Shown piece after piece: positions 1 through 64,000 of a stretch of 64,000 bases of DNA. Every line of letters starts with the position of its first letter. Positions within the stretch are counted from its first letter, which is position 1. Under the pieces are notes generated by a model, which was not told the DNA's origin, ran no database searches, and saw only the letters and a program-made list of their open reading frames with translations. Position numbers and translations under genes: made by a program. The stretch is from Haloarchaeobius amylolyticus (lineage in GTDB: Archaea; Halobacteriota; Halobacteria; Halobacteriales; Natrialbaceae): positions 372,001 through 436,000 of the forward strand of contig NZ_JANHDH010000002.1 in the NCBI RefSeq assembly GCF_026616195.1. The letters are read 5' to 3'.

Positions 1-598
1 GCCCGGGGGCGAAGGCGTCGGCGTCGTAGCTGGTCACGGTCGCGTCGGTCCGGTCGCGGACGCGGTCGCAGAACTCGGCGTCGTCCCGCAGGTCCGGACC
101 CGGAAGCACCTCGGCGGGCGAGAACCGGTACAGTTCGGTGAGGGCGGCCTCTGCCGTCTCGACGCTCGCCACGAGGAAGCGCCCCGTCGTCACGTCGGCG
201 AAGGCCAGCCCGTACTCGTCGCCGTCGCGGACCACCGCGGCGAGGTACTGCGCGTCGTCTCGGCTCGTCTCCAGCAGGGTGCCGGGGGTGACGACGCGCT
301 CGATCTCCCGGTAGATGTTGCCGTTCTCCTCGCGCTGGTCGGCGACGGCCACCCGGTAGCCGCGTTCGACCAGTGCCTTCAGGTACGGTGTGAGGTCCTT
401 CAGCGGGACGCCGGCCATCGGGTACGAGGAGCCGTGGCTCGACTTCTGGCTCACCTTCAGGTCGAGTTCGGCCGCGACGAGTTCGGCGTCGTCGGCGAAG
501 AACTCGTAGAAGTCACCGCATTGCATCGCCAGCACGTCGGCGTCGGTCTCCTCCTTGAGCGCGAGGAACTCGCCGACGATACCCGTCGCCTCTGTCAT
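1..598 (-). CDS. mutS: DNA mismatch repair protein MutS (N-terminal part, cut by window edge)
   Basis: About 199 N-terminal residues read leftward off the window. They match the MutS mismatch-recognition domain: the GDFYEFF motif (residues 28-34) carries the Phe-x-Glu pair that stacks on and contacts the mispaired base, followed by the conserved SSHGSSYPMAGVP stretch. The connector and ATPase domains lie beyond the edge. MutS dimers bind mismatches and small loops and hand over to MutL. The ATG at 598 gives the usual MTEATGIVGEF start. The paralog (MutS1 or a diverged type) cannot be settled without the C-terminus. Confidence 0.93.
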   Translation of the reverse strand, partial: MTEATGIVGEFLALKEETDADVLAMQCGDFYEFFADDAELVAAELDLKVSQKSSHGSSYPMAGVPLKDLTPYLKALVERGYRVAVADQREENGNIYREIERVVTPGTLLETSRDDAQYLAAVVRDGDEYGLAFADVTTGRFLVASVETAEAALTELYRFSPAEVLPGPDLRDDAEFCDRVRDRTDATVTSYDADAFAPG

Positions 599-698
599 GG
601 GTTGTACTGGTCGGCAGGCGCGGTAAAACCCTGCGGGTTCGGCCCGCGGGCCCGTGGTTGCCGAAGGAACTTTGCCACCGTGGGGCGGGCATGTCAGT

Positions 699-878
699 AT
701 GGCAACCGACCCGAACCGACTCGTCAGGGCGCTCGTCTACGCCGTCTTCGGGTTCCTGGTGACCCTCGCGGTGGGTGTCGCGTTCCGGGTCGAGATGGGA
801 ATCGTCCTCCTGCAGAGCGCCGCCGTCGCCCTCTCGATGGTCCTCGTGACGTTCCTGCTGGCGACGGCGAAGCTCTGA
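699..878 (+). CDS. small two-helix membrane protein, unknown function
   Basis: A 59-residue protein beginning MATDPNRLVRALVYAVFG with two predicted membrane segments (about residues 8-26 and 33-54) and no catalytic motif. It lies between divergent mutS and a response regulator, about 50 bases before the latter and on the same strand. The ATG at 699 is preferred over the upstream in-frame GTG at 654 because upstream residues are Pro/Gly-rich and unlike a membrane protein. Small proteins of this sort are common and mostly uncharacterised in haloarchaea; no function can be assigned. Confidence 0.6.
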   Translation: MATDPNRLVRALVYAVFGFLVTLAVGVAFRVEMGIVLLQSAAVALSMVLVTFLLATAKL

Positions 879-925
879 GTCCCCCGCCGCGAGAACTATT
901 CGGCTACAGAGCGTATCGTGTACGT

Positions 926-1486
926 ATGGGAGCAGATGGAGCGAGCGTCCTCGTGGTCGACGACGAGGAGGCGGTGGCCGACGCCTACGCGTTGCGACTG
1001 TCCGAGTGGTACGAGACCGAGGTCGCGTACAGCGGTTCGACCGCACTTGAGCTCGCCGAGGACTACGACGTCGTCGTCCTCGACCGGCGGATGCCGGACA
1101 TGTCCGGCGACGAGGTCCTCGCGGAGCTCCGGGCACGCGACGCGCCGTGTCGCGTCATCATGGTGACGGCGGTCGACCCCGTCACCGACATCATCGACCT
1201 GGGATTCGACGACTACCTCTGCAAACCGGTCGACAGCGAGACGCTCCGCGCCGCCATCGACTGCCAGCTCGACCTGGCCGAGTACGACGAGTCGGTCCGG
1301 TCGCTGCTCGCGCTGGTGGCGACGCTGGACCTGCTCGAATCGACGTTCTCCCGGCTCGAACTGGAACGCGAGGAAGCCTACCTCGACGCCCGCGAGCGAT
1401 GTGACGAGCTCCGGCGCGACCTCGACTCCGAGGTCGCCGACCTCGACGACCTCGTGGCGGCGGTCGAGGCCATCGACCGCGACTGA
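926..1486 (+). CDS. response regulator with C-terminal HalX-type domain
   Basis: A 186-residue protein with an N-terminal receiver domain: acidic pocket D12/D13, phospho-acceptor D53 in VVVLDRRMPDMSG, T81 and K100 of LCKP. The C-terminal ~70 residues are helical, charged and probably coiled-coil, in the place and style of the HalX domain found after haloarchaeal receivers. No DNA-binding domain is recognisable, so the output is probably by protein contact. No histidine kinase is next to it. The reading frame stays open far upstream, but the ATG at 926 starts exactly at the receiver fold. Confidence 0.85.
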   Translation: MGADGASVLVVDDEEAVADAYALRLSEWYETEVAYSGSTALELAEDYDVVVLDRRMPDMSGDEVLAELRARDAPCRVIMVTAVDPVTDIIDLGFDDYLCKPVDSETLRAAIDCQLDLAEYDESVRSLLALVATLDLLESTFSRLELEREEAYLDARERCDELRRDLDSEVADLDDLVAAVEAIDRD

Positions 1487-1504
1487 CCCGTCGTCCTCCG
1501 GAGG

Positions 1505-2869
1505 CTACTCCCGGTCGATCGTGTCTGCGAGCGCCAGCACTCGCTCTCGGAGTTCTGCCGGGCTCTCGGCGACGACCTTGCACATCGGCTCCTTCCCGTG
1601 GGCGCCGTGGTCGAGGACGGCCACCGGCTGCGGGCCGTCGCCCCCGAACGCCTGCCTGGCGCCCCACTGCATCGTGCTGCCCTCCACGTCGGGCGCGGGC
1701 TGGGCGTCGCGGTCGTACGCCGCGGTCGGCCAGTCGAGCGCGTCGAGCGCCGTCTCCACGTCGTCGCCGAGTCGGCAGTTGACGGCGAACCGGAGCGCCG
1801 GGGCCGCCTCCCGGGCCGCGAGCAGGAAGCGCGCGACGTGACTGGAGGCACCGAAGCGGACGCCGCCGTTCGGCCGGACGCCGCCGTGAAGCCGGGTGAT
1901 ACGGCCGTCGACCGCGGCGACCTCGTCGGTCGTCTCGGCGAACGGGAGGGCGCCGACGACGTTCATCCCGACCTCGGGCACGAGTGCCGACGCGTCGGCC
2001 GCGACGAGTTCGTCGACGACCGCCTCGACCGCCGAGAGCGTCTCCCGGGCGGCGGCCTCGTTCCGCACGCCGACCATGTGGTGGACGGCGCCGGCCCCCT
2101 CGCCCACGTCGAGGTAGTACCGGATGGCGCGCTCGACGAACGAGATGGCGTCACGGACCGCCGACTCGGTGTCCGTGCCGCGGGCGAGGTTCGCGGTGAT
2201 GGCGGCCGAGAGCGTGCAGCCGGACCCGTGGGTCGCTGCGTCCCGGATGCGCCCGTGTCTGATGGTCGCAACGCCGTCTTCGGTCACCAGCACGTCGAGC
2301 GTGCCGTCGGTCTCGAGGTGGCCGCCGGTGACGAGTGCGGCGTCGGCGCCCATGTCGACGAGGGCCTCGCCCGCATCTCGGGCGGTCTGCTCGTCGGTCG
2401 GGTCGATGCCGGTCAGGACGGCCGCCTCGTCCGTGTTCGGGGTCACGACCGCGGCGCTCTGGACGAGTTCCTCGTAGGCCACCTCGGCCCCCTCGCTGAG
2501 CAGGCGGTCCCCCGAGGTCGCGACCATCACGGGGTCGACGACGACCGGAACGTCGGTGTCCGCGAGCCGGTCTGCGACGGCCCGCACGACGGGTTCGGTG
2601 CCGAGCATGCCCGTCTTCGCCGCCCCGACGGCGAAGTCGTCGAAGACGGCGTCGAGTTGTGCGGTCACGTCGGCGGGGTCGAGGACGGTGCTGGCGGTGA
2701 CGCCGCGGGTGTGCTGGGCGGTCACGCTCGTGACGGCGCTCGTCGCGAACACGTCGTGGGCCGCCATGGTCTGGATGTCGGCCTGGATGCCCGCGCCGCC
2801 GCCGGAGTCGCTGCCGGCGATGGTGAGCCCGACCGGGTAGCCGGTCGGAACTGGCTGTCGCTGGTTCAT
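1505..2869 (-). CDS. thiD: bifunctional HMP(-P) kinase / thiamine-phosphate synthase ThiDN
   Basis: A 454-residue fusion. Residues ~15-265 are a ThiD ribokinase-fold kinase: GLTIAGSDSGGGAGIQAD at the N-terminus, PVMVATSGD in the middle and the anion hole/catalytic stretch THGSGCTLSAA. Residues ~285-450 are ThiN, the archaeal thiamine-phosphate synthase that replaces ThiE. Together they phosphorylate hydroxymethylpyrimidine twice and couple it to the thiazole phosphate. Fusions of this kind are standard in archaea. The ATG at 2869 gives MNQRQPVP; an in-frame ATG at 2884 would add only MYHTC. Converges with the response regulator, 18 bases apart. Confidence 0.93.
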   Translation of the reverse strand: MNQRQPVPTGYPVGLTIAGSDSGGGAGIQADIQTMAAHDVFATSAVTSVTAQHTRGVTASTVLDPADVTAQLDAVFDDFAVGAAKTGMLGTEPVVRAVADRLADTDVPVVVDPVMVATSGDRLLSEGAEVAYEELVQSAAVVTPNTDEAAVLTGIDPTDEQTARDAGEALVDMGADAALVTGGHLETDGTLDVLVTEDGVATIRHGRIRDAATHGSGCTLSAAITANLARGTDTESAVRDAISFVERAIRYYLDVGEGAGAVHHMVGVRNEAAARETLSAVEAVVDELVAADASALVPEVGMNVVGALPFAETTDEVAAVDGRITRLHGGVRPNGGVRFGASSHVARFLLAAREAAPALRFAVNCRLGDDVETALDALDWPTAAYDRDAQPAPDVEGSTMQWGARQAFGGDGPQPVAVLDHGAHGKEPMCKVVAESPAELRERVLALADTIDRE

Positions 2870-2914
2870 ACACGTGTGGTACAACCCTGTGATAAAAGTC
2901 GTTGGCGGTCCGGC

Positions 2915-3364
2915 CTAGTCGTCGAACGAGAACTCGTACCCCAGCTGGGTCAGCAGGTCGAACAGGTCGAACCAGCCGAAGCTCTCGACGATGGTCTCGT
3001 CCTCGAAGCGGTTGATCCAGAAGCCGCTGGTCGCGAACGACTCACCCGTCGGCTCGAAGCCCCAGAAGTTGCCCTCGTGGGTGCCCGCGAAGGTCAGCCA
3101 GGTGAACGTCCAGTCGCCGCTGGCGGTGAACGACTGCGCCTCGATGGCGAAGTCCGGGAACGCCGTGAAGTAGTCCTCGAGCATCGCCTCGAACTGGTCG
3201 TAGCCGGTCGCGTAGTCGCCGCTCCAGCCGTAGGGTATCTCGGTCTCGAGGTCGTCGGCGAAGTAGTCCTCGAAGCCTGTGAGGTCCTGGTCGTTGATGC
3301 CGTCGACGACCGCGCGGATGATCTCGCTGTACCGGTCGATGAGTTTGGTGTCGTTGGTGGCCAT
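2915..3364 (-). CDS. SnoaL-like (NTF2-fold) ester cyclase family protein
   Basis: A 149-residue protein whose pattern fits the SnoaL-like/ester cyclase superfamily: a long N-terminal helix, DYFADDLETEIP, a YFTAFPDFAIEAQSF segment, then strands rich in Trp and Phe ending FGWFDLFDLLTQLG. These proteins form a small alpha+beta barrel with a hydrophobic pocket; members range from polyketide cyclases to proteins with no known substrate, so the reaction here is unknown. Monocistronic. Its promoter has a TATA-like box inside a perfect inverted repeat (3395-3414), so it is probably tightly regulated. Confidence 0.8.
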   Translation of the reverse strand: MATNDTKLIDRYSEIIRAVVDGINDQDLTGFEDYFADDLETEIPYGWSGDYATGYDQFEAMLEDYFTAFPDFAIEAQSFTASGDWTFTWLTFAGTHEGNFWGFEPTGESFATSGFWINRFEDETIVESFGWFDLFDLLTQLGYEFSFDD

Positions 3365-3394
3365 TGAAAATCCCCAGTCGTACGATACGCCGAC

Positions 3395-3414
3395 AGAGAA
3401 TATATGGATTCTCT
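3395..3414 (-). promoter_or_regulatory. TATA-spanning inverted repeat AGAGAAT-N6-ATTCTCT
   Basis: Perfect 7-base arms (3395-3401 and 3408-3414) enclose ATATGG, so the only TATA-like box before the SnoaL-like gene lies inside the palindrome, 31-50 bases upstream of its ATG. A dimeric regulator bound here would block TBP access. No regulator gene is adjacent. Confidence 0.5.
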
Positions 3415-3487
3415 AGGGATTATTGTCGATAGCTCGTTTCTGCGAGGTTAGCGGGTTACTGGGTGGTTTATGGAGTTGACAGAGGAG

Positions 3488-4693
3488 TTACTCTCTCGGA
3501 ACCGGCGCCTCCCACAGCCACACCAGCACCGACCCGACCGCCAGCACGCCGCCACCGACCGCCAGCGCGAACAGGGGCGAGACCACGTCCGAGAGGGCAC
3601 CGCTGCCGAGCTGGAACGGGACGACGGTCACCGCGCTCACCATCGCCATCGCGCTGAGGATGGTCGCGCGCCCGGTCGACTCGATGCGGTCGTTGACGTA
3701 CTGGCTGGCGAGGGTCCGGGTCGTGTCCGCGATGCCGCGGGCGAGCAGGAGCACCGGGAGCGCGAGCACCGGCACGAGCCACATCCCGATCAGCGCCGCG
3801 CCGACCCCGACGGGGAGCACGAGGAACCACGTCCGGAGCCCGACGCGCTCCTCGATGGCGCCGGCGTTGTAGCTCAGGGCGGCCCCGACGAGGCTGATGC
3901 CGGCGTAGTACCAGCCGAGCGCCTGCTCGACCTGGCTCTGCTGGAGGCCGAGGTCGAGCGTGACCGTCTCGAAGATGGGCTGGACGAAGATGAACACGAG
4001 GTAGAGCACGGCCGCGAACAGGACGTAGTAGTAGAGGACGAACGCGCGGAGTCGCCTGCGCGTGAGTGCGCCGCGGATGATGCCGAGGGCGCGCCGGACC
4101 GAGAGCACGTCACCCCCCGCGCCCTCGACCGTCTCGGGTTCTGGCATCGAGAGCAGGACGGGGATGCCGACCGCGGTGAGGCCCGCAGCGACCCAGAAGG
4201 GGTATCGAAGGTCGATACTCCCGAGGTAGCCCCCCGCCACCGCACCGACGACGCCGACCAGCAGGGCCATCGACTCCCCGCGGCCGCGGACCTCGGCGAA
4301 GGCGTCCTCGGTGAGTTCGACCGTCAGCGTGTCGTACAGCCACGCGTCCTCGCTGCCGGAGCGGAAGGTGTACCCGAGCGACCAGAGCGCGTACAGGCCG
4401 AGGAACGCGGGGAACGTCTCCGCGAAGCCCAGCCCCACCAGCGTCGCCGCGATGACCGCGGTCCCCAGCAGGAGGCTGTTCCGCCGGCCCACCCGGTCGC
4501 CGACGTAGCCCGTCGGGACCTCGCCGAGGACGGTCGTGACGTTGTAGACCGCCTCCAGCGCCGCGATCTGCGTGAAGTTCAGCCCTTGCGAGAGGAAGTA
4601 CAGGTACATCACGGGGCGGTAGAACTCGACCGCCTTCGTGGCCTTGTACAGGTAGTACCGGACCACGCTCGACCCGGGGAGCGACGGGACCAT
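3488..4693 (-). CDS. MFS transporter
   Basis: A 401-residue protein with about 12 membrane helices. The loop between helices 2 and 3 reads GYVGDRVGRRNSLLLG, the classic G-x-x-x-D-R-x-G-R-R motif A of major facilitator carriers. Substrate is unknown; the overall style (short loops, AAxEAVYNVTTVLGEVPTGYVGD) resembles uncharacterised haloarchaeal carriers rather than sugar or nitrate permeases. Divergent from the small membrane gene downstream; a TATA-like GTAAACC on the minus strand around 4724-4730 places transcription start near the ATG, so the mRNA is probably leaderless. Confidence 0.85.
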   Translation of the reverse strand: MVPSLPGSSVVRYYLYKATKAVEFYRPVMYLYFLSQGLNFTQIAALEAVYNVTTVLGEVPTGYVGDRVGRRNSLLLGTAVIAATLVGLGFAETFPAFLGLYALWSLGYTFRSGSEDAWLYDTLTVELTEDAFAEVRGRGESMALLVGVVGAVAGGYLGSIDLRYPFWVAAGLTAVGIPVLLSMPEPETVEGAGGDVLSVRRALGIIRGALTRRRLRAFVLYYYVLFAAVLYLVFIFVQPIFETVTLDLGLQQSQVEQALGWYYAGISLVGAALSYNAGAIEERVGLRTWFLVLPVGVGAALIGMWLVPVLALPVLLLARGIADTTRTLASQYVNDRIESTGRATILSAMAMVSAVTVVPFQLGSGALSDVVSPLFALAVGGGVLAVGSVLVWLWEAPVPRE

Positions 4694-4805
4694 CGACAGA
4701 ACCGTCTCGCGTCGGCAGGTGATGGTTTACGGTTCACGGGCGTATCGCAGGAGATTCGCCCCGACCGGCCAGCGCGTTGAAGCCACTCCACCGCGAGTCA
4801 CGCTC

Positions 4806-5036
4806 GTGGACACGAAGACCAAGTTGCTCCTCCCGGGCGTCGCCCTCGGCCTCGTCGCCTTCGTCCAGGTCGTCCGGCACGTCTGGGCGCTCTCTCGGCG
4901 CGTCCCGCAGGCCGCGGTGACGGCGAACCGGGCCGTCCTCGTCGAGTGGGCGGTCTGGGTCGCCGTGCTGGGGAGTACGTTCCTCGTGCTGGCGTGGGTC
5001 CTGACACAGCTCCGAGCGGTCCGCGCCGACCAGTGA
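4806..5036 (+). CDS. small two-helix membrane protein, unknown function
   Basis: A 76-residue protein from a GTG start, VDTKTKLLLPGVALGLVAF, with two hydrophobic segments (about residues 7-26 and 47-68) and a positively charged loop between them. An upstream in-frame ATG (4719) would add an arginine-rich stretch that overlaps the promoter of the divergent MFS gene, so the GTG is preferred. No homologous family is recognised. Confidence 0.5.
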   Translation: MDTKTKLLLPGVALGLVAFVQVVRHVWALSRRVPQAAVTANRAVLVEWAVWVAVLGSTFLVLAWVLTQLRAVRADQ

Positions 5037-5226
5037 GCCCGAGGGTTCAAACCGGAAGCCGGGGCCAGTCCCGGTATCACCTGACGACTGCCCCGCGGCG
5101 GCCTGCGGTTGCGCGGCGACCCGCCGACGGGACCGCGACCGCCGCCTGTTCGCAATCGACGACGCGCCTGTCAACGTACCTGAGCCTCGGGACACGCTCA
5201 TTAGGGTCGGCTCCCAGAGAACGCTC

Positions 5227-5952
5227 GTGATAGGTGGCAGCACCGAGTGGGGCGACTACCTGACGGACCGACTGCTCGAACGAATCGAGGACCTTCCTGC
5301 GGCCCCCGACCCGGGACACTACGTCGTCGTCGACGTGATGCACTTCTCGACCACGGTCGTGGAACTGCTCGCGAACGGCGCCGAGTACGTCCACGTGACC
5401 GCGGAACGTGGCGACGAGTTCGCCTTCCGCGAGACCTACCCCGACGCACGCATCGGCGGCGGCTCGACCCCCGACTACGAGCCGACCGAGGGCTACGACT
5501 TCTTCAACTCGCCGAGCTACGTCCAGGGCATCGACGTGGCGGGGCGGCCGGTCGCGATGACCTCCTCGAACGGTGGCCGGGCCATCGACCGACTGCTCGA
5601 CGCCGACGGCGCCAGCGTCTACGTCGGCTCGACGACGAACGCGGCCGCGCTCGGCCAGCACCTCCGCGAGGTCGACGGCCCGGTCCACCTCGTCGCGGCC
5701 GGGAAGGACGGCGAGCCCGCGACCGAGGACACCATCGGGGCGCTCCTCATCGGCCGCCACATGGCCGGGCTCCCCCTCGAACCCGTCGAGGAAGCGCTCT
5801 TCCGCGAGCAACTGGAGTACGCGAAAGGCCCGAACTATCCCGACAAGAACGAGATCCGAAGCAGCGACGTGCGCGACTACGCGATGTCGCTGTCGACCCG
5901 CGACGTGGTCCCGCGACTCGACGGCCGCCGGCTGGTCGACCTGGCGAGCTAG
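5227..5952 (+). CDS. comB: ComB-family 2-phosphosulfolactate phosphatase
   Basis: A 241-residue protein (GTG start) matching the ComB family: VVVDVMHFSTTVVELLANGA near the N-terminus, MTSSNGGRAI in the middle, then VYVGSTTNAAAL and a conserved DTIGALLIG. ComB hydrolyses 2-phosphosulfolactate to sulfolactate in coenzyme M synthesis. No other com gene is nearby and haloarchaea are not methanogens, so the physiological substrate is uncertain; sulfolactate metabolism or a housecleaning phosphatase are possible. It ends convergently with the next gene: the two stop codons overlap in one palindromic CTAG (5949-5952). Confidence 0.82.
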   Translation: MIGGSTEWGDYLTDRLLERIEDLPAAPDPGHYVVVDVMHFSTTVVELLANGAEYVHVTAERGDEFAFRETYPDARIGGGSTPDYEPTEGYDFFNSPSYVQGIDVAGRPVAMTSSNGGRAIDRLLDADGASVYVGSTTNAAALGQHLREVDGPVHLVAAGKDGEPATEDTIGALLIGRHMAGLPLEPVEEALFREQLEYAKGPNYPDKNEIRSSDVRDYAMSLSTRDVVPRLDGRRLVDLAS

Positions 5953-7004
5953 TCCCGGGATTCGTCGTCGTCCGAGCCGTCATCCGTTGCTGCAGCCTCG
6001 GCCAGCTCTGCGTAGGCCCGCCACGCCGGGTCCTCCTCGGGGTGGTCGAGGCGTTCGCCGTCGACGCTGACACCTGCGCCGTCGGTGATTCGCCCAGCGT
6101 CGGCGACGGGTGTCCCACGTTCGCGCAGTGCCGCGAGCACGTCGTCGACGCCCTCGGGACGAACCGCGACGAGGAGCGTCCCGGAGGTGGTCGACGCCCA
6201 GGGGTCCATGTCGAGCGCGGCGCAGACCGCGCGAACGTCGTCGCCCACCGGGACCGCGTCGGGGTCGAAGTCGATGCCGACGCCGGCGGTCTCGGCGAGT
6301 TCGACCAGCGCGCCGTGGAGGCCGCACTCGGTCGCGTCGTGCATCGCGGTGACCGGTCCCGAGGCCGCCGCGACCAGCGCGTCTCGGACGTGGCCCGTCT
6401 CGGGCAGGCGGTCCGCGAGGGCGTCGAGGTCCGCGTCCGTCCCGGCGTCGCGGAGCTGGTCCGGGTAGAGGTTCGCGAACAGCGCCGTGGCCTCGACCGC
6501 GGGCCCGTGCGTGACGAGGAGGTGGTCGCCCGGCCGGGCACCGTCTGGCCGGATCACGTCGTCGTGGTCCCCGACACCGAGCACGGTCGCGCCGCCGACC
6601 CACGGGAACGAGCAGCCGTGGTAGCGCGCGGTGTGCCCGGTCAGGACCGCGGTCCCGAGGTCGTCGAGTTCGTCGTGCATCGTCGTCCAGACCGCCGCGA
6701 ACTCCTCGTCGGTCATCGCCGGCGGCAGGGTGAACTCGATGGCGAGGTGGCTCGGCGGGATGCCGGAGACGGCCACGTCCGCGAGGACGACGCCGAGGGC
6801 GAACCGGGCCGCACGGTCCCAGCCGAGGTCCGGGAGGATGGAGATGGGGTCCGTGGCGGTCACGACCGCGGTCCCGCCCGCGTCCAGCACGCCGAAGTCG
6901 ACGCCGTGGCGGGGGCCGAGCGCCACGTCCGCGCGCTCGGCGCCGAGGTTGGGGTAGATGTGCTGGTCGAAGAACTCGCGGTCGATCTTCCCACGGTCGG
7001 TCAT
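5949..7004 (-). CDS. AIR synthase-related (PurM/HypE-like) protein
   Basis: A 351-residue member of the PurM/HypE/SelD ATP-binding superfamily: an N-terminal domain with TATDPISILPDLGW (the conserved Asp-Pro metal/phosphate region), a VLTGHTARY turn, and the C-terminal domain with GPVTAMHDATECGLHGALVELAETAG, a HypE-like signature. HypE makes the nickel ligand thiocyanate for NiFe hydrogenases, but no hydrogenase maturation gene is present and the usual C-terminal PRIC tail of HypE is absent (the end is an acidic DDGSDDDESRD). It is therefore a stand-alone AIR synthase-like ATPase of unknown substrate. Confidence 0.78.
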   Translation of the reverse strand: MTDRGKIDREFFDQHIYPNLGAERADVALGPRHGVDFGVLDAGGTAVVTATDPISILPDLGWDRAARFALGVVLADVAVSGIPPSHLAIEFTLPPAMTDEEFAAVWTTMHDELDDLGTAVLTGHTARYHGCSFPWVGGATVLGVGDHDDVIRPDGARPGDHLLVTHGPAVEATALFANLYPDQLRDAGTDADLDALADRLPETGHVRDALVAAASGPVTAMHDATECGLHGALVELAETAGVGIDFDPDAVPVGDDVRAVCAALDMDPWASTTSGTLLVAVRPEGVDDVLAALRERGTPVADAGRITDGAGVSVDGERLDHPEEDPAWRAYAELAEAAATDDGSDDDESRD

Positions 7005-7045
7005 TGCCCGGTGTTACCGGGCGGTCGTCAAAAGGGGTAGCGGTC

Positions 7046-8092
7046 TCAGCCCAGCCAGGCCGGGTCCGGAAGGACGTTCGGGTCGCCGAGCACGCCGGTC
7101 GCGGCGAGCAGGCTGACCGCCAGCGTGGTCACGACGATGCTCGCCGCGGGCGGGTCGAGGTGGGTGTCGGCGTGGGCGTACAGCACGCGCTGGCTCACCT
7201 CGCCGGCGAGCGCGCCGAACAGGCCGGCGCCCGCACCCAGCAGGATGGCCTGCCAGAGCGGGAGCGCCGCCGCGAGTGCGCCGGGGGTCGCTGCGCCGCC
7301 AGCCGCCGCCACGACCGCGAACCCGGCGGGGAGCGTCATGTGGTGGGTGACCGGCACCTGGTCGACACCGGCGTTGACGTACACGAGGAGCAGGACGCTC
7401 ACGCCGAAGCCGAGGAAGACGCTCGCCGTCAGGTAGGTGAGGTACGCGCCGAGCACACCGAAGGCCAGGCCGAACAGCGAGACGCCCGCCCACTCGTACT
7501 GGTAGGGGAGCCACGGTTCGACGGCGTGACGCGTCTCGCCACCGTCGGTGACGAACCGCTTCTCGTCGCGCTCGAAGGGGGTCATATCGAGGAATCCCCG
7601 CCTCGTCCCGAGAAGCGAGTAGCCGAAGACGGCACGATGGAGCAGCGCCGACGCGACCACGCCGAAGGCGACCGGGTCCCAGGGCATCGCGAGCGCGGAG
7701 ACCGTCTTCAGCAGGTGGCCGGCGACCCCGAAGGCGCCGCCGACGAGCAGCACGTCGACCCTCGTCCCGAGGCCACGCGTGACGTTCTTCGCCTCGTGGT
7801 AGTCGAAGTCGGTGTCGACGTAGCCCTGCTTCGCGGCGTAGGCGACCGCGGCCGCGCCGCCGCCGAAACTGACGTGGGGCCCGAACACCGGCCCGAAGGC
7901 GAGGCTGCCGGTCAGTACCAGCTCAGGTGCGCCGGTCGCGAGCGTCTCACGCCCGAGGTCGTACAGCTCGCCGACGACCACGAGGACGCCCGTGACGGTG
8001 AACGCGGGGAGGGCGCCGACCGCCGCGCCGAACACGCCACCGGCGAACGCCGCCAGCAGCAGTTCGAGCGCCCAGAGGTCACCGACTGCCAT
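7046..8092 (-). CDS. polytopic membrane protein of an ars operon, candidate metalloid transporter
   Basis: A 348-residue protein with roughly nine or ten membrane helices rich in Gly and Ala (for example FAGGVFGAAVGALPAF and GAGAGLFGALAGEV) and several conserved-looking polar residues in helices (GPHVSFGG, VPVTHHMTLPAG). I do not recognise it as ArsB, Acr3, a phosphate permease or any other named carrier. It is the third gene of a tight arsR-arsC operon; its start overlaps the end of arsC by 14 bases, which implies translational coupling. Since arsenate reduction yields arsenite that must be exported and no known exporter is present, an efflux role is a reasonable inference, not a demonstration. 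Confidence 0.6.
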   Translation of the reverse strand: MAVGDLWALELLLAAFAGGVFGAAVGALPAFTVTGVLVVVGELYDLGRETLATGAPELVLTGSLAFGPVFGPHVSFGGGAAAVAYAAKQGYVDTDFDYHEAKNVTRGLGTRVDVLLVGGAFGVAGHLLKTVSALAMPWDPVAFGVVASALLHRAVFGYSLLGTRRGFLDMTPFERDEKRFVTDGGETRHAVEPWLPYQYEWAGVSLFGLAFGVLGAYLTYLTASVFLGFGVSVLLLVYVNAGVDQVPVTHHMTLPAGFAVVAAAGGAATPGALAAALPLWQAILLGAGAGLFGALAGEVSQRVLYAHADTHLDPPAASIVVTTLAVSLLAATGVLGDPNVLPDPAWLG

Positions 8093-8486
8093 CGTCGAGT
8101 TCGTCGAACAGTGCTGTCACGCGCGACGCGATCTCGTCGCGAATCTCCGCGACTGCTTCCGGCGACTTCCCGTCGGGGTCGGTGAGGTCCCAGTCGCGCA
8201 CGTCGACGTCGGTGTTCAGCGAGAGGGTCGAGCAGCCCATCGTCGCCACCACGTCGCAGGATTCGAGTTCCTCGTCGGACACCTCGCGCGGCGTCCGGTC
8301 CGAGATGTCGATGCCGAGCTCCTGCATCGAGTCGACGACCTCCTCGTGGACGTGTTCGGCGGGGAGGGTCCCACCCGTCACGATGTCCCAGTCGAGGCCG
8401 CGTTCGTCGCGCTCGCGCTCGGCGAAGGCGGTCGCCATCTGGCTGCGCCCGGCGTTCTGCACGCAGACGAACCCGAGCGTCGTCAT
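8079..8486 (-). CDS. arsC: arsenate reductase / low-molecular-weight tyrosine phosphatase family
   Basis: A 135-residue protein starting MTTLGFVCVQNAGRSQMA. The C-x5-R phosphate loop (C8-V-Q-N-A-G-R14-S) is that of LMW phosphatases and thioredoxin-coupled ArsC. A second cysteine pair lies in ESCDVVATMGCS, and DWDLTDPDGKS supplies the conserved aspartate region. It should reduce arsenate to arsenite. It overlaps the upstream arsR by four bases (ATGA) and the downstream membrane gene by 14, so the three form one transcript. A pure phosphatase is the alternative; the arsR neighbour favours ArsC. Confidence 0.85.
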   Translation of the reverse strand: MTTLGFVCVQNAGRSQMATAFAERERDERGLDWDIVTGGTLPAEHVHEEVVDSMQELGIDISDRTPREVSDEELESCDVVATMGCSTLSLNTDVDVRDWDLTDPDGKSPEAVAEIRDEIASRVTALFDELDDGSR

Positions 8487-8878
8487 CGGTCCACCTCCGG
8501 CTCGTCGACGGCGGCGAGCAGCGCCTCGGCGCGGTCCGTCGTCCGGTAGTACCGCCACTTGCCCTCCTTGCGGCGGGCGACGAGGCCGGCACCTGTCAGG
8601 TCCGAGAGCGCGTGGCTGATGGCGCTCTCGCTCACGTCCAGCAGCGGGTCGAACTCGCAGACGCAGAGTTCGCCGTCGGCCGCCGCCAGCAGGCGCACGA
8701 TGCGGTAGCGCGTCTCGTTCGCGAGCGCGCCGAAGACCCCGACGTCGTCGTCGCCCCGGTCGAGGGCGGCCTCGGTCCGGAGGTCGTCCAGTTCGGCGAC
8801 GCGGGCGGCCACGTCGGTGTCACAGCACTCGCCAGCCTGGTCGGCGATGAGGCGCTCCAGGCGCTCGGTCTGAGCCAT
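8483..8878 (-). CDS. arsR: ArsR-family metalloregulatory repressor
   Basis: A 131-residue winged-helix protein. GALANETRYRIVRLLAAADGELCVCEFDPLLDVSESAISHALSDL carries the HTH, and the ELCVCE motif in the recognition helix region matches the As(III)-binding cysteines of classical ArsR (ELCVCDL). A further GECCD near the N-terminus could add a metal site. First gene of the arsR-arsC-membrane protein operon. The inverted repeat at 8883-8902 lies between its TATA-like box and start codon, consistent with autorepression relieved by arsenite or antimonite. Confidence 0.9.
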   Translation of the reverse strand: MAQTERLERLIADQAGECCDTDVAARVAELDDLRTEAALDRGDDDVGVFGALANETRYRIVRLLAAADGELCVCEFDPLLDVSESAISHALSDLTGAGLVARRKEGKWRYYRTTDRAEALLAAVDEPEVDR

Positions 8879-8882
8879 ATCT

Positions 8883-8902
8883 GAACGATTCAGCAATCGT
8901 TC
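8883..8902 (-). promoter_or_regulatory. arsR operator: GAACGATT-N4-AATCGTTC
   Basis: Perfect 8-base inverted repeat (8883-8890 and 8895-8902) directly between the start codon of arsR (8878) and a TATA-like TTTATC on the minus strand (about 8904-8909). That TATA box predicts transcription start at about 8880, so the repeat covers the start site, the expected position for an ArsR repressor. Confidence 0.65.
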
Positions 8903-8920
8903 GGATAAACGCTCTGGTCG

Positions 8921-8950
8921 GTTCACAGTTCCTGTGACGGACGTTCACAG
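8921..8950. repeat. GTTCACAG direct repeats upstream of the ars promoter
   Basis: GTTCACAG occurs at 8921-8928 and 8943-8950, a 22-base period (about two helical turns). The first copy also forms TCACAG-TTC-CTGTGA (8923-8937), a perfect 6-base-arm palindrome. They sit just upstream of the TATA/BRE region of arsR and could bind a second regulator. Confidence 0.4.
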
Positions 8951-8976
8951 GATGAGCGCTATCGAGACGGGGCGGC

Positions 8977-9423
8977 TCACGTCTCGTCCACGTCGCCGGT
9001 CCGCCGGCCCGTCACCTCGTCGGGGTGGAGCGCCCAGAACGTCGGCTCCAGTTCGGCGACGTCCTCACCGAAGACGCGGAGTGGCTGGTACAGCTCGTTG
9101 ATCTGGGTGTCCGTCAGGCCCTCGGCGGGCCGGAGGTCGCCCCGGACGAGGATGCTCCAGGACTCGTCGCTCTCGGGCGACCCGTAGAGCACGAGCGTCG
9201 CGGTGGTGGTCGCCTCGACGTAGTGCATCTTGTCGCTGTCCTCGTGGTCGGCGAGGCGGACGAGGATGCGCCCGTCGTCGGCGCTGTAGTGGTAGGAGAT
9301 GGGGATGGCGTAGGCGTCGCCGTCGTCTGCCAGCGCGAGGGTCCCGTGTCCCTGTTCGGCGAGCCGCCGTTCGACCTCGTCCGGCTCCATGCCGAACGTG
9401 TAGACGTATTCGACGTGTTTCAT
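8977..9423 (-). CDS. pyridoxamine 5'-phosphate oxidase family (FMN-binding split barrel) protein
   Basis: A 148-residue protein with the split-barrel pattern of the PNPOx-like family: GTLALADDGDAYAIPISYHYSADDGRILVRL, then YVEATTTATLVLYGSPESDESWSILVRGDLR. Such proteins bind FMN or related flavins and F420 through this barrel. Dedicated PNPOx residues for pyridoxine phosphate are not evident, so a general flavin reductase or flavin-binding protein is more likely. Monocistronic, divergent from mobA with about 75 bases between start codons. Confidence 0.75.
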   Translation of the reverse strand: MKHVEYVYTFGMEPDEVERRLAEQGHGTLALADDGDAYAIPISYHYSADDGRILVRLADHEDSDKMHYVEATTTATLVLYGSPESDESWSILVRGDLRPAEGLTDTQINELYQPLRVFGEDVAELEPTFWALHPDEVTGRRTGDVDET

Positions 9424-9498
9424 AGGTGAACATACGATGCGGGGGGAGAAGGCCGTTCCCCCGGGGCCTATTTGGGGCTGGCCGCCGGACTCGGTCGC

Positions 9499-10086
9499 AT
9501 GACCGGGAGACGCGCGGGCCTCGTCCTCGCCGGCGGGTTCTCGACCCGTTTCGGCGACCGTGACAAGGCGGTCGCGGCCTACGACGGCGAGCCGATGGTC
9601 CGCCGGGTCGTCCGGCGCGTCGGGGAGGTGACAGACGGCGTGGTGGTGAACTGCCGGGCCGAACAGGTGCCGGCGCTCCGGACCGAACTGTCCGGGTATC
9701 CCCGGGTCGCGCTCGCGGTGGACCCGGTTCCCGACCGCGGGCCGATGGCGGGTATCTGGGCGGGGCTTCGTGCGATTCGCGCCCCCTACACCGCGGTCGT
9801 GGCCTGCGACATGCCACAGGTGGACCCCGAGTTCCTCGAACTGCTCTTCGAGCGCGCTGCCGGGGCCGACGGCGCCCTGGTCCGGACCGACGACGGCTGG
9901 TTCCAGACCACGCAGGCGGTCTACCGGACCGACGCGATGCGGGCGGCCTGCGAGCAGGTGCTCGGGGGCGAGGACGCCCGCATCCTCGCGGCGCTCGACA
10001 GGCTGACGATACGGGAACTATCCGAGAACGCGGTGCCGGACATGACGACGTTCACGGACGTGAACGAGGTTGGAGACCTGCCGTAG
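9499..10086 (+). CDS. mobA: molybdenum cofactor guanylyltransferase MobA
   Basis: A 195-residue nucleotidyltransferase: GLVLAGGFSTRFGDRDKA is the GTP-binding loop (LAGGxSxRFGxDK), DRGPMAGIWAGL and VVACDMPQVDPEFL are the family's conserved second and third motifs with the metal-binding Asp. It attaches GMP to molybdopterin to make the guanine dinucleotide cofactor used by DMSO-reductase-family enzymes such as the adjacent formate dehydrogenase. The ATG at 9499 is about 27 bases after a TATA-like CTATTTGG, so the mRNA is probably leaderless. Converges with yqeC, 12 bases apart. Confidence 0.9.
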   Translation: MTGRRAGLVLAGGFSTRFGDRDKAVAAYDGEPMVRRVVRRVGEVTDGVVVNCRAEQVPALRTELSGYPRVALAVDPVPDRGPMAGIWAGLRAIRAPYTAVVACDMPQVDPEFLELLFERAAGADGALVRTDDGWFQTTQAVYRTDAMRAACEQVLGGEDARILAALDRLTIRELSENAVPDMTTFTDVNEVGDLP

Positions 10087-10098
10087 GTGGGGCCTCCC

Positions 10099-10830
10099 CT
10101 AGACGACGTCGACCACCGGGTCGTCCTCGTCCAGCAGACACGTCAGGACCACGCGGTCGACGCGGTCGCTCTGGTCGTAGATCTCGGCGGCGACCTCGCG
10201 GGCGGTGGCCTCGAGGTCGTCGTCGTCGACCATGTTCAGGACCGGGACGACGGTCGCGTCCTCGGGAACGTTCTTCAGCCCGCCGTCGGGGTCGGTGAGC
10301 ACCTGCGCGACGTGGCGCGCCGTGATGACACCGCCGATGCGCATGTTGGTGATGTCGACGACTGACTCGGGCCGGTGGACCACGAGGTCCGAGAGCGCCT
10401 GGCCGACGATCTGGACGCTGACCATCGGGCAGACGGCGTCGGTGGTCGCCGGAATCATCGGTTCGAGGTCGCCGGGCGCCTTGAACAGTTTCCCGCGCGC
10501 CCCGTCGGCCTTGACGAGGACGGGCACGTCGGCGGCCTCGGAGAGTTCTGCGACGGTCTCGACGTCGTAGCCGCGGTAGCGGTCCTTGCGGTCCTGTTCG
10601 CGGACCAGTCCCAGCGGCCAGTCGTCGGGCTGGGCGTCGGCGAGGGCGGTGACGGGGTCCTCGGTCGCCACGACCCGGCCGACGTGGCCGTCGAAGATGG
10701 GGATGCGGACCGTGCTGGTGACGACCGCCTCGTGGAGGTCGCGCGCGAGGGTGTAGAGCAGGGACTTCTTCCCGCCCGCACCGACCACGCAGACCGTGCC
10801 CTCGCTCGGGACGGCCTCCGTCAGTCGCAC
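10099..10830 (-). CDS. yqeC: YqeC-family putative selenium/molybdenum cofactor biosynthesis protein
   Basis: A 243-residue protein with a GTG start. The N-terminal P-loop-like GAGGKKSLLYTLAR (from residue 17), TSTVRI, the VLVKADGARGKLFKAPGDLEPMIP block and a long RIGGVITARHVAQVL segment match the YqeC family. In bacteria this family is linked to selenium-dependent molybdenum hydroxylases. Here it overlaps the end of fdhA by 10 bases, so the two are co-transcribed, and no selD, selA or molybdenum hydroxylase gene is visible. Its role may thus be in cofactor maturation for the formate dehydrogenase. Confidence 0.8.
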   Translation of the reverse strand: MRLTEAVPSEGTVCVVGAGGKKSLLYTLARDLHEAVVTSTVRIPIFDGHVGRVVATEDPVTALADAQPDDWPLGLVREQDRKDRYRGYDVETVAELSEAADVPVLVKADGARGKLFKAPGDLEPMIPATTDAVCPMVSVQIVGQALSDLVVHRPESVVDITNMRIGGVITARHVAQVLTDPDGGLKNVPEDATVVPVLNMVDDDDLEATAREVAAEIYDQSDRVDRVVLTCLLDEDDPVVDVV

Positions 10831-12875
10831 GAGACCACCTCCACGCGGACCGCGCTGTGCTTGTATTCGGGAATCTTCGCCTCGGGGTCGAGGGTGTCGC
10901 CGGTGAGCACGTTCACGAGTGGGTCATCGTCGTGGAAGGTCATGAATACCGCCCCACGGCGGATGGCCGGCGTCACCTCGGCGGCGACGGTCACCGCCCC
11001 GCGGTCGTTCTCGACGCGGACCGTCTCGCCGTCCTCGATGCCCCTCGCTTCGGCATCGTCGGGGTGTATCTGGAGCGTCTCGGCGCCCCGGAGGCGCAGC
11101 AGGGTGTCCGAGCGACGGGTGACCGCGCCGCTGTTGAAGTGCTCGATGACCCGGCCCGTGGTGAGCACGAGGTCGTCCTCGGCGACGGGGTCGACGGGGT
11201 CGACGTGCTCGACCACCCGGAACTCGGCGGTCCGGTCACCGTGCTCGAACCGGTCGACGTGGAGCACGTCGGTCCCCGACTCGGCACCTTCGGGGAAGGG
11301 CCAGCGCAGGCTCCCGTCGCCGATGTTCTCGTAGCGCATCCCGCCGTAGATGGGCGTGGCGCGGGTGAGTTCCGCGAACACCTGCGCCGGGCTGTCGTAC
11401 TCGAAGGCGTCGTCGGTGATGCGCCGGCCGAGTTCCCGGATGATGGCGAGGTCGGTCCGGGCGTCGCCCGGCGGGGTCGTGTTCGGGCGCATGCGCATGA
11501 CCTGCCGGTCGGTGTTCGTGACGGTGCCCTCCTTCTCGGCCCACGCGCTGCCCGGGAGGACCACGTCGGCGTACTCGGTGGTCTCGCTCGGGAAGATGTC
11601 GTGGACGACGAGGAAGCACTCCTCGAGCTGTTCGCGCACCCGGGACTGGTTCGGCTCCGTGACGGCCACGTTCTCGGCGAAGACGTAGGCGGCGTGGACC
11701 GACTCGCCCATCGCGTGGGTCGCCTCGACCTCGGTCAGGCCGGGGGCGGCGGGAATCGCGGCCGGGTCGACGCCCCACACGTCGGCGAGGTCGGCGCGGC
11801 CCTCGTCGTCGGTGACGGGGCGATAGCCGGGCAGGACCGAGGGAAGCGCGCCCACGTCGCCGGCGCCCTGCACGTTGTTCTGGCCGCGGAGGGGGTTGAC
11901 GCCCGAGCCGGGTTTGCCGACGTTCCCGGTCAGGAGCGCGAGATTGAGCAGCGCGTGGACGTTGGCGGTCCCGCAGTGGTGCTGGCTCATGCCCATCCCG
12001 GTGAAGATGGCGGCGGCGTCGGCCTCGCCGTAGGCGCGCGCCGCGGCCCGGAGGTCCTCGGGGTCGACGCCCGCCTGTTCGGCCGCCGCGTCGACGTCCA
12101 CCTCCCCGAGGAACTGCTTCAGGGGGCCGAACTCGGTCGTCCGGTCGGCGATGAACCCGGCGTCGACCAGCCCCTCCTCGACGACGACCGCGGCCATCGC
12201 GTTCAGCAGCGGAATGTCGTACCCCGGGCGCACGGGCAGGTGGTGGTCGGCAGCCTCCGTGGTGTCGGTCGCCCGCGGGTCGACGTGTATCATCGTCGTC
12301 CCCTGCTTGATGGCCGGGAGCAGGTACGACCGGAAGATGACGGGGTGGTTCACCGCCGGGTTCGCGCCCACGACGAGGAAGCAGTCGGCCTCGGTGAGGT
12401 CGTCGAGGGTGTTCGTCATCGCGCCCGCACCGAAGCGCGCGCCCATCGCCGCGACCGTCGAGGAGTGACAGAGCCGCGCGCAGTTGTCCACGTTGTTCGT
12501 CCCGCACAGGCGTGCGACCTTCTGGAGCAGGTAGTTCTCCTCGTTCGTGCAGTTCGAGGAGGCGAAGAAGTACAGCGAGTCCGGCCCATGCTGGTCCAGG
12601 ACCGTACCGAACTCCTGCTCGATGCGCTTCCATGCCTCCTCCCAGCTCGCCTCGTGGAGCTTCCCGTCGCCCCGGCGGATCCGGGGGGTGGTCAGGCGCT
12701 CGTCGTCGGTGACCGCGTCGTAGGCCGCGACCCCCTTCGGGCAGACCTCGCCCTTGCGGTTGACCGGCCCGCGCCAGCCGGTCGCCTTCCCCGACGCCGG
12801 GGCGTACTCGATGCCGCAGCCGACCCCGCAGAACGGACAGATGCTGTGGGCTGGCTCGTGGGTACGGTCGTCCAT
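10821..12875 (-). CDS. fdhA: formate dehydrogenase catalytic subunit (molybdopterin, cysteine type)
   Basis: A 684-residue DMSO-reductase-family enzyme. The N-terminal [4Fe-4S] site is C13-x2-C16-x3-C20-x24-C45 followed by PKG. The catalytic motif NNVDNCARLCHSSTVAAM places Cys136 where E. coli FdhF has selenocysteine, with the next residue His conserved. Molybdopterin guanine dinucleotide domains follow and the C-terminal domain ends VRVEVVSCD. No ferredoxin or NAD-binding subunit is adjacent, so the electron acceptor is unknown. The ATG at 12875 is preferred; a TATA-like ATTTACG lies about 27 bases before it. An in-frame ATG at 12890 would add five residues. Confidence 0.87.
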   Translation of the reverse strand: MDDRTHEPAHSICPFCGVGCGIEYAPASGKATGWRGPVNRKGEVCPKGVAAYDAVTDDERLTTPRIRRGDGKLHEASWEEAWKRIEQEFGTVLDQHGPDSLYFFASSNCTNEENYLLQKVARLCGTNNVDNCARLCHSSTVAAMGARFGAGAMTNTLDDLTEADCFLVVGANPAVNHPVIFRSYLLPAIKQGTTMIHVDPRATDTTEAADHHLPVRPGYDIPLLNAMAAVVVEEGLVDAGFIADRTTEFGPLKQFLGEVDVDAAAEQAGVDPEDLRAAARAYGEADAAAIFTGMGMSQHHCGTANVHALLNLALLTGNVGKPGSGVNPLRGQNNVQGAGDVGALPSVLPGYRPVTDDEGRADLADVWGVDPAAIPAAPGLTEVEATHAMGESVHAAYVFAENVAVTEPNQSRVREQLEECFLVVHDIFPSETTEYADVVLPGSAWAEKEGTVTNTDRQVMRMRPNTTPPGDARTDLAIIRELGRRITDDAFEYDSPAQVFAELTRATPIYGGMRYENIGDGSLRWPFPEGAESGTDVLHVDRFEHGDRTAEFRVVEHVDPVDPVAEDDLVLTTGRVIEHFNSGAVTRRSDTLLRLRGAETLQIHPDDAEARGIEDGETVRVENDRGAVTVAAEVTPAIRRGAVFMTFHDDDPLVNVLTGDTLDPEAKIPEYKHSAVRVEVVSCD

Positions 12876-12948
12876 ACAGTCACGTGACACGCGGCAGGCG
12901 TAAATGTTCGCGACAGGCCTTATTGTTCCACTCGCGCTACTCTCCCGT

Positions 12949-13356
12949 ATGGTATCGACTGGTCATCGGCTGGAGGAGTCGGGAGGGAACGCGGCGACCA
13001 CCACGGTCGACGTGAAGTGCACCGGCCACGTCCGCACCGCGGTCGGCCAGCCGCGCATGGAGTACACCTTCGAGGGGGACACTCTCCGGGAGTTCCTCGA
13101 CGCGTTCCTCGAGGAGTACGACGTGGCGGACCTCCTCATCGCCGAGAGCGAGACGGAGTCGACCCACCGGGGCTGGGTCCCCGACGCGGAGGACCTCCCC
13201 GGTACCTGGCGGAAGAACCCGGAAGGCGAACAGAGCCGGCGCTACGCCCGTATCTGTGTCAACGGCCGGTTCAACGAGCACCTCGACGGGCTCGACACCG
13301 AGCTGGAAGCGGGCGACCGCGTCGCCCTGATGTACCCGTTCATCTACTGCTGCTGA
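12949..13356 (+). CDS. MoaD/ThiS-fold (ubiquitin-like) protein ending in Cys-Cys
   Basis: A 135-residue protein. Residues ~22-135 have a beta-grasp pattern: TVDVKCTGHVRTAVGQPRMEYTF, DTLREFLDAFLEEY, then ARICVNGRFNEHLDGLDTELEAGDRVALMYPFIYCC. The last strands correspond to the VNG...L..GDEVA.(I/L)PP segment of MoaD and SAMP proteins. Those normally end in Gly-Gly, which is adenylated; this one ends in Tyr-Cys-Cys. It is divergent from fdhA, and a TATA-like CTTATTG about 27 bases upstream suggests a leaderless mRNA. Function is unknown; a persulfide carrier or a degenerate modifier are possible. Confidence 0.65.
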   Translation: MVSTGHRLEESGGNAATTTVDVKCTGHVRTAVGQPRMEYTFEGDTLREFLDAFLEEYDVADLLIAESETESTHRGWVPDAEDLPGTWRKNPEGEQSRRYARICVNGRFNEHLDGLDTELEAGDRVALMYPFIYCC

Positions 13357-13385
13357 GACCGCTACGAGAATCGGTTTCTCGCCTG

Positions 13386-14318
13386 CTACTGCCGCCCGTG
13401 GACCCTGCCTGCTGCCTGCACCGCGCCGGCCAGCGGCAGCACGATCCACGCCAGTAGCCCGGCCCCGGCGAGTGCCGGCGGGAGCGACGAACTCGCGATG
13501 GCGGCGCCGACGCCGCCCCCGGTCGTCTGGACGCCCGAGAGCACCAGCACCCGGAAGCAGTCCGCCGGGTTCAGGAGCACCAGCGCGGTGACGACGACCT
13601 CGGGCGGGTCGGCGAACACGACCGCCGAGAGCGCGAGCAGGTCGTGCGCGAAGACGAACCAGACCCACGCCAGCAGGACCCCGCCCAGCGCGTGGGTCTT
13701 CTCGCGCGCCAGCGTCGACACCAGCACCGCGATGGCGAGGAACGCGAGGCCGGCCCCGACGGCGGCGAGCAGGAACCGGGCGTAGGGGCCCAGTCCCGAG
13801 ACGCCGACGAACCGGAACAGGAGCGCGCCGCCGAAGCCGAAGCCGACGGCGAGCGCGGCGACCAGCCCGAGCGCCCGCCCGAGGTAGGTCCCGAGCAGGA
13901 CCCGCGACCGCCGGACCGGCAGCGCGAACAGCATGTCGAGGGTGCCGCGCTCGGCCGGTTCGACGACCGCGGCGTACCCGAACGCCAGCGCCGCGAGCGG
14001 GACGAGGTAGACCGAGAACTCGGCGAGCGAGACGACGACCGCGCCGGCGCGGCCGGTGCCCGCGCCCGCCCCGCTGGCGGCCGCGACCGCGAGCGAGACG
14101 ACCGCGAACAGGGCCGCGAGCCCGACCGGCCAGCGCGACCGCGACAGGGTGCGATACTCGCGGTCGGCCAGGGTCAGGACGTGCCCGAGACCGCCCAGTG
14201 CGGGCAGCGACGCGGTGAGCGCACCGAGTCTCACCGCGCTCTCGGTGGCCGTCGCCGTGCCGCCGTCGGGGCGGGTTTCGGCACCTTCGTCCTCAAGGTA
14301 CTCGCGTTCGTCCGTCAT
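13386..14318 (-). CDS. nosY: NosY-type ABC transporter permease
   Basis: A 310-residue ABC-2-type permease with about six membrane helices and an N-terminal acidic tail. The first cytoplasmic region EYRTLSRSRWPVGLAALFAVVSL and GTLDMLFALPVRRSRVLLGTYLGRAL are typical of NosY. Last gene of the nos operon; its ATG overlaps the stop of nosF (ATGA, 14315-14318). In N2O reducers NosFY energise delivery of sulfur or copper to the CuZ centre of NosZ. The gene order ties it to that role here. Confidence 0.85.
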   Translation of the reverse strand: MTDEREYLEDEGAETRPDGGTATATESAVRLGALTASLPALGGLGHVLTLADREYRTLSRSRWPVGLAALFAVVSLAVAAASGAGAGTGRAGAVVVSLAEFSVYLVPLAALAFGYAAVVEPAERGTLDMLFALPVRRSRVLLGTYLGRALGLVAALAVGFGFGGALLFRFVGVSGLGPYARFLLAAVGAGLAFLAIAVLVSTLAREKTHALGGVLLAWVWFVFAHDLLALSAVVFADPPEVVVTALVLLNPADCFRVLVLSGVQTTGGGVGAAIASSSLPPALAGAGLLAWIVLPLAGAVQAAGRVHGRQ

Positions 14319-15289
14319 GCCGGCTCACCCCCGTCCTCCGCGAAGACCTCGTTCGCGGGCCGGTCGTCCGCGACGTGCTGGCGGAAGGCGTCCGCGAAGC
14401 CGGGGCCCTCGACCTCGAACTCGGTCACGGCGACCGCGTCGCGGATGGCGTCGAGGACGGGGCCCTCGTCGCCCCGCGGGCAGGTGACGACCAGCGGGTC
14501 GCCGGCCTGCTCGACCGCGGCGTCCGGGACGGCTTCGAGGTCGGCGACCGCCTCGACCGCGGCGGCGGGGTCGGCGTCGGGCGCGAGCCGACAGGTCACG
14601 GTCGCCGCGGTCGCGACCGCGGTCCGCAGCTCGTCGACCGGCCCGGTGACGACCTCGTGGCCGTCACGGAGGATGGTCGCGCGGTCGCACAGTGCCTCGA
14701 CCTCGCGCAGGTCGTGGCTCGTCAGGACGACCGTCATCGCCGTCTCCGCGATGGACCGGACCACGTCGTGGAAGTCCGCGACGCCCTCGGGGTCGAGGCC
14801 GGCGGTCGGCTCGTCCAGCAGGAGCACGTCGGGGCGGGTGAGCAGGGTCGTCCCGAGCCCGAGCCGGCGGGTCATCCCGTTGGAGTACCCCGCCACCTCG
14901 CGGTCGGCCGCGTCTTCGAGGCCGACCGTCGCCAGCACCCGGCGGACCCGGCGCTCGCGCTCGTCGGCCGGCACCTCCCGGAGGCGGGCGTAGTAGGTCA
15001 GCACCTCGCGCCCGGTCAGGCGCGGCTCGAAGCCGGCGTCCTCGGGCAGGAACCCGACGTGCCGGCGGCGCTCGACGCCCGCGTCGGCCCCGTAACCGGC
15101 GACCCGGACCTCGCCCTCGTCGGGCGTCTCGTGCCCGACGAGCAGGCGGAACAGGGTGGTCTTGCCGGCGCCGTTGGTCCCGACGAGGCCGAACGTCTCG
15201 CCGCGGTCGACCGACAGCGAGACGCCGTCGAGTGCGGTCACCGAACCGTACGTCTGCCGGACCTCGGTCACGTCAATCATCGTCGTCAT
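14315..15289 (-). CDS. nosF: NosF-type ABC transporter ATP-binding protein
   Basis: A 324-residue ABC ATPase: Walker A GTNGAGKTTLF, signature YSNGMTRRLGLG in place of LSGGQ, Walker B VLLLDEPTAGLDPEG and a switch histidine in VLTSHDLREVEAL. The C-terminal ~100 residues form a short accessory domain. It pairs with nosY downstream and overlaps nosD by 17 bases at its 5' end (7 if the in-frame ATG at 15280 is used). The expected role is to power NosDFY in CuZ centre maturation of nitrous-oxide reductase. Confidence 0.9.
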   Translation of the reverse strand: MTTMIDVTEVRQTYGSVTALDGVSLSVDRGETFGLVGTNGAGKTTLFRLLVGHETPDEGEVRVAGYGADAGVERRRHVGFLPEDAGFEPRLTGREVLTYYARLREVPADERERRVRRVLATVGLEDAADREVAGYSNGMTRRLGLGTTLLTRPDVLLLDEPTAGLDPEGVADFHDVVRSIAETAMTVVLTSHDLREVEALCDRATILRDGHEVVTGPVDELRTAVATAATVTCRLAPDADPAAAVEAVADLEAVPDAAVEQAGDPLVVTCPRGDEGPVLDAIRDAVAVTEFEVEGPGFADAFRQHVADDRPANEVFAEDGGEPA

Positions 15290-16706
15290 AGTATCGCCTC
15301 CAGTTGTCGTGTGGTGGCCGGACGAGCGGGTGCTGGTCCACGACCCCCGGCGCCTCGATGACGGGCACCGAGCGCTCGGCCGTGCGGACCACCGCGAACG
15401 CGGGCGAGTCGGTGAAGACGCTCGCCTCGGGGTGCTGTGCGACGAGGTGTTCGACCAGCCCGGCCGGCTGGTAGCGCGTCTCGCTCACCCCGTCCTGGTC
15501 GGTGTCGGCGGTGGTCGCCGCCGACCAGTAGTTGCCCGCGTCCGTCCCGTTCCAGGCGACCTGCTCGCCGAGGACGGCCTTCACCGGCCGGTCGTTCCGG
15601 ACGAAACTGTTGTGGTGGACGCGCTCGCGGACGCTCCCGGCCGAGAGGTGGACGCCGACGCGGTTCTCCATCACCAGGTTGTGCGTGATGGTGTTGTTCA
15701 GCGAGTTGTACACGAACAGCCCCTGCCCGTTCCCGACCACCTCGTTCCCCCGCAGGACGCTGTGGTCGATGGACTTGACCATGATGCCGTGGCCGCTCTG
15801 CCCCGTGTTGTTCACCGCGGTGTTGTTCTCGATGCGCAGGTACTCCGAGATCATCAGCGCGTAGCCCGCGTCGTTGTCGAACGCGGTGTTGTTCCGCAAC
15901 ACGCAGTGGTCGGAGTACATGTAGTGGACCCCGTACCGGAGGTCCCACATGGTGTTGCCCGTGGCGACGACCTCGCTCGCCCACGAGTAGTAGACGCCGT
16001 CGCGGACGTCCGTGATGCGGTTGTCCCGGACGACGGCGCCGGTCGCACGGTAGAGCTGGATGCCGTTCCCGCGGTCGGTGAGCGACTCGACCGACTCGCG
16101 CCCGACGATGGTGTTGTCGAGGACCCGCACGTCCTCGGTGCCGTCGACCCAGACGCCGAAGGTCATGTCCGTCACGCGGTTGTCCCGGACGGTGACGCCC
16201 TCGCCGTCGACCCAGATGGCCGCGTCGTTCTCGCTGGTCTGCCAGCCCGAGTTGCGGACCCAGAGCCCCCGGACCGTGACGTCCGGGGCGTCGATGGTGA
16301 GCACGTCACCCTCGCCGTCTCCCCGGACGAGAGCCTCCCGCGGCCCGGCCCCGCGGATGGTGACGTTCGGCGTGGTGACCGTCACGGTCTCGTCGAACCG
16401 TCCCTCGACGCGGACCACGTCGCCCGGCTCGGCGGCGTCGAGCGCGGCCCGGAGCGTGTCGTACTCGGTGTCGCCGACGCGAGCGACGCCGTCCTCGGTG
16501 GGTGCCTCGAAGTCGAGTTCGCGGGCGACCGACGGGTCGAAGTCGACCTGTCGGCCGGCGTCGGTGCTGGCTGCGGCGCTGCCGTCGCCGCCGGCACCGG
16601 CGTCGCTCGCGGCGCTGGCCGCCGGCCCGGCGACCGCGATGCCGGCGGCTGCCAGCACCACGACGAGGGCGACCGCGACGATGCCGTACTCCCGGACCTC
16701 GCGCAC
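15273..16706 (-). CDS. nosD: NosD periplasmic-type maturation protein
   Basis: A 477-residue secreted protein starting with GTG. Residues ~8-32 form a Sec-type signal peptide (IVAVALVVVLAAAGIAVAG). The rest is a right-handed beta-helix with many parallel-beta repeats (NxxxxNxxGIxxxxSxxxxIxxNxI pattern, for instance VTVRDNRVTDMTFGVWVDGT, IENNTAVNNTGQSGHGIMV), the fold of NosD and CASH-domain proteins. NosD works with NosFY outside the membrane to assemble the copper-sulfide site. The gap to the upstream ORF is only two bases. Confidence 0.88.
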   Translation of the reverse strand: MREVREYGIVAVALVVVLAAAGIAVAGPAASAASDAGAGGDGSAAASTDAGRQVDFDPSVARELDFEAPTEDGVARVGDTEYDTLRAALDAAEPGDVVRVEGRFDETVTVTTPNVTIRGAGPREALVRGDGEGDVLTIDAPDVTVRGLWVRNSGWQTSENDAAIWVDGEGVTVRDNRVTDMTFGVWVDGTEDVRVLDNTIVGRESVESLTDRGNGIQLYRATGAVVRDNRITDVRDGVYYSWASEVVATGNTMWDLRYGVHYMYSDHCVLRNNTAFDNDAGYALMISEYLRIENNTAVNNTGQSGHGIMVKSIDHSVLRGNEVVGNGQGLFVYNSLNNTITHNLVMENRVGVHLSAGSVRERVHHNSFVRNDRPVKAVLGEQVAWNGTDAGNYWSAATTADTDQDGVSETRYQPAGLVEHLVAQHPEASVFTDSPAFAVVRTAERSVPVIEAPGVVDQHPLVRPPHDNWRRYYDDDD

Positions 16707-16708
16707 GG

Positions 16709-17482
16709 TCAGTCACCCCCGACGTGGCCCGGTGGCCGTTCCCCGTCTTCCGATTCCGCTCGCTCGTCGTCGCCGCCACCGCCGGGGAGTCGCTCCCGGA
16801 CGGCACCGGGCAGGCTCGCGAGCCGGCCCGGCAGGTCGCCGAAGGTCACCGGCTCGTCGCGGTAGTAGAACGCGACCACGAGCAGGCAGACCGAGCACAT
16901 CGCCAGGTAGGCGCCGAGGCCGAAGCGCGAGTAGCTCGTGATGTTGGCGACCTCGTACTTCCCCCAGATGGGCGGGGTGAACCCGTCGACGCCCATGACG
17001 GGCGCGCCGGGGTCGAGGGTGTGGCCGGCCTGGTAGAGCCGGTACTGGATGTCGGCGAGCACGATGCCGAACACCGCGACGGTGCCGACGAGCTGCCAGC
17101 GCAGCCCGCGGCGCAGGCGGGACTCGTCCGGCGCGAGGGCGACGAACGCCCCCGCGGCCGCGACACCGACGAACGCCAGCGGCCCGAGCGACCACTCGGG
17201 GACGTCGACCGCCGTCGGCTTGGGCTGGTAGTTCGGGCTCCAGTGCACCGGGTCCGGGTAGTAGAACCCGATGTACTTGTTGAGCCGGGCCATCTCGACG
17301 TAGTCGCCGCTGATGTGGGGGTACGCGTACAGCTGCAGGTGCAACACGGTGTCGGGGTACTGCACGGCGTGCACGCTGATGGTCCACATCGGGAACGCCA
17401 GCGCGGCGACCAGGAGCACCGCGGCTATCGCCGGCAGCGTGCGCCTGAGTTCACGAAAATCGTCGGGCGTGGGTAGTTGCAT
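16709..17482 (-). CDS. 257-residue four-helix membrane protein of the nos operon
   Basis: A membrane protein placed between nosZ and nosD. Predicted helices lie at about residues 15-35, 108-128, 143-163 and 195-215, with a long extracellular-side loop after helix 1 that contains HLQLYAYPHISGDYVEMARLNKYIGFYYPDP and is rich in His, Tyr and Asn. It has no heme (CxxCH) or iron-sulfur motif and does not look like NosR or NosL. The LNKYIG-type motif resembles what I remember of membrane proteins in non-proteobacterial nos clusters, but this is from memory. A role in copper or sulfur delivery, or quinol electron transfer, is inferred from position only. Confidence 0.65.
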   Translation of the reverse strand: MQLPTPDDFRELRRTLPAIAAVLLVAALAFPMWTISVHAVQYPDTVLHLQLYAYPHISGDYVEMARLNKYIGFYYPDPVHWSPNYQPKPTAVDVPEWSLGPLAFVGVAAAGAFVALAPDESRLRRGLRWQLVGTVAVFGIVLADIQYRLYQAGHTLDPGAPVMGVDGFTPPIWGKYEVANITSYSRFGLGAYLAMCSVCLLVVAFYYRDEPVTFGDLPGRLASLPGAVRERLPGGGGDDERAESEDGERPPGHVGGD

Positions 17483-17544
17483 GGGCTCTCACTTCCGGGT
17501 GGGAACGAGGGGTGGGGTTCGCGGGCTGTTCGGTCCGTGGCTGC

Positions 17545-19542
17545 TCAGTCGCGCGGTTCGACGATCATCCGCGAGCGCATCTCCAGGTGGAGCGCGCTGC
17601 AGAAGTACGTACAGTAGATCCAGTAGACGCCGGGCTCGTCGGCGGTGAAGGTGACCTCGCGGGTGTCCTGCGGGGCGATGGCGAGGTTCACGTCGTGCTC
17701 GGGGATGGCGACCCCGTGGATGACGTCCCGGACGTCCTCGATGTTGGTGAGGGTGAGTCGCACCTCGTCGCCCTCCTTCACCGTGAACTCCTGCAGGCCG
17801 TACTGCGAGCGCTTCACGGAGGACTTCACGTGGACGCTCTGCTCGCCGGTGCGCTCGACGCCGGACTGCTTCGCGGTGACGTACGGCTTCTCGCCCTTGT
17901 AGTCCTCCCTGTCCCACGTGGTCGCGGGGTTGATCTTGTCCCGGTGTGCGAACACGCAGTCGTGGGGCTCGGGGTAGGCCGGGTGGTCCGCGACCAGTTC
18001 CATCTCCTTCTCACCCTGGCCGATGTGGATGAGCTGGTCGTTGTCGGGGTGGATGGGGCCGACCGGGAGGAACCGGTCCTTCGAGAGCTTGTTGAGGCTG
18101 ACGAGCCACTCGCCGTCCGGGTCGGTCGTCATCGCCTCCAGCGCCTGGATGTGGCCGGGGTTGTAGTGGACGTCTATCTTCTCGATGACCGGGTCCGCAG
18201 ACCCCTTCTTGGCCTCGACCGCCTCCTGGATGTCCCACTTCGCGACCTGCGAGTCGATGAACAGGCTGGTGTAGGCGTGGCCGTTGCCGTCGAAGGTGGT
18301 GTGCAGCGGCCCGAGGCCGACCTTCGGCCGGCCGACGACGGCCTTCGCCGGGTCCGAGACCTCCCCGAGCTTGTTCAGGTCGAGGATGGTGACCGTCGGC
18401 GAGAGCTTGCCGGCGATCATCGCGTAGTCGCCGTTGGGTTCGATCTCGACGCAGTGCGGACTCTTCGGCGTCGGGATGTACTTCACGATGGGGCGGTCCC
18501 CGGAGTTGAGCGAGCTGCTCTTCGTGCCGTCGACGACGGGGACGCCGTTGATCTCCTCGTACTTGCCCTGTTCGACCGCCTTTTCGATGGCGGGGATGTC
18601 GAACGCCTTCACGAAGTCGCGGTCGTCGTGGGTCATGCCCTTGATGCCGACGGCCTCCTCGGAGTTGTACGCCGAGGAGATGACCCAGCGGCCCTCCTTG
18701 CCGGAGTCACAGATGTCGAGGTTGCCGTCGACCTTGACCTGCCACGTCGTCTCCATCGACTCGGGGTCGACCGCGCTGAACAGGCTGGTGTACTTCTCCG
18801 GGCTGTGGACGTCCCGGCCGTCGTTGGGCAACGGGGTCCGGAACTCGCCGTTGCCGAAGACGTACTTCGTGTCCGGGCTGAGGACGGTCGTCCCGTGGAC
18901 GGACTGGACGTTCGGGACGTCCGTGATGGCGTCCGTCTCGAAGTACTTCAGGTTCACCCGCGCGATGCGGCCGTTCGCCTTGTCGTTGACGTAGAGGTAC
19001 CGGCCGTCGTAGTCGCCGTCCGTCTCCGAGAGGTTCGGGTGGTGGTTGTCACCCCAGGTGTAGTCGCCGGCCTCCTCCAGCATCTCGCTCGTCTGGTCGT
19101 CGTAGCCGTAGCCGCGGGCCCCCTCCGTGTTGAACACGGGGATGCGGGTCAGCTCGCGCATCGACGGGATGCCGATGACGCGAATCTCGCCGGAGTGGCC
19201 GCCGGACCAGAACCCGTAGTACTCGTCGTGCTCGCCCGGGGGGACGAGGTGGTCGGGCTTGGAGCCACCGCCGCCGGCGGGGTTGCTCGTCCCGCTCCCG
19301 CCGTCGTCGAGGATGCCGCCGGCACAGCCGGCCGTCGCGGACATCGCGCCGGCGACCGCCCCGGCCTTGAGGAAGTCGCGACGGTCGAGTTCGAGCCCGG
19401 CGAGCTCGAGGTCGAGGCCGTCGTCCTCCTCGCGGGGCGTCTCCGTCTCGACCTCCGCGAGCACGTCCTCGAGTTGCTCCTCGTACTCCTCGACCACTGC
19501 TTCTGGATCGATACTGTCGGCACTGGGGGTATGCTCTGACAT
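17545..19542 (-). CDS. nosZ: nitrous-oxide reductase NosZ (Tat-exported)
   Basis: A 665-residue protein that reduces N2O to N2. The CuA site is intact near the C-terminus: YCTYFCSALHLEM (Cys-x3-Cys-x3-His-x2-Met) with the further His in RDVIHGVAI. Seven-bladed propeller histidines for CuZ include GGHSGEI and GDNHHPNLS. The Tat motif DRRDFLKAG and a lipobox-like ATAGC occur only after about 50 acidic residues, an unusually long n-region. It follows the halocyanin gene by 26 bases and precedes a nos membrane protein gene, so all six genes probably form one transcript. NosR is absent. Confidence 0.93.
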   Translation of the reverse strand: MSEHTPSADSIDPEAVVEEYEEQLEDVLAEVETETPREEDDGLDLELAGLELDRRDFLKAGAVAGAMSATAGCAGGILDDGGSGTSNPAGGGGSKPDHLVPPGEHDEYYGFWSGGHSGEIRVIGIPSMRELTRIPVFNTEGARGYGYDDQTSEMLEEAGDYTWGDNHHPNLSETDGDYDGRYLYVNDKANGRIARVNLKYFETDAITDVPNVQSVHGTTVLSPDTKYVFGNGEFRTPLPNDGRDVHSPEKYTSLFSAVDPESMETTWQVKVDGNLDICDSGKEGRWVISSAYNSEEAVGIKGMTHDDRDFVKAFDIPAIEKAVEQGKYEEINGVPVVDGTKSSSLNSGDRPIVKYIPTPKSPHCVEIEPNGDYAMIAGKLSPTVTILDLNKLGEVSDPAKAVVGRPKVGLGPLHTTFDGNGHAYTSLFIDSQVAKWDIQEAVEAKKGSADPVIEKIDVHYNPGHIQALEAMTTDPDGEWLVSLNKLSKDRFLPVGPIHPDNDQLIHIGQGEKEMELVADHPAYPEPHDCVFAHRDKINPATTWDREDYKGEKPYVTAKQSGVERTGEQSVHVKSSVKRSQYGLQEFTVKEGDEVRLTLTNIEDVRDVIHGVAIPEHDVNLAIAPQDTREVTFTADEPGVYWIYCTYFCSALHLEMRSRMIVEPRD

Positions 19543-19568
19543 GGTTGGATCGCTGGATTACGACCGCG

Positions 19569-20057
19569 TTATTCGACCGTCACCTTCGCCTTCATCCCGA
19601 CGCTCTTGTGCGGCGAGCAGTAGTACTCGTAGGTGCCTGCCGTGTCGAACGTGTGGGTGTACGTGTAGCCCTTGTCGAAGAGCTTCGACGTGCCACCTTT
19701 CGTCCCCTCCCACTCGGCACCGTCGGGCTGGCCGGACACCACGATGTTGTGCTGGTTCGACTTCCAGACCCACTTCACCGTCTCGCCCGTCTTCACCGTC
19801 GGGTTCTCGGGCTTGTACGAGAACTGCCCGCCGGGGCCGACCTCGATGGTGACCGCGGCGTCGGAGCCGCCACCGTCGCCGGACTCCTTCGAGTCGCCGC
19901 CGGCGGTCGTGTCTTCGCCGCCGCCACCCGTGTCGCCGTCGTCGGCCGCCGTCTTCGTCCCCGAGCTGTCGCCGCCCAGGCAGCCTGCCAGGGCGAGGCC
20001 GATGCCACCGACCGCAGCCGTCCGCAGCACGTGTCGTCTGGTGTGGTCGTCGGTCAT
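19569..20057 (-). CDS. halocyanin-type blue copper protein, probable NosZ electron donor
   Basis: A 162-residue Tat lipoprotein: TRRHVLRTAAVGGIGLALAGC gives the twin arginine and the lipobox cysteine, followed by a Gly/Asp/Ser linker. Residues ~75-162 are a plastocyanin-like domain with type I copper ligands: His in SNQHNIVV, then Cys, His and Met in YYCSPHKSVGM. First gene of the nos operon. Halocyanins are membrane-anchored electron carriers in haloarchaea; next to nosZ the likely job is to feed the CuA site. A GAGGAG ribosome-binding sequence sits four bases before the ATG, unlike the leaderless genes nearby. Confidence 0.9.
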   Translation of the reverse strand: MTDDHTRRHVLRTAAVGGIGLALAGCLGGDSSGTKTAADDGDTGGGGEDTTAGGDSKESGDGGGSDAAVTIEVGPGGQFSYKPENPTVKTGETVKWVWKSNQHNIVVSGQPDGAEWEGTKGGTSKLFDKGYTYTHTFDTAGTYEYYCSPHKSVGMKAKVTVE

Positions 20058-20236
20058 TGTCTCCTCATTCGGTCGTTACGGGTAGACCCATTTCAACCGT
20101 CGAGCGGATTCTCCGGTGCTGGCAACCCCTTCGAACATGTTCGTCGGGGGCTGGGGGCGGGACGCTCGACCCGCTGCGTTTTCGCGAACTGGGAACCGGA
20201 CGCCCGTTTTACTCACTGGTGGACACTACCATACGA

Positions 20237-20536
20237 ATGGGGACCGGGATGACCCCAGCAGAGACCGCCTTCGTGGCCGCGCAAGCGGTCACGGCCCTCG
20301 TCGGGACGTACCTCACCACCCTCGCCCGGCGTGCCGGTCGGCGGACCGGTATCCGGAGCCTCCGGTCGCTGGCCGTCGGCTTCGGTTGCATCACCGTCGG
20401 CGCCCTCGTCGCGGTCGCGATCTTGAGCGTCGCGCCGACCGCGACCGACCTCGGCTTCGGTGCCCAGGCGGCGGCGACCGCGGCCGGCCTCGTCGTCATC
20501 ACCGTGGCCTTGCGCCGCACCGCCGACCACGCCTGA
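20237..20536 (+). CDS. three-helix small membrane protein, unknown function
   Basis: A 99-residue protein, MGTGMTPAETAFVAAQ, with three membrane segments (about residues 8-28, 44-64 and 72-92). The first helix begins with TAFVAAQAVTALVGTYLTTLARRAGRRTG. It resembles a set of small haloarchaeal membrane proteins often found beside HTH regulators, but no regulator is adjacent here. The ATG at 20237 is about 180 bases from the divergent halocyanin gene. No function can be stated. Confidence 0.6.
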   Translation: MGTGMTPAETAFVAAQAVTALVGTYLTTLARRAGRRTGIRSLRSLAVGFGCITVGALVAVAILSVAPTATDLGFGAQAAATAAGLVVITVALRRTADHA

Positions 20537-20538
20537 GC

Positions 20539-20581
20539 GAGGGACACTATCCTGTCGCACGCGCGAGACTGTCTGTCCCTC
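20539..20581 (+). terminator. inverted repeat after the small membrane gene
   Basis: GAGGGACA (20539-20546) and TGTCCCTC (20574-20581) are perfect 8-base arms around a 27-base loop, starting three bases after the stop codon. A 3' stem-loop or terminator is plausible but no T-run follows. Confidence 0.3.
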
Positions 20582-20735
20582 ACGCAGTCCCCGTACCACA
20601 CAGCCCCGGCGAGCGTCGCGAGCACCCGGTCGGCTTGCCGAGTGCGGAGTCGTTATGGGCCTGGGAGTTCTGGGTCCGAGTACGCAGCGCGGTCCCCCGG
20701 TTCTATCCGAAATCCGAGGGAACATACAAAAGGTA

Positions 20736-20776
20736 CTTAAAAAGCGGATACTTACCTCAGGTAAGGGCTTACCATG
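20736..20776 (+). promoter_or_regulatory. psmA promoter with CTTACC-TCA-GGTAAG operator-like site
   Basis: A strong TATA-like CTTAAAA (20736-20742) is followed by a perfect palindrome with arms CTTACC (20751-20756) and GGTAAG (20760-20765), which covers the predicted transcription start (about 20766). A further CTTACC (20768-20773) abuts the ATG. The motif spacing suggests a regulator of proteasome expression. Confidence 0.5.
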
Positions 20777-21523
20777 CAAGGCCAGAATCAGCAGCAGGCG
20801 TACGACCGGGGTATCACCATCTTCTCCCCGGACGGTCGTCTCTATCAAGTCGAGTACGCCCGCGAAGCGGTAAAGCGCGGGAGTGCGAGTGTCGGCGTGC
20901 GAACACCCGAGGGTGTCGTCCTTGCGGCCGAGCGGCGCAGCCGCTCGCCCCTGATGGAGCGCGACTCCGTCGAGAAGCTCCACAAGGTCGACGACCACAT
21001 CGGCATCGCGTCGGCCGGCCACGTCGCCGACGCGCGGCAGCTCATCGACGTCGCCCGTCGCGAAGCACAGGTGAACCAGCTCCGCTACGGTGAGACCATC
21101 GGCGTCGAGACGCTCACCAAGGCGGTCACCGACCACATCCAGCAGTACACCCAGACCGGTGGCGCGCGCCCGTTCGGCGTCGCGCTCCTCGTCGGCGGTG
21201 TCGAGAACGGCGAACCCCGCCTCTTCGAGACGGACCCCTCCGGGACCCCCTACGAGTGGAAGGCCATCGCCATCGGCGGCAACCGCGAGGAGATCCAGAG
21301 CCACCTCGAGGACAACTACTCCGAGGACCTCGGGCTCGAGGGCGGCATCGACCTCGCCATCGAGGCGCTCGCCACCCCCGTCGACGACGAGGGCTTCCCC
21401 GCGGAGGGTCTGGCCATCTCGACCATCGACGCCGAGACCGGGTCCTACCGGAACCTGGAGACGGACGAGATCGCCGACCGACTGACCGAACTCGACCTCC
21501 TCACGGAGGGTGACGACGAATGA
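20774..21523 (+). CDS. psmA: 20S proteasome alpha subunit
   Basis: A 249-residue protein with the alpha signature YDRGITIFSPDGRLYQVEYAREAVKRG at residues ~8-34, which includes the N-terminal helix H0 that gates the pore. No catalytic threonine, as expected. It forms the outer heptameric rings of the 20S core and docks PAN/Cdc48-type ATPases through its C-terminal pockets. The C-terminus is acidic (LTEGDDE). The stop overlaps the psmB ATG (ATGA, 21520-21523), so alpha and beta are made in one operon, a neat arrangement for equal stoichiometry. In several haloarchaea these genes are unlinked. Confidence 0.96.
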   Translation: MQGQNQQQAYDRGITIFSPDGRLYQVEYAREAVKRGSASVGVRTPEGVVLAAERRSRSPLMERDSVEKLHKVDDHIGIASAGHVADARQLIDVARREAQVNQLRYGETIGVETLTKAVTDHIQQYTQTGGARPFGVALLVGGVENGEPRLFETDPSGTPYEWKAIAIGGNREEIQSHLEDNYSEDLGLEGGIDLAIEALATPVDDEGFPAEGLAISTIDAETGSYRNLETDEIADRLTELDLLTEGDDE

Positions 21524-22209
21524 CGCTCGAGAACACGAACCCCTACGACCCCGAACTCGGCAACGCCGAGTGGAAAGAACAGGAGCGAGACGAGGAATCG
21601 GTCAACAAGACCGGGACGACCACCGTCGGCATCGCGACCGACGAGGGCGTCCTCATCGCGACCGACCGCCGGGCCAGCCTCGGCGGCCGCTTCGTCTCGA
21701 ACAAGAACGTCGTGAAGGTGGAGCAGATCCACCCGACGGGTGCGATGACGCTGGTCGGCAGCGTCGGCGGCGCCCAGTCGTTCATCAAGTCCCTGCGCGC
21801 GGAGGTCAACCTCTACGAGACCCGCCGCGGCGAGGACATCAGCATCCCGGCGCTGGCGACCCTCGCGGGCAACTTCGCCCGCGGCGGCCCCTTCTTCGCC
21901 ATCAACCCCATCCTCGGCGGCGTCGACGAGGAAGGCAGCCACGTCTACTCCATCGACCCCGCCGGCGGCGTCATGGAGGACGACTACACCGTCACCGGCT
22001 CCGGCATGATGGTCGCCTACGGGCTGCTCGAGGGCGAGTGGCACGAGGACATGACCATGGCCGAGGCCAAGCAGGCCGCGGCGCGTGCGGTCCGCTCGGC
22101 CGCCGAGCGTGACACCGGCTCCGGCAACGGGCTGGTGCTGTGTGAGATCACGTCCGACGGCGTCGACATCACCGAGTTCGACGGCTTCCCGGACGAAGAC
22201 GAACTCTAA
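21520..22209 (+). CDS. psmB: 20S proteasome beta subunit (catalytic)
   Basis: A 229-residue Ntn hydrolase precursor. The propeptide (residues 1-32) ends in NKTG and autocatalytic cleavage would expose Thr33 of TTTVGI as nucleophile. Asp/Lys partners are present in IATDRRASLGGRFVSNKNVVKV, and the conserved GSGNGLVLCEI is near the end. Two beta rings form the proteolytic chamber inside the alpha rings. Translationally coupled to psmA. Confidence 0.96.
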   Translation: MTLENTNPYDPELGNAEWKEQERDEESVNKTGTTTVGIATDEGVLIATDRRASLGGRFVSNKNVVKVEQIHPTGAMTLVGSVGGAQSFIKSLRAEVNLYETRRGEDISIPALATLAGNFARGGPFFAINPILGGVDEEGSHVYSIDPAGGVMEDDYTVTGSGMMVAYGLLEGEWHEDMTMAEAKQAAARAVRSAAERDTGSGNGLVLCEITSDGVDITEFDGFPDEDEL

Positions 22210-22328
22210 CTAGGCGTCCCATCCCCCGGCTCTCGCGAACCGGGTTCCGGGCCGGTCGTTTCTGCCCGCTCTCTTCGCACCCTTCGCCAGCGACATCTCC
22301 GGCGACCGACCTCTCAACCGGCCGGGTA

Positions 22329-22369
22329 ACTCCGGCGTGCTTCTCAAGCCGGAGTAACGCCTCTGTTAC
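22329..22369 (+). promoter_or_regulatory. nested inverted repeats before the luciferase-like gene
   Basis: ACTCCGGC (22329-22336) and GCCGGAGT (22348-22355) form an 8-base stem with an 11-base loop. Overlapping it, GTAAC (22354-22358) and GTTAC (22365-22369) form a perfect repeat ending three bases before the ATG at 22373. The first may terminate psmAB; the second is well placed as an operator. Confidence 0.4.
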
Positions 22370-22372
22370 TGT

Positions 22373-22831
22373 ATGAGGGATGCTGCCACCGACCGGGATT
22401 CCGGAGAGTTCATCGCCGCCATCTGCGACGAGGTGACCACGTGGCCTGCCGTCACGGACGGCGACCACCGCGACGGCGGGCGCGAGTTCCACTGCGACAC
22501 GCAGGAACTCGGCCACATCCATCGCTCCGGGCTGGTCGACGTCGAGTACCGGCTGCCGGTGCGCGACGCGGTCCTCGCCGAGGGGCTGGCCGAACCCCAC
22601 TCGCTCGCCCCCCGGTCCGGGTGGACCTCGTTCCGCGTCGCCGGGGGTGACGACCTCGACCACGCCGTACTCCTCCTTCGCATCTCATACCTCGATACCC
22701 TGCTCACCCGGTCGCACACCCACACCTGTCGGGCGGCGCTCGACGAACTCGACGTGGACGCAGAACTCGACGCGCTGCCGGGGCTGGCCCGTGCCGAACT
22801 GGAGCGACTCTACACGGAACTGCTCGCCTGA
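22373..22831 (+). CDS. luciferase-like domain (DUF5519-type) protein
   Basis: A 152-residue protein. EFHCDTQELGHIHRSGLVDVEYRLPVRDAVLAEGLAEPHSLAPRSGWTSFRV matches the small 'luciferase' domain family, which is unrelated in sequence to bacterial LuxAB; invariant features are ELGHxH, the P..R..L..G.A..H and SGWxSF segments and a downstream LLRISYL. Biochemical function of the family is unknown. Convergent with the DMT carrier gene, 14 bases apart. Confidence 0.75.
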   Translation: MRDAATDRDSGEFIAAICDEVTTWPAVTDGDHRDGGREFHCDTQELGHIHRSGLVDVEYRLPVRDAVLAEGLAEPHSLAPRSGWTSFRVAGGDDLDHAVLLLRISYLDTLLTRSHTHTCRAALDELDVDAELDALPGLARAELERLYTELLA

Positions 22832-22845
22832 GGCTCCGGGCGGGC

Positions 22846-23712
22846 CTAGCCCAGCGTGATGAGCGCGACGCCGGCGATGGCGACGCTCGACGCCACGAGC
22901 CGGAGCCTGAACTGCGGTTCCTCCAGCAGGACGCCGCCGAGGAGCACCGCGACCACGGCCTGCGCGTTCACGATGGGCGAGGCGACGCTCGCGGGGAGCG
23001 TGGTGAAGGAGATGGCGATGACGTGCTGGCCGCCGGCGACGAGCGCGCCGACCGCGACGAACTTCCACCAGTCGTCGGCGACCCGGTCGGTCTCCAGGTC
23101 CGGGAGCGCCATCGGGACGACCGCGGCGAGGATGGTGACCAGCATCACGACGACGAACTCGGTCGGCGTGACCGCGAGCTCCTGCAGGAGCAGGCGTTTG
23201 CCCACGTCGACCAGCCCGAAGGTGGCCGCACTCACCAGCGCGAGCTGGGCGGGGCGGGCGGTGACCGCGCGGCGCAGCGGCGTCAGCAACTCACCCGGCT
23301 CGTAGTTGACGAGGTAGAGACCGGCGGTGACGACCACGACGCCCGCGACCTGCATCGGGGCGAGCCGTTCGTGCAGCGCCAGCACCTCGATGGGAAGGAC
23401 GAACGCCGGGACGACCTTGCTGATGGGCGCGACGTAGCTCACCTCGCCGATGGCCAGCGCCCGGAAGAACGCGACCAGTGCGACGACCACGCCGAGGGAG
23501 ACGGCGACGGTCGCCACGAGCGCGACCGGGTCCGTGGGGATGGGGAGGCCGTCGGTGGTCGCGACCGCGGTCGGCAGGTACCAGACGACGGCCGCGGCGT
23601 ACACCCAGGTCAGGTAGACGGGGACCGCGTACGCGCTGAAGTACCGCTTTACGACGAAGAGGTAGGTGCCGAAGAGGACGGCGGCGAACAGCGCGTACGC
23701 GATTCCACTCAC
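22846..23712 (-). CDS. EamA/DMT-superfamily transporter
   Basis: A 288-residue membrane protein (GTG start) with ten predicted helices arranged as two EamA repeats. The first half ends with VSYVAPISKVVPAFVLPIEVLALHERLAPMQVAGVVVVTAGLYLV and the second with SPIVNAQAVVAVLLGGVLLEEPQFRLRLVASSVAIAGVALI, the typical E-R/P paired signature of drug/metabolite transporters. Substrate unknown. Confidence 0.87.
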   Translation of the reverse strand: MSGIAYALFAAVLFGTYLFVVKRYFSAYAVPVYLTWVYAAAVVWYLPTAVATTDGLPIPTDPVALVATVAVSLGVVVALVAFFRALAIGEVSYVAPISKVVPAFVLPIEVLALHERLAPMQVAGVVVVTAGLYLVNYEPGELLTPLRRAVTARPAQLALVSAATFGLVDVGKRLLLQELAVTPTEFVVVMLVTILAAVVPMALPDLETDRVADDWWKFVAVGALVAGGQHVIAISFTTLPASVASPIVNAQAVVAVLLGGVLLEEPQFRLRLVASSVAIAGVALITLG

Positions 23713-23838
23713 GTCTCGTCATCGAAGACGCACGCCGAAGAACGGTTCGATTCGCACGAGGCGTCGGGGACGTTTCTTCGGAATCGAAGACGGTGCCGCG
23801 GCTCGGCGGTGGTGGAGAACGGTGAAAGAGAGACCGCG

Positions 23839-24429
23839 TCAGTTCTTGCGGTGCGTGCCCGAGGACGTGCTCGGACGGGTGTGCTCGGTGCCCTTGCCCT
23901 TGAACGACAGGCCGCGGTTCTGGACGCCGGCGCTCGTGAGGCCGCGGAACGCGCGGTTCTTGTGGGCGTCGTCGCAGATCCAGTTGAGGTCGTCGTCGTT
24001 CTGGATGGCGGGGTGCTCGGGGTCCACGAGGATGATCTCGTGCCACTTCTGGGAGCCGTCCTCACCGACCCAGTAGGAGTTCAGCACACGGAGGTTGACG
24101 TACTTGCGCGAGGCACGCTCCTCGGCGATGCGCTGGATGTTCTTGTTCCGCCCGAGGCGGTTGACACCCTGGCGCTTCGAGCGGCGACCGGCCTTGTGTC
24201 GGCTCTTGCGTGCGCCACCCTTGCGGACGGAGACGCGTGCCACGACGATGCCCTGCTTGGCCTTGTAGCCGAGTTCGCGGGCCTTGTCGAGGCGAGTCGG
24301 GCGCTCGATGCGCTCGATGGCGCCTTCCTTGCGCCACTGCTGCTTTCGCTGCCACTGGAGTTCGGCCAGCTGGCCGTCGTCCGGGTCCTGCCACGCTTCC
24401 TTGATGTGGGAGTAGAAGCTCTTTGTCAT
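23839..24429 (-). CDS. rpl15e: large ribosomal subunit protein L15e
   Basis: A 196-residue basic protein: MTKSFYSHIKEAWQDPDDGQLAELQWQRKQQWRKEGAIERIERPTRLDKARELGYKAKQGIVVARVSVRKGG is the eukaryote/archaea L15e signature. It binds 23S rRNA near the peptidyl transferase region. Not in a larger ribosomal operon here. The TATA-like TTAAAG on the minus strand near 24556-24562 predicts transcription start around 24532, so the mRNA should carry a leader of roughly 100 bases, unusual for the organism. Confidence 0.96.
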   Translation of the reverse strand: MTKSFYSHIKEAWQDPDDGQLAELQWQRKQQWRKEGAIERIERPTRLDKARELGYKAKQGIVVARVSVRKGGARKSRHKAGRRSKRQGVNRLGRNKNIQRIAEERASRKYVNLRVLNSYWVGEDGSQKWHEIILVDPEHPAIQNDDDLNWICDDAHKNRAFRGLTSAGVQNRGLSFKGKGTEHTRPSTSSGTHRKN

Positions 24430-24532
24430 GGTGTATCACCACGGGCGTTGGCCGGTTCAGTTCGCGCGAGCGAACCACATTCCGATGACCTGCACGGGGG
24501 CAGGTGCCCACTGGTGCCCGTCGTCCAGCGAG
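24430..24532 (-). promoter_or_regulatory. structured 5' leader of rpl15e (candidate autoregulatory element)
   Basis: The predicted leader contains ACCTGC-N6-GCAGGT (24488-24493, 24500-24505), a perfect 6-base hairpin, and the direct repeat GGTGCCC (two copies in 24503-24520). Ribosomal proteins often repress their own mRNA through leader mimicry of rRNA; that is an inference, as the sequence was not folded computationally. Confidence 0.4.
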
Positions 24533-24602
24533 TTGTCGATACTTCCTCGTCTCGGCCTTTAAGCGTGTCGAACCGTCCGCACGTGTGCTCCCGAATCCCA
24601 CA

Positions 24603-25808
24603 TCACCGGCTCGACGCGACCGCCGTCTCCCGGCGCATGCGGAACCGCAGGAAGACCGGGACGGTGACCGCGGCCAGCAGTATCTCGACCCCACCGGCGG
24701 TGAGGAACGCGGCCTCGTAGCCGAAGCGGTCGGCGACGGTCCCGCCGACGAGGATGCCCGCGAGGAAGCCGGTGCTCCCGAAGATGTTGAACCCGGCCAT
24801 CGCGACCCCGCGCTCGGTGTCGCGCGCGAGGTCGGTCACGAGGGCCATCGTCGCCGGCGACATCATCGCGCCGACCACGCCGACCGCGACCATCGCGGCG
24901 CCCGCGAGCTGGACCGTCGGGGCGAGGCCGACCGCGACGATGGCGACCCCGTAGCAGACCGAGCCCGCGACGACCGGAACCGTCCGGCCGATGCGGTCGG
25001 AGGCGACGCCGAAGGGGTACTGCAGGAGTGCGAAGGGCGCGAAGAAGAGCGCGAGCATCAGCCCGGTCGCGCCGGGGCTGAGTTCGAACACCTCCCGGAA
25101 GTACAGCGTGCCGACGAGCGCGAAGAACCCGGCGGTCAGGCGGTCGATGAAGCCGAAGGCGTAGGGGACGAGCAGGATGGGGGTGTCCCGGACGCCGGCG
25201 AGCGCCCGCCAGATGGTCGACTCGGTGTCGTCGACCGGCCCCTCGCGCTCGTCGATGGCGACGGTCGCCAGCACCGCCACCCCGAACATGAGGACGCTGG
25301 CGGCGGCGACCGGGACCAGCGTGCCGACCTCGTAGAGCTGCCCGCCGAGTGGTGCGCCGAGGGCGGTCCCGGCGCCGATGGCGATACCGGCCGCGCCCAT
25401 GTTCCGGCCGTGGCCACCTTCGAGGTCCATCAGCATCGTCATCGCCAGCGAGAACGCGCCGATGGTGGCCGCGCCCTGGAACAGCCGGACGACCAGCACC
25501 GCCCAGAACGGCATGGTCGTCACGGTCGGCAGGAGCGCGAGCAGGGCGTAACCCACGCCGCCGCCGATGGTCCCGGCGACGACGAAGGGCACCCGGCGGC
25601 CGGTCGCGTCGCTGGCGGCGCCCCAGACGCCGGCGAAGGCGACGAACGCGGCGAACTCGACCGCGAGGAACCACATCCCGCCCTCGAGCGCCGCCCCACC
25701 GCCGAAGGCGGCGACGAGCGTGTCGAGCCCCGGGTAGAGCAACACCTGCGCGAGGAGCACGACGAAGACGACGCTCGCGAGGACGATGCGGTCGCGGCGG
25801 GTTGTCAC
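24603..25808 (-). CDS. MFS transporter
   Basis: A 401-residue carrier of about 12 helices, with GTG start at 25808 (VTTRRDRIVLASVVFVVLLAQVLLYPGLDTLVAAFGG). Motif A is degenerate: GAASDATGRRVPFVVAG after helix 2 and GVASDRIGRTVPVVAG after helix 8, both of the GxxxDxxGRR type. Such symmetry resembles sugar/drug antiporters. Upstream in-frame residues are basic and would overlap the promoter of the divergent MBL gene, so they are rejected. Substrate unknown. Confidence 0.82.
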   Translation of the reverse strand: MTTRRDRIVLASVVFVVLLAQVLLYPGLDTLVAAFGGGAALEGGMWFLAVEFAAFVAFAGVWGAASDATGRRVPFVVAGTIGGGVGYALLALLPTVTTMPFWAVLVVRLFQGAATIGAFSLAMTMLMDLEGGHGRNMGAAGIAIGAGTALGAPLGGQLYEVGTLVPVAAASVLMFGVAVLATVAIDEREGPVDDTESTIWRALAGVRDTPILLVPYAFGFIDRLTAGFFALVGTLYFREVFELSPGATGLMLALFFAPFALLQYPFGVASDRIGRTVPVVAGSVCYGVAIVAVGLAPTVQLAGAAMVAVGVVGAMMSPATMALVTDLARDTERGVAMAGFNIFGSTGFLAGILVGGTVADRFGYEAAFLTAGGVEILLAAVTVPVFLRFRMRRETAVASSR

Positions 25809-25917
25809 GCCCGGGCGTAGGGCGTCATCGTATGAAGATGCACGGATTCCGGGAGCACCGTACCGGGGGCCTGCCGCGGCCTCTACGACTTTGTACCCGA
25901 CACCCGTAACCGCCGAC

Positions 25918-26601
25918 ATGACCACGCGACTCGCCGACGGCGTCTGGCAGTTCGCCTGCCGGGGCGTCAACGTCTACCTCCTCGAAGACGGCGACGACCT
26001 CGTGCTCGTCGACGCCGGGACGCCCTGGGACGCCGGGCGCATCCGGGCCGGCGTGCTCGACACGGGCCACGACCTCCGGGACGTCGACCGCGTCGTCGTC
26101 ACGCACTACGACCTCGACCACGTGGGTGCACTCGGGAAACTGGCCCCAGACCTCGACGCGTACCTCGTCGCGGGCGAGCACACCGCCAGCGTGCTCCGCG
26201 GCGACCGCCGGCCGGACGCGCCCGGCACGAAGGGGTTCCTGACGAAGCACCTCGTCAGCCGCCTCGTCACGCTCCCGGACCTCCCCGTCGAGGCGGTCCC
26301 TGACGGCGAGCAGACCGGGAGCTTCGCCGCGTTCGCGACGCCCGGACACACGCCGGGGCACACCTGTTTCGTCAGTCCGGACCTCGGGGTCGGCCTGCTC
26401 GGTGACCTCGCTCGCGGGACCGAGGACGGCACCCTCGAACGGGTGCCCCGGTTCGTCGACGCCGACCGGGAGCAGGCGGGCGAGAGCATCGCGTCCTTCG
26501 CGGAGCGCACGCCCGCCTTCGAGGTCGCCTGCATGGGCCACGGTGAGCCGCTCCGGGACCAGGGCGACGAGCAGGTGCGCCGGCTCGCGGCCCGGCTCTG
26601 A
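25918..26601 (+). CDS. MBL-fold metallo-hydrolase with altered metal motif
   Basis: A 227-residue metallo-beta-lactamase-fold protein. The usual HxHxDH becomes HYDLDH (VVVTHYDLDHVGALGKL), so the second histidine is Asp. Remaining ligands are found: GHTPGHTCF (third motif), LLGDLARG (Asp) and CMGHGEPL (final His). Substrate could be a thioester or a phosphoester; no operon partners. The ATG at 25918 is the first methionine aligned with the fold, about 110 bases from the divergent carrier. Confidence 0.82.
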   Translation: MTTRLADGVWQFACRGVNVYLLEDGDDLVLVDAGTPWDAGRIRAGVLDTGHDLRDVDRVVVTHYDLDHVGALGKLAPDLDAYLVAGEHTASVLRGDRRPDAPGTKGFLTKHLVSRLVTLPDLPVEAVPDGEQTGSFAAFATPGHTPGHTCFVSPDLGVGLLGDLARGTEDGTLERVPRFVDADREQAGESIASFAERTPAFEVACMGHGEPLRDQGDEQVRRLAARL

Positions 26602-26661
26602 CCCGCGCCGGAATCTGTCGTCATCTTTATCGCGGAATCGGCCCTCGGTTGACGTAGTTCC

Positions 26662-27765
26662 ATGTCTCAACTCCTCTCGGACACCGAAGACGACCTCCAC
26701 CGGGTCATCGACCGCGATGGGTCGGTCGTCGATGGCGAATCGGTCTCGCTGTCCGACGACACGCTGCTGGCGCTGTACGAGGACCTGAAGTTGGCTCGTC
26801 GGTTCGACCGGAAGGCGGTCGCCCTCCAGCGACAGGGTCGGATGGGCACCTACCCGCCCATCTACGGTCAGGAGGGCGCACAGGTCGCGAGCGTCCACGC
26901 GCTCGCGGACGAGGACTGGCTGTTCCCGAGCTACCGGGAGAACGGCGCGATGCTCGCCCGGGGCGTCTCGATGTCGAAGAACCTGGAGTACTGGATGGGG
27001 TCGGAGGCCGGCAACGCGGCCCTGCGCGAGAAGAACGTCTTCACCGTCACGAACCCCATCGCGACGCAGATCCCCCTCGCGACCGGGCTGGCGTGGGGCG
27101 CGAAGCTCAAGGGCGACGACCGGGCCGCGCTGGTCCACTTCGGGGACGGTGCGACCTCCGAAGGGGACTTCCACGAGGGGATGAACTTCGCCGGCGTCTT
27201 CGACGCCCCCGTGGTCTTCTTCTGCAACAACAACCAGTGGGCCATCTCGGTCCCGCGGGAGAACCAGACCGCGAGCACCACCATCGCCCAGAAGGCCGTC
27301 GCCTACGGCTTCGAGGGCGTCCGCGTCGACGGGATGGACCCCATCGCCGTCTACGAGGTCACCCGGAACGCCATCGAGAAGGCGAAGAACCCCGGAGACG
27401 AGCCAGCGCCGACGCTCATCGAGGCGTTCCAGTACCGCCTCGGCGCGCACTCGACCTCCGACGACCCCGGCGTCTACCGCGACGAGGAGCGAACCGAGGA
27501 GTGGCGCCAGCTCGACCCCGTCCCGCGGTTCGAGCGGTTCATGGTCGAGACCGGCCGGCTCGACCAGGAGGCGGTCGACGCCATCGAGCAGGACATCGAG
27601 GACCGGCTGAACGAGGCCGTCGAAGAGGCGGAGTCCGCGACGACCGACCCGCGGCACATCTTCGAGCACGTGTACGCGAACCAGCCGAAGAAGCTCGCAG
27701 AACAGCAGGCGTACCTCGAGGCGCTCCGCGAGGAGTTCGGTGACGACGCGCTGCTAGAGGAGTAA
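26662..27765 (+). CDS. pdhA: 2-oxoacid dehydrogenase E1 alpha subunit (pyruvate dehydrogenase type)
   Basis: A 367-residue thiamine diphosphate enzyme subunit. The TPP motif GDGATSEGDFHEGMNFAGVFDAPVVFFCNNN starts at G161 and ends in the Mg-binding Asn pair. The phosphorylation-loop-like YRLGAHSTSDDP follows. E1 alpha normally pairs with E1 beta, E2 and E3; here none is adjacent, the next gene being convergent dhs eight bases away. It may act with a second, unlinked locus or use a paralogous beta subunit. Oxoacid preference (pyruvate or branched-chain) cannot be read from sequence. Confidence 0.88.
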   Translation: MSQLLSDTEDDLHRVIDRDGSVVDGESVSLSDDTLLALYEDLKLARRFDRKAVALQRQGRMGTYPPIYGQEGAQVASVHALADEDWLFPSYRENGAMLARGVSMSKNLEYWMGSEAGNAALREKNVFTVTNPIATQIPLATGLAWGAKLKGDDRAALVHFGDGATSEGDFHEGMNFAGVFDAPVVFFCNNNQWAISVPRENQTASTTIAQKAVAYGFEGVRVDGMDPIAVYEVTRNAIEKAKNPGDEPAPTLIEAFQYRLGAHSTSDDPGVYRDEERTEEWRQLDPVPRFERFMVETGRLDQEAVDAIEQDIEDRLNEAVEEAESATTDPRHIFEHVYANQPKKLAEQQAYLEALREEFGDDALLEE

Positions 27766-27773
27766 GAGAGGAC

Positions 27774-28811
27774 TCAGTCGTCGTCCGCGACGGCTTCGGC
27801 TTCTTCCTCGTCGGCGTCCTCGCCGACCTGCGGCTCGTACTTCTTGAACGCTTCCGCGACGAGCAGCGGCACGGTGAGGGTCGCCTCGGACTTGACCTCG
27901 ACGTGGTTGGTCACGTCCTCCTTGATCTTGCCCCACGAGACGGCCTCGTCCGGCGGCGCGCCCGAGAGCGACCCGTCGCCCTCGACGCCGGTCGAGACGT
28001 ACACCGCGTAGTCGGCGCCGCCGCGGAACAGGTTCGTCATGATGGCGTGGTGCTTCGGGATGCCGCCGCCCAGCACGATGAGGCCGGTCTTGTCGGCGAG
28101 CAGGCCCTCCTCGATGAGGTCGTCGTAGTCCTGCAGTATCTCGATGCCGACCTCGGAGTCGTAGCCCTGCTTGTAGTAGTAGAGGAAGTTGCCGACCTCG
28201 GCGTCGGTCAGCGCCGGGCAGAAGATGGGGATGTCGTTGTCGGCGGCGTTGGCGAGGATGGAGTCCTCGTCGTCGATGGTCTCGCCGAGTTCGCGGGAGA
28301 ACTCGACGGGCGTGCGGACCTTCTCCTCGGCGAAGAAGTCAGGGAAGAAGTCGTTGAGGTACTCCTCCAGCCAGACGTAGCGGTCCGAGGGGACGAAGAT
28401 GTTGCCGAGGCGGTTGATGCCGCGCTCGCGCATGGCGGCCTCGTCGACGTCCCACTCGCCCATCTTGAACGGCTTCTCGGTCTTGATGACGTCCTCGGTG
28501 ATGGAGCCGGAGGTGGTTATCATCACGTCGACGAGGTCCTCGCGGCAGAGGTACGCGAGCGTCTCGCGCAGGCCCGAGGAGACGATGTTCGAGGTGTAGG
28601 TGAGGTAGATCGTCGCGCCCTCGTCGCGCATCCGTTTCACGATGTCGATGGCCTCGGCGAGGTGGGTCGCCTGGAAGCCGGTCGTCTCGTAGGACGCGAG
28701 CAGTTCCGTGAGGTCGAACTCGCCCTCGAAGTCGTACCCGCGCACGTCGGGTGTGGCGAGCTCCTCCTCGGAGCCCGGGATGACGTTGTCCTTGGTGTCG
28801 TCGTCGCTCAT
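27774..28811 (-). CDS. dhs: deoxyhypusine synthase
   Basis: A 345-residue protein. It transfers the aminobutyl group of spermidine to a lysine of aIF5A, the first step of hypusine formation. Conserved blocks are TYTSNIVSSGLRETLAYL (NAD binding), the mid-region with PIFCPALTDAEVGNFLYYY and the active-site Lys in EAVSWGKIKEDV. The C-terminal tail is very acidic. The ATG at 28811 is 51 bases from the divergent PfpI gene. The frame stays open upstream but those residues lie in the other gene. Confidence 0.94.
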   Translation of the reverse strand: MSDDDTKDNVIPGSEEELATPDVRGYDFEGEFDLTELLASYETTGFQATHLAEAIDIVKRMRDEGATIYLTYTSNIVSSGLRETLAYLCREDLVDVMITTSGSITEDVIKTEKPFKMGEWDVDEAAMRERGINRLGNIFVPSDRYVWLEEYLNDFFPDFFAEEKVRTPVEFSRELGETIDDEDSILANAADNDIPIFCPALTDAEVGNFLYYYKQGYDSEVGIEILQDYDDLIEEGLLADKTGLIVLGGGIPKHHAIMTNLFRGGADYAVYVSTGVEGDGSLSGAPPDEAVSWGKIKEDVTNHVEVKSEATLTVPLLVAEAFKKYEPQVGEDADEEEAEAVADDD

Positions 28812-28862
28812 GTCCGGATACTCGAACCGGACCGATAAGAGGCTTACACTCCAAGGTGGGGT

Positions 28863-29444
28863 ATGCGAGTCGCTATCTTGCTGTACGATGGCTTCGACGA
28901 ACTCGACGCGATCGGGCCCTACGAGGTGTTCCAGACGGCCGGCGACCTCGGCGGGGAGATGGAAGCCTCCCTGCGGACGGTCGACCCGGTGTCGACGGTC
29001 ACCGCCAGTCACGGCCTCACGGTCGCGCCGGACGGGGAGTTCGATGACTACGACGCCGACCTCGTGCTGGTCCCCGGCGGCGGCTGGAACTCGGGGGCGG
29101 ACGAACCGGGCGCGCGCCGCGAGTTCGAGGCCGGGAAGATCCCCGACCTGCTCGAATCTATCCACGACGAGACGACCGTCGCCAGCGTCTGCACCGGCGC
29201 GATGTTGCTCGCCGCGGCGGGCCTGCTCAACAACCGCCCGGCGACGACCCACCACAGCGCGAAGGAGGACCTCGCGGTGTTCGCGAACGTCCGGGACGAC
29301 CGCATCGTCGACGAGGGCGACGTGCTGACCGCGGGCGGCGTGACCGCGGGGCTGGACCTCGCGTTCTACCTGGTCAGGACCCGCTGTGAGGCGGGTATCG
29401 GCGAGGCGGTCGCCGACGAGATGGAGTACCAGCCACGGGTGTAG
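28863..29444 (+). CDS. DJ-1/PfpI family protein
   Basis: A 193-residue protein of the DJ-1/PfpI glutamine amidotransferase-like superfamily. The nucleophile elbow is ASVCTGAMLLAAAG with Cys110; E18-region (GPYEVF) supplies the conserved Glu, and THHSAKEDL carries the following histidine. The GVTAGLDLAFYLV segment is typical of the AraC-amidase-like subgroup but no HTH is attached. Activity could be isonitrile hydratase-like, glyoxalase or deglycase; not decided. Confidence 0.85.
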   Translation: MRVAILLYDGFDELDAIGPYEVFQTAGDLGGEMEASLRTVDPVSTVTASHGLTVAPDGEFDDYDADLVLVPGGGWNSGADEPGARREFEAGKIPDLLESIHDETTVASVCTGAMLLAAAGLLNNRPATTHHSAKEDLAVFANVRDDRIVDEGDVLTAGGVTAGLDLAFYLVRTRCEAGIGEAVADEMEYQPRV

Positions 29445-29481
29445 GCGACGGGACGCCGGCTGGAGCGAGTCGGCCGGCAGG

Positions 29482-31095
29482 TCACCCCTGCCCGACCATG
29501 TCCTCCTCGTCGTCCCACTCCTGCTGGCGGAGTTCGTACTTCTGGATCTTCCCGGTCGCCGTGGTCGGGAGCTCCTCGACGAATTTGAACCGGCGGACGA
29601 CCTTGTAGCTCGCGAGGTGTTCGCGGGTGAACGCGGTGAGCTCCTCGGGGTCGACGCCGGGGTTCTCGGGGTCGCCGTTCTCGGGCACGATGAACGCCTT
29701 CGGCGTCTCGCCCCACTGCTCGCTGGGCGAGGGGATGACGGCGACCGCGGCGACGGCAGGGTGGTCGAACAGCGTGTCCTCCAGTTCGATGCTGGAGATG
29801 TTCTCGCCGCCGGAGATGATGATGTCCTTCTTGCGGTCGCGGATGGCGATCATCCCGTCCTCGTCGACGGTCGCGAGGTCGCCCATGTGGTAGAAGCCCT
29901 CCAGTCGCTCGGAGAACGCCTCCTCCGTGGCCTCGGGCTTGTTCCAGTAGCCCTCCATGACCTGGTTCCCGCGGACGACGACCTCGCCGACGGTCGCGTC
30001 GTCGCGGGGCACCTCCTCGCCGTCCTCGTCGACGACGCGGATCTCGGTGCCGAGGAAGCCCAGCCCCTGGCGCTTCTTGACCGCGAACCGGGCGTCGTCC
30101 TCGTCGTCGAAGAACCGCCGGAAGTCCGAGGTCGTGATGAGGGGGCCGGTCTCGGTCGCGCCGTAGACGTGCTTGAGGTACCAGCCGAACTCGTCCTCGA
30201 CGAGTCGGAGGGTGGCCTCCGGCGGGGCCGCACCGGCGGTGGCGACGCGCACGTCGTTCTCGCCGGTGACGACGGGCTCGTGTTCCTCGTAGTAGTTCGA
30301 GAGGATGTTGAGCACGGTCGGGGCGCCACAGAAGTACGAGACGTCCTCGGTCTGGATGGCGTCGAAGACGTACGCGGGGTCGACCCCGCGGGCGCAGACG
30401 TGTGTCGCGCCCATGCCGGTGATGGCGTAGATGTGACCCCAGCCGTTGACGTGGAACATCGGGAGCGTCCAGAGGTAGATGTCGTCGTCCGCGATGTCCT
30501 GGTGGATGGTGATGAGGTAGGCGTGCAGGGTCTCGTTGCGGTGGGTCCGCATCACGCCCTTCGGGTCACCGGTGGTCCCGGAGGTGTAGTTGATGGTGAC
30601 CACGTCGTCCTCGTCCATCTCGGGGCGGTCGTACTCGCCGTCGGACTCGTCGAGGACGGCCTCGAAGTCCTCCCAATCTCCGTCCACAGCGTCCGCGTCG
30701 TTGCAGATGAATATCTCGGTCGGCACCTCGTCCCGCACCGCCTCGACCTTCTCGGCGTACTCGTAGTCGGCGACGACGGCTTTGACGCCGGCGTCCTCGA
30801 GGATGTACGCGAAGTCGTCCGGTGTGAGCCGGTAGTTCAGCGGGGTGTGAACGCCGCCGAGCTGCATCGTCGCGTAGGCGGTCTCGAGCTGGTAGTGCGT
30901 GTTCGGGTCGAGGACGGCGACGCGGTCGCCCTGCTCGACGCCCCGGGCTTCCAGGGCGGCCGAGAGCGCGTCGACGCGCTCGCCCAGTTCGCCGTAGGTG
31001 AAGCGCTCGCCGTCGGTCGCGACGACGGCCTCCTTCTCGCCGTACAGTCGCCGTGCGCGGTCGAGGAAGTCCGTGACCAGTAGTGGTTTTCGCAT
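29482..31095 (-). CDS. long-chain acyl-CoA synthetase family (AMP-binding) protein
   Basis: A 537-residue adenylate-forming enzyme. P-loop NYTSGTTGDPKGVM at residues ~165-178, the A5 motif YGATETGP, the A7 motif YHMGDLATVDEDGMIAIRDRKKDIIISGGENISS and the terminal catalytic Lys in TATGKIQKYELR. It activates fatty or related acids to acyl-CoA via acyl-AMP. Single gene, ends convergently with PfpI 37 bases away. Chain-length preference is unknown. Confidence 0.9.
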   Translation of the reverse strand: MRKPLLVTDFLDRARRLYGEKEAVVATDGERFTYGELGERVDALSAALEARGVEQGDRVAVLDPNTHYQLETAYATMQLGGVHTPLNYRLTPDDFAYILEDAGVKAVVADYEYAEKVEAVRDEVPTEIFICNDADAVDGDWEDFEAVLDESDGEYDRPEMDEDDVVTINYTSGTTGDPKGVMRTHRNETLHAYLITIHQDIADDDIYLWTLPMFHVNGWGHIYAITGMGATHVCARGVDPAYVFDAIQTEDVSYFCGAPTVLNILSNYYEEHEPVVTGENDVRVATAGAAPPEATLRLVEDEFGWYLKHVYGATETGPLITTSDFRRFFDDEDDARFAVKKRQGLGFLGTEIRVVDEDGEEVPRDDATVGEVVVRGNQVMEGYWNKPEATEEAFSERLEGFYHMGDLATVDEDGMIAIRDRKKDIIISGGENISSIELEDTLFDHPAVAAVAVIPSPSEQWGETPKAFIVPENGDPENPGVDPEELTAFTREHLASYKVVRRFKFVEELPTTATGKIQKYELRQQEWDDEEDMVGQG

Positions 31096-31225
31096 ACGAG
31101 AACCGACGACGGCCCCCCACTATGATTGATTGTTCATTACAAATCTCGCCGGATAACGAACGCATTGGTGTCACGAGACCGAGACAGGGGCGACCTGTGC
31201 CACCCCGCCGGCGAGAGGGTGACTC

Positions 31226-32620
31226 TCAGATGGACGACCGATACCGGTCGACGGCCCGATACGAGAGGACCGTCGCCTCGGTGCCGAACCACCCCACGAG
31301 CATGAGGCCACCGAGGATGGCGTAGAACATGTCCCACCCGGTCATCCAGACCGGGCTGATCCACGGCGCGTAGTGGCCCCACATCGTCGCGAACTCGGTC
31401 GCGTAGCCCGAGAGCGGGGTGCCCGCGAAGGTCGCCTGCACCGAGGCGCGGAACGGGACGCTGTCGCCGCCGCCGGCGGTGAGGTTCGCGCTCCCGGTGA
31501 TGTCGTAGGTCCCACTCGCGCCCATGTCGCGGATGGTCGGCCCCTCCTGTACGGACTCGTCGCCCGTCCCGAGGCGCTCGGCGTCGTAGGGCCCCCACGT
31601 CGCGTAGTACTCCCAGACGACCTCGCCGGTCGGTGTGATTTCCAGCACGCGGTGGTTGAGCGTGTCGGTGACGAGGGTGTTCCCGTTCGGGAGGCGGTCG
31701 GCGTCGCGCGGCCAGTTCAGCGTGTTCTGGCCGACCGTCCAGGTGCGGACCCACTCGCCGTTCTCGTAGGCGTACTCGACGATGCGGTTGTTCCCGGAGT
31801 CCGCGACCAGCAGCGTCGGCGTGCCGTTGTCGCTGACCATGTAGTCCGGGTTGTGCTGCTCGTTCAGGACCGAGTGGTCCCCGTCGCTGCCGAGGCGGTT
31901 CGTGATGTTCTTCGTCTCCATGTCCACGATGACCGCCTGGTCGAAGTTCCGCGGCGAGAGCAGGAGCCGGTCGTCGCCGATGGCGTCGACGTCGTTGCTG
32001 TGGGACCAGTCGGTGTTCATCCCCCCGTCGGTGTCCGCCGGGAAGTGGTCCCTGTACTTCCAGCGCCAGGTCACCTCGTCGGTGGTCAGGTTGTAGACGA
32101 CGATCTCGTCCTCGCTGGTCTCGTTGTCGGCGTCCCACGCGCGCATGTGCGAGATGACGAGTTCGTCCTCGCTCAGCATGTCCGCGTCGTGGGTGTCCTC
32201 GAAGGGGAAGGTCCGCTCCCAGACGCGCTCGCCGGTGTCGGGGTTCAACTCGTAGATGACGGTCTTCCCCGAGCGCGGGGAGACCACGAGCATGTTCCCG
32301 TTCGGGAGCGGGTCGGTGTCGAAGAACCACGCGTTCTTGCCCTTACTGCTGTTGTGGACCCACTCGGTGATACCGCGCTCACCGGCGGCGACGAGGCGGG
32401 CGGGCTTCTTGTTGTTCGTCGAACCGCGGAACGTGAAGCCCTGCACGCTCACGACGGTCGTGTCGCTGGCGGGACTCGTCACGGTCCCGCGCTGGAGTGA
32501 TGGCTGGTCTGCGGGGTCGTAGGTGGCCGCGCTACCCACGGCCGGCGCGAAGAGCGCGAGCACGAGGACGAAGACGGCGGCCCGGACGACCCAGGAATCG
32601 AGGGCGGGGAGCTGTCGCAC
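31226..32620 (-). CDS. arylsulfotransferase-like (ASST) exported beta-propeller protein
   Basis: A 464-residue protein (GTG start) with an N-terminal signal peptide (VVRAAVFVLVLALFAPAVGSA) and a C-terminal membrane anchor (AILGGLMLVGWFGTEATVL). Between them is a propeller of repeats such as WFFDTDPLPNGNMLVVSPRSGKTVIYELNPDTGERVWE, RDADRLPNGNTLVTDTLNHRVLEITPTGEVVWE, which fits the aryl sulfotransferase/ASST family, though the catalytic His was not confirmed. It would face the outside of the membrane. Confidence 0.72.
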   Translation of the reverse strand: MRQLPALDSWVVRAAVFVLVLALFAPAVGSAATYDPADQPSLQRGTVTSPASDTTVVSVQGFTFRGSTNNKKPARLVAAGERGITEWVHNSSKGKNAWFFDTDPLPNGNMLVVSPRSGKTVIYELNPDTGERVWERTFPFEDTHDADMLSEDELVISHMRAWDADNETSEDEIVVYNLTTDEVTWRWKYRDHFPADTDGGMNTDWSHSNDVDAIGDDRLLLSPRNFDQAVIVDMETKNITNRLGSDGDHSVLNEQHNPDYMVSDNGTPTLLVADSGNNRIVEYAYENGEWVRTWTVGQNTLNWPRDADRLPNGNTLVTDTLNHRVLEITPTGEVVWEYYATWGPYDAERLGTGDESVQEGPTIRDMGASGTYDITGSANLTAGGGDSVPFRASVQATFAGTPLSGYATEFATMWGHYAPWISPVWMTGWDMFYAILGGLMLVGWFGTEATVLSYRAVDRYRSSI

Positions 32621-32669
32621 GGCCCCGACTCGGGGGAGGCCGAAAGAGTATCTTACGAAGGCGGCGCGG

Positions 32670-33929
32670 TCACCACTCCGTGATGGCGCCGGCCCCCTGC
32701 GTGTACCAGAGCGACCCGAAGAACGCGAGGACGCCCGTGAGCGCCGACGCGCCGCCGACGTAGAACACCCACTGCATGCCGACCTGGGTCATGAGGAACC
32801 CGCCGAGCATCGGGGCGCCGACGCTCCCCGGGCGCCAGACCAGTTCGCGGACGCCGAAACTGGACGCGACGCCGGCCCCGTCGGTCCCCTCGTCGGCGAA
32901 CAGCGCCATGCTCGCGGGCTCGCGGAAGGAGTCCGCGACCCCGAGGAGCATGTTCAGGCCGACGAGGACCGGGAAGGCCGCCGAGAGCTCACCCAGGACG
33001 GGATAGGTCGCCGGGAGGCCGAGCGCCGCCCCGACCGCGGGCGAGAACGGGACGAGCACCGCGACGGCCGCGTACATCGTGCCGCCGAACAGGACGAACA
33101 GCGACCGGCCGAACCGGTCCGAGAGGATGCCGGTGTAGGGCTGCAACAGCATGTTCGTCAACTTCTCCGAGGTCAGGACGACCGCGACCGCGAGCCCGGC
33201 CTCGGTGTAGCCCAGGCCACCCTCGGCCGCGGCGACCCCGGCGTAGATGGGGACCCACGTCCGGACGAGGGTGACCGCGACCGCGTACTGCGCCCGGAAG
33301 CTCGTCAGGGTGAGGATGCGGTCGTTGAGTGCGAGGTCCGAGAACGGAAAGCCCTCGATGCGGGTGTCGTCCGGCGCGAGCATGAGCCAGACGCCGAGGG
33401 TCGCCACCGACACCAGCGCCACGATGAGCATGTAGATGGGCGTGAACCCGACCTGTTCGTAGAGGTAGCCCGCCGAGAGCCCGCCGAGGATGGCCGCGGC
33501 GAAGCGCCAGGCGTTGGCCTTCCCGATGTAGTTCGCGCGCTCGTCGTGGGCCGCGAGTTCGCCGACCATCGAGAGCGACATCAGGCCGGAGCCGGTGACG
33601 GCGATGCCCTGGAGCCCACGGACGAGGATGAACTCCAGGCTCGCGCCGTCGAACACCGAGATGGCGGCGAACCCGGCGTACGCGAGGACGCTCACCGCCA
33701 GACTGAACAGCAACACGTCGCGCTTGTCGTAGCGGTCGCCGGCCCACGCCAGCGGGACGACCGCGACGGTCTGGGCGATGGTGAAACCCGAGATGAACAG
33801 GCCGACCACGAGGCCGGAAGGGTCGAAGATGTTGATGTAGAAGGGGAGCAACGTCGCCAGGGTGACGAACCCGAACCCGGTCGCAAAGCGGGTGAGGTAG
33901 AGCGCGTAGAATCGCGAGTCGTCTGTCAC
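32670..33929 (-). CDS. MFS transporter
   Basis: A 419-residue carrier with about 12 helices (GTG start, VTDDSRFYALYLTRFATGFGFVT). Motif A occurs as PLAWAGDRYDKRDVLLFS and LQPYTGILSDRFGRSLFVLFG, one in each half. Substrate unknown; the gene is downstream of the cystathionine synthase family gene on the same strand, 58 bases apart, with no overlap, so co-transcription is possible but not certain. Confidence 0.85.
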   Translation of the reverse strand: MTDDSRFYALYLTRFATGFGFVTLATLLPFYINIFDPSGLVVGLFISGFTIAQTVAVVPLAWAGDRYDKRDVLLFSLAVSVLAYAGFAAISVFDGASLEFILVRGLQGIAVTGSGLMSLSMVGELAAHDERANYIGKANAWRFAAAILGGLSAGYLYEQVGFTPIYMLIVALVSVATLGVWLMLAPDDTRIEGFPFSDLALNDRILTLTSFRAQYAVAVTLVRTWVPIYAGVAAAEGGLGYTEAGLAVAVVLTSEKLTNMLLQPYTGILSDRFGRSLFVLFGGTMYAAVAVLVPFSPAVGAALGLPATYPVLGELSAAFPVLVGLNMLLGVADSFREPASMALFADEGTDGAGVASSFGVRELVWRPGSVGAPMLGGFLMTQVGMQWVFYVGGASALTGVLAFFGSLWYTQGAGAITEW

Positions 33930-33987
33930 TGCCGGAGGGTCCGGTGGTTCGACACAAGTCGATTCCGGTTCCGGCGACGCGACCGGC

Positions 33988-35223
33988 TCAGGCCGTCACG
34001 GCCAGTCGCTCCGCGAGCACGTCGAAGCCACGGTCGAGATCGTCGATGAGGTCGTCGATGTGCTCGATGCCGACCGAGACGCGGACGAGGGTGTCCGTGA
34101 TACCCAGGGCCTCGCGTTCCTCCTTCGGGACCGGCTCGTGGGTCATCCCCGCCGGGAGTTCGATGAGGGACTCGACGCCCCCGAGCGAGACGGCGAGCGT
34201 GAACTCCTCCAGTGCCTCGAGGAACGCCTTCGCGTCTTCGAGTTCGCCCGCGAGTTCGAAGCTCAGGACGCCGCCGTACCCGTGCATCTGCTCGCTGGCG
34301 AGGTCGTGTTGTGGGTGGCTCTCCAGCCCGGGGTAGAAGACGGTCTCGACGAGGTCGTGCTCTTCGAGGTACTCCGCGATGACCGTCGCGTTCGCCTCGT
34401 GCTGACGCATGCGCAGGGGGAGCGTCTTGATGCCGCGCATGAGGAGGTAGCTGTCGAACGGCGAGAGCATGTCGCCGAGGCCGATTTGCTGGATGAAGGT
34501 GAGTTCGTCGGCCAGCTCGTCGTCGTTCATGACGACCGCCCCACCGACGGAGTCGGAGTGGCCGTTGAGGTACTTCGTGGTGCTGTGGGCGACCACGTCG
34601 GCGCCGAGGTCCAGCGGGTTCTGGAAGTACGGGCTCATGAAGGTGTTGTCGACGCCGAAGACCGCCCCCGCGTCGTCGGCCACCTCGGCGATGGCCGCGA
34701 TGTCGCACATCTTCATGCGCGGGTTCGTCGGCGTCTCCATCCAGACCATGCTGGTGTCGTCGGTGACGGCGTCGGCCACGTTCTCGGTCTGGCTCGCGTC
34801 GACGAACGAGACGTCCACGTCCAGGCGCGACGCGAACAGCGTCTCGAACATCCGGCGGGTGCCGGCGTAGAGGTCGTCGAACGCGACGATGTGGTCGCCG
34901 GGTCGGACGACCGAGAGGACGACCGAGGCGATGGCGGCCGTCCCCGAGGAGAAGGCGAAGGCGTGCTTCCCGCCCTCCAGCGCGGCCAGGCGCTTCTCGA
35001 GGGCGTGGCGGGTGGGGTTCGAGAGGCGCGAGTACACGAACTCGCCCTCGTCGGGGTCGATGTCCTCCAGGCTCATCTCCGTGTCGAGGCCCGGGAGCGC
35101 GAACGTCGACGCGAGGTGGATGGGCGAGACCACGTCGCCGACCTGGGGTTCGCCGGGCGTGGGCTCCTCACCGTGGCTGACTGCGAGCGTTTCGAAGCGA
35201 CTCGGGTGCTCCCCGTCGTTCAT
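33988..35223 (-). CDS. cystathionine gamma-synthase/lyase family PLP enzyme
   Basis: A 411-residue Cys/Met-metabolism fold-type I PLP enzyme. Hallmarks: YSRLSNPTRHALEKRLAALEGGKHAFAFSSGTAAIASV near the N-terminus, VWMETPTNPRMKMCDIAAIA, and the Schiff-base Lys in AHSTTKYLNGHSDSVGGAVV. Near the end SVGIEHIDDLIDDLDRGFD completes the family pattern. It acts in transsulfuration or direct sulfhydrylation; sequence alone does not separate MetB, MetC and MGL types. Confidence 0.9.
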   Translation of the reverse strand: MNDGEHPSRFETLAVSHGEEPTPGEPQVGDVVSPIHLASTFALPGLDTEMSLEDIDPDEGEFVYSRLSNPTRHALEKRLAALEGGKHAFAFSSGTAAIASVVLSVVRPGDHIVAFDDLYAGTRRMFETLFASRLDVDVSFVDASQTENVADAVTDDTSMVWMETPTNPRMKMCDIAAIAEVADDAGAVFGVDNTFMSPYFQNPLDLGADVVAHSTTKYLNGHSDSVGGAVVMNDDELADELTFIQQIGLGDMLSPFDSYLLMRGIKTLPLRMRQHEANATVIAEYLEEHDLVETVFYPGLESHPQHDLASEQMHGYGGVLSFELAGELEDAKAFLEALEEFTLAVSLGGVESLIELPAGMTHEPVPKEEREALGITDTLVRVSVGIEHIDDLIDDLDRGFDVLAERLAVTA

Positions 35224-35555
35224 GGTTGACGGTGACGGTCAGTATTGCCTAATAACTTCTCATATGTTAGTAATTTCTTCGTTTTTCTTTATTATCAGGG
35301 CGTATCTGGTCCATCCGGTGACGTTTCTGCCGCCTCAAGACTGGTTCAGTACCTGACATCCTGGCTGCTCACGACCACGAACTCGCTGGGTTCGAGCCCA
35401 GCGCTCGTGTCACGACGCTCGCTTCGGCGTCGCCCGCCGCGAAGGCACTGTCTCCCCGGAAGATTCGGATTTGATATCGCGGCCAGTGGTTTATGACAGC
35501 TACGACGCGGCCGGGTGGCTCGTCGGGCTGTGGGCGTGAAACGGCAAGAAGAGGT
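35224..35555. other. gene-free stretch before the cystathionine gene and rio2 3' end
   Basis: An AT-rich core (35240-35300) probably contains the cystathionine gene promoter on the minus strand. A perfect 7-base hairpin CGCTGGG-TTCGAG-CCCAGCG lies at 35384-35403. No plausible ORF or RNA gene was found. Confidence 0.5.
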
Positions 35556-36464
35556 TCAGTCGGCGTGTTCGCGGACCGAGTCGAACTCGCCGGCCGCGAT
35601 CGCGTCTGCCACCGACGGTACGTCGACGTCGGGCACCTCCTGGGGATACTTCCGGCGGAAGTACCCGACGATGTTCCGCAGGTCGCGTTCGAGGAACTCC
35701 GCGGCGTTGTCGTGGTCGGTCGGGACCGCCTGCGGCCAGTCGAACACCGTCACCCCGGATTCGGAGACGAAGACGTTGTACTCGCTCATGTCCGCGTGGA
35801 CGTACCCCTCTCGGTAGGCCGTCGCCATCTCGCGGACCACGAGGTCTAGCACGCCCACGACCTGTTCGGATTCCAGTTTCGCGCGCGAGAGCTCGACCCC
35901 CTCCATCTTCTCCATCACGATGGCGTGGCGGTTCTGGTCGATGGGCCGCGGGACCGACACGTCGGGGAACAGGCTCTCCAGTCGTTCGTACTCGCGCTCG
36001 GCCGCCTTGCGCGCGGTGTAGAGCCAGGAGACGTGGTCCCGGTCGCTGGTGTAGTCACGCTCTTTCATCACCTCGCGGAAGTTGGTGAACCCCTCGCGGT
36101 GGTACTTCAGTGCCAGCGGTTTGTACGACTGTACCTCGAAGACGTCGGACTCCTTGCCGACGCCCAGCGAGGAGCCGAAGCCCTGGATGGTGTCGCGCTC
36201 GGCGAAGGTGTGCAACGCGAGCGCGTCGTACCCCTCGAAGGTGAGCTTGTACCCCTCGTACTGGATGGTCTTGCGCTCCAGCAGCCCCCGGTCGAGACAG
36301 CGGTCCAGCCGGTAGTCGACGTTCTCGATGGTGAGCCGGGAGAACTTGGGGATCTTCTCGCGCTGGACCCACTCGGAGAATCGCATCCCCTGCTCGACGC
36401 CCGAGAGCAGATAGAAGTCCTCGGCCTCGAGGTCGGGCATCAGGGGGGCGACGTTCTGTACCAT
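35556..36464 (-). CDS. rio2: RIO2 atypical serine/threonine kinase
   Basis: A 302-residue protein. An N-terminal winged-helix region (~1-85) precedes the kinase fold: the nucleotide loop GVGKESDVFEV, Lys in LALKYHR, catalytic loop HADMSEYNV and the metal-binding VFDWPQAV. RIO2 acts in maturation of the small ribosomal subunit in archaea and eukaryotes. A TATA-like TTTTACC on the minus strand (about 36489-36494) predicts a leaderless mRNA. Confidence 0.94.
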   Translation of the reverse strand: MVQNVAPLMPDLEAEDFYLLSGVEQGMRFSEWVQREKIPKFSRLTIENVDYRLDRCLDRGLLERKTIQYEGYKLTFEGYDALALHTFAERDTIQGFGSSLGVGKESDVFEVQSYKPLALKYHREGFTNFREVMKERDYTSDRDHVSWLYTARKAAEREYERLESLFPDVSVPRPIDQNRHAIVMEKMEGVELSRAKLESEQVVGVLDLVVREMATAYREGYVHADMSEYNVFVSESGVTVFDWPQAVPTDHDNAAEFLERDLRNIVGYFRRKYPQEVPDVDVPSVADAIAAGEFDSVREHAD

Positions 36465-36773
36465 ATCGGTGCTGTAGCCGGGCGGGCGGTAAAAGCCCCG
36501 CGCGTCGCCCTCGATATATACGATGAACCGTATACTGCGATACGAAATATCGTCTGTGAGGGGACGGCCACTGCTCCGACCCCCGCGAGAGTGGTACTGG
36601 GAGCTCGGCGCGCTCGTGGGGACTCACCCGCGAGGGTCTCGGGCGCGGGAATCACGGCTCGCACGCGGTGATCGCAGGGGTGTCGACCTGCTGTGGGCAG
36701 ATGCGGCTAGAATTCGCCTCCAGTAGTGATTGAAGAAGAAGACGTTCTGTGCGAGGCTCTGTCACTCGGCTGG

Positions 36774-36788
36774 TTCACTCACAGTGAA
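36774..36788. promoter_or_regulatory. IclR-type site O1: TTCAC-N5-GTGAA
   Basis: Perfect palindrome TTCAC-TCACA-GTGAA, extended to GGTTCAC...GTGAACC (36772-36790). One of four matching sites that flank iclR. It is downstream of the iclR stop codon and not in front of any recognised gene. Confidence 0.6.
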
Positions 36789-36875
36789 CCACTGCATCGA
36801 GCGCCGAACGAGGATTTAGATTAATGATAATTTATTCTGGGGGGAGAAGGACGATGGAAGGCTAATACAGCAATA

Positions 36876-36890
36876 TTCACGAATGGTGAA
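36876..36890. promoter_or_regulatory. IclR-type site O2: TTCAC-N5-GTGAA
   Basis: Perfect TTCAC-GAATG-GTGAA, nine bases from the iclR stop codon and 102 bases (start to start) from O1. Confidence 0.6.
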
Positions 36891-36898
36891 CGGCCTCC

Positions 36899-37645
36899 TC
36901 ACCCGGAGACGAACTCGACCGTCACGCTGTTGGCACAGCTGATGACGAGTCCGGGCATGTCCTCGTCGAGTCGCTTCCCGCTCATCCGGTCTGTCGGCCC
37001 CGAGACGCTCACCGCCCCGACTGCCACGTCCGCGTCGGTGAGTATCGGCGCGGCGACGGCCCGGCGGTCCGGGCGGAGTTCCCCCCGGTCGAACGCCAGT
37101 CGCTGGTCCCGGGCGGTCCGGAGCTGGCTGGCGAGTTCGTCCCTATCCGTGGTGGTGCGCTCGGTCCGCGGCGTGAGGTCGTCACCCAGGAGGTCGTCAC
37201 GTTCGGGGGCGGGTCTGTTCGCCAGGATGGCCTTCCCGCCGGCGCAGGCGTGCAGGGGCGCTCGGCCCCCGTCACGGATCGGGTCGTCCACGTCCGACCC
37301 CGAACTGAACACGTAGACGGCTTCGCCCTGCTCCTCGACGACGAGGCTGGCCGTCTCGCCACTGGATTCGGCCAGGCGTTCGACGTGCGGGCGGGCGACC
37401 TGGTACAGTCGGTCGCGGGCACGGATGCGCGAACCGAGGTCCAGGAAGCGCAGGCCGAGGCGGTACTCGCCGTCCTCCCGGACGACGTAGCCGAGTTGCT
37501 CCAGGGTCCGGAGGTGGTTGTGGACGCCCCCCTTCGACATGTCCAGTCGGTCCGCGAGTTCCGTGACGCCTGCCTGTTCGACGGCCGTGAGTGCCTCGAC
37601 GACCCGGAACGTCGTCCCGGTCGCACCCACCGGATGCTCGCTCAT
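36899..37645 (-). CDS. IclR-family transcriptional regulator
   Basis: A 248-residue regulator. Winged HTH at ~10-70 (FRVVEALTAVEQAGVTELADRLDMSKGGVHNHLRTLEQLGYVVREDGEYRLGL), IclR effector-binding domain after it (LHACAGGKAILAN and the SVSGPTDRM segment). It is divergent from the galactoside operon. TTTTATATA on the minus strand (37667-37675) lies 22-30 bases before the ATG at 37645, so transcription likely starts at the ATG. The matching O3 site (37679-37693) borders this promoter, so autoregulation is likely, and O4 lies on the operon side. The effector is probably a sugar acid or sugar of the pathway. Confidence 0.9.
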   Translation of the reverse strand: MSEHPVGATGTTFRVVEALTAVEQAGVTELADRLDMSKGGVHNHLRTLEQLGYVVREDGEYRLGLRFLDLGSRIRARDRLYQVARPHVERLAESSGETASLVVEEQGEAVYVFSSGSDVDDPIRDGGRAPLHACAGGKAILANRPAPERDDLLGDDLTPRTERTTTDRDELASQLRTARDQRLAFDRGELRPDRRAVAAPILTDADVAVGAVSVSGPTDRMSGKRLDEDMPGLVISCANSVTVEFVSG

Positions 37646-37678
37646 GGTCGCACCAGACACCCCATGTATATAAAACCG

Positions 37679-37693
37679 TTCGCGGTCGGTGAA
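37679..37693. promoter_or_regulatory. IclR-type site O3: TTCGC-N5-GTGAA
   Basis: One mismatch to the consensus (TTCGC). It abuts the iclR TATA box on the upstream side, 35 to 49 bases before the start codon, right for autoregulation. Confidence 0.5.
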
Positions 37694-37811
37694 CGAAACC
37701 CCGTGATAAATGATGTTGAAGCCGTTCTTCGGTGTGGCCAATATAGCCGTATGGACCCGGTGAAACGACTGTTACTGGCTGATTAGCAGCGCCCGTCTCT
37801 GCCTCGTCCGT

Positions 37812-37826
37812 TCACCGATGGTGAAC
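37812..37826. promoter_or_regulatory. IclR-type site O4: TTCAC-N5-GTGAA
   Basis: Perfect TTCAC-CGATG-GTGAA, extended to GTTCACC-GAT-GGTGAAC (37811-37827). It is about 105-110 bases upstream of the TATA region of the galactoside operon, a position that fits activation or looping better than simple promoter occlusion. Confidence 0.6.
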
Positions 37827-37976
37827 TGCCGAAATGATAATGAATCTGTCCAATCGGTGCATTCAATCGCGATATATTGGGCCAAAAACGCAGTACGTCG
37901 TGGTGTTAGTTTAGCTCTCGACATTTTACCAAAAGTATTAAGTTTCTATTTTTCATGCTGTATGACAGTGGTCAGC

Positions 37977-39347
37977 ATGAGTGGTCAGGAACGCACCATC
38001 GACAGGCGGACGGTCTTGAAAGGAACCGGCGCAGCCAGCCTCTTCGCACTCGCGGGCTGCGTCAGCACGGGCGGCGGCGACACCACCACCGACGGCGGTG
38101 GGGGTGGCGGCGGCGGTGGCGGGAACGACACCACCAGCGGTGGAGGTGGCGGCGCCGCCATGGCGGACAGCATCGAAGCGTGGGGCTGGGACGTCGCAGC
38201 CAAGTCGCTCGACCTCACGGACGACCCCTACGAGGAAGCCAACGGTGGCGACGTCGCCATCAAGCAGATCGGTCGTTCGGACATGAAGGACAAGTTCAAG
38301 TCGAAGCTACTCGCGGGCTCGGGTGCGCCCGCCGCGGCGATGATGGAGAGCGTCGACGCCGCCGCCTGGATCGACACGGGCGGGCTGCGTGACGTCTCCG
38401 GGTGGCTCGACGACGACGTCAAGAGCAAGTTCGTCTCCGGCAAGTGGGGCCCGCTCACGAAGGACGGCGGCGTCTACGCGATGCCGTGGGACATCGGGCC
38501 GGTCGGGACGTTCTACCGGCAGGACGTGCTCGCCGAGCACGACATCGACCTCTCGACGGTCGAGACCTGGGACCAGTTCATCGAGGAGGGCAAGAAGCTC
38601 CCCGACGGCCAGTTCATGATCAACCTCCCGTCGAACGACTACGACGGCCTCTGGCGGATGCAGTACCGCCAGCTCGGCGGGCAGCCGTTCACCAAGGACG
38701 GGAAGGTCGCCTTCAACAACGACACCAGCGTTCGCGTGGCCCAGAACCTCAAGGCCATCCACGACGCCGGTATCGCCGACAGCAAGGCCTCGTGGTCGAG
38801 CGCGTGGTTCTCCGCGTTCAAGGACGGCACCATCGCCTCGCTCAATGGCGGCGCGTGGATGGAGGGGACGCTCAAGGCCGAACTCCCGAGCACCTCGGGC
38901 AAGTGGCGCGTCATGAAGCCGCCGGCGTACGAGAAGGGCGGCGGGCGCGCGACCAACTGGGGCGGTTCGAACCTCGTCATCGCGAACCAGGTCAGTGACG
39001 CGAAGGCCCGGCGCGCGTGGGACTACATGCAGTACACGCTCGCCTCGAAGGAGATGCAGATCAAGATGTACAAGAACTTCGGCATCTTCCCGGCGTACAA
39101 GCCGGCCTACGAGTCGGACGAGTTCGACACGAAGAACGAGTTCCTCGGCGGCCAGCGCGCCGGGCGCATGTTCGCCGAGGTCGCGCCGAACATCCCGTCG
39201 TACCGCTACTCCGTCGACACGCCCGAGGTCACCAAGGCCATCAACAGCCACTTCAGCGACATGATCGCCGGCAAGGTGAGCCCGACGAAGGCAGTCGAGA
39301 AGGCCGCGAAGCAGGTCGCCAACCGCACGGGTCGCGACCTGGCCTGA
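37977..39347 (+). CDS. Tat lipoprotein, sugar ABC transporter solute-binding protein
   Basis: A 456-residue secreted binding protein (cluster-1 family). DRRTVLKGTGAASLFALAGC gives the twin arginine and a lipobox cysteine; a Gly/Thr/Asp linker of about 40 residues with runs of nine or ten glycines spaces the protein from the membrane. The rest has the MalE-like pattern, including GGVYAMPWDIGPVGTFYRQDVLAEHGID-like sugar-binding contacts and GGAWMEG. First gene of the operon. An in-frame ATG at 37962 (MTVVS...) is an alternative start. Confidence 0.92.
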   Translation: MSGQERTIDRRTVLKGTGAASLFALAGCVSTGGGDTTTDGGGGGGGGGGNDTTSGGGGGAAMADSIEAWGWDVAAKSLDLTDDPYEEANGGDVAIKQIGRSDMKDKFKSKLLAGSGAPAAAMMESVDAAAWIDTGGLRDVSGWLDDDVKSKFVSGKWGPLTKDGGVYAMPWDIGPVGTFYRQDVLAEHDIDLSTVETWDQFIEEGKKLPDGQFMINLPSNDYDGLWRMQYRQLGGQPFTKDGKVAFNNDTSVRVAQNLKAIHDAGIADSKASWSSAWFSAFKDGTIASLNGGAWMEGTLKAELPSTSGKWRVMKPPAYEKGGGRATNWGGSNLVIANQVSDAKARRAWDYMQYTLASKEMQIKMYKNFGIFPAYKPAYESDEFDTKNEFLGGQRAGRMFAEVAPNIPSYRYSVDTPEVTKAINSHFSDMIAGKVSPTKAVEKAAKQVANRTGRDLA

Positions 39348-39363
39348 CACCCCACCACCCTTC

Positions 39364-40383
39364 ATGTCATTCGAAACACAAGTCGACGAGCGGCAGGCAT
39401 CGCGACGGGAGACCGTCGTGGACGCGTTCCGGAAGCGCCGCCAGCAGCTGACGCGGACGCTGCCGGAGCTGCCCGGCGTGCCCTACTTCTTCCTGCTGCC
39501 CTTCTTCGTGCTGTTCGGCGTGTTCCTCGCGTTCCCCATCCTGTACACGCTCTACCTCTCGTTCTTCGAGTTCCAGAGCGTCGGCGGGGACGCGTTGCTC
39601 ACGTTCGACTTCGGGTTCTACCAGTTCACCCTGACCGCCATCGCGGACCTGCGGTTCGTCGGACTGGACAACTACGCCCGGCTCCTCTCCGACGGCCAGT
39701 TCCACCAGGCGATGTACAACACCGTGTTCATCCTGGTGGTCCAGGTCCCGCTGATGATCGTCATCGCGCTCGCACTCGCGGTGGCGCTCGACGCCGCCTT
39801 CGTCCGGGCGCGCGGCCTGTTCCGCACGCTGCTGGCGCTGCCGGTGTCGGCGAACCTCGTCGCGTACGCGACCGTGTTCGTCCTGCTGATGCAGGAGACG
39901 GGGCTGGTGAACTTCATGCTCGGGGCGGTCGGTATCGACCCCATCCCGTGGTTCCAGAGCGACTTCTGGTCCCGCATGACCATCGTCGGGGCGGTCACCT
40001 GGCGCTGGACCGGCTACAACATGATCATCCTGCTCGCGGGCCTGCAGAACGTCCCGCGACAGCTGTACGAGGCCGCCGAGATCGACGGCGCGAACCGCAT
40101 CCAGAAGTTCCGGTACGTGACCCTGCCACAGCTCAAGCCCGTGCTGTTGTTCGTGGTCGTCACCTCGACCATCGGCACGTTCAAGTTGTTCTCCGAGCCG
40201 CTCATCGTGAGCCAGGCCGGGGCGTCGGCGGAGGCCACCCGTACCATCGTCCAGTACATCTACCAGATGGCATTCAAACGCTTCCAGCTCGGGTACGCGA
40301 GTGCGCTCACCTGGGTCCTCATCGCCGTGGTGAGCGTCCTCTCGATCGCCCAGATCAAGATCGGCGGTGATGACGATGAGTGA
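39364..40383 (+). CDS. sugar ABC transporter permease (MalF type)
   Basis: A 339-residue permease with an N-terminal cytosolic tail and six membrane helices. The coupling loop EAAEIDGANRIQKFRYVTLPQLKPVLLFV is the EAA motif that contacts the ATPase. It starts 16 bases after the binding protein gene and its last codons overlap the second permease by eight bases. Confidence 0.92.
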   Translation: MSFETQVDERQASRRETVVDAFRKRRQQLTRTLPELPGVPYFFLLPFFVLFGVFLAFPILYTLYLSFFEFQSVGGDALLTFDFGFYQFTLTAIADLRFVGLDNYARLLSDGQFHQAMYNTVFILVVQVPLMIVIALALAVALDAAFVRARGLFRTLLALPVSANLVAYATVFVLLMQETGLVNFMLGAVGIDPIPWFQSDFWSRMTIVGAVTWRWTGYNMIILLAGLQNVPRQLYEAAEIDGANRIQKFRYVTLPQLKPVLLFVVVTSTIGTFKLFSEPLIVSQAGASAEATRTIVQYIYQMAFKRFQLGYASALTWVLIAVVSVLSIAQIKIGGDDDE

Positions 40384-41323
40384 GCGAGCAGCCCAGCGCG
40401 AGTTCGCCTGGAAGGTCGTCACGTACCTGTTCCTGCTCGTGGCGGTCGTCGTGACCATCGTCCCGCTGTACTGGATCGTGGTCGCCTCGACCCTGAAGGA
40501 GGAGGCGTTCCTCGCGGCCGGTAGCGCGCCGAGCCTGCTGCCCGGGAGCGAGTTCATGAGCAACTTCGCGGCGCTGCAAGAGCGCACCAGCGAGATTTAC
40601 TTCCTGAAACTCAAGGAGTTCGTCCTGGCGTTCAACGTCGGCGGGACGCCGGTCCGGGTCACGCTCATCCCCGGCTTCGAGGGCTTCCAGGCCGGCTTCC
40701 TCGGGGCCATCGGGAACAGCGTCTTCATCGGCGTGGTGTACACGCTGCTGTCGCTGCTCATCTGCTCGATGGGTGGGTTCGCCTTCGCGAAGTACGAGTT
40801 CAAGTACAAGGAGCCGATCTTCTACACCATCCTGGCGACGCTCATCCTGCCCATCCAGTTGCTGGTCATCCCGCTGTTCCTGCTGATGTCCCGCATCGGC
40901 ATGACCAACACCTACTGGGCCATCATCCTGCCGTGGGCGGCGAACCCCCTCGGCATCTTCCTGATGCGCCAGAACATGCGGTCGATTCCCGATGCACTGC
41001 TGGAGTCCGCGCGCATGGACGGCGCGACCGAGTTCCAGCTGTTCTACCGCATCGCACTCCCGACGATGAAGTCCTCGCTGGCGGCACTGGCCATCATCCT
41101 GTTCCTGTTCCAGTGGAACCTGTTCCTGTTCCCGCTGGTCATCCTGGGCCAGGAGAAGTACACCATCCCGGTGGCCATCAGCGACCTCGTCGGCGCACAG
41201 CGCGTGTACTACGACCAGATCATGGTCGCGGCAGGACTCTCCATCGTCCCCATCTTCCTGCTGTTCCTGTTCCTGCAGAAGTACTTCGTGAGCGGCATCC
41301 TGGCCGGTTCGGTGAAAGAGTAA
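40376..41323 (+). CDS. sugar ABC transporter permease (MalG type)
   Basis: A 315-residue permease with six helices and the EAA loop ESARMDGATEFQLFYRIALPTMKSSLAAL. Start is ambiguous: ATGs at 40376 and 40370 and a GTG at 40367 are in frame; the first is preferred as the overlap with the previous stop is then ATGAGTGA. It forms the heterodimeric channel with the MalF-type protein. Confidence 0.92.
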   Translation: MSERAAQREFAWKVVTYLFLLVAVVVTIVPLYWIVVASTLKEEAFLAAGSAPSLLPGSEFMSNFAALQERTSEIYFLKLKEFVLAFNVGGTPVRVTLIPGFEGFQAGFLGAIGNSVFIGVVYTLLSLLICSMGGFAFAKYEFKYKEPIFYTILATLILPIQLLVIPLFLLMSRIGMTNTYWAIILPWAANPLGIFLMRQNMRSIPDALLESARMDGATEFQLFYRIALPTMKSSLAALAIILFLFQWNLFLFPLVILGQEKYTIPVAISDLVGAQRVYYDQIMVAAGLSIVPIFLLFLFLQKYFVSGILAGSVKE

Positions 41324-41325
41324 CC

Positions 41326-42459
41326 ATGGCAACGATAGACATCGATACGGTACGCAAAGAGTTCGAGAACGACGAAGAGGGCACCATCGTCGCGGTCGAG
41401 GACGTGAACCTCACCATCGAGGACGGCGAGTTCCTCGTGCTGGTCGGCCCCTCGGGCTGTGGCAAGACGACGACGCTGCGCACCATCGCCGGCCTGGAGG
41501 ACGTGACCAGCGGCGAGATATTCTTCGACGACCGCGAGGTGAGCGAGAAGCGCGCCCGCGACCGCGACGTCGCGATGGTGTTCCAGAACTACGCGCTCTA
41601 CCCCCACATGAACGTCCGCCAGAACATCGGCTTCGGCCTGAAGCTCTCGACGGAGCTCTCCTCGGCGGAGATTCGACAGAAGGTCGACAAGGTCGCGGAG
41701 ATGCTCGGCATCTCCGACCTGTTGCACAAGAAGCCGAAGGAACTCTCCGGCGGCCAGCAACAGCGCGTCGCCCTCGGCCGCGCCATCATCCGCGAGCCCG
41801 AGGTGTTCCTGATGGACGAGCCGCTGTCGAACCTCGACGCGAAGCTCCGTGCGGAGATGCGCACCGAACTTCAGGAGTTGCAACACGACCTGGACGTGAC
41901 GACGGTGTACGTCACCCACGACCAGACCGAGGCGATGGCGATGGGCGACCGCATCGCCATCATGAACGACGGCGTGCTCCAGCAGGTCGGCAGCGCCGAG
42001 GAGGTGTACCGCCACCCGACGAACGAGTTCGTCGCGAACTTCATCGGCTCGCCGAGCATCAACCTGCTCACCTGCGAGGTGGACGGGTCGACCCTGCGCG
42101 GCCCCGGCGGGTTCACCTACGAACTCGCGGACACCTCGTGGGTCGAGGGTCACGACGAGGTCCGGGTCGGTATCCGGCCCGAGGACCTCCGGCTCACCGA
42201 CGGCCCCGGCAACGACGCCGAGGTGTCGGTCGTCGAGCCGATGGGTAACGAGAACTTCCTGTACATGCAACTGGCAGACATCGAGATGACGGCACGTATC
42301 GCGAGCGCCCTCCGGCCCAGCCCGGGCCAGACGGTGACACTCGAGTTCGACGAGGAGTCGCTGTACCTGTTCGATTCACGCACCGGCGAGGCGCTGAAGA
42401 CGAAGACCGACGAGACGGACGTGGCGGTCGAACAGTTCGCCACGGAGGGTGGTCGGTAG
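41326..42459 (+). CDS. sugar ABC transporter ATP-binding protein (UgpC/MsmK type)
   Basis: A 377-residue ATPase: Walker A GPSGCGKTTTLR, Q-loop MVFQNYALYPHM, signature LSGGQQQRVALGRAI, Walker B EVFLMDEPLSNLDAKLR, switch His in THDQTEAM. The C-terminal TOBE domain (~240-377) is like MalK/UgpC, which are regulated and often shared by several importers. It starts two bases after the permease stop. The start ATG is clear from the MATIDIDTVRKEF family N-terminus. Confidence 0.93.
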   Translation: MATIDIDTVRKEFENDEEGTIVAVEDVNLTIEDGEFLVLVGPSGCGKTTTLRTIAGLEDVTSGEIFFDDREVSEKRARDRDVAMVFQNYALYPHMNVRQNIGFGLKLSTELSSAEIRQKVDKVAEMLGISDLLHKKPKELSGGQQQRVALGRAIIREPEVFLMDEPLSNLDAKLRAEMRTELQELQHDLDVTTVYVTHDQTEAMAMGDRIAIMNDGVLQQVGSAEEVYRHPTNEFVANFIGSPSINLLTCEVDGSTLRGPGGFTYELADTSWVEGHDEVRVGIRPEDLRLTDGPGNDAEVSVVEPMGNENFLYMQLADIEMTARIASALRPSPGQTVTLEFDEESLYLFDSRTGEALKTKTDETDVAVEQFATEGGR

Positions 42460-43608
42460 ATGCGCATCGTCGACTACGAGCTGTACGAGGTCCCGCCGCG
42501 CTGGCTCTTCCTGCGCCTGGAGACCAGCGACGGGACCGTCGGCTGGGGCGAACCCGTCGTCGAGGGGCGGGCCCACACCGTCCGGGCCGCGGTCGAGGAA
42601 CTGCTCGACACGTACCTGCTCGGGAAGGACCCCAACCCCATCGAGGACCACTGGCAGACGATGTACCGCGGCGGCTTCTACCGCGGTGGCCCGGTCCTCA
42701 TGTCGGCCATCGCCGGCATCGACCAGGCGCTCTGGGACATCAAGGGCAAGCAGTTCGGGGCACCCGTGTACGAACTCATGGGCGGTGCGGCCCGCAACCG
42801 CGTCCGCGTCTACCAGTGGGTCGGCGGCGACCGGCCCGAGGGCGTCGCAGAGGCCGCCGCCGAGAAGGTCTCGGAGGGCTTCACGGCGCTGAAGATGAAC
42901 GCGACCGCCGAGATGCGCCGGGTGGACAACCCGGCCGCGGTCGACGACGCGGTGGCTCGAATCGCCGCCGTGCGCGAGGCCGTCGGCCCCGAGGTCGACA
43001 TCGGCGTCGACTTCCACGGCCGCGTCTCGAAGTCGATGGCCAAGCGCCTCGCCAAGGCGCTCGAACCGCACGACCCGTTCTTCATCGAGGAGCCGGTCCT
43101 GCCCGAGCACAACGACGCCCTGCCCGAGATCGCCTGTCACACCACGACGCCCATCGCGACCGGAGAGCGCATGTTCTCCCGGTGGGACTTCAAGGAGGTG
43201 TTCGAGTCGGGCGCGGTCGACGTCATCCAGCCCGACGTGAGCCACGCCGGCGGCATCACCGAAGTCAAGAAGATCGCCGACATGGCCGAGGCGTACGACG
43301 TGGCGATGGCCCCGCACTGCCCGCTGGGCCCCATCGCGCTCGCCTCCTGCATCCAGGTCGACGCCTGCTCGCCGAACACGCTCATCCAGGAGCAGAGCCT
43401 CGACATCCACTACAACGAGGGCAGCGACGTGCTCGACTACCTCGCGGACCCGTCGGTCTTCGAGTACAACGAGGGCTACGTCGACCTGCCCGGCGGCCCC
43501 GGTCTGGGTATCGAGATAGACGAACAGCACGTCCGCGCCAAGTCGGGCGACGTGGACTGGCACAACCCGGTCTGGCGCCACGAGGACGGTAGCGTGGCGG
43601 AGTGGTAA
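42460..43608 (+). CDS. dgoD: D-galactonate dehydratase (enolase superfamily, MLE/MR type)
   Basis: A 382-residue enzyme with the same length and extensive similarity to E. coli DgoD as I recall it. The metal ligands are D184, E210 and E236; the acid/base histidines H186 and H286 are in VDFHGR and MAPHCPLGP. The first ~120 residues form the capping domain (PPRWLFLRLE; YRGGFYRGGPVLMSAIAG). It dehydrates galactonate to 2-keto-3-deoxygalactonate. Its start codon directly abuts the previous stop. The end DWHNPVWRHEDGSVAEW is a family hallmark. Confidence 0.93.
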   Translation: MRIVDYELYEVPPRWLFLRLETSDGTVGWGEPVVEGRAHTVRAAVEELLDTYLLGKDPNPIEDHWQTMYRGGFYRGGPVLMSAIAGIDQALWDIKGKQFGAPVYELMGGAARNRVRVYQWVGGDRPEGVAEAAAEKVSEGFTALKMNATAEMRRVDNPAAVDDAVARIAAVREAVGPEVDIGVDFHGRVSKSMAKRLAKALEPHDPFFIEEPVLPEHNDALPEIACHTTTPIATGERMFSRWDFKEVFESGAVDVIQPDVSHAGGITEVKKIADMAEAYDVAMAPHCPLGPIALASCIQVDACSPNTLIQEQSLDIHYNEGSDVLDYLADPSVFEYNEGYVDLPGGPGLGIEIDEQHVRAKSGDVDWHNPVWRHEDGSVAEW

Positions 43609-43609
43609 C

Positions 43610-44431
43610 ATGCCGTTCGACGTGACTCTGCCCGACGGCGGCGGCCGGTTCGCGAACCAGACGGTCCTCGTCACGGGGTCGACCCGCGGCATCGGCGAGG
43701 GCATCGCGAAGCGCTTCGCCCGCGAGGGCGCGAACGTGGTCGTCACCGGCAGAACCGTCGAGGCCGGCGAGGCGACCGTCGCCGAGATTCGAGACGAGGG
43801 CGGCGAGGCCGTCTTCGTCGAGGCCGACATGCGCGACCCCGACGACATCGCGACCCTCGTGGAGGCCACCGCCGAGGCGTACGACGGCCTCGACGTGCTC
43901 GTGAACAACGCGGGCGTCGAGACCAACACCGCGGCCGACGAGGCCACGATGGACGACTGGGCGTTCGTCCTGGAGACGGACTTCCGGTCGTACTGGCTCT
44001 GTGCCAAGCACGCCCGCGAGTACATGGACGAGGGCGCCATCGTCAACGTCTCCTCGAACCACGCGTTCCTGACGATGCCTGCGATGTTCCCCTACAACGC
44101 CGTGAAGGCGGGCATCAACGGGATGACCCGCGCCATGGCGCTCGACTTCGGCCCCCACGTCCGGGTGAACACGGTGAACCCCGGCTGGGTCGCCATCGAC
44201 CGGACCACCGGCGAGATGGACCCCGAGTACCGCGAGCACCTCGACGCCATCCACCCGGTCGGGCGGGTGGGGAAACCGGAGGACGTCGCCGGCGTGGTCG
44301 CCTTCCTCGCCAGCGACGACGCCGCGTTCATGACCGGCGAGTCGGTGCTGGTCGACGGCGGGCGCTCGCAGGTGATGCAGGACGACATGCTGCCGGACTA
44401 CGGCGCGCGCCGCGAGCGAGGGCCCGAATGA
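43610..44431 (+). CDS. SDR oxidoreductase, probable galactose dehydrogenase
   Basis: A 273-residue short-chain dehydrogenase: cofactor motif TGSTRGIGEGIA, NNAG, and the catalytic Ser-Tyr-Lys with Y162 and K166 (YNAVK). The start is one base after the dgoD stop. Position between galactonate dehydratase and galactosidases makes oxidation of D-galactose to galactonolactone the likely reaction, completing a De Ley-Doudoroff route. Cofactor preference (NAD or NADP) is not obvious, although Arg after the second strand (VVVTGRTVEA) hints at NADP. Confidence 0.85.
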   Translation: MPFDVTLPDGGGRFANQTVLVTGSTRGIGEGIAKRFAREGANVVVTGRTVEAGEATVAEIRDEGGEAVFVEADMRDPDDIATLVEATAEAYDGLDVLVNNAGVETNTAADEATMDDWAFVLETDFRSYWLCAKHAREYMDEGAIVNVSSNHAFLTMPAMFPYNAVKAGINGMTRAMALDFGPHVRVNTVNPGWVAIDRTTGEMDPEYREHLDAIHPVGRVGKPEDVAGVVAFLASDDAAFMTGESVLVDGGRSQVMQDDMLPDYGARRERGPE

Positions 44432-46638
44432 GCCCGGGCGTGGACGTGACCGGCGGGGAGACGACGGTCACCTACGACCCGGCGGTCCGCCGGCTCACGG
44501 TCGAGCACGCCGGCGAGGCGGGTGCGACGACGCTCCTCTCCGGCACGATGTCGCTGGCACTCGGCGACGACACCGCCCCACTGGCGGGTTCGCCAGCCTC
44601 GGTCGACCCGGTACCGGACGCCGAGGATGGCGTCCGCATCGCCCACGACGACGACTGGCAGACGAGGGTCGACCTCGTTTCTGGCCGGGACCACGTCGAC
44701 GTGTGCGTCTCGGTCCGACTGCTCCCCGAGAGCACCGCCGAACTCGGCGACCTCCGGGTGCTGGCCGACGCGGACGCGCCGGGGTTCGGTGCCGGGGCCG
44801 CGGTCTACCGCCACGGCTACCAGTCGTGGACGCCGACTGGAACGCTCCCTGTCGGCGAGTCGTTCCCCGAGGAACCCGCCGACAACGTCCCGATGATGCT
44901 CGACCCGGGCGCGCCGGCGGACACCTCGAACTACCTCACCGCACTGGTCGGCGACGAGGGGTCGCCAGACTGCACGCTCGGGTTCCTCGACCACTCGCGG
45001 TTCGTCACCCGGTTCGACGTGGCCCGCGACGGCGAGGGCGTCCACCAGGTCGACGCGGTCTGTCCCGGCGATGGGACCGTGGTCCGGGGCGACGAGGGTG
45101 TCGGCACCAGAATCGACCTGCCGCCCCTCCGAATCGACGCCACGAACTCGGTGTCAGCCGCCGTCGAATCCATCGCCGAGGCGACCGCCGACCGGATGGA
45201 TGCCCGGGTCCCCGACCGGGTGCCCACCGGCTGGTGCTCGTGGTACCACTACTTCACCGCGGTCACGACCGAGGACCTCCACGAGAACGTCGACGCCCTC
45301 GCCGACTGGGGCGTCCCCCTCGACCTCGTGCAACTCGACGACGGCTACCAGACCGCCTTCGGCGACTGGCGAACACTGGCAGAGGGGTTCGAGGACATGG
45401 CCGGCCTCGTCGAGGACGTGGATGCAGCGGGCTACGAGCCCGGACTGTGGCTCGCACCCTTCTACGTGCAGGCGGATTCGGCCCTCGTCCAGGAGCACCC
45501 GGAGTGGTTGATCACCGAAGATAGCGAGCCGGTCGACGCCGGGGCCCGCCACGGGCCGATGTACGGCCTCGACACGACCCATCCCGGGGTACAGGAGTGG
45601 CTCCGCGAGACCTTCACGACCATCGTGTCGGACTGGGGGTTCGAGTACCTGAAACTGGACTTCCTCTACGCGGCAGCCCTGGCAGGCGACCGCCACGACG
45701 ACGGGGTGACCCGCGCCGAGGCGTATCGGCAGGGCATGGCCACCATCCGCGAGGCGGTCGGCGACGACACGTTCATCCTCGGCTGTGGCGCGCCACAGGG
45801 CCCGAGCGTCGGGCTGGTCGACGCGATGCGGGTCGGCCCGGACACCGCCCCGCACTGGGCGAACACGCCCGCGAGCGAACCGGCCCACGAGAACGCGATT
45901 CGCAACGTCCTGAACCGGCAGTGGACCCACCGGCGCTGGTGGGTGAACGACCCGGACTGCCAGCTCGTCCGCGAGACGACCGACCTCTCGCTGGCGGAGC
46001 GTCGGAGCTTCGCCGCAATCGTCGGCCTGCTCGGCGGCTCGAACTTCGTGAGCGACCGCGTCGCGGAGATCGAGGACGTCGGCCGCGAACTGGTCGAGCG
46101 GTCACTGCCGCCGGTCGAGGACGGGCGCGTCCAGGTCGTCGGTGAGGCCGAGATTCCGACCCGCATCGTCACCGAGCGCGACGCCGACGGCGGCCGCGCC
46201 GTGGCCGTCTTCAACTGGGACGACGAACCGCGGACGCTCCGGGTCGACCCCGAAGTGTACGGCTGCGAGGGTGGGCCCGCGTGGGACGCCTTCCGCGAGG
46301 AAGTTCACGCCGGGGCTGTCGAGCGCGAGGCCCCGGCCCACGGCTGCCTGCTGGTGCATCTCGCGCCGCCCCGCGACCGGCCACACCTGCTCGGGACCGC
46401 CCACCTCGCCGGACTCGCCTCGCAGGTCGAGGCGACCGGGTGGGACGACACGGGCACCCTGACGGTCGAACTGGCGGCCGAGCAGCCACAGTCCGTCGTG
46501 GTCGCCGTCCCCGACGACTGGCGGCTCGACGGCTGTGCACCCGGCGACGATGGAGACGAGGACAGCACTGCCGACGTGGCGCGGGTCACCCTCACGCCCG
46601 GCGAGAACGCACTGCGATTTAGGACTACCAACACATGA
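44428..46638 (+). CDS. alpha-galactosidase, GH36 family
   Basis: A 736-residue glycoside hydrolase. The (beta/alpha)8 core has GWCSWYHYF, LVQLDDGYQTAFGDW, EYLKLDFLY with nucleophile D411, and VDAMRVGPDTAPHW with acid/base D472. The N-terminal ~220 residues form the beta-supersandwich and a C-terminal beta domain ends the protein. No signal peptide, so it acts on imported melibiose- or raffinose-type sugars. The ATG overlaps the SDR stop and its own stop overlaps the next ATG (ATGA at 46635-46638), so translation is coupled. Confidence 0.92.
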   Translation: MSPGVDVTGGETTVTYDPAVRRLTVEHAGEAGATTLLSGTMSLALGDDTAPLAGSPASVDPVPDAEDGVRIAHDDDWQTRVDLVSGRDHVDVCVSVRLLPESTAELGDLRVLADADAPGFGAGAAVYRHGYQSWTPTGTLPVGESFPEEPADNVPMMLDPGAPADTSNYLTALVGDEGSPDCTLGFLDHSRFVTRFDVARDGEGVHQVDAVCPGDGTVVRGDEGVGTRIDLPPLRIDATNSVSAAVESIAEATADRMDARVPDRVPTGWCSWYHYFTAVTTEDLHENVDALADWGVPLDLVQLDDGYQTAFGDWRTLAEGFEDMAGLVEDVDAAGYEPGLWLAPFYVQADSALVQEHPEWLITEDSEPVDAGARHGPMYGLDTTHPGVQEWLRETFTTIVSDWGFEYLKLDFLYAAALAGDRHDDGVTRAEAYRQGMATIREAVGDDTFILGCGAPQGPSVGLVDAMRVGPDTAPHWANTPASEPAHENAIRNVLNRQWTHRRWWVNDPDCQLVRETTDLSLAERRSFAAIVGLLGGSNFVSDRVAEIEDVGRELVERSLPPVEDGRVQVVGEAEIPTRIVTERDADGGRAVAVFNWDDEPRTLRVDPEVYGCEGGPAWDAFREEVHAGAVEREAPAHGCLLVHLAPPRDRPHLLGTAHLAGLASQVEATGWDDTGTLTVELAAEQPQSVVVAVPDDWRLDGCAPGDDGDEDSTADVARVTLTPGENALRFRTTNT

Positions 46639-48629
46639 GCATCGGTGTCTGTTACTTCCCCGAACACTGGCCCAGTGAGAACTGGGAGCGCGATATCGCA
46701 CAGATGGCCGACGCCGGCCTCGAGTACGTCCGCATGGCGGAGTTCTCGTGGGGCCGGGTCGAGCCCGAGCGCGGCGAGTTCGACTTCGAGTGGCTGGACG
46801 AGGCGGTCGAGCTGGTCGGCGAGCACGGCATGCAGGCCGTGCTCTGCACCCCGACCGCGACCCCGCCGAAGTGGCTGGTCGACGAACATCCCGAGATACT
46901 GCAGGCCGACGAGGACGGGACTCCCCGCGAGTGGGGCAGCCGGCGGTTCACCTGCTTCAACTCCGGGACCTACCGCGAGGAGACGCGGCGCATCGTCCGG
47001 AGATTCGTGGACCGCTACGCCGACAACCCCCACGTTGCGGGCTGGCAGACCGACAACGAGTTCGGCTGTCACGAGACGGTGCGGTGTTACTGCGACGACT
47101 GCGCCGAGTCGTTCCGGGACTGGCTCCGTGAGAAGTACGACGACATCGCGGACCTGAACGACTCGTGGGGCAACACCTTCTGGAGCCAGCAGTACGACTC
47201 CTTCGCGGCGGTGGACCCGCCGCGGCCTTCTCCAGCGGAACGTCACCCCTCGCGCCTGCTGGACTACTACCGGTTCGCCAACGACAGCGTGGTGGAGTAC
47301 AACCGGATCCACGCAGACCTCATCCGCGAGGCCAACGACGACTGGTTCGTCACGCACAACTTCATGGGCGACTTCGCCAGCCTCGACGCCTACTCGCTGG
47401 CGCCCGACCTGGACTTCCTCGGCTGGGATTCGTACCCCACCGGGTTCGTCCAGGACCGCCGCCCCGGCGAGGCAACCGTCCCGGAACTCCGGGCCGGCGA
47501 CCCCGACGAGGTGAGCATGAACCACGACATCTACCGGGGCGCCAAACAGAAACCGTTCTGGGTACTCGAACAGCAACCCGGCGACGTGAACTGGCCGCCC
47601 CACGCCCCGCAGCCGGGCGAGGGCGCGATGCGCCTGTGGGCACATCACGCGGTCGCCCACGGCGCGGATGCGGTCTGTTACTTCCGGTGGCGGCGCTGCC
47701 GGGAGGGACAGGAGCAGTACCACGCCGGGCTTCGCAAGGCCGACGGCTCGGCCGACCGCGGCTACCACGACGCCGCGCAGGCTAGCGAGGAGCTGTTCGA
47801 CCTCGACCCCGTGGACGCGCCGGTCGCGGTACTCCACGACTACGAGAACCTCTGGGCGACCGAGATACAGCCGCACAGCCCCGACTGGGACTACTGGGCG
47901 CACCTCAGGACCTACTACGCCGCGGTCCGGCGCCACGGCGTGCAGGCCGACGTGGTCCACCCGGAGACCGACCTCTCGGAGTACGAGGCCGTCGTCGCGC
48001 CGGCACTCCATCTGGTCGACGAGGAACTGGCAGGCCGCCTCTCGGAGTACGTCGACTCGGGCGGGCACCTCCTGCTCGGCGCCCGGACCGGCCTGAAGGA
48101 CCCGTACAACAAGCTCCACGACGCGCCCGGACCCGGCCCGCTGGCCGACCTCGCGGGCGCGACGGTCGACCAGCACGAGAGCCTCCCGGAGCAGGTGCCG
48201 ACCGAACTCCGGTACCGGGGCGAGTCCTTCGAGTATCGGACGTGGGCCGAGTGGCTGGTTCCCCGGGATGCCGAATCCCGGGGCGAGTTCACGACCGGGA
48301 CCGCCACTGGGCACAGCGCGGTGACGACGACCGACCGCGGCGACGGCCGGGTCACCTACTGCGGCGCCTGGCCGGAGGAAGCCCTCGCGGACGCGCTCGT
48401 GAGCGACGTATTCGACGCGGCCGGCGTCCCGCGGACCGACCGCCTCCCCGAGTCGGTCCGGGTCGCCGAGCGCGACGGCTTCGCGTGGGTGACGAACTTC
48501 GGGCCCGACGAGGTCGTAATCGACGCGCCTGCAGACGCCGAATTCGTCGTCGGCAGCGCGGAGGTCGGCGGCTACGACGTGGCCGTCGTCGAGGCGCCCG
48601 CCAGCGACCTCGCGGTCGACACGCGCTGA
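46635..48629 (+). CDS. beta-galactosidase, GH42 family
   Basis: A 664-residue enzyme. The TIM barrel (1-~380) holds the acid/base E142 (WQTDNEFGCH) and the nucleophile E312 (FWVLEQQPGDVNW). Trimerisation and beta domains follow (TGLKDPYNKLHDAPGPGPLADLAG; YCGAWPEEALADAL). Cysteines at YCDDC near residue ~155 may bind zinc, as in other GH42 enzymes. No signal peptide. Last gene of the operon; halophilic GH42 enzymes act on lactose and beta-galactosides. Confidence 0.93.
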   Translation: MSIGVCYFPEHWPSENWERDIAQMADAGLEYVRMAEFSWGRVEPERGEFDFEWLDEAVELVGEHGMQAVLCTPTATPPKWLVDEHPEILQADEDGTPREWGSRRFTCFNSGTYREETRRIVRRFVDRYADNPHVAGWQTDNEFGCHETVRCYCDDCAESFRDWLREKYDDIADLNDSWGNTFWSQQYDSFAAVDPPRPSPAERHPSRLLDYYRFANDSVVEYNRIHADLIREANDDWFVTHNFMGDFASLDAYSLAPDLDFLGWDSYPTGFVQDRRPGEATVPELRAGDPDEVSMNHDIYRGAKQKPFWVLEQQPGDVNWPPHAPQPGEGAMRLWAHHAVAHGADAVCYFRWRRCREGQEQYHAGLRKADGSADRGYHDAAQASEELFDLDPVDAPVAVLHDYENLWATEIQPHSPDWDYWAHLRTYYAAVRRHGVQADVVHPETDLSEYEAVVAPALHLVDEELAGRLSEYVDSGGHLLLGARTGLKDPYNKLHDAPGPGPLADLAGATVDQHESLPEQVPTELRYRGESFEYRTWAEWLVPRDAESRGEFTTGTATGHSAVTTTDRGDGRVTYCGAWPEEALADALVSDVFDAAGVPRTDRLPESVRVAERDGFAWVTNFGPDEVVIDAPADAEFVVGSAEVGGYDVAVVEAPASDLAVDTR

Positions 48630-48644
48630 TCGAATCTACTTCTT

Positions 48645-49073
48645 TCAGAAATCGCTCGACAGCGTCGCCTGCCGTCCCGGAATCGCGCCCTCGTGTTCGA
48701 GCAGGCGGCGCTTCAGGTCGACGCGGTCACCTTCGGTCTCACCGGAGAAGCCGCCGAGCCAGTCCGTGCCGACGACGCGGTGGCAGGGGACCACGACGGG
48801 GACGGGGTTCCGGCCGCAGGCCTGCCCGACCGCGACCGGGCTGGAGTCGAGAGTGGCGGCGATTTCACCGTAGGTTCGCGTCTCACCGAGGGGAATCGCG
48901 GCCATCTCGCGCATCACCTCGCCGGTGAACGAGTCCGGGAAGGAGACGGTGAGGTCGACGCTTTCGCGCTCGCCGCGGCCGTACTCCGCGACCTGCTCGC
49001 GGATGGTCTCTGGCGGTGCGTCGACCAGCGTCTCGTCCACCGTGAACGAGCCGCCGAGGACCGAGAGGTGCAT
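48645..49073 (-). CDS. ogt: methylated-DNA-protein cysteine methyltransferase
   Basis: A 142-residue repair protein. The methyl-acceptor motif VPCHRVVG has Cys97; GEVMREMAAIPLGETRTYGEIAATLDSSPVAVGQACGRNP is the HTH that inserts into DNA. It removes O6-alkyl groups from guanine in a suicide reaction. Converges with the beta-galactosidase 15 bases away, divergent from the lipoate ligase. The ATG at 49073 is at the family's N-terminus; the open frame beyond it is basic and unrelated. Confidence 0.92.
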   Translation of the reverse strand: MHLSVLGGSFTVDETLVDAPPETIREQVAEYGRGERESVDLTVSFPDSFTGEVMREMAAIPLGETRTYGEIAATLDSSPVAVGQACGRNPVPVVVPCHRVVGTDWLGGFSGETEGDRVDLKRRLLEHEGAIPGRQATLSSDF

Positions 49074-49156
49074 GCGATTGGGTGGGCGTGCCAGCGACCT
49101 AACTCTGCTGTCCGCGTCCCGCAACCGCCTTGCCACTCGGGTTCGAACCCCGGCGC

Positions 49157-49963
49157 ATGGCAGACGTCGCGGCACGGGACTGGCGACTCATCCGAGAGGA
49201 ATCGCGGGACGGCCCGACCAACATGGCGCTCGACGAGGTCGCGGCGAAGTCGGCGACCGAGGACGGGGTTCGCACCATCCGGGTGTACCGGTGGGAGCCG
49301 AGCTGTCTCTCGCTCGGATACGGGCAGGCGCCCGAGAGCGTCGACTGGGACTTCTGCGAGCGCGAGGGCATCGACGTGACCCGGCGCCAGACCGGCGGTG
49401 GCGGCATCTACCACGACTCCCACGCCGACATCTCCTACTCCATCGTCGCGCCAGCCGAGGAGCTGCCGGGTGACCTGATGGAGTGCTACGAACTGCTCTG
49501 TGACCCCATCCTCGACGCCTTCGCGAACATGGGCGTCGACGCGGCCTTCGCCGACGACGAGTACCCGAGCATCCACCAGCCGGCGTGCTACCTGCGGGAC
49601 ATCCACCCGGCCCACGACGTGCTCGCGGGCGGGCAGAAGATATCGGGCAACGCCCAGTACCGCCAGCGCGACGCCGTCATCCAGCACGGCTCGCTCTCGT
49701 TCGACCTCGCGACCGCGAACCACTGCGGCGTCTTCGCGGGCGAGCCCGACCGCGACACCTTCGAGGACCGGGTGACGAGCATCCACGCCCAGTCCGGCAT
49801 CGACCGCGAGGCGGCGGTCGGCGCCCTCGAAGACACCCTGCAGGACTGGGCCGACGCCGACGAGGGCGCCTGGACCGAGGACGAACTCGCGGCCGCCGCC
49901 GACCTCGCGGAATCGAAGTACCGAAGCGACACGTGGAACCGCGAGCGTGCGGACCCTACCTGA
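49157..49963 (+). CDS. lipoate-protein ligase A family protein
   Basis: A 268-residue biotin/lipoate ligase-fold protein. Characteristic blocks are [49 protein letters not shown] (the RRxTGGG lipoate-binding loop) and [26 protein letters not shown] with the catalytic Lys. It could be LplA or an octanoyltransferase of the LipM/LipL group; a separate C-terminal ligase domain is absent. Substrates would be the E2 proteins of oxoacid dehydrogenases or GcvH. Confidence 0.85.
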
Positions 49964-49993
49964 GTAGGGACTGTCCTCAACTCTGTGGCATCG

Positions 49994-50007
49994 ATACCCA
50001 TGGGTAT
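49994..50007. repeat. 14-base perfect palindrome ATACCCATGGGTAT over a start codon
   Basis: The palindrome contains the ATG at 50000 and touches the ATG at 50006 of the next small gene. It could be an operator or simply restriction-like symmetry; it is the longest uninterrupted palindrome seen near this gene. Confidence 0.35.
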
Positions 50008-50200
50008 GTCGAAAGCAGGTTCCCCCGACGCGGCAGCACTGTTCCAGAAGGTCACCGGCGAGACGGAGCTCGTGGACGAGCAAGAGGACAGTGTGAGCCA
50101 CGAGACGGCCACCGACGAGGACGAGGCGTTCTTCGACGAGGCTCGCGAGGACGGCCTCGGAGACGCGGTCGAGGAGCCGGAGATGAGCGCACCCGAGTAG
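50006..50200 (+). CDS. small acidic protein, unknown function
   Basis: A 64-residue, very acidic protein starting [28 protein letters not shown] (in-frame ATG at 50000 and GTG at 49985 are alternatives). No domain is recognised; its composition and low hydrophobicity suggest a disordered or adaptor-like protein. Between the lipoate ligase and nfo on the same strand. Confidence 0.55.
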
Positions 50201-50274
50201 CGCGGCTCCGGGGCGGTGGTCGTCGACCGTCGCGGTCCGATACGCCTTTCCTCCCGCCCTCCTTGCGGTCTGGT

Positions 50275-51105
50275 ATGCTACGAGTCGGTGCCCACGAGTC
50301 CATCGCGGGCGGTGTGTACAACGCGGTCGAGGACCAGGTCGAAGACGGCGGCAACTGCGGGCAGATATTCACCCACTCCCCGCAGGTGTGGCAGGACCCG
50401 AACATCGACGACGACGAGGCCGAGGAGTTCCGCCAGCTCTCCGACGAGCACGGCGTCGGCCCCTGGGTCATCCACTCGTCGTACCTCGTGAACCTCTGTA
50501 CCCCCAAGGAGGACCTCCGCGAGAAGTCCGTCGACTCCATGCAGAAGGAGGTCGACGCGGCCGCCACGCTCGACATCCCGTACGTCAACGTCCACCTCGG
50601 CGCCCACACCGGCGCCGGCGTCGACGGCGGCCTCGACAACGCCGCGAGCGCGCTCGACGAACTCGACGTGCCCGAGGGCGTGACCGTCCTCATCGAGTCG
50701 GACGCGGGCTCGGGGACCAAACTGGGCGGTGACTTCGCACACCTCGCGGAGATCCTCGACCGGTCGGCCCAGGACCTCGACGTCTGTCTGGACACGGCCC
50801 ACATGTTCGCGGCCGGCTACGACCTCTCCTCGCCCCAGGCCGTCGAGGAGACGCTACAGGAGTTCGACGACGTGGTCGGCGCGGAGCACCTCCAGTGCGT
50901 CCACCTCAACGACTCCAAGCACGAGTGCGGGACAAACAAGGACGAACACGCCCACATCGGCGAGGGGCTCATCGGCGAGGACGGCATGCGCGCGTTCGTC
51001 AACCACGACATGATCCGGGACGTCCCGCTCGTCCTCGAGACGCCGACGGAGGACGGCAAGAGCTTCGCGTGGAACATCGAGCGCGTGAAGGAACTCCGCG
51101 CGTAG
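50275..51105 (+). CDS. nfo: endonuclease IV (deoxyribonuclease IV)
   Basis: A 276-residue AP endonuclease. Three-zinc site residues lie in [87 protein letters not shown] and VLETP. It nicks abasic sites 5' to the lesion and removes blocked 3' ends. The ATG at 50275 gives MLRVGAHES, the standard N-terminus; the long open frame upstream is a shadow of the ligase gene. Confidence 0.94.
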
Positions 51106-51197
51106 ACTCCTCGTCGAACGGACGCGTCGACACGACGACTGAAATCGTTCTTTCAGCCTACAGAGCCGCTTTAGTGGTGGCTACAGAACCCCTGTGT

Positions 51198-51284
51198 ATG
51201 GTCTCGTTCCGAACTACCCTGCTGTTGCTCGCCTCCCTGCTCGCCATGCTCGCGGTCGGTCTCTCGTTCGTCCCCGTCGGCTGA
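51198..51284 (+). CDS. 28-residue single-helix membrane peptide (candidate)
   Basis: MVSFRTTLLLLASLLAMLAVGLSFVPVG encodes one membrane helix with a positive N-terminus. A TATA-like CTTTAGTGG occurs about 28 bases upstream of the ATG. Such mini-genes occur in haloarchaea, but the short length means chance cannot be excluded. Confidence 0.4.
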   Translation: MVSFRTTLLLLASLLAMLAVGLSFVPVG

Positions 51285-51338
51285 CCGGCCGCGCTGAGAC
51301 ACCGACCCGCTTTTGGCGCACCCTCTCCAAGCCCGCCC

Positions 51339-52130
51339 GTGCGCAGATTCGACGCCGAGTACCTCAACGCCACCCGCGAGGGGATGTGGGCGGACTCGCG
51401 GGCGGCCCTCGACCCGCTCGACCTCGACACCCGTGAGCGCGTGCTGGACGTCGGGTGCGGGACGGGCAAACTGACGGCGGTGCTGGCCGAGGAGACCGAC
51501 GGCGAGGTCGTCGGCCTCGACGCCGACCCGGGGCTGCTCGCCCACGCCCGCGAGGTCGCACCCGTCGTGGCTGGCGACGCGACCCGGCTCCCGTTCCCCG
51601 ACGATAGCTTCGACCTCGTGGTCTGTCAGGCGCTCCTCATCAACCTCCCCGACCCGGCCGCGGCCGTCCGCGAGTTCGCCCGCGTCTCCCGCGACGCGGT
51701 CGCCGCCGTCGAACCCGACAACGGCCTCGTGACGGTCGAGTCCTCGGTCGCCGCCGAATCCGACCTGGCGGCGCGGGCGCGGGAGGCCTACCTCACCGGC
51801 GTCGACACCGACGTGGCACTCGGCGCGGACGCCCGCGACGTGTTCGCGTCGGCGGGGCTCTCCGACGTGCAGACCCGGCGGTACGACCACTCGCGGACCG
51901 TCTCGCCGCCGTACGACCAGGCCGCCCTCGACGCCGCGACCCGGAAGGCCAGCGGGGCCAGCCTGGCGAGCGACGAGGCCGAACTCCGCCGGAGCCTCTC
52001 CGACGGCGAGTACGACGACCTGCGGGCAGCCTGGCGGGAGATGGGTCGTGCCGTCATCGAGCAGATGCAGGCGGGCGAGTACCGCCGGACGGAGACGGTC
52101 CCGTTCTTCGTGACCGTCGGGCGGACCTGA
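51339..52130 (+). CDS. class I SAM-dependent methyltransferase
   Basis: A 263-residue protein with a GTG start (VRRFDAEYLNATREGMW). Motif I is RVLDVGCGTGKLTAVLA, the acidic residue of strand 2 is in VVGLDADPGLL, and motif IV is DSFDLVVCQALLINLPDP. A helical C-terminal region of about 80 residues follows. The family (ubiE-like) methylates small molecules; target unknown. Confidence 0.83.
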   Translation: MRRFDAEYLNATREGMWADSRAALDPLDLDTRERVLDVGCGTGKLTAVLAEETDGEVVGLDADPGLLAHAREVAPVVAGDATRLPFPDDSFDLVVCQALLINLPDPAAAVREFARVSRDAVAAVEPDNGLVTVESSVAAESDLAARAREAYLTGVDTDVALGADARDVFASAGLSDVQTRRYDHSRTVSPPYDQAALDAATRKASGASLASDEAELRRSLSDGEYDDLRAAWREMGRAVIEQMQAGEYRRTETVPFFVTVGRT

Positions 52131-52221
52131 CCACCTGGACGGTCTCGCGGCTGTGCGAGGGGCTCGCCAACCCGAACGGGTTAGGAGGCCAACTCAGGTG
52201 TGTCCCGACCCCACTGATTGT

Positions 52222-52371
52222 ATGGAACAGGACGTCCCCGCCGACGCCACCAGAGCGGAGGTGTACAGTGCGTTCGACATCTCCACGGACCAGACCATCA
52301 TCTACGACACGCGAGACACGGCTGCGTGGATCCAGTCCGACGTGACGTACGCCCTCGACGAGATGCGGTGA
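52222..52371 (+). CDS. small conserved-looking acidic protein, unknown function
   Basis: A 49-residue protein: MEQDVPADATRAEVYSAFDISTDQTIIYDTRDTAAWIQSDVTYALDEMR. It has a strand-helix pattern with IIYDTRDTAAWIQSDV, which resembles very short haloarchaeal proteins I have seen next to regulators. It is transcribed just before the zinc-ribbon HTH protein, 48 bases away, and might modulate it. Function unknown. Confidence 0.6.
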   Translation: MEQDVPADATRAEVYSAFDISTDQTIIYDTRDTAAWIQSDVTYALDEMR

Positions 52372-52419
52372 CCCGGCTGTCGACGGTAGTCTTTTGTCGC
52401 CGCGGGCTGGACGGCCGGT

Positions 52420-53286
52420 GTGCACGAGGAACGTGACCGGTCGGCAGCGTTCGACGCGCTGAGCGACCCGACCCGGGTCGGCATCGTGGAGGCACTCGTC
52501 GCGGCCCGCCGCGAGGACCCCGGAGACCCCACGCTCTCGTTCTCGGCCCTGCGCGACCGCGTCGGTGTCGACGACTCCGGACGGTTCAACTACCACCTCG
52601 GCAAGCTCCGCGGCCGGTTCGTCGAACGGACGGACGACGGCTACGAGCTGAGCTACGCGGGTGAGCAGGTCGCGGCCGCCATCCTGGCCGGCACGCTCGA
52701 CGAGGGCGAGACGCTCGACACGGTCCGGCTCGACCACGGCTGCCCCATCTGTGGGGCGACGATGACCGCCCGGTTCGACCAGGGGACGCTCACCGCGGAA
52801 TGCGACGAGGGGCACCAGGTCTACCGGACGGGCGTCCCGCTCGCGGCGGCGCGGGGGCGCACGGTCGAGGAACTGCTCTCGTTCTCCGTCGACCTCATCC
52901 ACAGCCGGGTGCTGTTGAACACGCGGGGCATCTGCCACGAGTGCTACGGCCACGTCGAGAGCGAGGTGCAGTACCAGGAGGCCAACGACGTGTCGTTCCA
53001 CGCCCTGCACTGGACCTGCCAGCAGTGCGGCACGAAGTCCCAGTCCTCGCTCGGTATCTGCCTGCTCCAGCATCCCGACCTCCTCACCTTCTACCGCGAC
53101 CACGGCGTCGACGTGGCCGAGACGTACCCGTGGCTGTTGCCCGTCATCCAGACGCCCGCGGAGCAGGTTTCCGCGGAGCCGGAACGCTACCGGCTGGAGA
53201 TCGCGGAGGACGACGAGACGTTCCGGGCGACCCTCGACGGCGACGGCTCCGTCGTCGCGACAGAGCGGCTCGACCGGTCAGACTGA
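52420..53286 (+). CDS. HTH transcriptional regulator with zinc-ribbon-like C-terminus
   Basis: A 288-residue protein with a GTG start. ArsR-type winged HTH at ~8-90 (AAFDALSDPTRVGIVEALVAARRE..., SGRFNYHLGKLRGRFVERTDDGYELSYAG). Then three CxxC-type zinc motifs: CPICG, CHECYG and CQQCG. The remaining region ends acidic. Located directly before the aminopeptidase array and on the same strand, it is the natural candidate to bind the element before each aminopeptidase gene. Confidence 0.82.
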   Translation: MHEERDRSAAFDALSDPTRVGIVEALVAARREDPGDPTLSFSALRDRVGVDDSGRFNYHLGKLRGRFVERTDDGYELSYAGEQVAAAILAGTLDEGETLDTVRLDHGCPICGATMTARFDQGTLTAECDEGHQVYRTGVPLAAARGRTVEELLSFSVDLIHSRVLLNTRGICHECYGHVESEVQYQEANDVSFHALHWTCQQCGTKSQSSLGICLLQHPDLLTFYRDHGVDVAETYPWLLPVIQTPAEQVSAEPERYRLEIAEDDETFRATLDGDGSVVATERLDRSD

Positions 53287-53289
53287 CTA

Positions 53290-53305
53290 CAGAACGGTCC
53301 TTCTG
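53290..53305 (+). promoter_or_regulatory. CAGAA-N6-TTCTG element before aminopeptidase 1
   Basis: Perfect inverted repeat (CAGAA 53290-53294; TTCTG 53301-53305) whose first base is 52 bases before the start codon at 53342. A TATA-like TTTTTTAC follows at about 53313-53320. The same element sits before the third paralog at the same distance. Confidence 0.55.
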
Positions 53306-53341
53306 GGAACGCTTTTTTACGGCCCACGAGACGTGGGCGGT

Positions 53342-54433
53342 ATGGATCCCCGAATCGAACGTCACGCGGAGATCATCGTCGAACACTCCACGAAGGTCGA
53401 GCCCGACGACGACGTGCTGGTCGTCGCGCCACCCGTCGCCGAGGACCTCGTCGTCGCCATCTACGAGCGCCTCGGCGACATCGGGGCGAACCCGTCGCTC
53501 TCGATGCGCTCCATGCGGGCGATGCGCGCCTACCTGCGTTCCTCGGACCCCGAGGACTTCGAGCTGCCCGAGCACGACCTCGCGCAGATGGAGGAGACGG
53601 ACGTGGTCATCATCGTCCGCGGCGACGAGAACACGAACGAGCGCAGCGACGTGCCGCCGGAGACGACGAGCGCGTACGGGAAGGCCCTCCAGCCCATCGG
53701 CGAAGAGCGCATGGGCAAGCGCTGGGTCGGCACGCAGTACCCCGCGACCGGCAACGCCCAGGAGGCCGAGATGTCCACGTCGGCGTACGAGGACTTCGTC
53801 TACGACGCCATCGACAAGGACTGGGACGCACAGCGCGAGTTCCAGGAGAACATGGTCGAGATACTCGACCCCGCCGACGAGGTCCACATCGTCTCCGGCG
53901 AGACGACGGACATCCGGATGAGCGTCGACGGGATGGTCACCGCGAACGACTACGCGGAACTCAACCTGCCTGGCGGCGAGGTCTACACCGCCCCCGTCCC
54001 CGACAGCGTCGAGGGCGAGGTGCTGTTCGACAAGCCGCTGATGGCCCAGGGCCGCGAGATGACCGACGTGTGGCTCAAGTTCGAGGAGGGCGAGGTCGTC
54101 GAGCACTCCGCCGCGAAGAACGAGGAGGTGCTGACAGCGGTACTCAACACCGACGAGGGTGCCCGCCGCCTCGGTGAACTCGGCATCGGGATGAACCGGG
54201 ACATCGACCAGTTCACCTACAACATGCTGTTCGACGAGAAGATGGGCGACACCATCCACCTCGCCATCGGGAAGGCCATCGCCCACACCGTCCCCGACGG
54301 TCAGCCCCTGAACGAGAGCGCGATGCACATGGACATGATCGTCGACATGAGCGAGGACTCGTTCATCGAGGTCGACGGGGAGGTCGTACAGCGGAACGGG
54401 ACGTTCAGGTTCGAAGACGGGTTCGAAGGCTAG
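53342..54433 (+). CDS. M29-type aminopeptidase, tandem copy 1
   Basis: A 363-residue metallopeptidase. Metal ligands known in this family are represented by Glu in RRLGELGIG, Glu in LFDEKMGD, His in GDTIHLAIG and the His-x-Asp pair in MHMDMIVDM. Members remove N-terminal residues from peptides, probably downstream of the proteasome. Copy 1 is near-identical to copy 2 in residues ~148-185 (YEDFVYDAIDKDWDAQREFQENMVEIL) and to copy 3 in residues ~213-242 (TAPVPDSVEGEVLFDKPLMAQGRE), a mosaic pattern. The start MDPRIERHAEIIVEHS is shared. Confidence 0.87.
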   Translation: MDPRIERHAEIIVEHSTKVEPDDDVLVVAPPVAEDLVVAIYERLGDIGANPSLSMRSMRAMRAYLRSSDPEDFELPEHDLAQMEETDVVIIVRGDENTNERSDVPPETTSAYGKALQPIGEERMGKRWVGTQYPATGNAQEAEMSTSAYEDFVYDAIDKDWDAQREFQENMVEILDPADEVHIVSGETTDIRMSVDGMVTANDYAELNLPGGEVYTAPVPDSVEGEVLFDKPLMAQGREMTDVWLKFEEGEVVEHSAAKNEEVLTAVLNTDEGARRLGELGIGMNRDIDQFTYNMLFDEKMGDTIHLAIGKAIAHTVPDGQPLNESAMHMDMIVDMSEDSFIEVDGEVVQRNGTFRFEDGFEG

Positions 54434-54480
54434 GCCCGGAGCCTCTCTCCTGTTGCTCGCCAGAACTACCATCTCGAAAA

Positions 54481-54496
54481 CAGAAACGCGCTTCGC
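54481..54496 (+). promoter_or_regulatory. degenerate CAGAA-N6-TTCGC element before aminopeptidase 2
   Basis: CAGAA (54481-54485) and TTCGC (54492-54496), 53 bases before the start codon at 54534, as in copies 1 and 3 but with two mismatches. A TATA-like GTTTTCC follows (54503-54509). Confidence 0.4.
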
Positions 54497-54533
54497 GGAA
54501 CCGTTTTCCAGTCGCTGGACGGTGGCTGTACAC

Positions 54534-55613
54534 ATGGACCCACGTGTCAGAGAACACGCCGAAATCGTGGTCGACCACTGTCTGGACGTGCAGGAGGGGG
54601 AGAACGTGCTGGTGGTGGCGAAGCCGGCGGCGGAGGAGTTCGTCGTCGCCCTGTACGAACTGCTCGGGGAGCGGAACGCGCTCCCGATGCGGGTCGGGGA
54701 CAGCCCGCGCGCCTCGCAGGCGTACCTCGGCGAACTCGATATCGACGCCGCAGCGCTGAAGGAGCATCGGCTGGCAGCCTACGAGGCGGCAGACAAGGTC
54801 GTCCTCGTCTGGGGGATGGAGAACACGCGAGCGTCGAGCGAGATGGACCCCGAGATCTCGAACGCGATGGGCGAGGCGAACCGCCCCGTCTTCGAGGAGC
54901 GAATGGATACGCCCTGGGTCGGGACGATGCACCCACTTTCGGGGACTGCCCAGGAGGCCGAGATGAGCACGCCCGCCTACGAGGACTTCGTCTACGACGC
55001 CATCGACAAGGACTGGGAGGCCCAGCGCGAGTTCCAGGAGAACATGGTCGAGATCCTCGACCCCGCCGAGGAGGTCCGCATCGTCTCCGGCGACGAGACC
55101 GACGTCACGATGCGGGTCGACGGGATGGACGCGGGGAACGACCACGCGAAGCGCAACCTGCCCGGCGGGGAGGTCTACACGGTCCCGATTCCCGAGTCCG
55201 TCGAGGGCGAGGTGCGCTTCGACGTGCCGGTCGTCCAGCGCGGGAAGCAACTCGCCGGGGTCTGGCTCCGGTTCGAGGCGGGCGAGGTGGTCGACTTCGC
55301 GGCCGAGAAGAACGAGGAGACCCTCGAAAGTATCCTCGACGCCGACGAGGGCGCGAGGCGTCTCGGTGAGTTGGGAATCGGCATGAACCGGGATATCGAC
55401 CGGGTGACGAACCACATGCTGTTCGACGAGAAGATGGGCGATACCGTCCACCTCGCATTGGGGACGGCAATCGAGGACGTGGTCCCGGAGGGCCAACCGT
55501 GCAACGAGAGCATGGTTCACGTCGACATGCTGGTCGACATGAGCGAGGACTCGTACATCGAGGTGGATGGCGAGGTCGTCCAGCGGGACGGGACGTTCGT
55601 GTTCGAGGAGTAG
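54534..55613 (+). CDS. M29-type aminopeptidase, tandem copy 2
   Basis: A 359-residue paralog of copy 1. All metal ligands are kept: LGELGIG, LFDEKMGD, GDTVHLALG and MVHVDMLVDM. The N-terminal third is the most diverged of the three copies (DEFVVALYELLGE... with LGELDIDAAALKEHRL), while YEDFVYDAIDKDWEAQREFQENMVEIL matches copy 1. Its downstream spacer carries a hairpin with an 11-base loop. Confidence 0.86.
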   Translation: MDPRVREHAEIVVDHCLDVQEGENVLVVAKPAAEEFVVALYELLGERNALPMRVGDSPRASQAYLGELDIDAAALKEHRLAAYEAADKVVLVWGMENTRASSEMDPEISNAMGEANRPVFEERMDTPWVGTMHPLSGTAQEAEMSTPAYEDFVYDAIDKDWEAQREFQENMVEILDPAEEVRIVSGDETDVTMRVDGMDAGNDHAKRNLPGGEVYTVPIPESVEGEVRFDVPVVQRGKQLAGVWLRFEAGEVVDFAAEKNEETLESILDADEGARRLGELGIGMNRDIDRVTNHMLFDEKMGDTVHLALGTAIEDVVPEGQPCNESMVHVDMLVDMSEDSYIEVDGEVVQRDGTFVFEE

Positions 55614-55641
55614 CGAGGGGCCGAACGAAGTGAGGCCCTCG
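55614..55641. repeat. hairpin with GAACGAAGTGA loop, after aminopeptidase 2
   Basis: Arms CGAGGGGCC (55614-55622) and GGCCCTCG (55634-55641) pair with one bulged G around the loop GAACGAAGTGA. It starts at the base after the stop codon. Same loop length and consensus as the hairpins after copy 3. Confidence 0.6.
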
Positions 55642-55785
55642 AAATGCGAGCGGCGGAGCCGCGAGCAGTAGCGAGAACCTCGTATTCCGAACGCGGAGCG
55701 TGGTGTGCGCCGGGATGGTACCCTGTCCGGGGCCCACCGACTGGTGGGACTCGGACGCCCGCCCCGCACCATATCAGCCACTAGA

Positions 55786-55801
55786 CAGAAATGTCGTTCT
55801 G
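55786..55801 (+). promoter_or_regulatory. CAGAA-N6-TTCTG element before aminopeptidase 3
   Basis: Perfect repeat (CAGAA 55786-55790; TTCTG 55797-55801), 52 bases before the start codon at 55838. A TATA-like CTATTAAC follows at 55806-55813. Confidence 0.55.
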
Positions 55802-55837
55802 CGAACTATTAACGGGTCCCCCGCCGTCTCCGGTGGT

Positions 55838-56929
55838 ATGGATCCCCGAATCGAGGAACACGCCGAGATCATCGTCGAACACTCCACGGACGTCCAGCCC
55901 GGTGACCAGGTCGTCGTCTCGGGCCCGCCGGAGGCCCGGGACCTCGTCGCCGCGGTCTACGGGAAACTGGGCGAGATCGGTGCCCTCCCGGTCCAGATAA
56001 CCCAGGACCCGCGGGCGATGCGTGAGTACATGCTCGCGGTCGACCCGGACGAACTCGACCTGCCGACACACCTCCAGGCCCTCATCGACGAGACGGACGT
56101 GATGATCGGCATCCGGGCGAGTTCGAACAAGAACGAGACGAGCGACGTGCCACCGGAGAAGAACTCGGCGATGGCCACGCTCCACAAGCCCATCAGCGAG
56201 GCCGTGATGGAGAAGCGCTGGCTCGGCACGCAGTTCCCCGCCACGGGCGACGCCCAGAAGGCGGAGATGAGCACGCCGGCCTACGAGGAGTTCGTCTACA
56301 GCGCCGTCAACAAGGATTGGGACGAACAGCGCGAGTTGCAACAGCAGGTCGTCGACCGGCTGGAGGAGGCCGACGAGGTCCGCATCGTCTCCGGCGAGAC
56401 GACCGACGTGACGATGTCCATCGCGGGCAACATCGTCAAGAACGACTACGCCGAGCACAACCTGCCCGGCGGCGAGGTGTTCACCGCGCCGGTCCCCGAC
56501 AGCGTGGAGGGCGAGGTGCTGTTCGACAAGCCGCTGATGGCCCAGGGTCGTGAGATCACCGGCGTCCGACTCGTCTTCGAAGCGGGCGAGGTCGTCGAGT
56601 TCGAGGCCGACAAGAACGAGGAGGTCCTCGGTGCGGTGTTGCAGACCGACGAGGGCGCGAACCGCCTCGGCGAACTCGGTATCGGGATGAACCGCGACAT
56701 CGACCAGTTCACGTACAACATGCTGTTCGACGAGAAGATGGGCGACACCGTCCACATGGCCCTCGGTCGCGCCTACGAGGACACCGTCGGTGAGGGCAAC
56801 GAGCGCAACGACTCCGCGATGCACATGGACATGATCGTCGACATGAGCGAGGACTCGTCCATCGAGGTGGATGGCGAGGTCATCCAGCGGGACGGGACGT
56901 TCTGGTTCGAAGACGGGTTCGAGGGGTAG
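55838..56929 (+). CDS. M29-type aminopeptidase, tandem copy 3
   Basis: A 363-residue paralog with intact ligands (LGELGIG, LFDEKMGD, GDTVHMALG, MHMDMIVDM). It shares the segment TAPVPDSVEGEVLFDKPLMAQGRE and the FTYNMLF region with copy 1, but differs in YEEFVYSAVNKDWDEQRELQQQVVDRL. Three tandem copies imply either expanded peptide specificity or high demand. The start MDPRIEEHAEIIVEHS matches copy 1. Confidence 0.87.
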   Translation: MDPRIEEHAEIIVEHSTDVQPGDQVVVSGPPEARDLVAAVYGKLGEIGALPVQITQDPRAMREYMLAVDPDELDLPTHLQALIDETDVMIGIRASSNKNETSDVPPEKNSAMATLHKPISEAVMEKRWLGTQFPATGDAQKAEMSTPAYEEFVYSAVNKDWDEQRELQQQVVDRLEEADEVRIVSGETTDVTMSIAGNIVKNDYAEHNLPGGEVFTAPVPDSVEGEVLFDKPLMAQGREITGVRLVFEAGEVVEFEADKNEEVLGAVLQTDEGANRLGELGIGMNRDIDQFTYNMLFDEKMGDTVHMALGRAYEDTVGEGNERNDSAMHMDMIVDMSEDSSIEVDGEVIQRDGTFWFEDGFEG

Positions 56930-57051
56930 GGAGATTCGAACGGAGTGAGAATCTCCAGGTCCGAACGGGGAGCGTAGCGACCCGTGAGGAGTAGCGAGGT
57001 TCTGAGCGGAGCGAAGAACCTCGAATCTGAACGGCGACCGTCGGGAGCCGT
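56930..57051. repeat. cluster of four hairpins with 11-base loops after aminopeptidase 3
   Basis: Four stems: GGAGATTC/GAATCTCC (56930-56956) loop GAACGGAGTGA; ACGGG/CCCGT (56965-56985) loop GAGCGTAGCGA; CGAGGTTCT/AGAACCTCG (56995-57023) loop GAGCGGAGCGA; ACGGC/GCCGT (57031-57051) loop GACCGTCGGGA. The loop is always 11 bases, begins with G, ends with GA and, in three of four, fits GARCGNAGYGA, while the stems differ from one to another. Confidence 0.65.
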
Positions 57052-57100
57052 GAAGAGGACTTCGAGAACTAGACCGTCTCCGTCGGTCGCGACCCGCTTT

Positions 57101-57307
57101 CTACGACCGCAGCGACACCACCAGCAGCACCGCGACCGTCAGCAGGACGGTCGTCAGCCAGACCGCCGTGGTGTCGGACCCGACGAGGTGGGTGCCGAAG
57201 AGCCACCCGGAGAGGTAGCCCCAGGGCGCGACGACGATGGGCAGCGTCAGCGCGTAGACCGGTGAGATGGCGGAGAACCTGTCGGTGAGGGGGGAGGTGG
57301 GGACCAT
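57101..57307 (-). CDS. small two-helix membrane protein, unknown function
   Basis: A 68-residue protein, MVPTSPLTDRFSAISPVYALTLPIVVAPWGYLSG, with two hydrophobic segments (about 17-38 and 46-66). TATA-like GTATACGG on the minus strand at 57332-57338 places the start at the ATG. Co-oriented with the two genes that follow it in the minus direction's upstream side; no operon overlap. Confidence 0.55.
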   Translation of the reverse strand: MVPTSPLTDRFSAISPVYALTLPIVVAPWGYLSGWLFGTHLVGSDTTAVWLTTVLLTVAVLLVVSLRS

Positions 57308-57387
57308 GGGACGCGGTTCTCGCGCCGCGACCGTATACCTTTTCGACGGGACCGGGTCGGGTGAGAGCTCGGTTCGCCGGCGTGTCG

Positions 57388-58038
57388 TCAGACCACGTCG
57401 CCGCGGACCGTCGCGCCCTCCTGCTGGTCGCGCCAGGCGTGGAGGTCCTTCGCGGCTTCCTGCGCCTGCTCTTCCTCCAGTCCGAGCATCCCGAGCGCCC
57501 GCGAGAGCGTCGGAAGCGCGAGTTCGGACTCGCGGAGCTTGCGCATCGCCTCCTCGCTGCGCTGGCCGTCGACCCACAGGCACACCCCGCGGGGGTCGAG
57601 CAGCGTGGTCCAGTCCTCGCGCCGCTTCGCGCCGGCGAGGCGCTGGGTGACGTTGTCCTCGAAACTGGCGTTGCACACCTCGAGGTGGACCGGTTCGTCG
57701 TCCTCCAGCAGGTGCGCCGCGAGGCACTTCTCCGGGGCGGCGTGGCCGTTCGCGTTCGCGCGGAGGGACTCGGGGTTCGCCTCGGCCCACTCGGTGCGGA
57801 CGGTCTGGCCGACACCCTTGACGCCGTACTCGGCTTCGAACTCGTCGGCGCGGTCGGCGTCGCCGCCCAGCAGGATGTCCTTGGTGAGGTAGACGTCGAG
57901 GCGGTCGACGGGGTCGAGGCCGAGGGCCACGTCGCCGTACACCCAGACCTCTCGCACCGGAACCGGCATCGGCTCGGACTCGACCGCGTCGAGGATGGCT
58001 TCCACCCGGTCGAGGGCCGCGTCACGTTCGAGACTCAT
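57388..58038 (-). CDS. conserved haloarchaeal hypothetical protein
   Basis: A 216-residue protein. The N-terminal VREVWVYGDVALGLDPVDRLDVYLTKDILLGGD has the look of a nucleotidyltransferase-like strand-loop (G-D...D-x-D), followed by a region with EVCNASFEDNVTQRLAGAKRREDW and a C-terminal helical RALGMLGLEEEQAQEAAKDLHAWRDQQ. I do not recognise a named family with confidence. Its position between two small genes gives no clue. Confidence 0.65.
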   Translation of the reverse strand: MSLERDAALDRVEAILDAVESEPMPVPVREVWVYGDVALGLDPVDRLDVYLTKDILLGGDADRADEFEAEYGVKGVGQTVRTEWAEANPESLRANANGHAAPEKCLAAHLLEDDEPVHLEVCNASFEDNVTQRLAGAKRREDWTTLLDPRGVCLWVDGQRSEEAMRKLRESELALPTLSRALGMLGLEEEQAQEAAKDLHAWRDQQEGATVRGDVV

Positions 58039-58101
58039 TGCCCCTCCCTACCGGCCGCAGGGGAAAAACGTCCGCGCTTCGGTCGCCAGCCGCGACACCG
58101 G

Positions 58102-58569
58102 TCAGGCGCGCTTGTTCTCGTCGGTCGAGATGTGGACCGTCTTCTCGACGGTCGCGTGGACGGTGCCGTCTTCGGCGACCACGTCGGCGGTGTACTCGCG
58201 GTCGATGGAGTCCTGGTCCTCGAGGGTCGACTGGATGTCGGCGAGTTCCTCGTCGGGGACGCGGAAGCGAGCGTAGAGGTCCTCGGTGCCGGGCTTCTTG
58301 AAGCGGATCTCGGCGGCCTTGTCCCAGACGACGTACTCCTCGGGGAGGGCCTTGATGAGGATCATCGCGAACATCGGGTCGCAGGCGCCGTAGATGCTCC
58401 CGCCGAAGGTCGTGCCCATGTAGTTGCGGGTGCGCCAGCTCCGGGGGATGCGGACGCGGATCTCCTGCCAGTCGTCGGCGATGTACTGGACCCGGCCGCC
58501 GGTCCCCCGGTAGGAGGGCCAGACGTTGAAGAGGAGGCGGAACAGTCGCGTGCGCCAGGACTCGCTCAT
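58102..58569 (-). CDS. DUF4442/PaaI-like hotdog thioesterase family protein
   Basis: A 155-residue hotdog-fold protein. NYMGTTFGGSIYGACDPMFAMILIKALPEEYVVWDKAAEIRF is the DUF4442 core, with the long central helix and GTTFGG. These proteins are related to acyl-CoA thioesterases, substrate unknown. The N-terminal ESWRTRLFRLLFNVWPSYRGTGG is family-typical and confirms the ATG at 58569. Confidence 0.85.
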   Translation of the reverse strand: MSESWRTRLFRLLFNVWPSYRGTGGRVQYIADDWQEIRVRIPRSWRTRNYMGTTFGGSIYGACDPMFAMILIKALPEEYVVWDKAAEIRFKKPGTEDLYARFRVPDEELADIQSTLEDQDSIDREYTADVVAEDGTVHATVEKTVHISTDENKRA

Positions 58570-58608
58570 AGATGCCGCCCACGTGACGACCGACCGTGAG
58601 TGCTGTGG

Positions 58609-58633
58609 AACCCGAGACGCGTCGTCTCGGGTT
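58609..58633. repeat. 11-base-arm perfect hairpin AACCCGAGACG-CGT-CGTCTCGGGTT
   Basis: Arms 58609-58619 and 58623-58633 are perfectly complementary with a three-base loop. Lies 39 bases from the thioesterase start codon and about 170 before the spondin gene. It may be a bidirectional terminator, a regulator site or a mobile-element footprint. Confidence 0.6.
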
Positions 58634-58803
58634 GTCGACCTCGGTCAGCGGTGAGTGTCACCGCGCGTCGGTCGGGACGGCGAACCTAGAGGGAGTCCGG
58701 ACGGATTCTAGACGCTGTTTGGGACGAGCCCACACGGAGTTTGAAAAACGCTCTTTCAGCGATGTGTCGAACCGGATTCTCGGGGACGAACCCCTGAGCG
58801 ACC

Positions 58804-59673
58804 ATGTCAGACCGAACACCACGACGGACGGCTGCAGCAGACAGCGACGGACGAACGACCACGCGACGCGGTGCGCTCGCCACGATGACGGCCCTCGGCG
58901 CGGCGGGGCTGGTCCCGGGCTTCGCGGCGGCAGGACCCGGTCGCGGTGGCGGACAGACTACCACCTTGACCGTGCGCATCGAGAACGTCGCGTCGCTCGA
59001 CCAGTACCCGACCGCCCCCGGGCTGCCGCGCTCGACCGGCGGCGCGGTCTGGATCACTCCCGGTGCGTACGCACTCTACCGGGGAAAGAACCCGGTCTTC
59101 ACGCGCCGCCGGTCCGCCAGCCCGGGGCTGGAAGCCATCGCCGAGGCCGGGCGCCCGATGGGGACGCCCGAGAACGGTTCCCTCGTCGAGGAACTGCGGA
59201 ACTTGCGGAACGTCCGGGTCGCCGGCGCGTGGACGCCGGCAGACACCGTCGCGGACCCCAACGACCCGACCGGCTCGGTCCCGGGTGCGCCACCCATCGC
59301 CCCGGGCGGTGCCTTCGAGTTCGCGGTGACCGCCGAGCGGGGGGAGAAACTCGCCTTCGCCACGATGTTCGTGCCATCGAACGACGCGTTCTTCGCCCCG
59401 GGGATGGGCGGTATCCCGCTCTCGGGCATCACCTCGGCCACGGACGTGACCGACCGCGTCGCCCTCTGGGACGCCGGGACGGAACCGAACGAGGACCCCG
59501 CCAGCGGCCACCCGACGCAGGCGCCCCGCCAGGGGCTCGAGTTCGGGGACCCGGACAAGGGACCGGACGAGAACGGTGTGGTCCGCCAGCTCCGACCGAC
59601 GGACAACGTGAACGACGGGCACAGCTACCCGGACCCGGCCGACGCCATCCGGGTGACGCTCACGCCCGAATAG
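58804..59673 (+). CDS. Tat-exported spondin-domain protein
   Basis: A 289-residue secreted protein. The Tat motif TTRRGALATMTALGAAGLVPGFAAA lacks a lipobox cysteine, so it is released or bound otherwise. The mature part has the spondin pattern: TVRIENVAS, VWITPGAYALYRG, then FVPSNDAFFAPGMGGIPL and VALWDAGTEPNEDPASG, DNVNDGHSYPDPADAIRVTLTPE. Spondin domains occur in archaeal and bacterial surface proteins and bind metal; role unknown. Confidence 0.82.
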   Translation: MSDRTPRRTAAADSDGRTTTRRGALATMTALGAAGLVPGFAAAGPGRGGGQTTTLTVRIENVASLDQYPTAPGLPRSTGGAVWITPGAYALYRGKNPVFTRRRSASPGLEAIAEAGRPMGTPENGSLVEELRNLRNVRVAGAWTPADTVADPNDPTGSVPGAPPIAPGGAFEFAVTAERGEKLAFATMFVPSNDAFFAPGMGGIPLSGITSATDVTDRVALWDAGTEPNEDPASGHPTQAPRQGLEFGDPDKGPDENGVVRQLRPTDNVNDGHSYPDPADAIRVTLTPE

Positions 59674-59751
59674 GGGAACGGAGCCTCGCCGGTCCGGCAG
59701 GCGGGTCTGGCCAGTCGGCCCGGTCGAATGCGGCCTCACGTCGACCCGCGG

Positions 59752-60249
59752 TCAGCGCGGGTCGAGCCTGCCGCCGGGCGAGCCGGCACACGTCGCCTGT
59801 GCGACGACGGTCCCCTGGGGTCCGCGGAGCGTCACGGTTCTCCCGGGACAGAGCGGTTCCGCGAAGTTCGCGCCGCGGAGGAACTCCCGGGGCGAGCCAC
59901 CCTTCACGCCGTCGATGTCGCCCGTGGTCCGCACCTCGACGAACCCGCCCGGCTCCAGCGGGATGGTGTCGAGCTGGTAGGTCCCGAGCCCCTCGTACTC
60001 CAGCGTGTAGCTCCGGAGCTGGACGACGTCCTCCCCTGCATTCCGGACGAAGACCGACTCGTGCTCGCCCCCCGCGTCGACCTCGAGCCGGAGGTCGGCG
60101 CTGGGCCGGTGGGTCCGGTTCCGCGACGGGTCCACGACGCCCCTGATACGCTCGATGCAGCCCGCGCTCCCGGCCGCGGCGACGGTCGCACAGGCGGCGA
60201 GCAGGGCACGACGGCGCGGGGACGAGACCCGACGGCGCGGGGACGACAT
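59752..60249 (-). CDS. secreted lipoprotein with lamin-tail-like domain
   Basis: A 165-residue protein with a twin-arginine-like RRRALLAACATVAAAGSAGC, the last Cys being a lipobox. The mature part (SVFVRNAGEDVVQLRSYTLEYEGLGTYQLDTIPLEPGGFVEVRTTGD) looks like a lamin-tail (LTD) beta-sandwich. Function unknown. The start at 60249 is preferred over 60270, which adds only MARIRAG. Confidence 0.65.
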   Translation of the reverse strand: MSSPRRRVSSPRRRALLAACATVAAAGSAGCIERIRGVVDPSRNRTHRPSADLRLEVDAGGEHESVFVRNAGEDVVQLRSYTLEYEGLGTYQLDTIPLEPGGFVEVRTTGDIDGVKGGSPREFLRGANFAEPLCPGRTVTLRGPQGTVVAQATCAGSPGGRLDPR

Positions 60250-60378
60250 ACCCGCCCGTATCCTCGCCACCCCCGAATAGCTTCCCCCCGTGGCACCCGC
60301 CGCGACGGGGCGGAAACCGCGGGCGCGGTGTCGTCGGTTCTCGGAGCTTTATGCGGGCGGCGGCCCTCAGGCCGTGGT

Positions 60379-61083
60379 ATGAGAGGCCGCATCACGAACG
60401 AGGCAGGAGACGAGGACCTCGTGTGGATACTCGGCTGGGGGAACCGGCTGCACCACGAGAACGTGCAGTGGCTCGAAGACCGGTTCGCCGAGGGTGGCTA
60501 CCGGATCCACACGATCCAGATTCCGGACTTCCCGGCAGACTTCTACGACGAGTGGGTCCGCCCGGCGCGGGAGTACGTCGCCGACCTCGACGACTTCCGG
60601 CTGGCCGGCCACAGCACGGGCGGGCTCATCGCGTCGTACCTCGACGGGGCAGAGACGACGACCTACCTCAGCCCGTGGTGGGGCTACCCAGAGGACATGC
60701 CCGGCCGGGTGCTCGACCTGGTCGGGCGACTCGGCTCCCGGCGGAAGCTCATCCCCTCCGGTATCAGCACTCGCGAGGCCATCGGAGCGCTGGCGACCGA
60801 CCGCCAGCTGGCCGACGGGGCCGAGAAGGTCTCGCCCCGGTTCGTCCGAGAGACCCGGCGCGGCCACCGCGAGCGCCCGTCCATCGACGAGGACGCGGTC
60901 GTCTTCTGCACGCTCCGTGACCAGGTCGTCAGCACGCGCGCCATCGGCGAGGCCGTCCCCGAAGAGCAGGTCGTCCTGTACGACGGCGGCCACGAGCTGT
61001 TCTCCTCCGAGCGCCGCGACGCGTACGTCGAGGAGCTGCTCGCGGCGGTCGACGGCGGGCTGGCGGCGGTCGAGACGGCGTAA
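60379..61083 (+). CDS. alpha/beta hydrolase
   Basis: A 234-residue alpha/beta-hydrolase fold protein. Nucleophile elbow is LAGHSTGGLIASYL (Ser of GHSTG), with candidate Asp in LRDQVVST and His in YDGGHELFSS completing the triad. N-terminal ILGWGNRLHHEN has the oxyanion-hole loop. Substrate unknown. The ATG at 60379 is at the family's first strand; the longer upstream frame is a shadow of the lipoprotein gene. Confidence 0.8.
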   Translation: MRGRITNEAGDEDLVWILGWGNRLHHENVQWLEDRFAEGGYRIHTIQIPDFPADFYDEWVRPAREYVADLDDFRLAGHSTGGLIASYLDGAETTTYLSPWWGYPEDMPGRVLDLVGRLGSRRKLIPSGISTREAIGALATDRQLADGAEKVSPRFVRETRRGHRERPSIDEDAVVFCTLRDQVVSTRAIGEAVPEEQVVLYDGGHELFSSERRDAYVEELLAAVDGGLAAVETA

Positions 61084-61143
61084 GACACGACCCGACGCGC
61101 GAAGACGAAACCCGTATCCCGCCGTGGCGGCAACCACACGCCG

Positions 61144-62121
61144 ATGACCGAGTGCACCAAGTGCGACCGCGAGGCGGTGATGCACGCCGCGTACTCCGGC
61201 GCACACCTCTGCGAGACGCACTTCTGCGAGTCCGTCGAGAAGCGGGTGCGCCGGCGGATTCGCGAGGACGGGCTGGTGCCACGCGACGCCACTCCCGACG
61301 AGCCCGAGACGTGGGTCATCGGGCTCTCCGGCGGGAAGGACAGCGTGGTGCTCACCCACATCCTCGACGACGTGTTCGCGCCCGACCCCCGCATCGAGCT
61401 GGTCGCGCTGACCATCCACGAGGGCATCGAGGGCTACCGCGACGAGAGCGTCGACGCCTGCGTCGAACTCGCCGAAGACCTCGAGTTGCGCCACGAACTC
61501 GTCACCTACGAGGAGGAGTTCGGCGTCCGCATGGACGACGTGGTCGAGGACGACCCCGAGAACATGGCGGCCTGTGCCTACTGCGGCGTCTTCCGGCGTG
61601 ACCTCCTCGAATCGTACGCCGACGAGTTCGGCGCGGACAAACTGCTGACGGGCCACAACCTCGACGACGAGGCCCAGACCGCCCTGATGAACTTCCTCGA
61701 GGGCGACGTGGCCCAGATCGCCAAGCACTTCGACGCCAGCATCGGCGCGTTCGAAGACCGTGAGGAACAGGACGAGTTCGTCCCGCGCGCCAAGCCCCTG
61801 CGCGACGTGCCCGAGAAGGAGGTCGCGCTCTACTGCCACCTGCAGGACCTCCCCGCACACATCACCGAGTGCCCCCACGCCAGCGAGGCCTACCGCGGCG
61901 AGATACAGCGTCTGCTGTTCGACCTGGAGGAGAACCACCCCGGCACCCGCCACTCCATCATGGCCGGCTACGAGGAACTGGCCGGCATCGTCGCGGAACG
62001 CTACCGCGAGGACGGCGACGGCTCGAAGACCGACCTGAACGAGTGCGAGGAGTGCGGGTCGACGACGACCCGCGACGTCTGTCGCAAGTGCTCGCTGCTG
62101 GACGCGCTGGGCGCGGTCTGA
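61144..62121 (+). CDS. ncsA: tRNA 2-thiolation protein NcsA (TtcA/Ncs6 type)
   Basis: A 325-residue PP-loop protein. N-terminal zinc ribbon MTECTKCDREAVMHAAYSGAHLCETHFC, ATP pyrophosphatase loop IGLSGGKDSVVL, the cysteine motif CAYCGVFRR, a TGHNLDDEAQTALMNFLEGD segment and a C-terminal zinc finger CEECGSTTTRDVCRKC. It thiolates U34 of tRNA using sulfur from a SAMP/ubiquitin-like carrier. No carrier gene is adjacent, but a beta-grasp protein lies at 12949-13356 in this window. Confidence 0.92.
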   Translation: MTECTKCDREAVMHAAYSGAHLCETHFCESVEKRVRRRIREDGLVPRDATPDEPETWVIGLSGGKDSVVLTHILDDVFAPDPRIELVALTIHEGIEGYRDESVDACVELAEDLELRHELVTYEEEFGVRMDDVVEDDPENMAACAYCGVFRRDLLESYADEFGADKLLTGHNLDDEAQTALMNFLEGDVAQIAKHFDASIGAFEDREEQDEFVPRAKPLRDVPEKEVALYCHLQDLPAHITECPHASEAYRGEIQRLLFDLEENHPGTRHSIMAGYEELAGIVAERYREDGDGSKTDLNECEECGSTTTRDVCRKCSLLDALGAV

Positions 62122-62172
62122 CCGGCGACGAGAACCCGAACTGCTTCTACCCCGGCGTGAGAACGCCCGCGT

Positions 62173-62694
62173 ATGACCTACCCCGAGGACCTGCTCGACC
62201 GCGGGAGCGTGGACTACGTCGAGCAGACGCACGTCCTGCCCGCCGAGGAGTTCGAGGCCGCCCGCGACCGCGCCGAGACCATCGACGGGGGCGTGGTCGT
62301 CGGCGTCACCGACGACGAGGACCGAGTGCTGCTGGTCCAGAACGACTGGAGCGACGGCTGGATACTGCCGGGCGGCGGCGTCGAACCGGGCGAAGACTGG
62401 GAGGCGGCGGCCCGCCGCGAGGCCGAGGAGGAGACCGGGGTCGCGGTCACCCTCGACGGCCCCGAACTCGTCTACCAGGGCCGACTCGAACACGTCGACA
62501 CCGGCGAGGTGCTCGAGGACGGCTACGCGGTCTTCTTCGCCGCCTCGCCCCGCGACGACGGGACGGTCGCCGACGACCCGGGCGTGGCCGACGAGGACAT
62601 CCAGGCGGTCGAGTGGTTCGCGGCGGTCCCGGCGGACGTGGACCCGGACCACGAGGCCGAGGTCCGACGCTTCGTCGACGGAGCCGGACCGTAA
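62173..62694 (+). CDS. NUDIX hydrolase
   Basis: A 173-residue protein with a complete Nudix box GGGVEPGEDWEAAARREAEEETGV (G-x5-E-x7-REUxEExGU). The N-terminal region holds a strand pair VVVGVTDDEDRVLLVQNDW typical of the fold. Likely cleaves a nucleoside diphosphate derivative; the exact substrate is unknown. The ATG at 62173 is 51 bases after ncsA. Confidence 0.88.
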   Translation: MTYPEDLLDRGSVDYVEQTHVLPAEEFEAARDRAETIDGGVVVGVTDDEDRVLLVQNDWSDGWILPGGGVEPGEDWEAAARREAEEETGVAVTLDGPELVYQGRLEHVDTGEVLEDGYAVFFAASPRDDGTVADDPGVADEDIQAVEWFAAVPADVDPDHEAEVRRFVDGAGP

Positions 62695-62745
62695 GACGGG
62701 GTCCGGCCCCGAAACCGCTTTCCGATATCGCCCGTACCTCCGCCC

Positions 62746-63336
62746 ATGGGACTCCTCGATAGCCTGCGCGAGCTGTTCCGGTCGCCGCCGTCGGACCCGG
62801 AGCCCGAGCCGGCGGAACGGGCGACCCCGGCGTCCGACCCGGACCGGATGTACGGCACACCACCCGACGATGACGACGACGGGTTCGGGCTGCCCGACGA
62901 ACCTGGGGACGAGCCCGAGGAACGCCCGACCGAGCCGCCCGAGGCGTTCGCCTACGAGGCCCAGGAGTTCGTCGACTTCTGGCACGAGTACCCCCTCGAC
63001 TTCACGCTCTCGTCGCTCGCCCACCTCGACAGCCTCGTCACGGAGAACTGGGAGCCGGAGGCGTTCGCGGGCGTCCAGCCGACCCCCGACGGCGGGTCCG
63101 ATGCCCGGACCTTCTACGGCATCGTCCAGTCCATCGGGAGCTACGTCGGTGAGACGCTCGTCCGCGACTGCGACGGCGAGTGGACGGAGGCGGGGAGTGG
63201 CAACTGGGCGGTCGTCGTGGAAGGTCCAGAGGGACAGGCGACCGTCGCCGTGTTCAGTATCGCCGCGGAGGCGTTCACCGACGCGCCGCACTTCCGGTCG
63301 TTCGTCGAGAAGCTCGAACGCGAGACGGGCGTCTGA
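62746..63336 (+). CDS. acidic conserved hypothetical protein
   Basis: A 196-residue protein. Residues ~12-65 are Pro/Asp/Glu-rich and probably disordered. The rest is folded: EFVDFWHEYPLDFTLSSLAHLDSLVTENWE and YGIVQSIGSYVGETLVRDCDGEWTEAGSGNWAVVVEGPEGQATVAVFSIAAEAF. No family is named. Co-oriented with the NUDIX gene, 51 bases apart. Confidence 0.65.
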   Translation: MGLLDSLRELFRSPPSDPEPEPAERATPASDPDRMYGTPPDDDDDGFGLPDEPGDEPEERPTEPPEAFAYEAQEFVDFWHEYPLDFTLSSLAHLDSLVTENWEPEAFAGVQPTPDGGSDARTFYGIVQSIGSYVGETLVRDCDGEWTEAGSGNWAVVVEGPEGQATVAVFSIAAEAFTDAPHFRSFVEKLERETGV

Positions 63337-63480
63337 CCGGTCGACCGGTCCTCGACGACCCGACCGCGATACCGGTGGGTACGCGGTGTGAGAACGGAGA
63401 GAACGACCCCCGCTGGGGTCGGTTCTGGGAGTGGGTTCGTGTCCCCCGCCAGAGGGACGACTGGTACGACTGTGTCCGGC

Positions 63481-64000
63481 TCAGCGGATGACGTCGAGGC
63501 CGTTGTTCTGCTCGACCTCGTCGCGGCCGCCGTCGCCGCGCGTGCTCCCGAAGCTCTGGGCGCTCGAACTCGAGGAGCTCGATGCCGGGCTACCGAAGTC
63601 CGCCTCGCTGGCGTCGAAGCTACCTTCGTCGATAGCTTCCCGGGACCGGTCGGCCTGCTTCTGGGTGCTCGGACCGAGCACCTGGGCACTCTGGACGCCC
63701 GTCATGATGGCCATGACGCGCACCTTGCCCTTGTAGTTCTCCTGGATGCGCGCGCCCCAGATGACGTTCGCACTCGCCTCGAGGCGCTCGGTGATGTTGT
63801 TCGCGATGCCCTCGGCCTCCTTCAGCGTGAGGTCGGGGCCGCCCGTGATGTGGACGAGACCACCGGATGCACCACGGTAGTCCACGTCCAGCAGCGGGTG
63901 GTTCATCGCGTCGTTCACCACCTCGCGCGTCTTGTTCTTGTCCTGTGTCTCGCCGACCAGCATCACCGCGACGCCACCCTGGTTCATGATGGCGCACATG
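63481..64000 (-). CDS. ftsZ: cell division protein FtsZ (C-terminal part, cut by window edge)
   Basis: About 173 C-terminal residues: [98 protein letters not shown] is the C-terminal half of FtsZ. After it comes a Ser-rich linker and a short terminal peptide GLDVIR, comparable to the membrane-anchor contact peptide of bacteria. The N-terminal GTPase domain is outside the window, so whether it is FtsZ1 or FtsZ2 is not decided. Confidence 0.9.

Follow-up and report, generated by a model that had tools for sequence, protein, structure and literature searches.

An ars-linked branch of a predicted haloarchaeal glycerol transporter family provides a candidate arsenite facilitator in Haloarchaeobius amylolyticus

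The window, that is, the whole stretch of 64,000 nucleotides that was analysed, belongs to contig 2 of the Haloarchaeobius amylolyticus genome (G000) and carries on its minus strand a compact operon in the order arsR, arsC and a gene for a membrane protein, here called MP, with overlaps of 4 bp between arsR and arsC and of 14 bp between arsC and MP. The first gene (arsR, 8483-8878, minus strand) encodes a metalloregulator of the ArsR/SmtB type of 131 aa, recognised by Pfam HTH_5 (1.1e-9) and by the NCBIfam metalloregulator model NF033788 (82.5 bits against a cut-off of 55), in which the motif ELCVCEF, with C72 and C74, is of the As(III)-sensor type. The second (arsC, 8079-8486, minus strand) encodes an arsenate reductase of the low-molecular-weight-phosphatase type of 135 aa (Pfam LMWPc, 3.4e-25) with cysteines at positions 8, 77 and 85; its product lies under the NCBIfam arsenate-reductase equivalog cut-offs (65.7 versus 157.6 bits), and the label arsC therefore relies on membership of the Pfam family together with the cysteines and neighbouring genes. 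The third gene (MP, 7046-8092, minus strand) encodes a ten-helix membrane protein of 348 aa that belongs to the ars branch of a haloarchaeal transporter family linked to the glycerol kinase gene glpK. The original prediction, made from the sequence of the window, had described the overlaps, which are confirmed, and had called both arsR and arsC clear, a description that holds for arsR and, at the level of the Pfam family but not of the equivalog, for arsC.

A gene of the AIR-synthase/HypE/SelD-like type (5949-7004, minus strand; AIRS_C, 8.1e-26) lies 41 bp downstream of MP and is possibly the fourth gene of the ars transcription unit. It lies 3' of the ars genes in each of the six species of the genus examined, with or without MP in between; in particular, four other species show arsR-arsC followed directly by this gene, MP being absent there, and the AIRS-type gene may be a constant part of the ars unit of the genus. 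On the other side of the operon, positions 9472-13356 hold a molybdoenzyme patch that includes genes for a MobA-like protein, a protein of the YqeC type ("selenium cofactor biosynthesis", 159.6 bits against a cut-off of 73), a formate dehydrogenase alpha subunit (above cut-off) and a MoaD-like protein, and the SelD-like AIRS gene is located a few kb from this patch; a selenium link in a haloarchaeon would be worth following.

The promoter region contains a TTTAT box-A-like element (8905-8909, minus strand) some 29 bp before the ATG of arsR, recognised in the sequence, a position that fits a leaderless or short-leader arsR transcript. Between this putative box A and the ATG, just upstream of the latter, the perfect inverted repeat GAACGATT-CAGC-AATCGTTC spans positions 8883-8902, confirming the operator-like repeat announced at the promoter; in shuffled sequence no such match was found in 64 kb, even with up to two mismatches allowed. 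Sixteen arsR genes of related loci are preceded by a site resembling TGAACA-NN-TGTTCA, mostly 23-25 bases upstream of the start codon and so at a spacing similar to that of the repeat in the window, with a summed match of 163 against a mean of 105 and a maximum of 116 in 1000 shuffles, and a variant form of this site is present in the window and in its nearest relative. The repeat at 8883-8902 is thus probably the ArsR operator, and this reading, in which ArsR would bind the repeat, is well based because of the repeat itself and of the similar sites at the other arsR genes. A second perfect 8-bp inverted repeat, TCCTGTGA-CGGACGT-TCACAGGA (8930-8952), lies upstream of the arsR promoter and is not retained in the nearest relative (G328).

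MP itself showed no match to Pfam, NCBIfam or PDB sequences in profile and sequence searches, and an alignment of 26 of its relatives gave no credible match to the same three resources, PF03253 included. The proposed profile comparison with ArsB, Acr3 and ArsP was carried out and MP matched none of them; in agreement with what had been anticipated, the protein is unlike ArsB and Acr3 in Pfam and NCBIfam scans. The possibility that MP is a divergent member of the Acr3, ArsB, ArsP or MIP families was rejected, no match being found to TIGR00832, PF02040, PF03773 or PF00230.

The AlphaFold2 model of MP (mean pLDDT 90.5) consists of 5+5 long helices, in line with the roughly ten helices expected, and the same arrangement is predicted for a glpK-linked relative from Natrialba (mean pLDDT 86.2); an internal repeat is also indicated by the profile comparison of the N-terminal and C-terminal halves (P = 2e-5, probability 77%). 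Foldseek alone returned nothing below an E of 0.001 against the PDB, its matches being mostly MFS and ClC proteins (E 0.04-0.5, TM about 0.2). With a second aligner, urea transporters were all of the top 11 and top 14 matches of the two models (Z 7.3-8.1), with an rmsd of 4.7-6.3 A over 184-210 residues, a likeness too weak to show common descent, as the aligner itself warns that a Z of about 8 may reflect only a common arrangement; the next matches were mainly Rh/Amt channels, weak for both models (Z 5-6.3). The pattern of urea channels followed by ammonia channels, obtained twice, would suit a pore that passes small solutes without charge. The haloarchaea sampled have essentially no urea-transporter genes. 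Conserved cysteines were sought as possible As(III) ligands; MP lacks cysteine altogether and no cysteine position is conserved across the ars branch, so that a thiol-based arsenite site is unlikely, and their absence is as expected for a pore passing neutral As(OH)3.

The family to which MP belongs is widespread, with a homologue in 303 of the 391 haloarchaeal genomes sampled, yet no Pfam or NCBIfam model covering it was found. In the genome of H. amylolyticus a paralogue of MP (L002) with 57% identity begins 2 bp past the stop codon of glycerol kinase. Among 118 homologues whose neighbourhoods were examined, 65 adjoin glpK, 12 adjoin arsC and 2 adjoin a kinase that resembles GlpK; the remaining 39 have neither gene, including one (L110, 1120-2879) beside the dihydroxyacetone kinase genes Dak1 and Dak2, neighbours that broaden the polyol theme of the family. 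An FGGY kinase is also found as a neighbour in the family, and plasmid-borne bacterial relatives occur in Microbacterium (in the order MP-glpK-glpD), in Rubrobacter (in a polyol-type cluster with FGGY kinase, alcohol dehydrogenase and transketolase) and in Rhodococcus (with NDMA-dependent alcohol dehydrogenase, aldehyde dehydrogenase and acryloyl-CoA reductase). At two loci (L045, 3071-4033, and L047) MP homologues face a gene of the iron-containing alcohol dehydrogenase type, possibly a glycerol-1-phosphate dehydrogenase. A separate branch of the family (L009, L012 and L027) is located beside a CutA1-like gene and away from any ars or glycerol gene, as far as names read from the letters can tell, and in two of these three loci apparent ribosomal stalk genes also adjoin the homologue.

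A membrane protein encoded beside glycerol kinase (e.g., rrnAC0550) was predicted by Anderson et al. in 2011 to be a haloarchaeal glycerol transporter, and its bacterial relatives were described as lying close to glycerol or alcohol genes (PMC3102087); the glpK neighbours and the bacterial cluster contexts described here repeat and extend that remark, and the passage of that paper devoted to the family does not mention arsenic. HVO_1542 was dropped as the published transporter, being glpK itself. MP is homologous to this family over its full length (the 57% identity refers to the paralogue in its own genome and not to rrnAC0550), and while the family mostly adjoins glpK, the MP of the window and 12 others adjoin arsC and form their own branch. 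MP is therefore to be considered a homologous branch and not a typical member of the family, because it adjoins arsC instead of glycerol kinase. A new family devoted to metalloids, as initially suspected, is not supported by these data, since the family is large, lies mostly beside glycerol kinase or polyol genes and was already predicted to transport glycerol.

The 13 ars-linked MPs come from five GTDB families and more, and arsC is present in all 13 operons and arsM in 3 of them. The gene order is arsR-arsC-MP in the window, G328, G273 and G298, arsR-arsC-arsC-MP in G211, arsR-arsC-arsM-MP in G305 and G070, and MP-arsR-arsC in two Halorarius species, while arsC-MP lies beside the pst/phoU phosphate genes in L003 and G104. 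The arsM products of two operons (L065 and L068) exceed the NCBIfam arsenite methyltransferase cut-off of 263 bits, with 334 and 351 bits. In G273, G211 and G070, which represent three families (L064, L067 and L068), the ars-MP operon lies between a DNA sliding-clamp gene and rlmE, and this shared position suggests old vertical descent in those three families.

In a search of the class with MP, all homologues above about 369 bits are ars-linked and the next lower ones are mostly glpK-linked. A further family-wide search gave a new high scorer (G400) whose ars linkage was predicted from its score and then found, in the order arsR-arsM-arsC-MP; among the weaker homologues of the same family that were newly fetched, glpK is the neighbour in all 17 whose flanks are complete, and another, on a short contig, shows neither gene. 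Phylogenetic trees place the ars MPs on one side of a branch, with values of 96/91 with 12 ars-linked rows and of 94/69, a moderate support, with 13, and the glpK-linked and other copies fall outside. L028, a long branch from a locus without ars genes, falls inside the ars branch in a quick tree and outside it in the careful 13-row tree. The ars MPs have branch-specific positions, e.g., G107, V141, Y44, Y220 and S318; residues that are strictly conserved throughout the family are common to the ars-linked and glpK-linked groups. Within the MP family, one branch carries the linkage to ars genes; the idea that homologues always accompany arsR and arsC fails for the family as a whole and holds, as regards arsC, for this branch.

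The other exporters searched for in these genomes were Acr3, ArsB, aquaporins and ArsP. Acr3, sought with TIGR00832 (control genomes were positive), is above cut-off in 2 of the 13 ars-MP genomes versus 207 of the 383 others in the class sample (Fisher p = 0.009, a value that ignores shared ancestry). Neither ArsB (PF02040) nor the aquaporin family (MIP, PF00230) was found in any of eight ars-MP genomes, and ArsP-type genes, known for organic arsenicals, are present in five of the eight, this genome included, with two copies elsewhere in it. Within the genus, Acr3 is missing from the two species whose operon contains MP and present in three of the four whose operon does not. Among the families covered, most ars-MP genomes are without another exporter of inorganic arsenite.

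The reading that we favour, and hold to be somewhat more likely than not, is that a family of membrane proteins for small, glycerol-type polyols gave rise to MP, which was recruited as an arsenite facilitator. Gene order, family membership, branch, co-occurrence and predicted fold are its basis; substrate, direction, regulation and the passive mode of transport are what we infer. The original proposal of a new metalloid transporter stands in so far as MP is a plausible replacement of ArsB/Acr3, with ars linkage in 13 of 13 members, arsM in three and Acr3 mostly lacking. In the proposed mechanism ArsR would bind near the start site and keep the operon repressed until As(III) releases it; arsenate would enter via phosphate uptake systems and be reduced by ArsC to arsenite, which at the pH of the cell is the uncharged As(OH)3 and matches glycerol in shape and in the arrangement of its hydroxyls; As(OH)3 would then leave through MP, down a gradient kept up by ArsC. 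The passage of arsenite through GlpF and AqpS is generally explained by this likeness to glycerol (PMC4435449, PMC6205960).

An active, ion-coupled arsenite/antimonite exporter derived from the polyol family, Acr3-like and not AqpS-like, would also suit the occupation by MP of the operon slot of Acr3/ArsB, mostly in genomes lacking both, and the passive mode of the parent family is itself a prediction; we regard such an exporter as unlikely, as the closest folds of the models are passive channels for urea and ammonia and MP has no cysteine, versus the conserved Cys of the pore helix of Acr3 (PMC4435449). MP may instead have remained a glycerol or polyol facilitator, placed among ars genes for another need, such as using glycerol or keeping its osmotic balance when the cell is under arsenic stress. 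The 57% identity with the glpK-linked paralogue and the strictly conserved residues common to both groups agree with this, but ars linkage in 13 of 13 cases over five GTDB families, the separate branch and its specific positions argue against it, as does the fact that the window genome, G328, G211, G298 and G070 also keep a glpK-linked copy, and we judge it quite improbable.

Two further readings concern the arsenic species carried. One, in which MP releases the methylated trivalent arsenic that ArsM makes and carries inorganic arsenite as a secondary substrate, is slightly less probable again: methylarsonous acid is also carried by aquaglyceroporins (PMC1440775), and arsM is found in 3 of the 13 operons, but the other 10 loci, the window included, have no arsM beside MP. 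The transport of arsenate, phosphate or an arsenate ester, a phosphate/arsenate carrier having been mentioned in the original prediction, is suggested by pst/phoU beside arsC-MP in L003 and L069; the other family members are associated with uncharged polyols and the predicted fold resembles pores for neutral solutes, so that this reading is less likely than arsenite and, in our estimate, very improbable.

The favoured reading of an arsenite facilitator has a wider and more tentative form, to which we give slightly short of an even chance: MP would represent a second, non-aquaporin class of metalloid channels, with a urea/ammonia-like fold that passes As(OH)3, derived from a glycerol facilitator, the parent family being the main haloarchaeal route of glycerol entry. 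As for the expulsion of arsenite by haloarchaea, arsB has no part in it in Halobacterium NRC-1, for which a new transporter has been put forward (review in PMC3600143); the ars-MP branch offers a concrete candidate in those of its own genomes where Acr3/ArsB are missing. A search of the open-access literature found no paper joining the glycerol-type family with ars operons; the predicted glycerol family and the presence of glycerol-type channels in ars operons were known separately.

In comparison with known systems, MP shares with urea transporters (SLC14/UT) the 5+5 helices with an internal repeat, without a match to PF03253, and its models resemble the Amt/Rh ammonia channels only at Z 5-6.3. 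Acr3 and ArsB occupy the same operon slot beside arsR/arsC; MP has no profile match to them, and most genomes with its branch lack both. A parallel in operon position is AqpS, found in the ars operon of Sinorhizobium meliloti and as an AqpS-ArsC fusion in Salinispora (PMC6205960, PMC4435449). In Sinorhizobium, AqpS replaces ArsB and lets out the arsenite made by ArsC, at the cost of sensitivity to external arsenite (PMC4435449, PMC6205960). AqpS and the other MIP aquaglyceroporins have six helices and two NPA motifs, whereas MP has ten helices, no NPA motif and no match to PF00230, and it is therefore not a member of the AqpS class. By analogy, the same logic is proposed for MP, in which ArsC makes arsenite inside the cell and a glycerol-type channel releases it, the place of ArsB/Acr3 being filled, as by AqpS, but by an unrelated protein. 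If this is true, an archaeal As(OH)3 channel would be an independent repeat of the bacterial recruitment of aquaglyceroporins, and the same chemistry would have brought two unrelated glycerol-type families into ars operons, a clear case of convergent recruitment.
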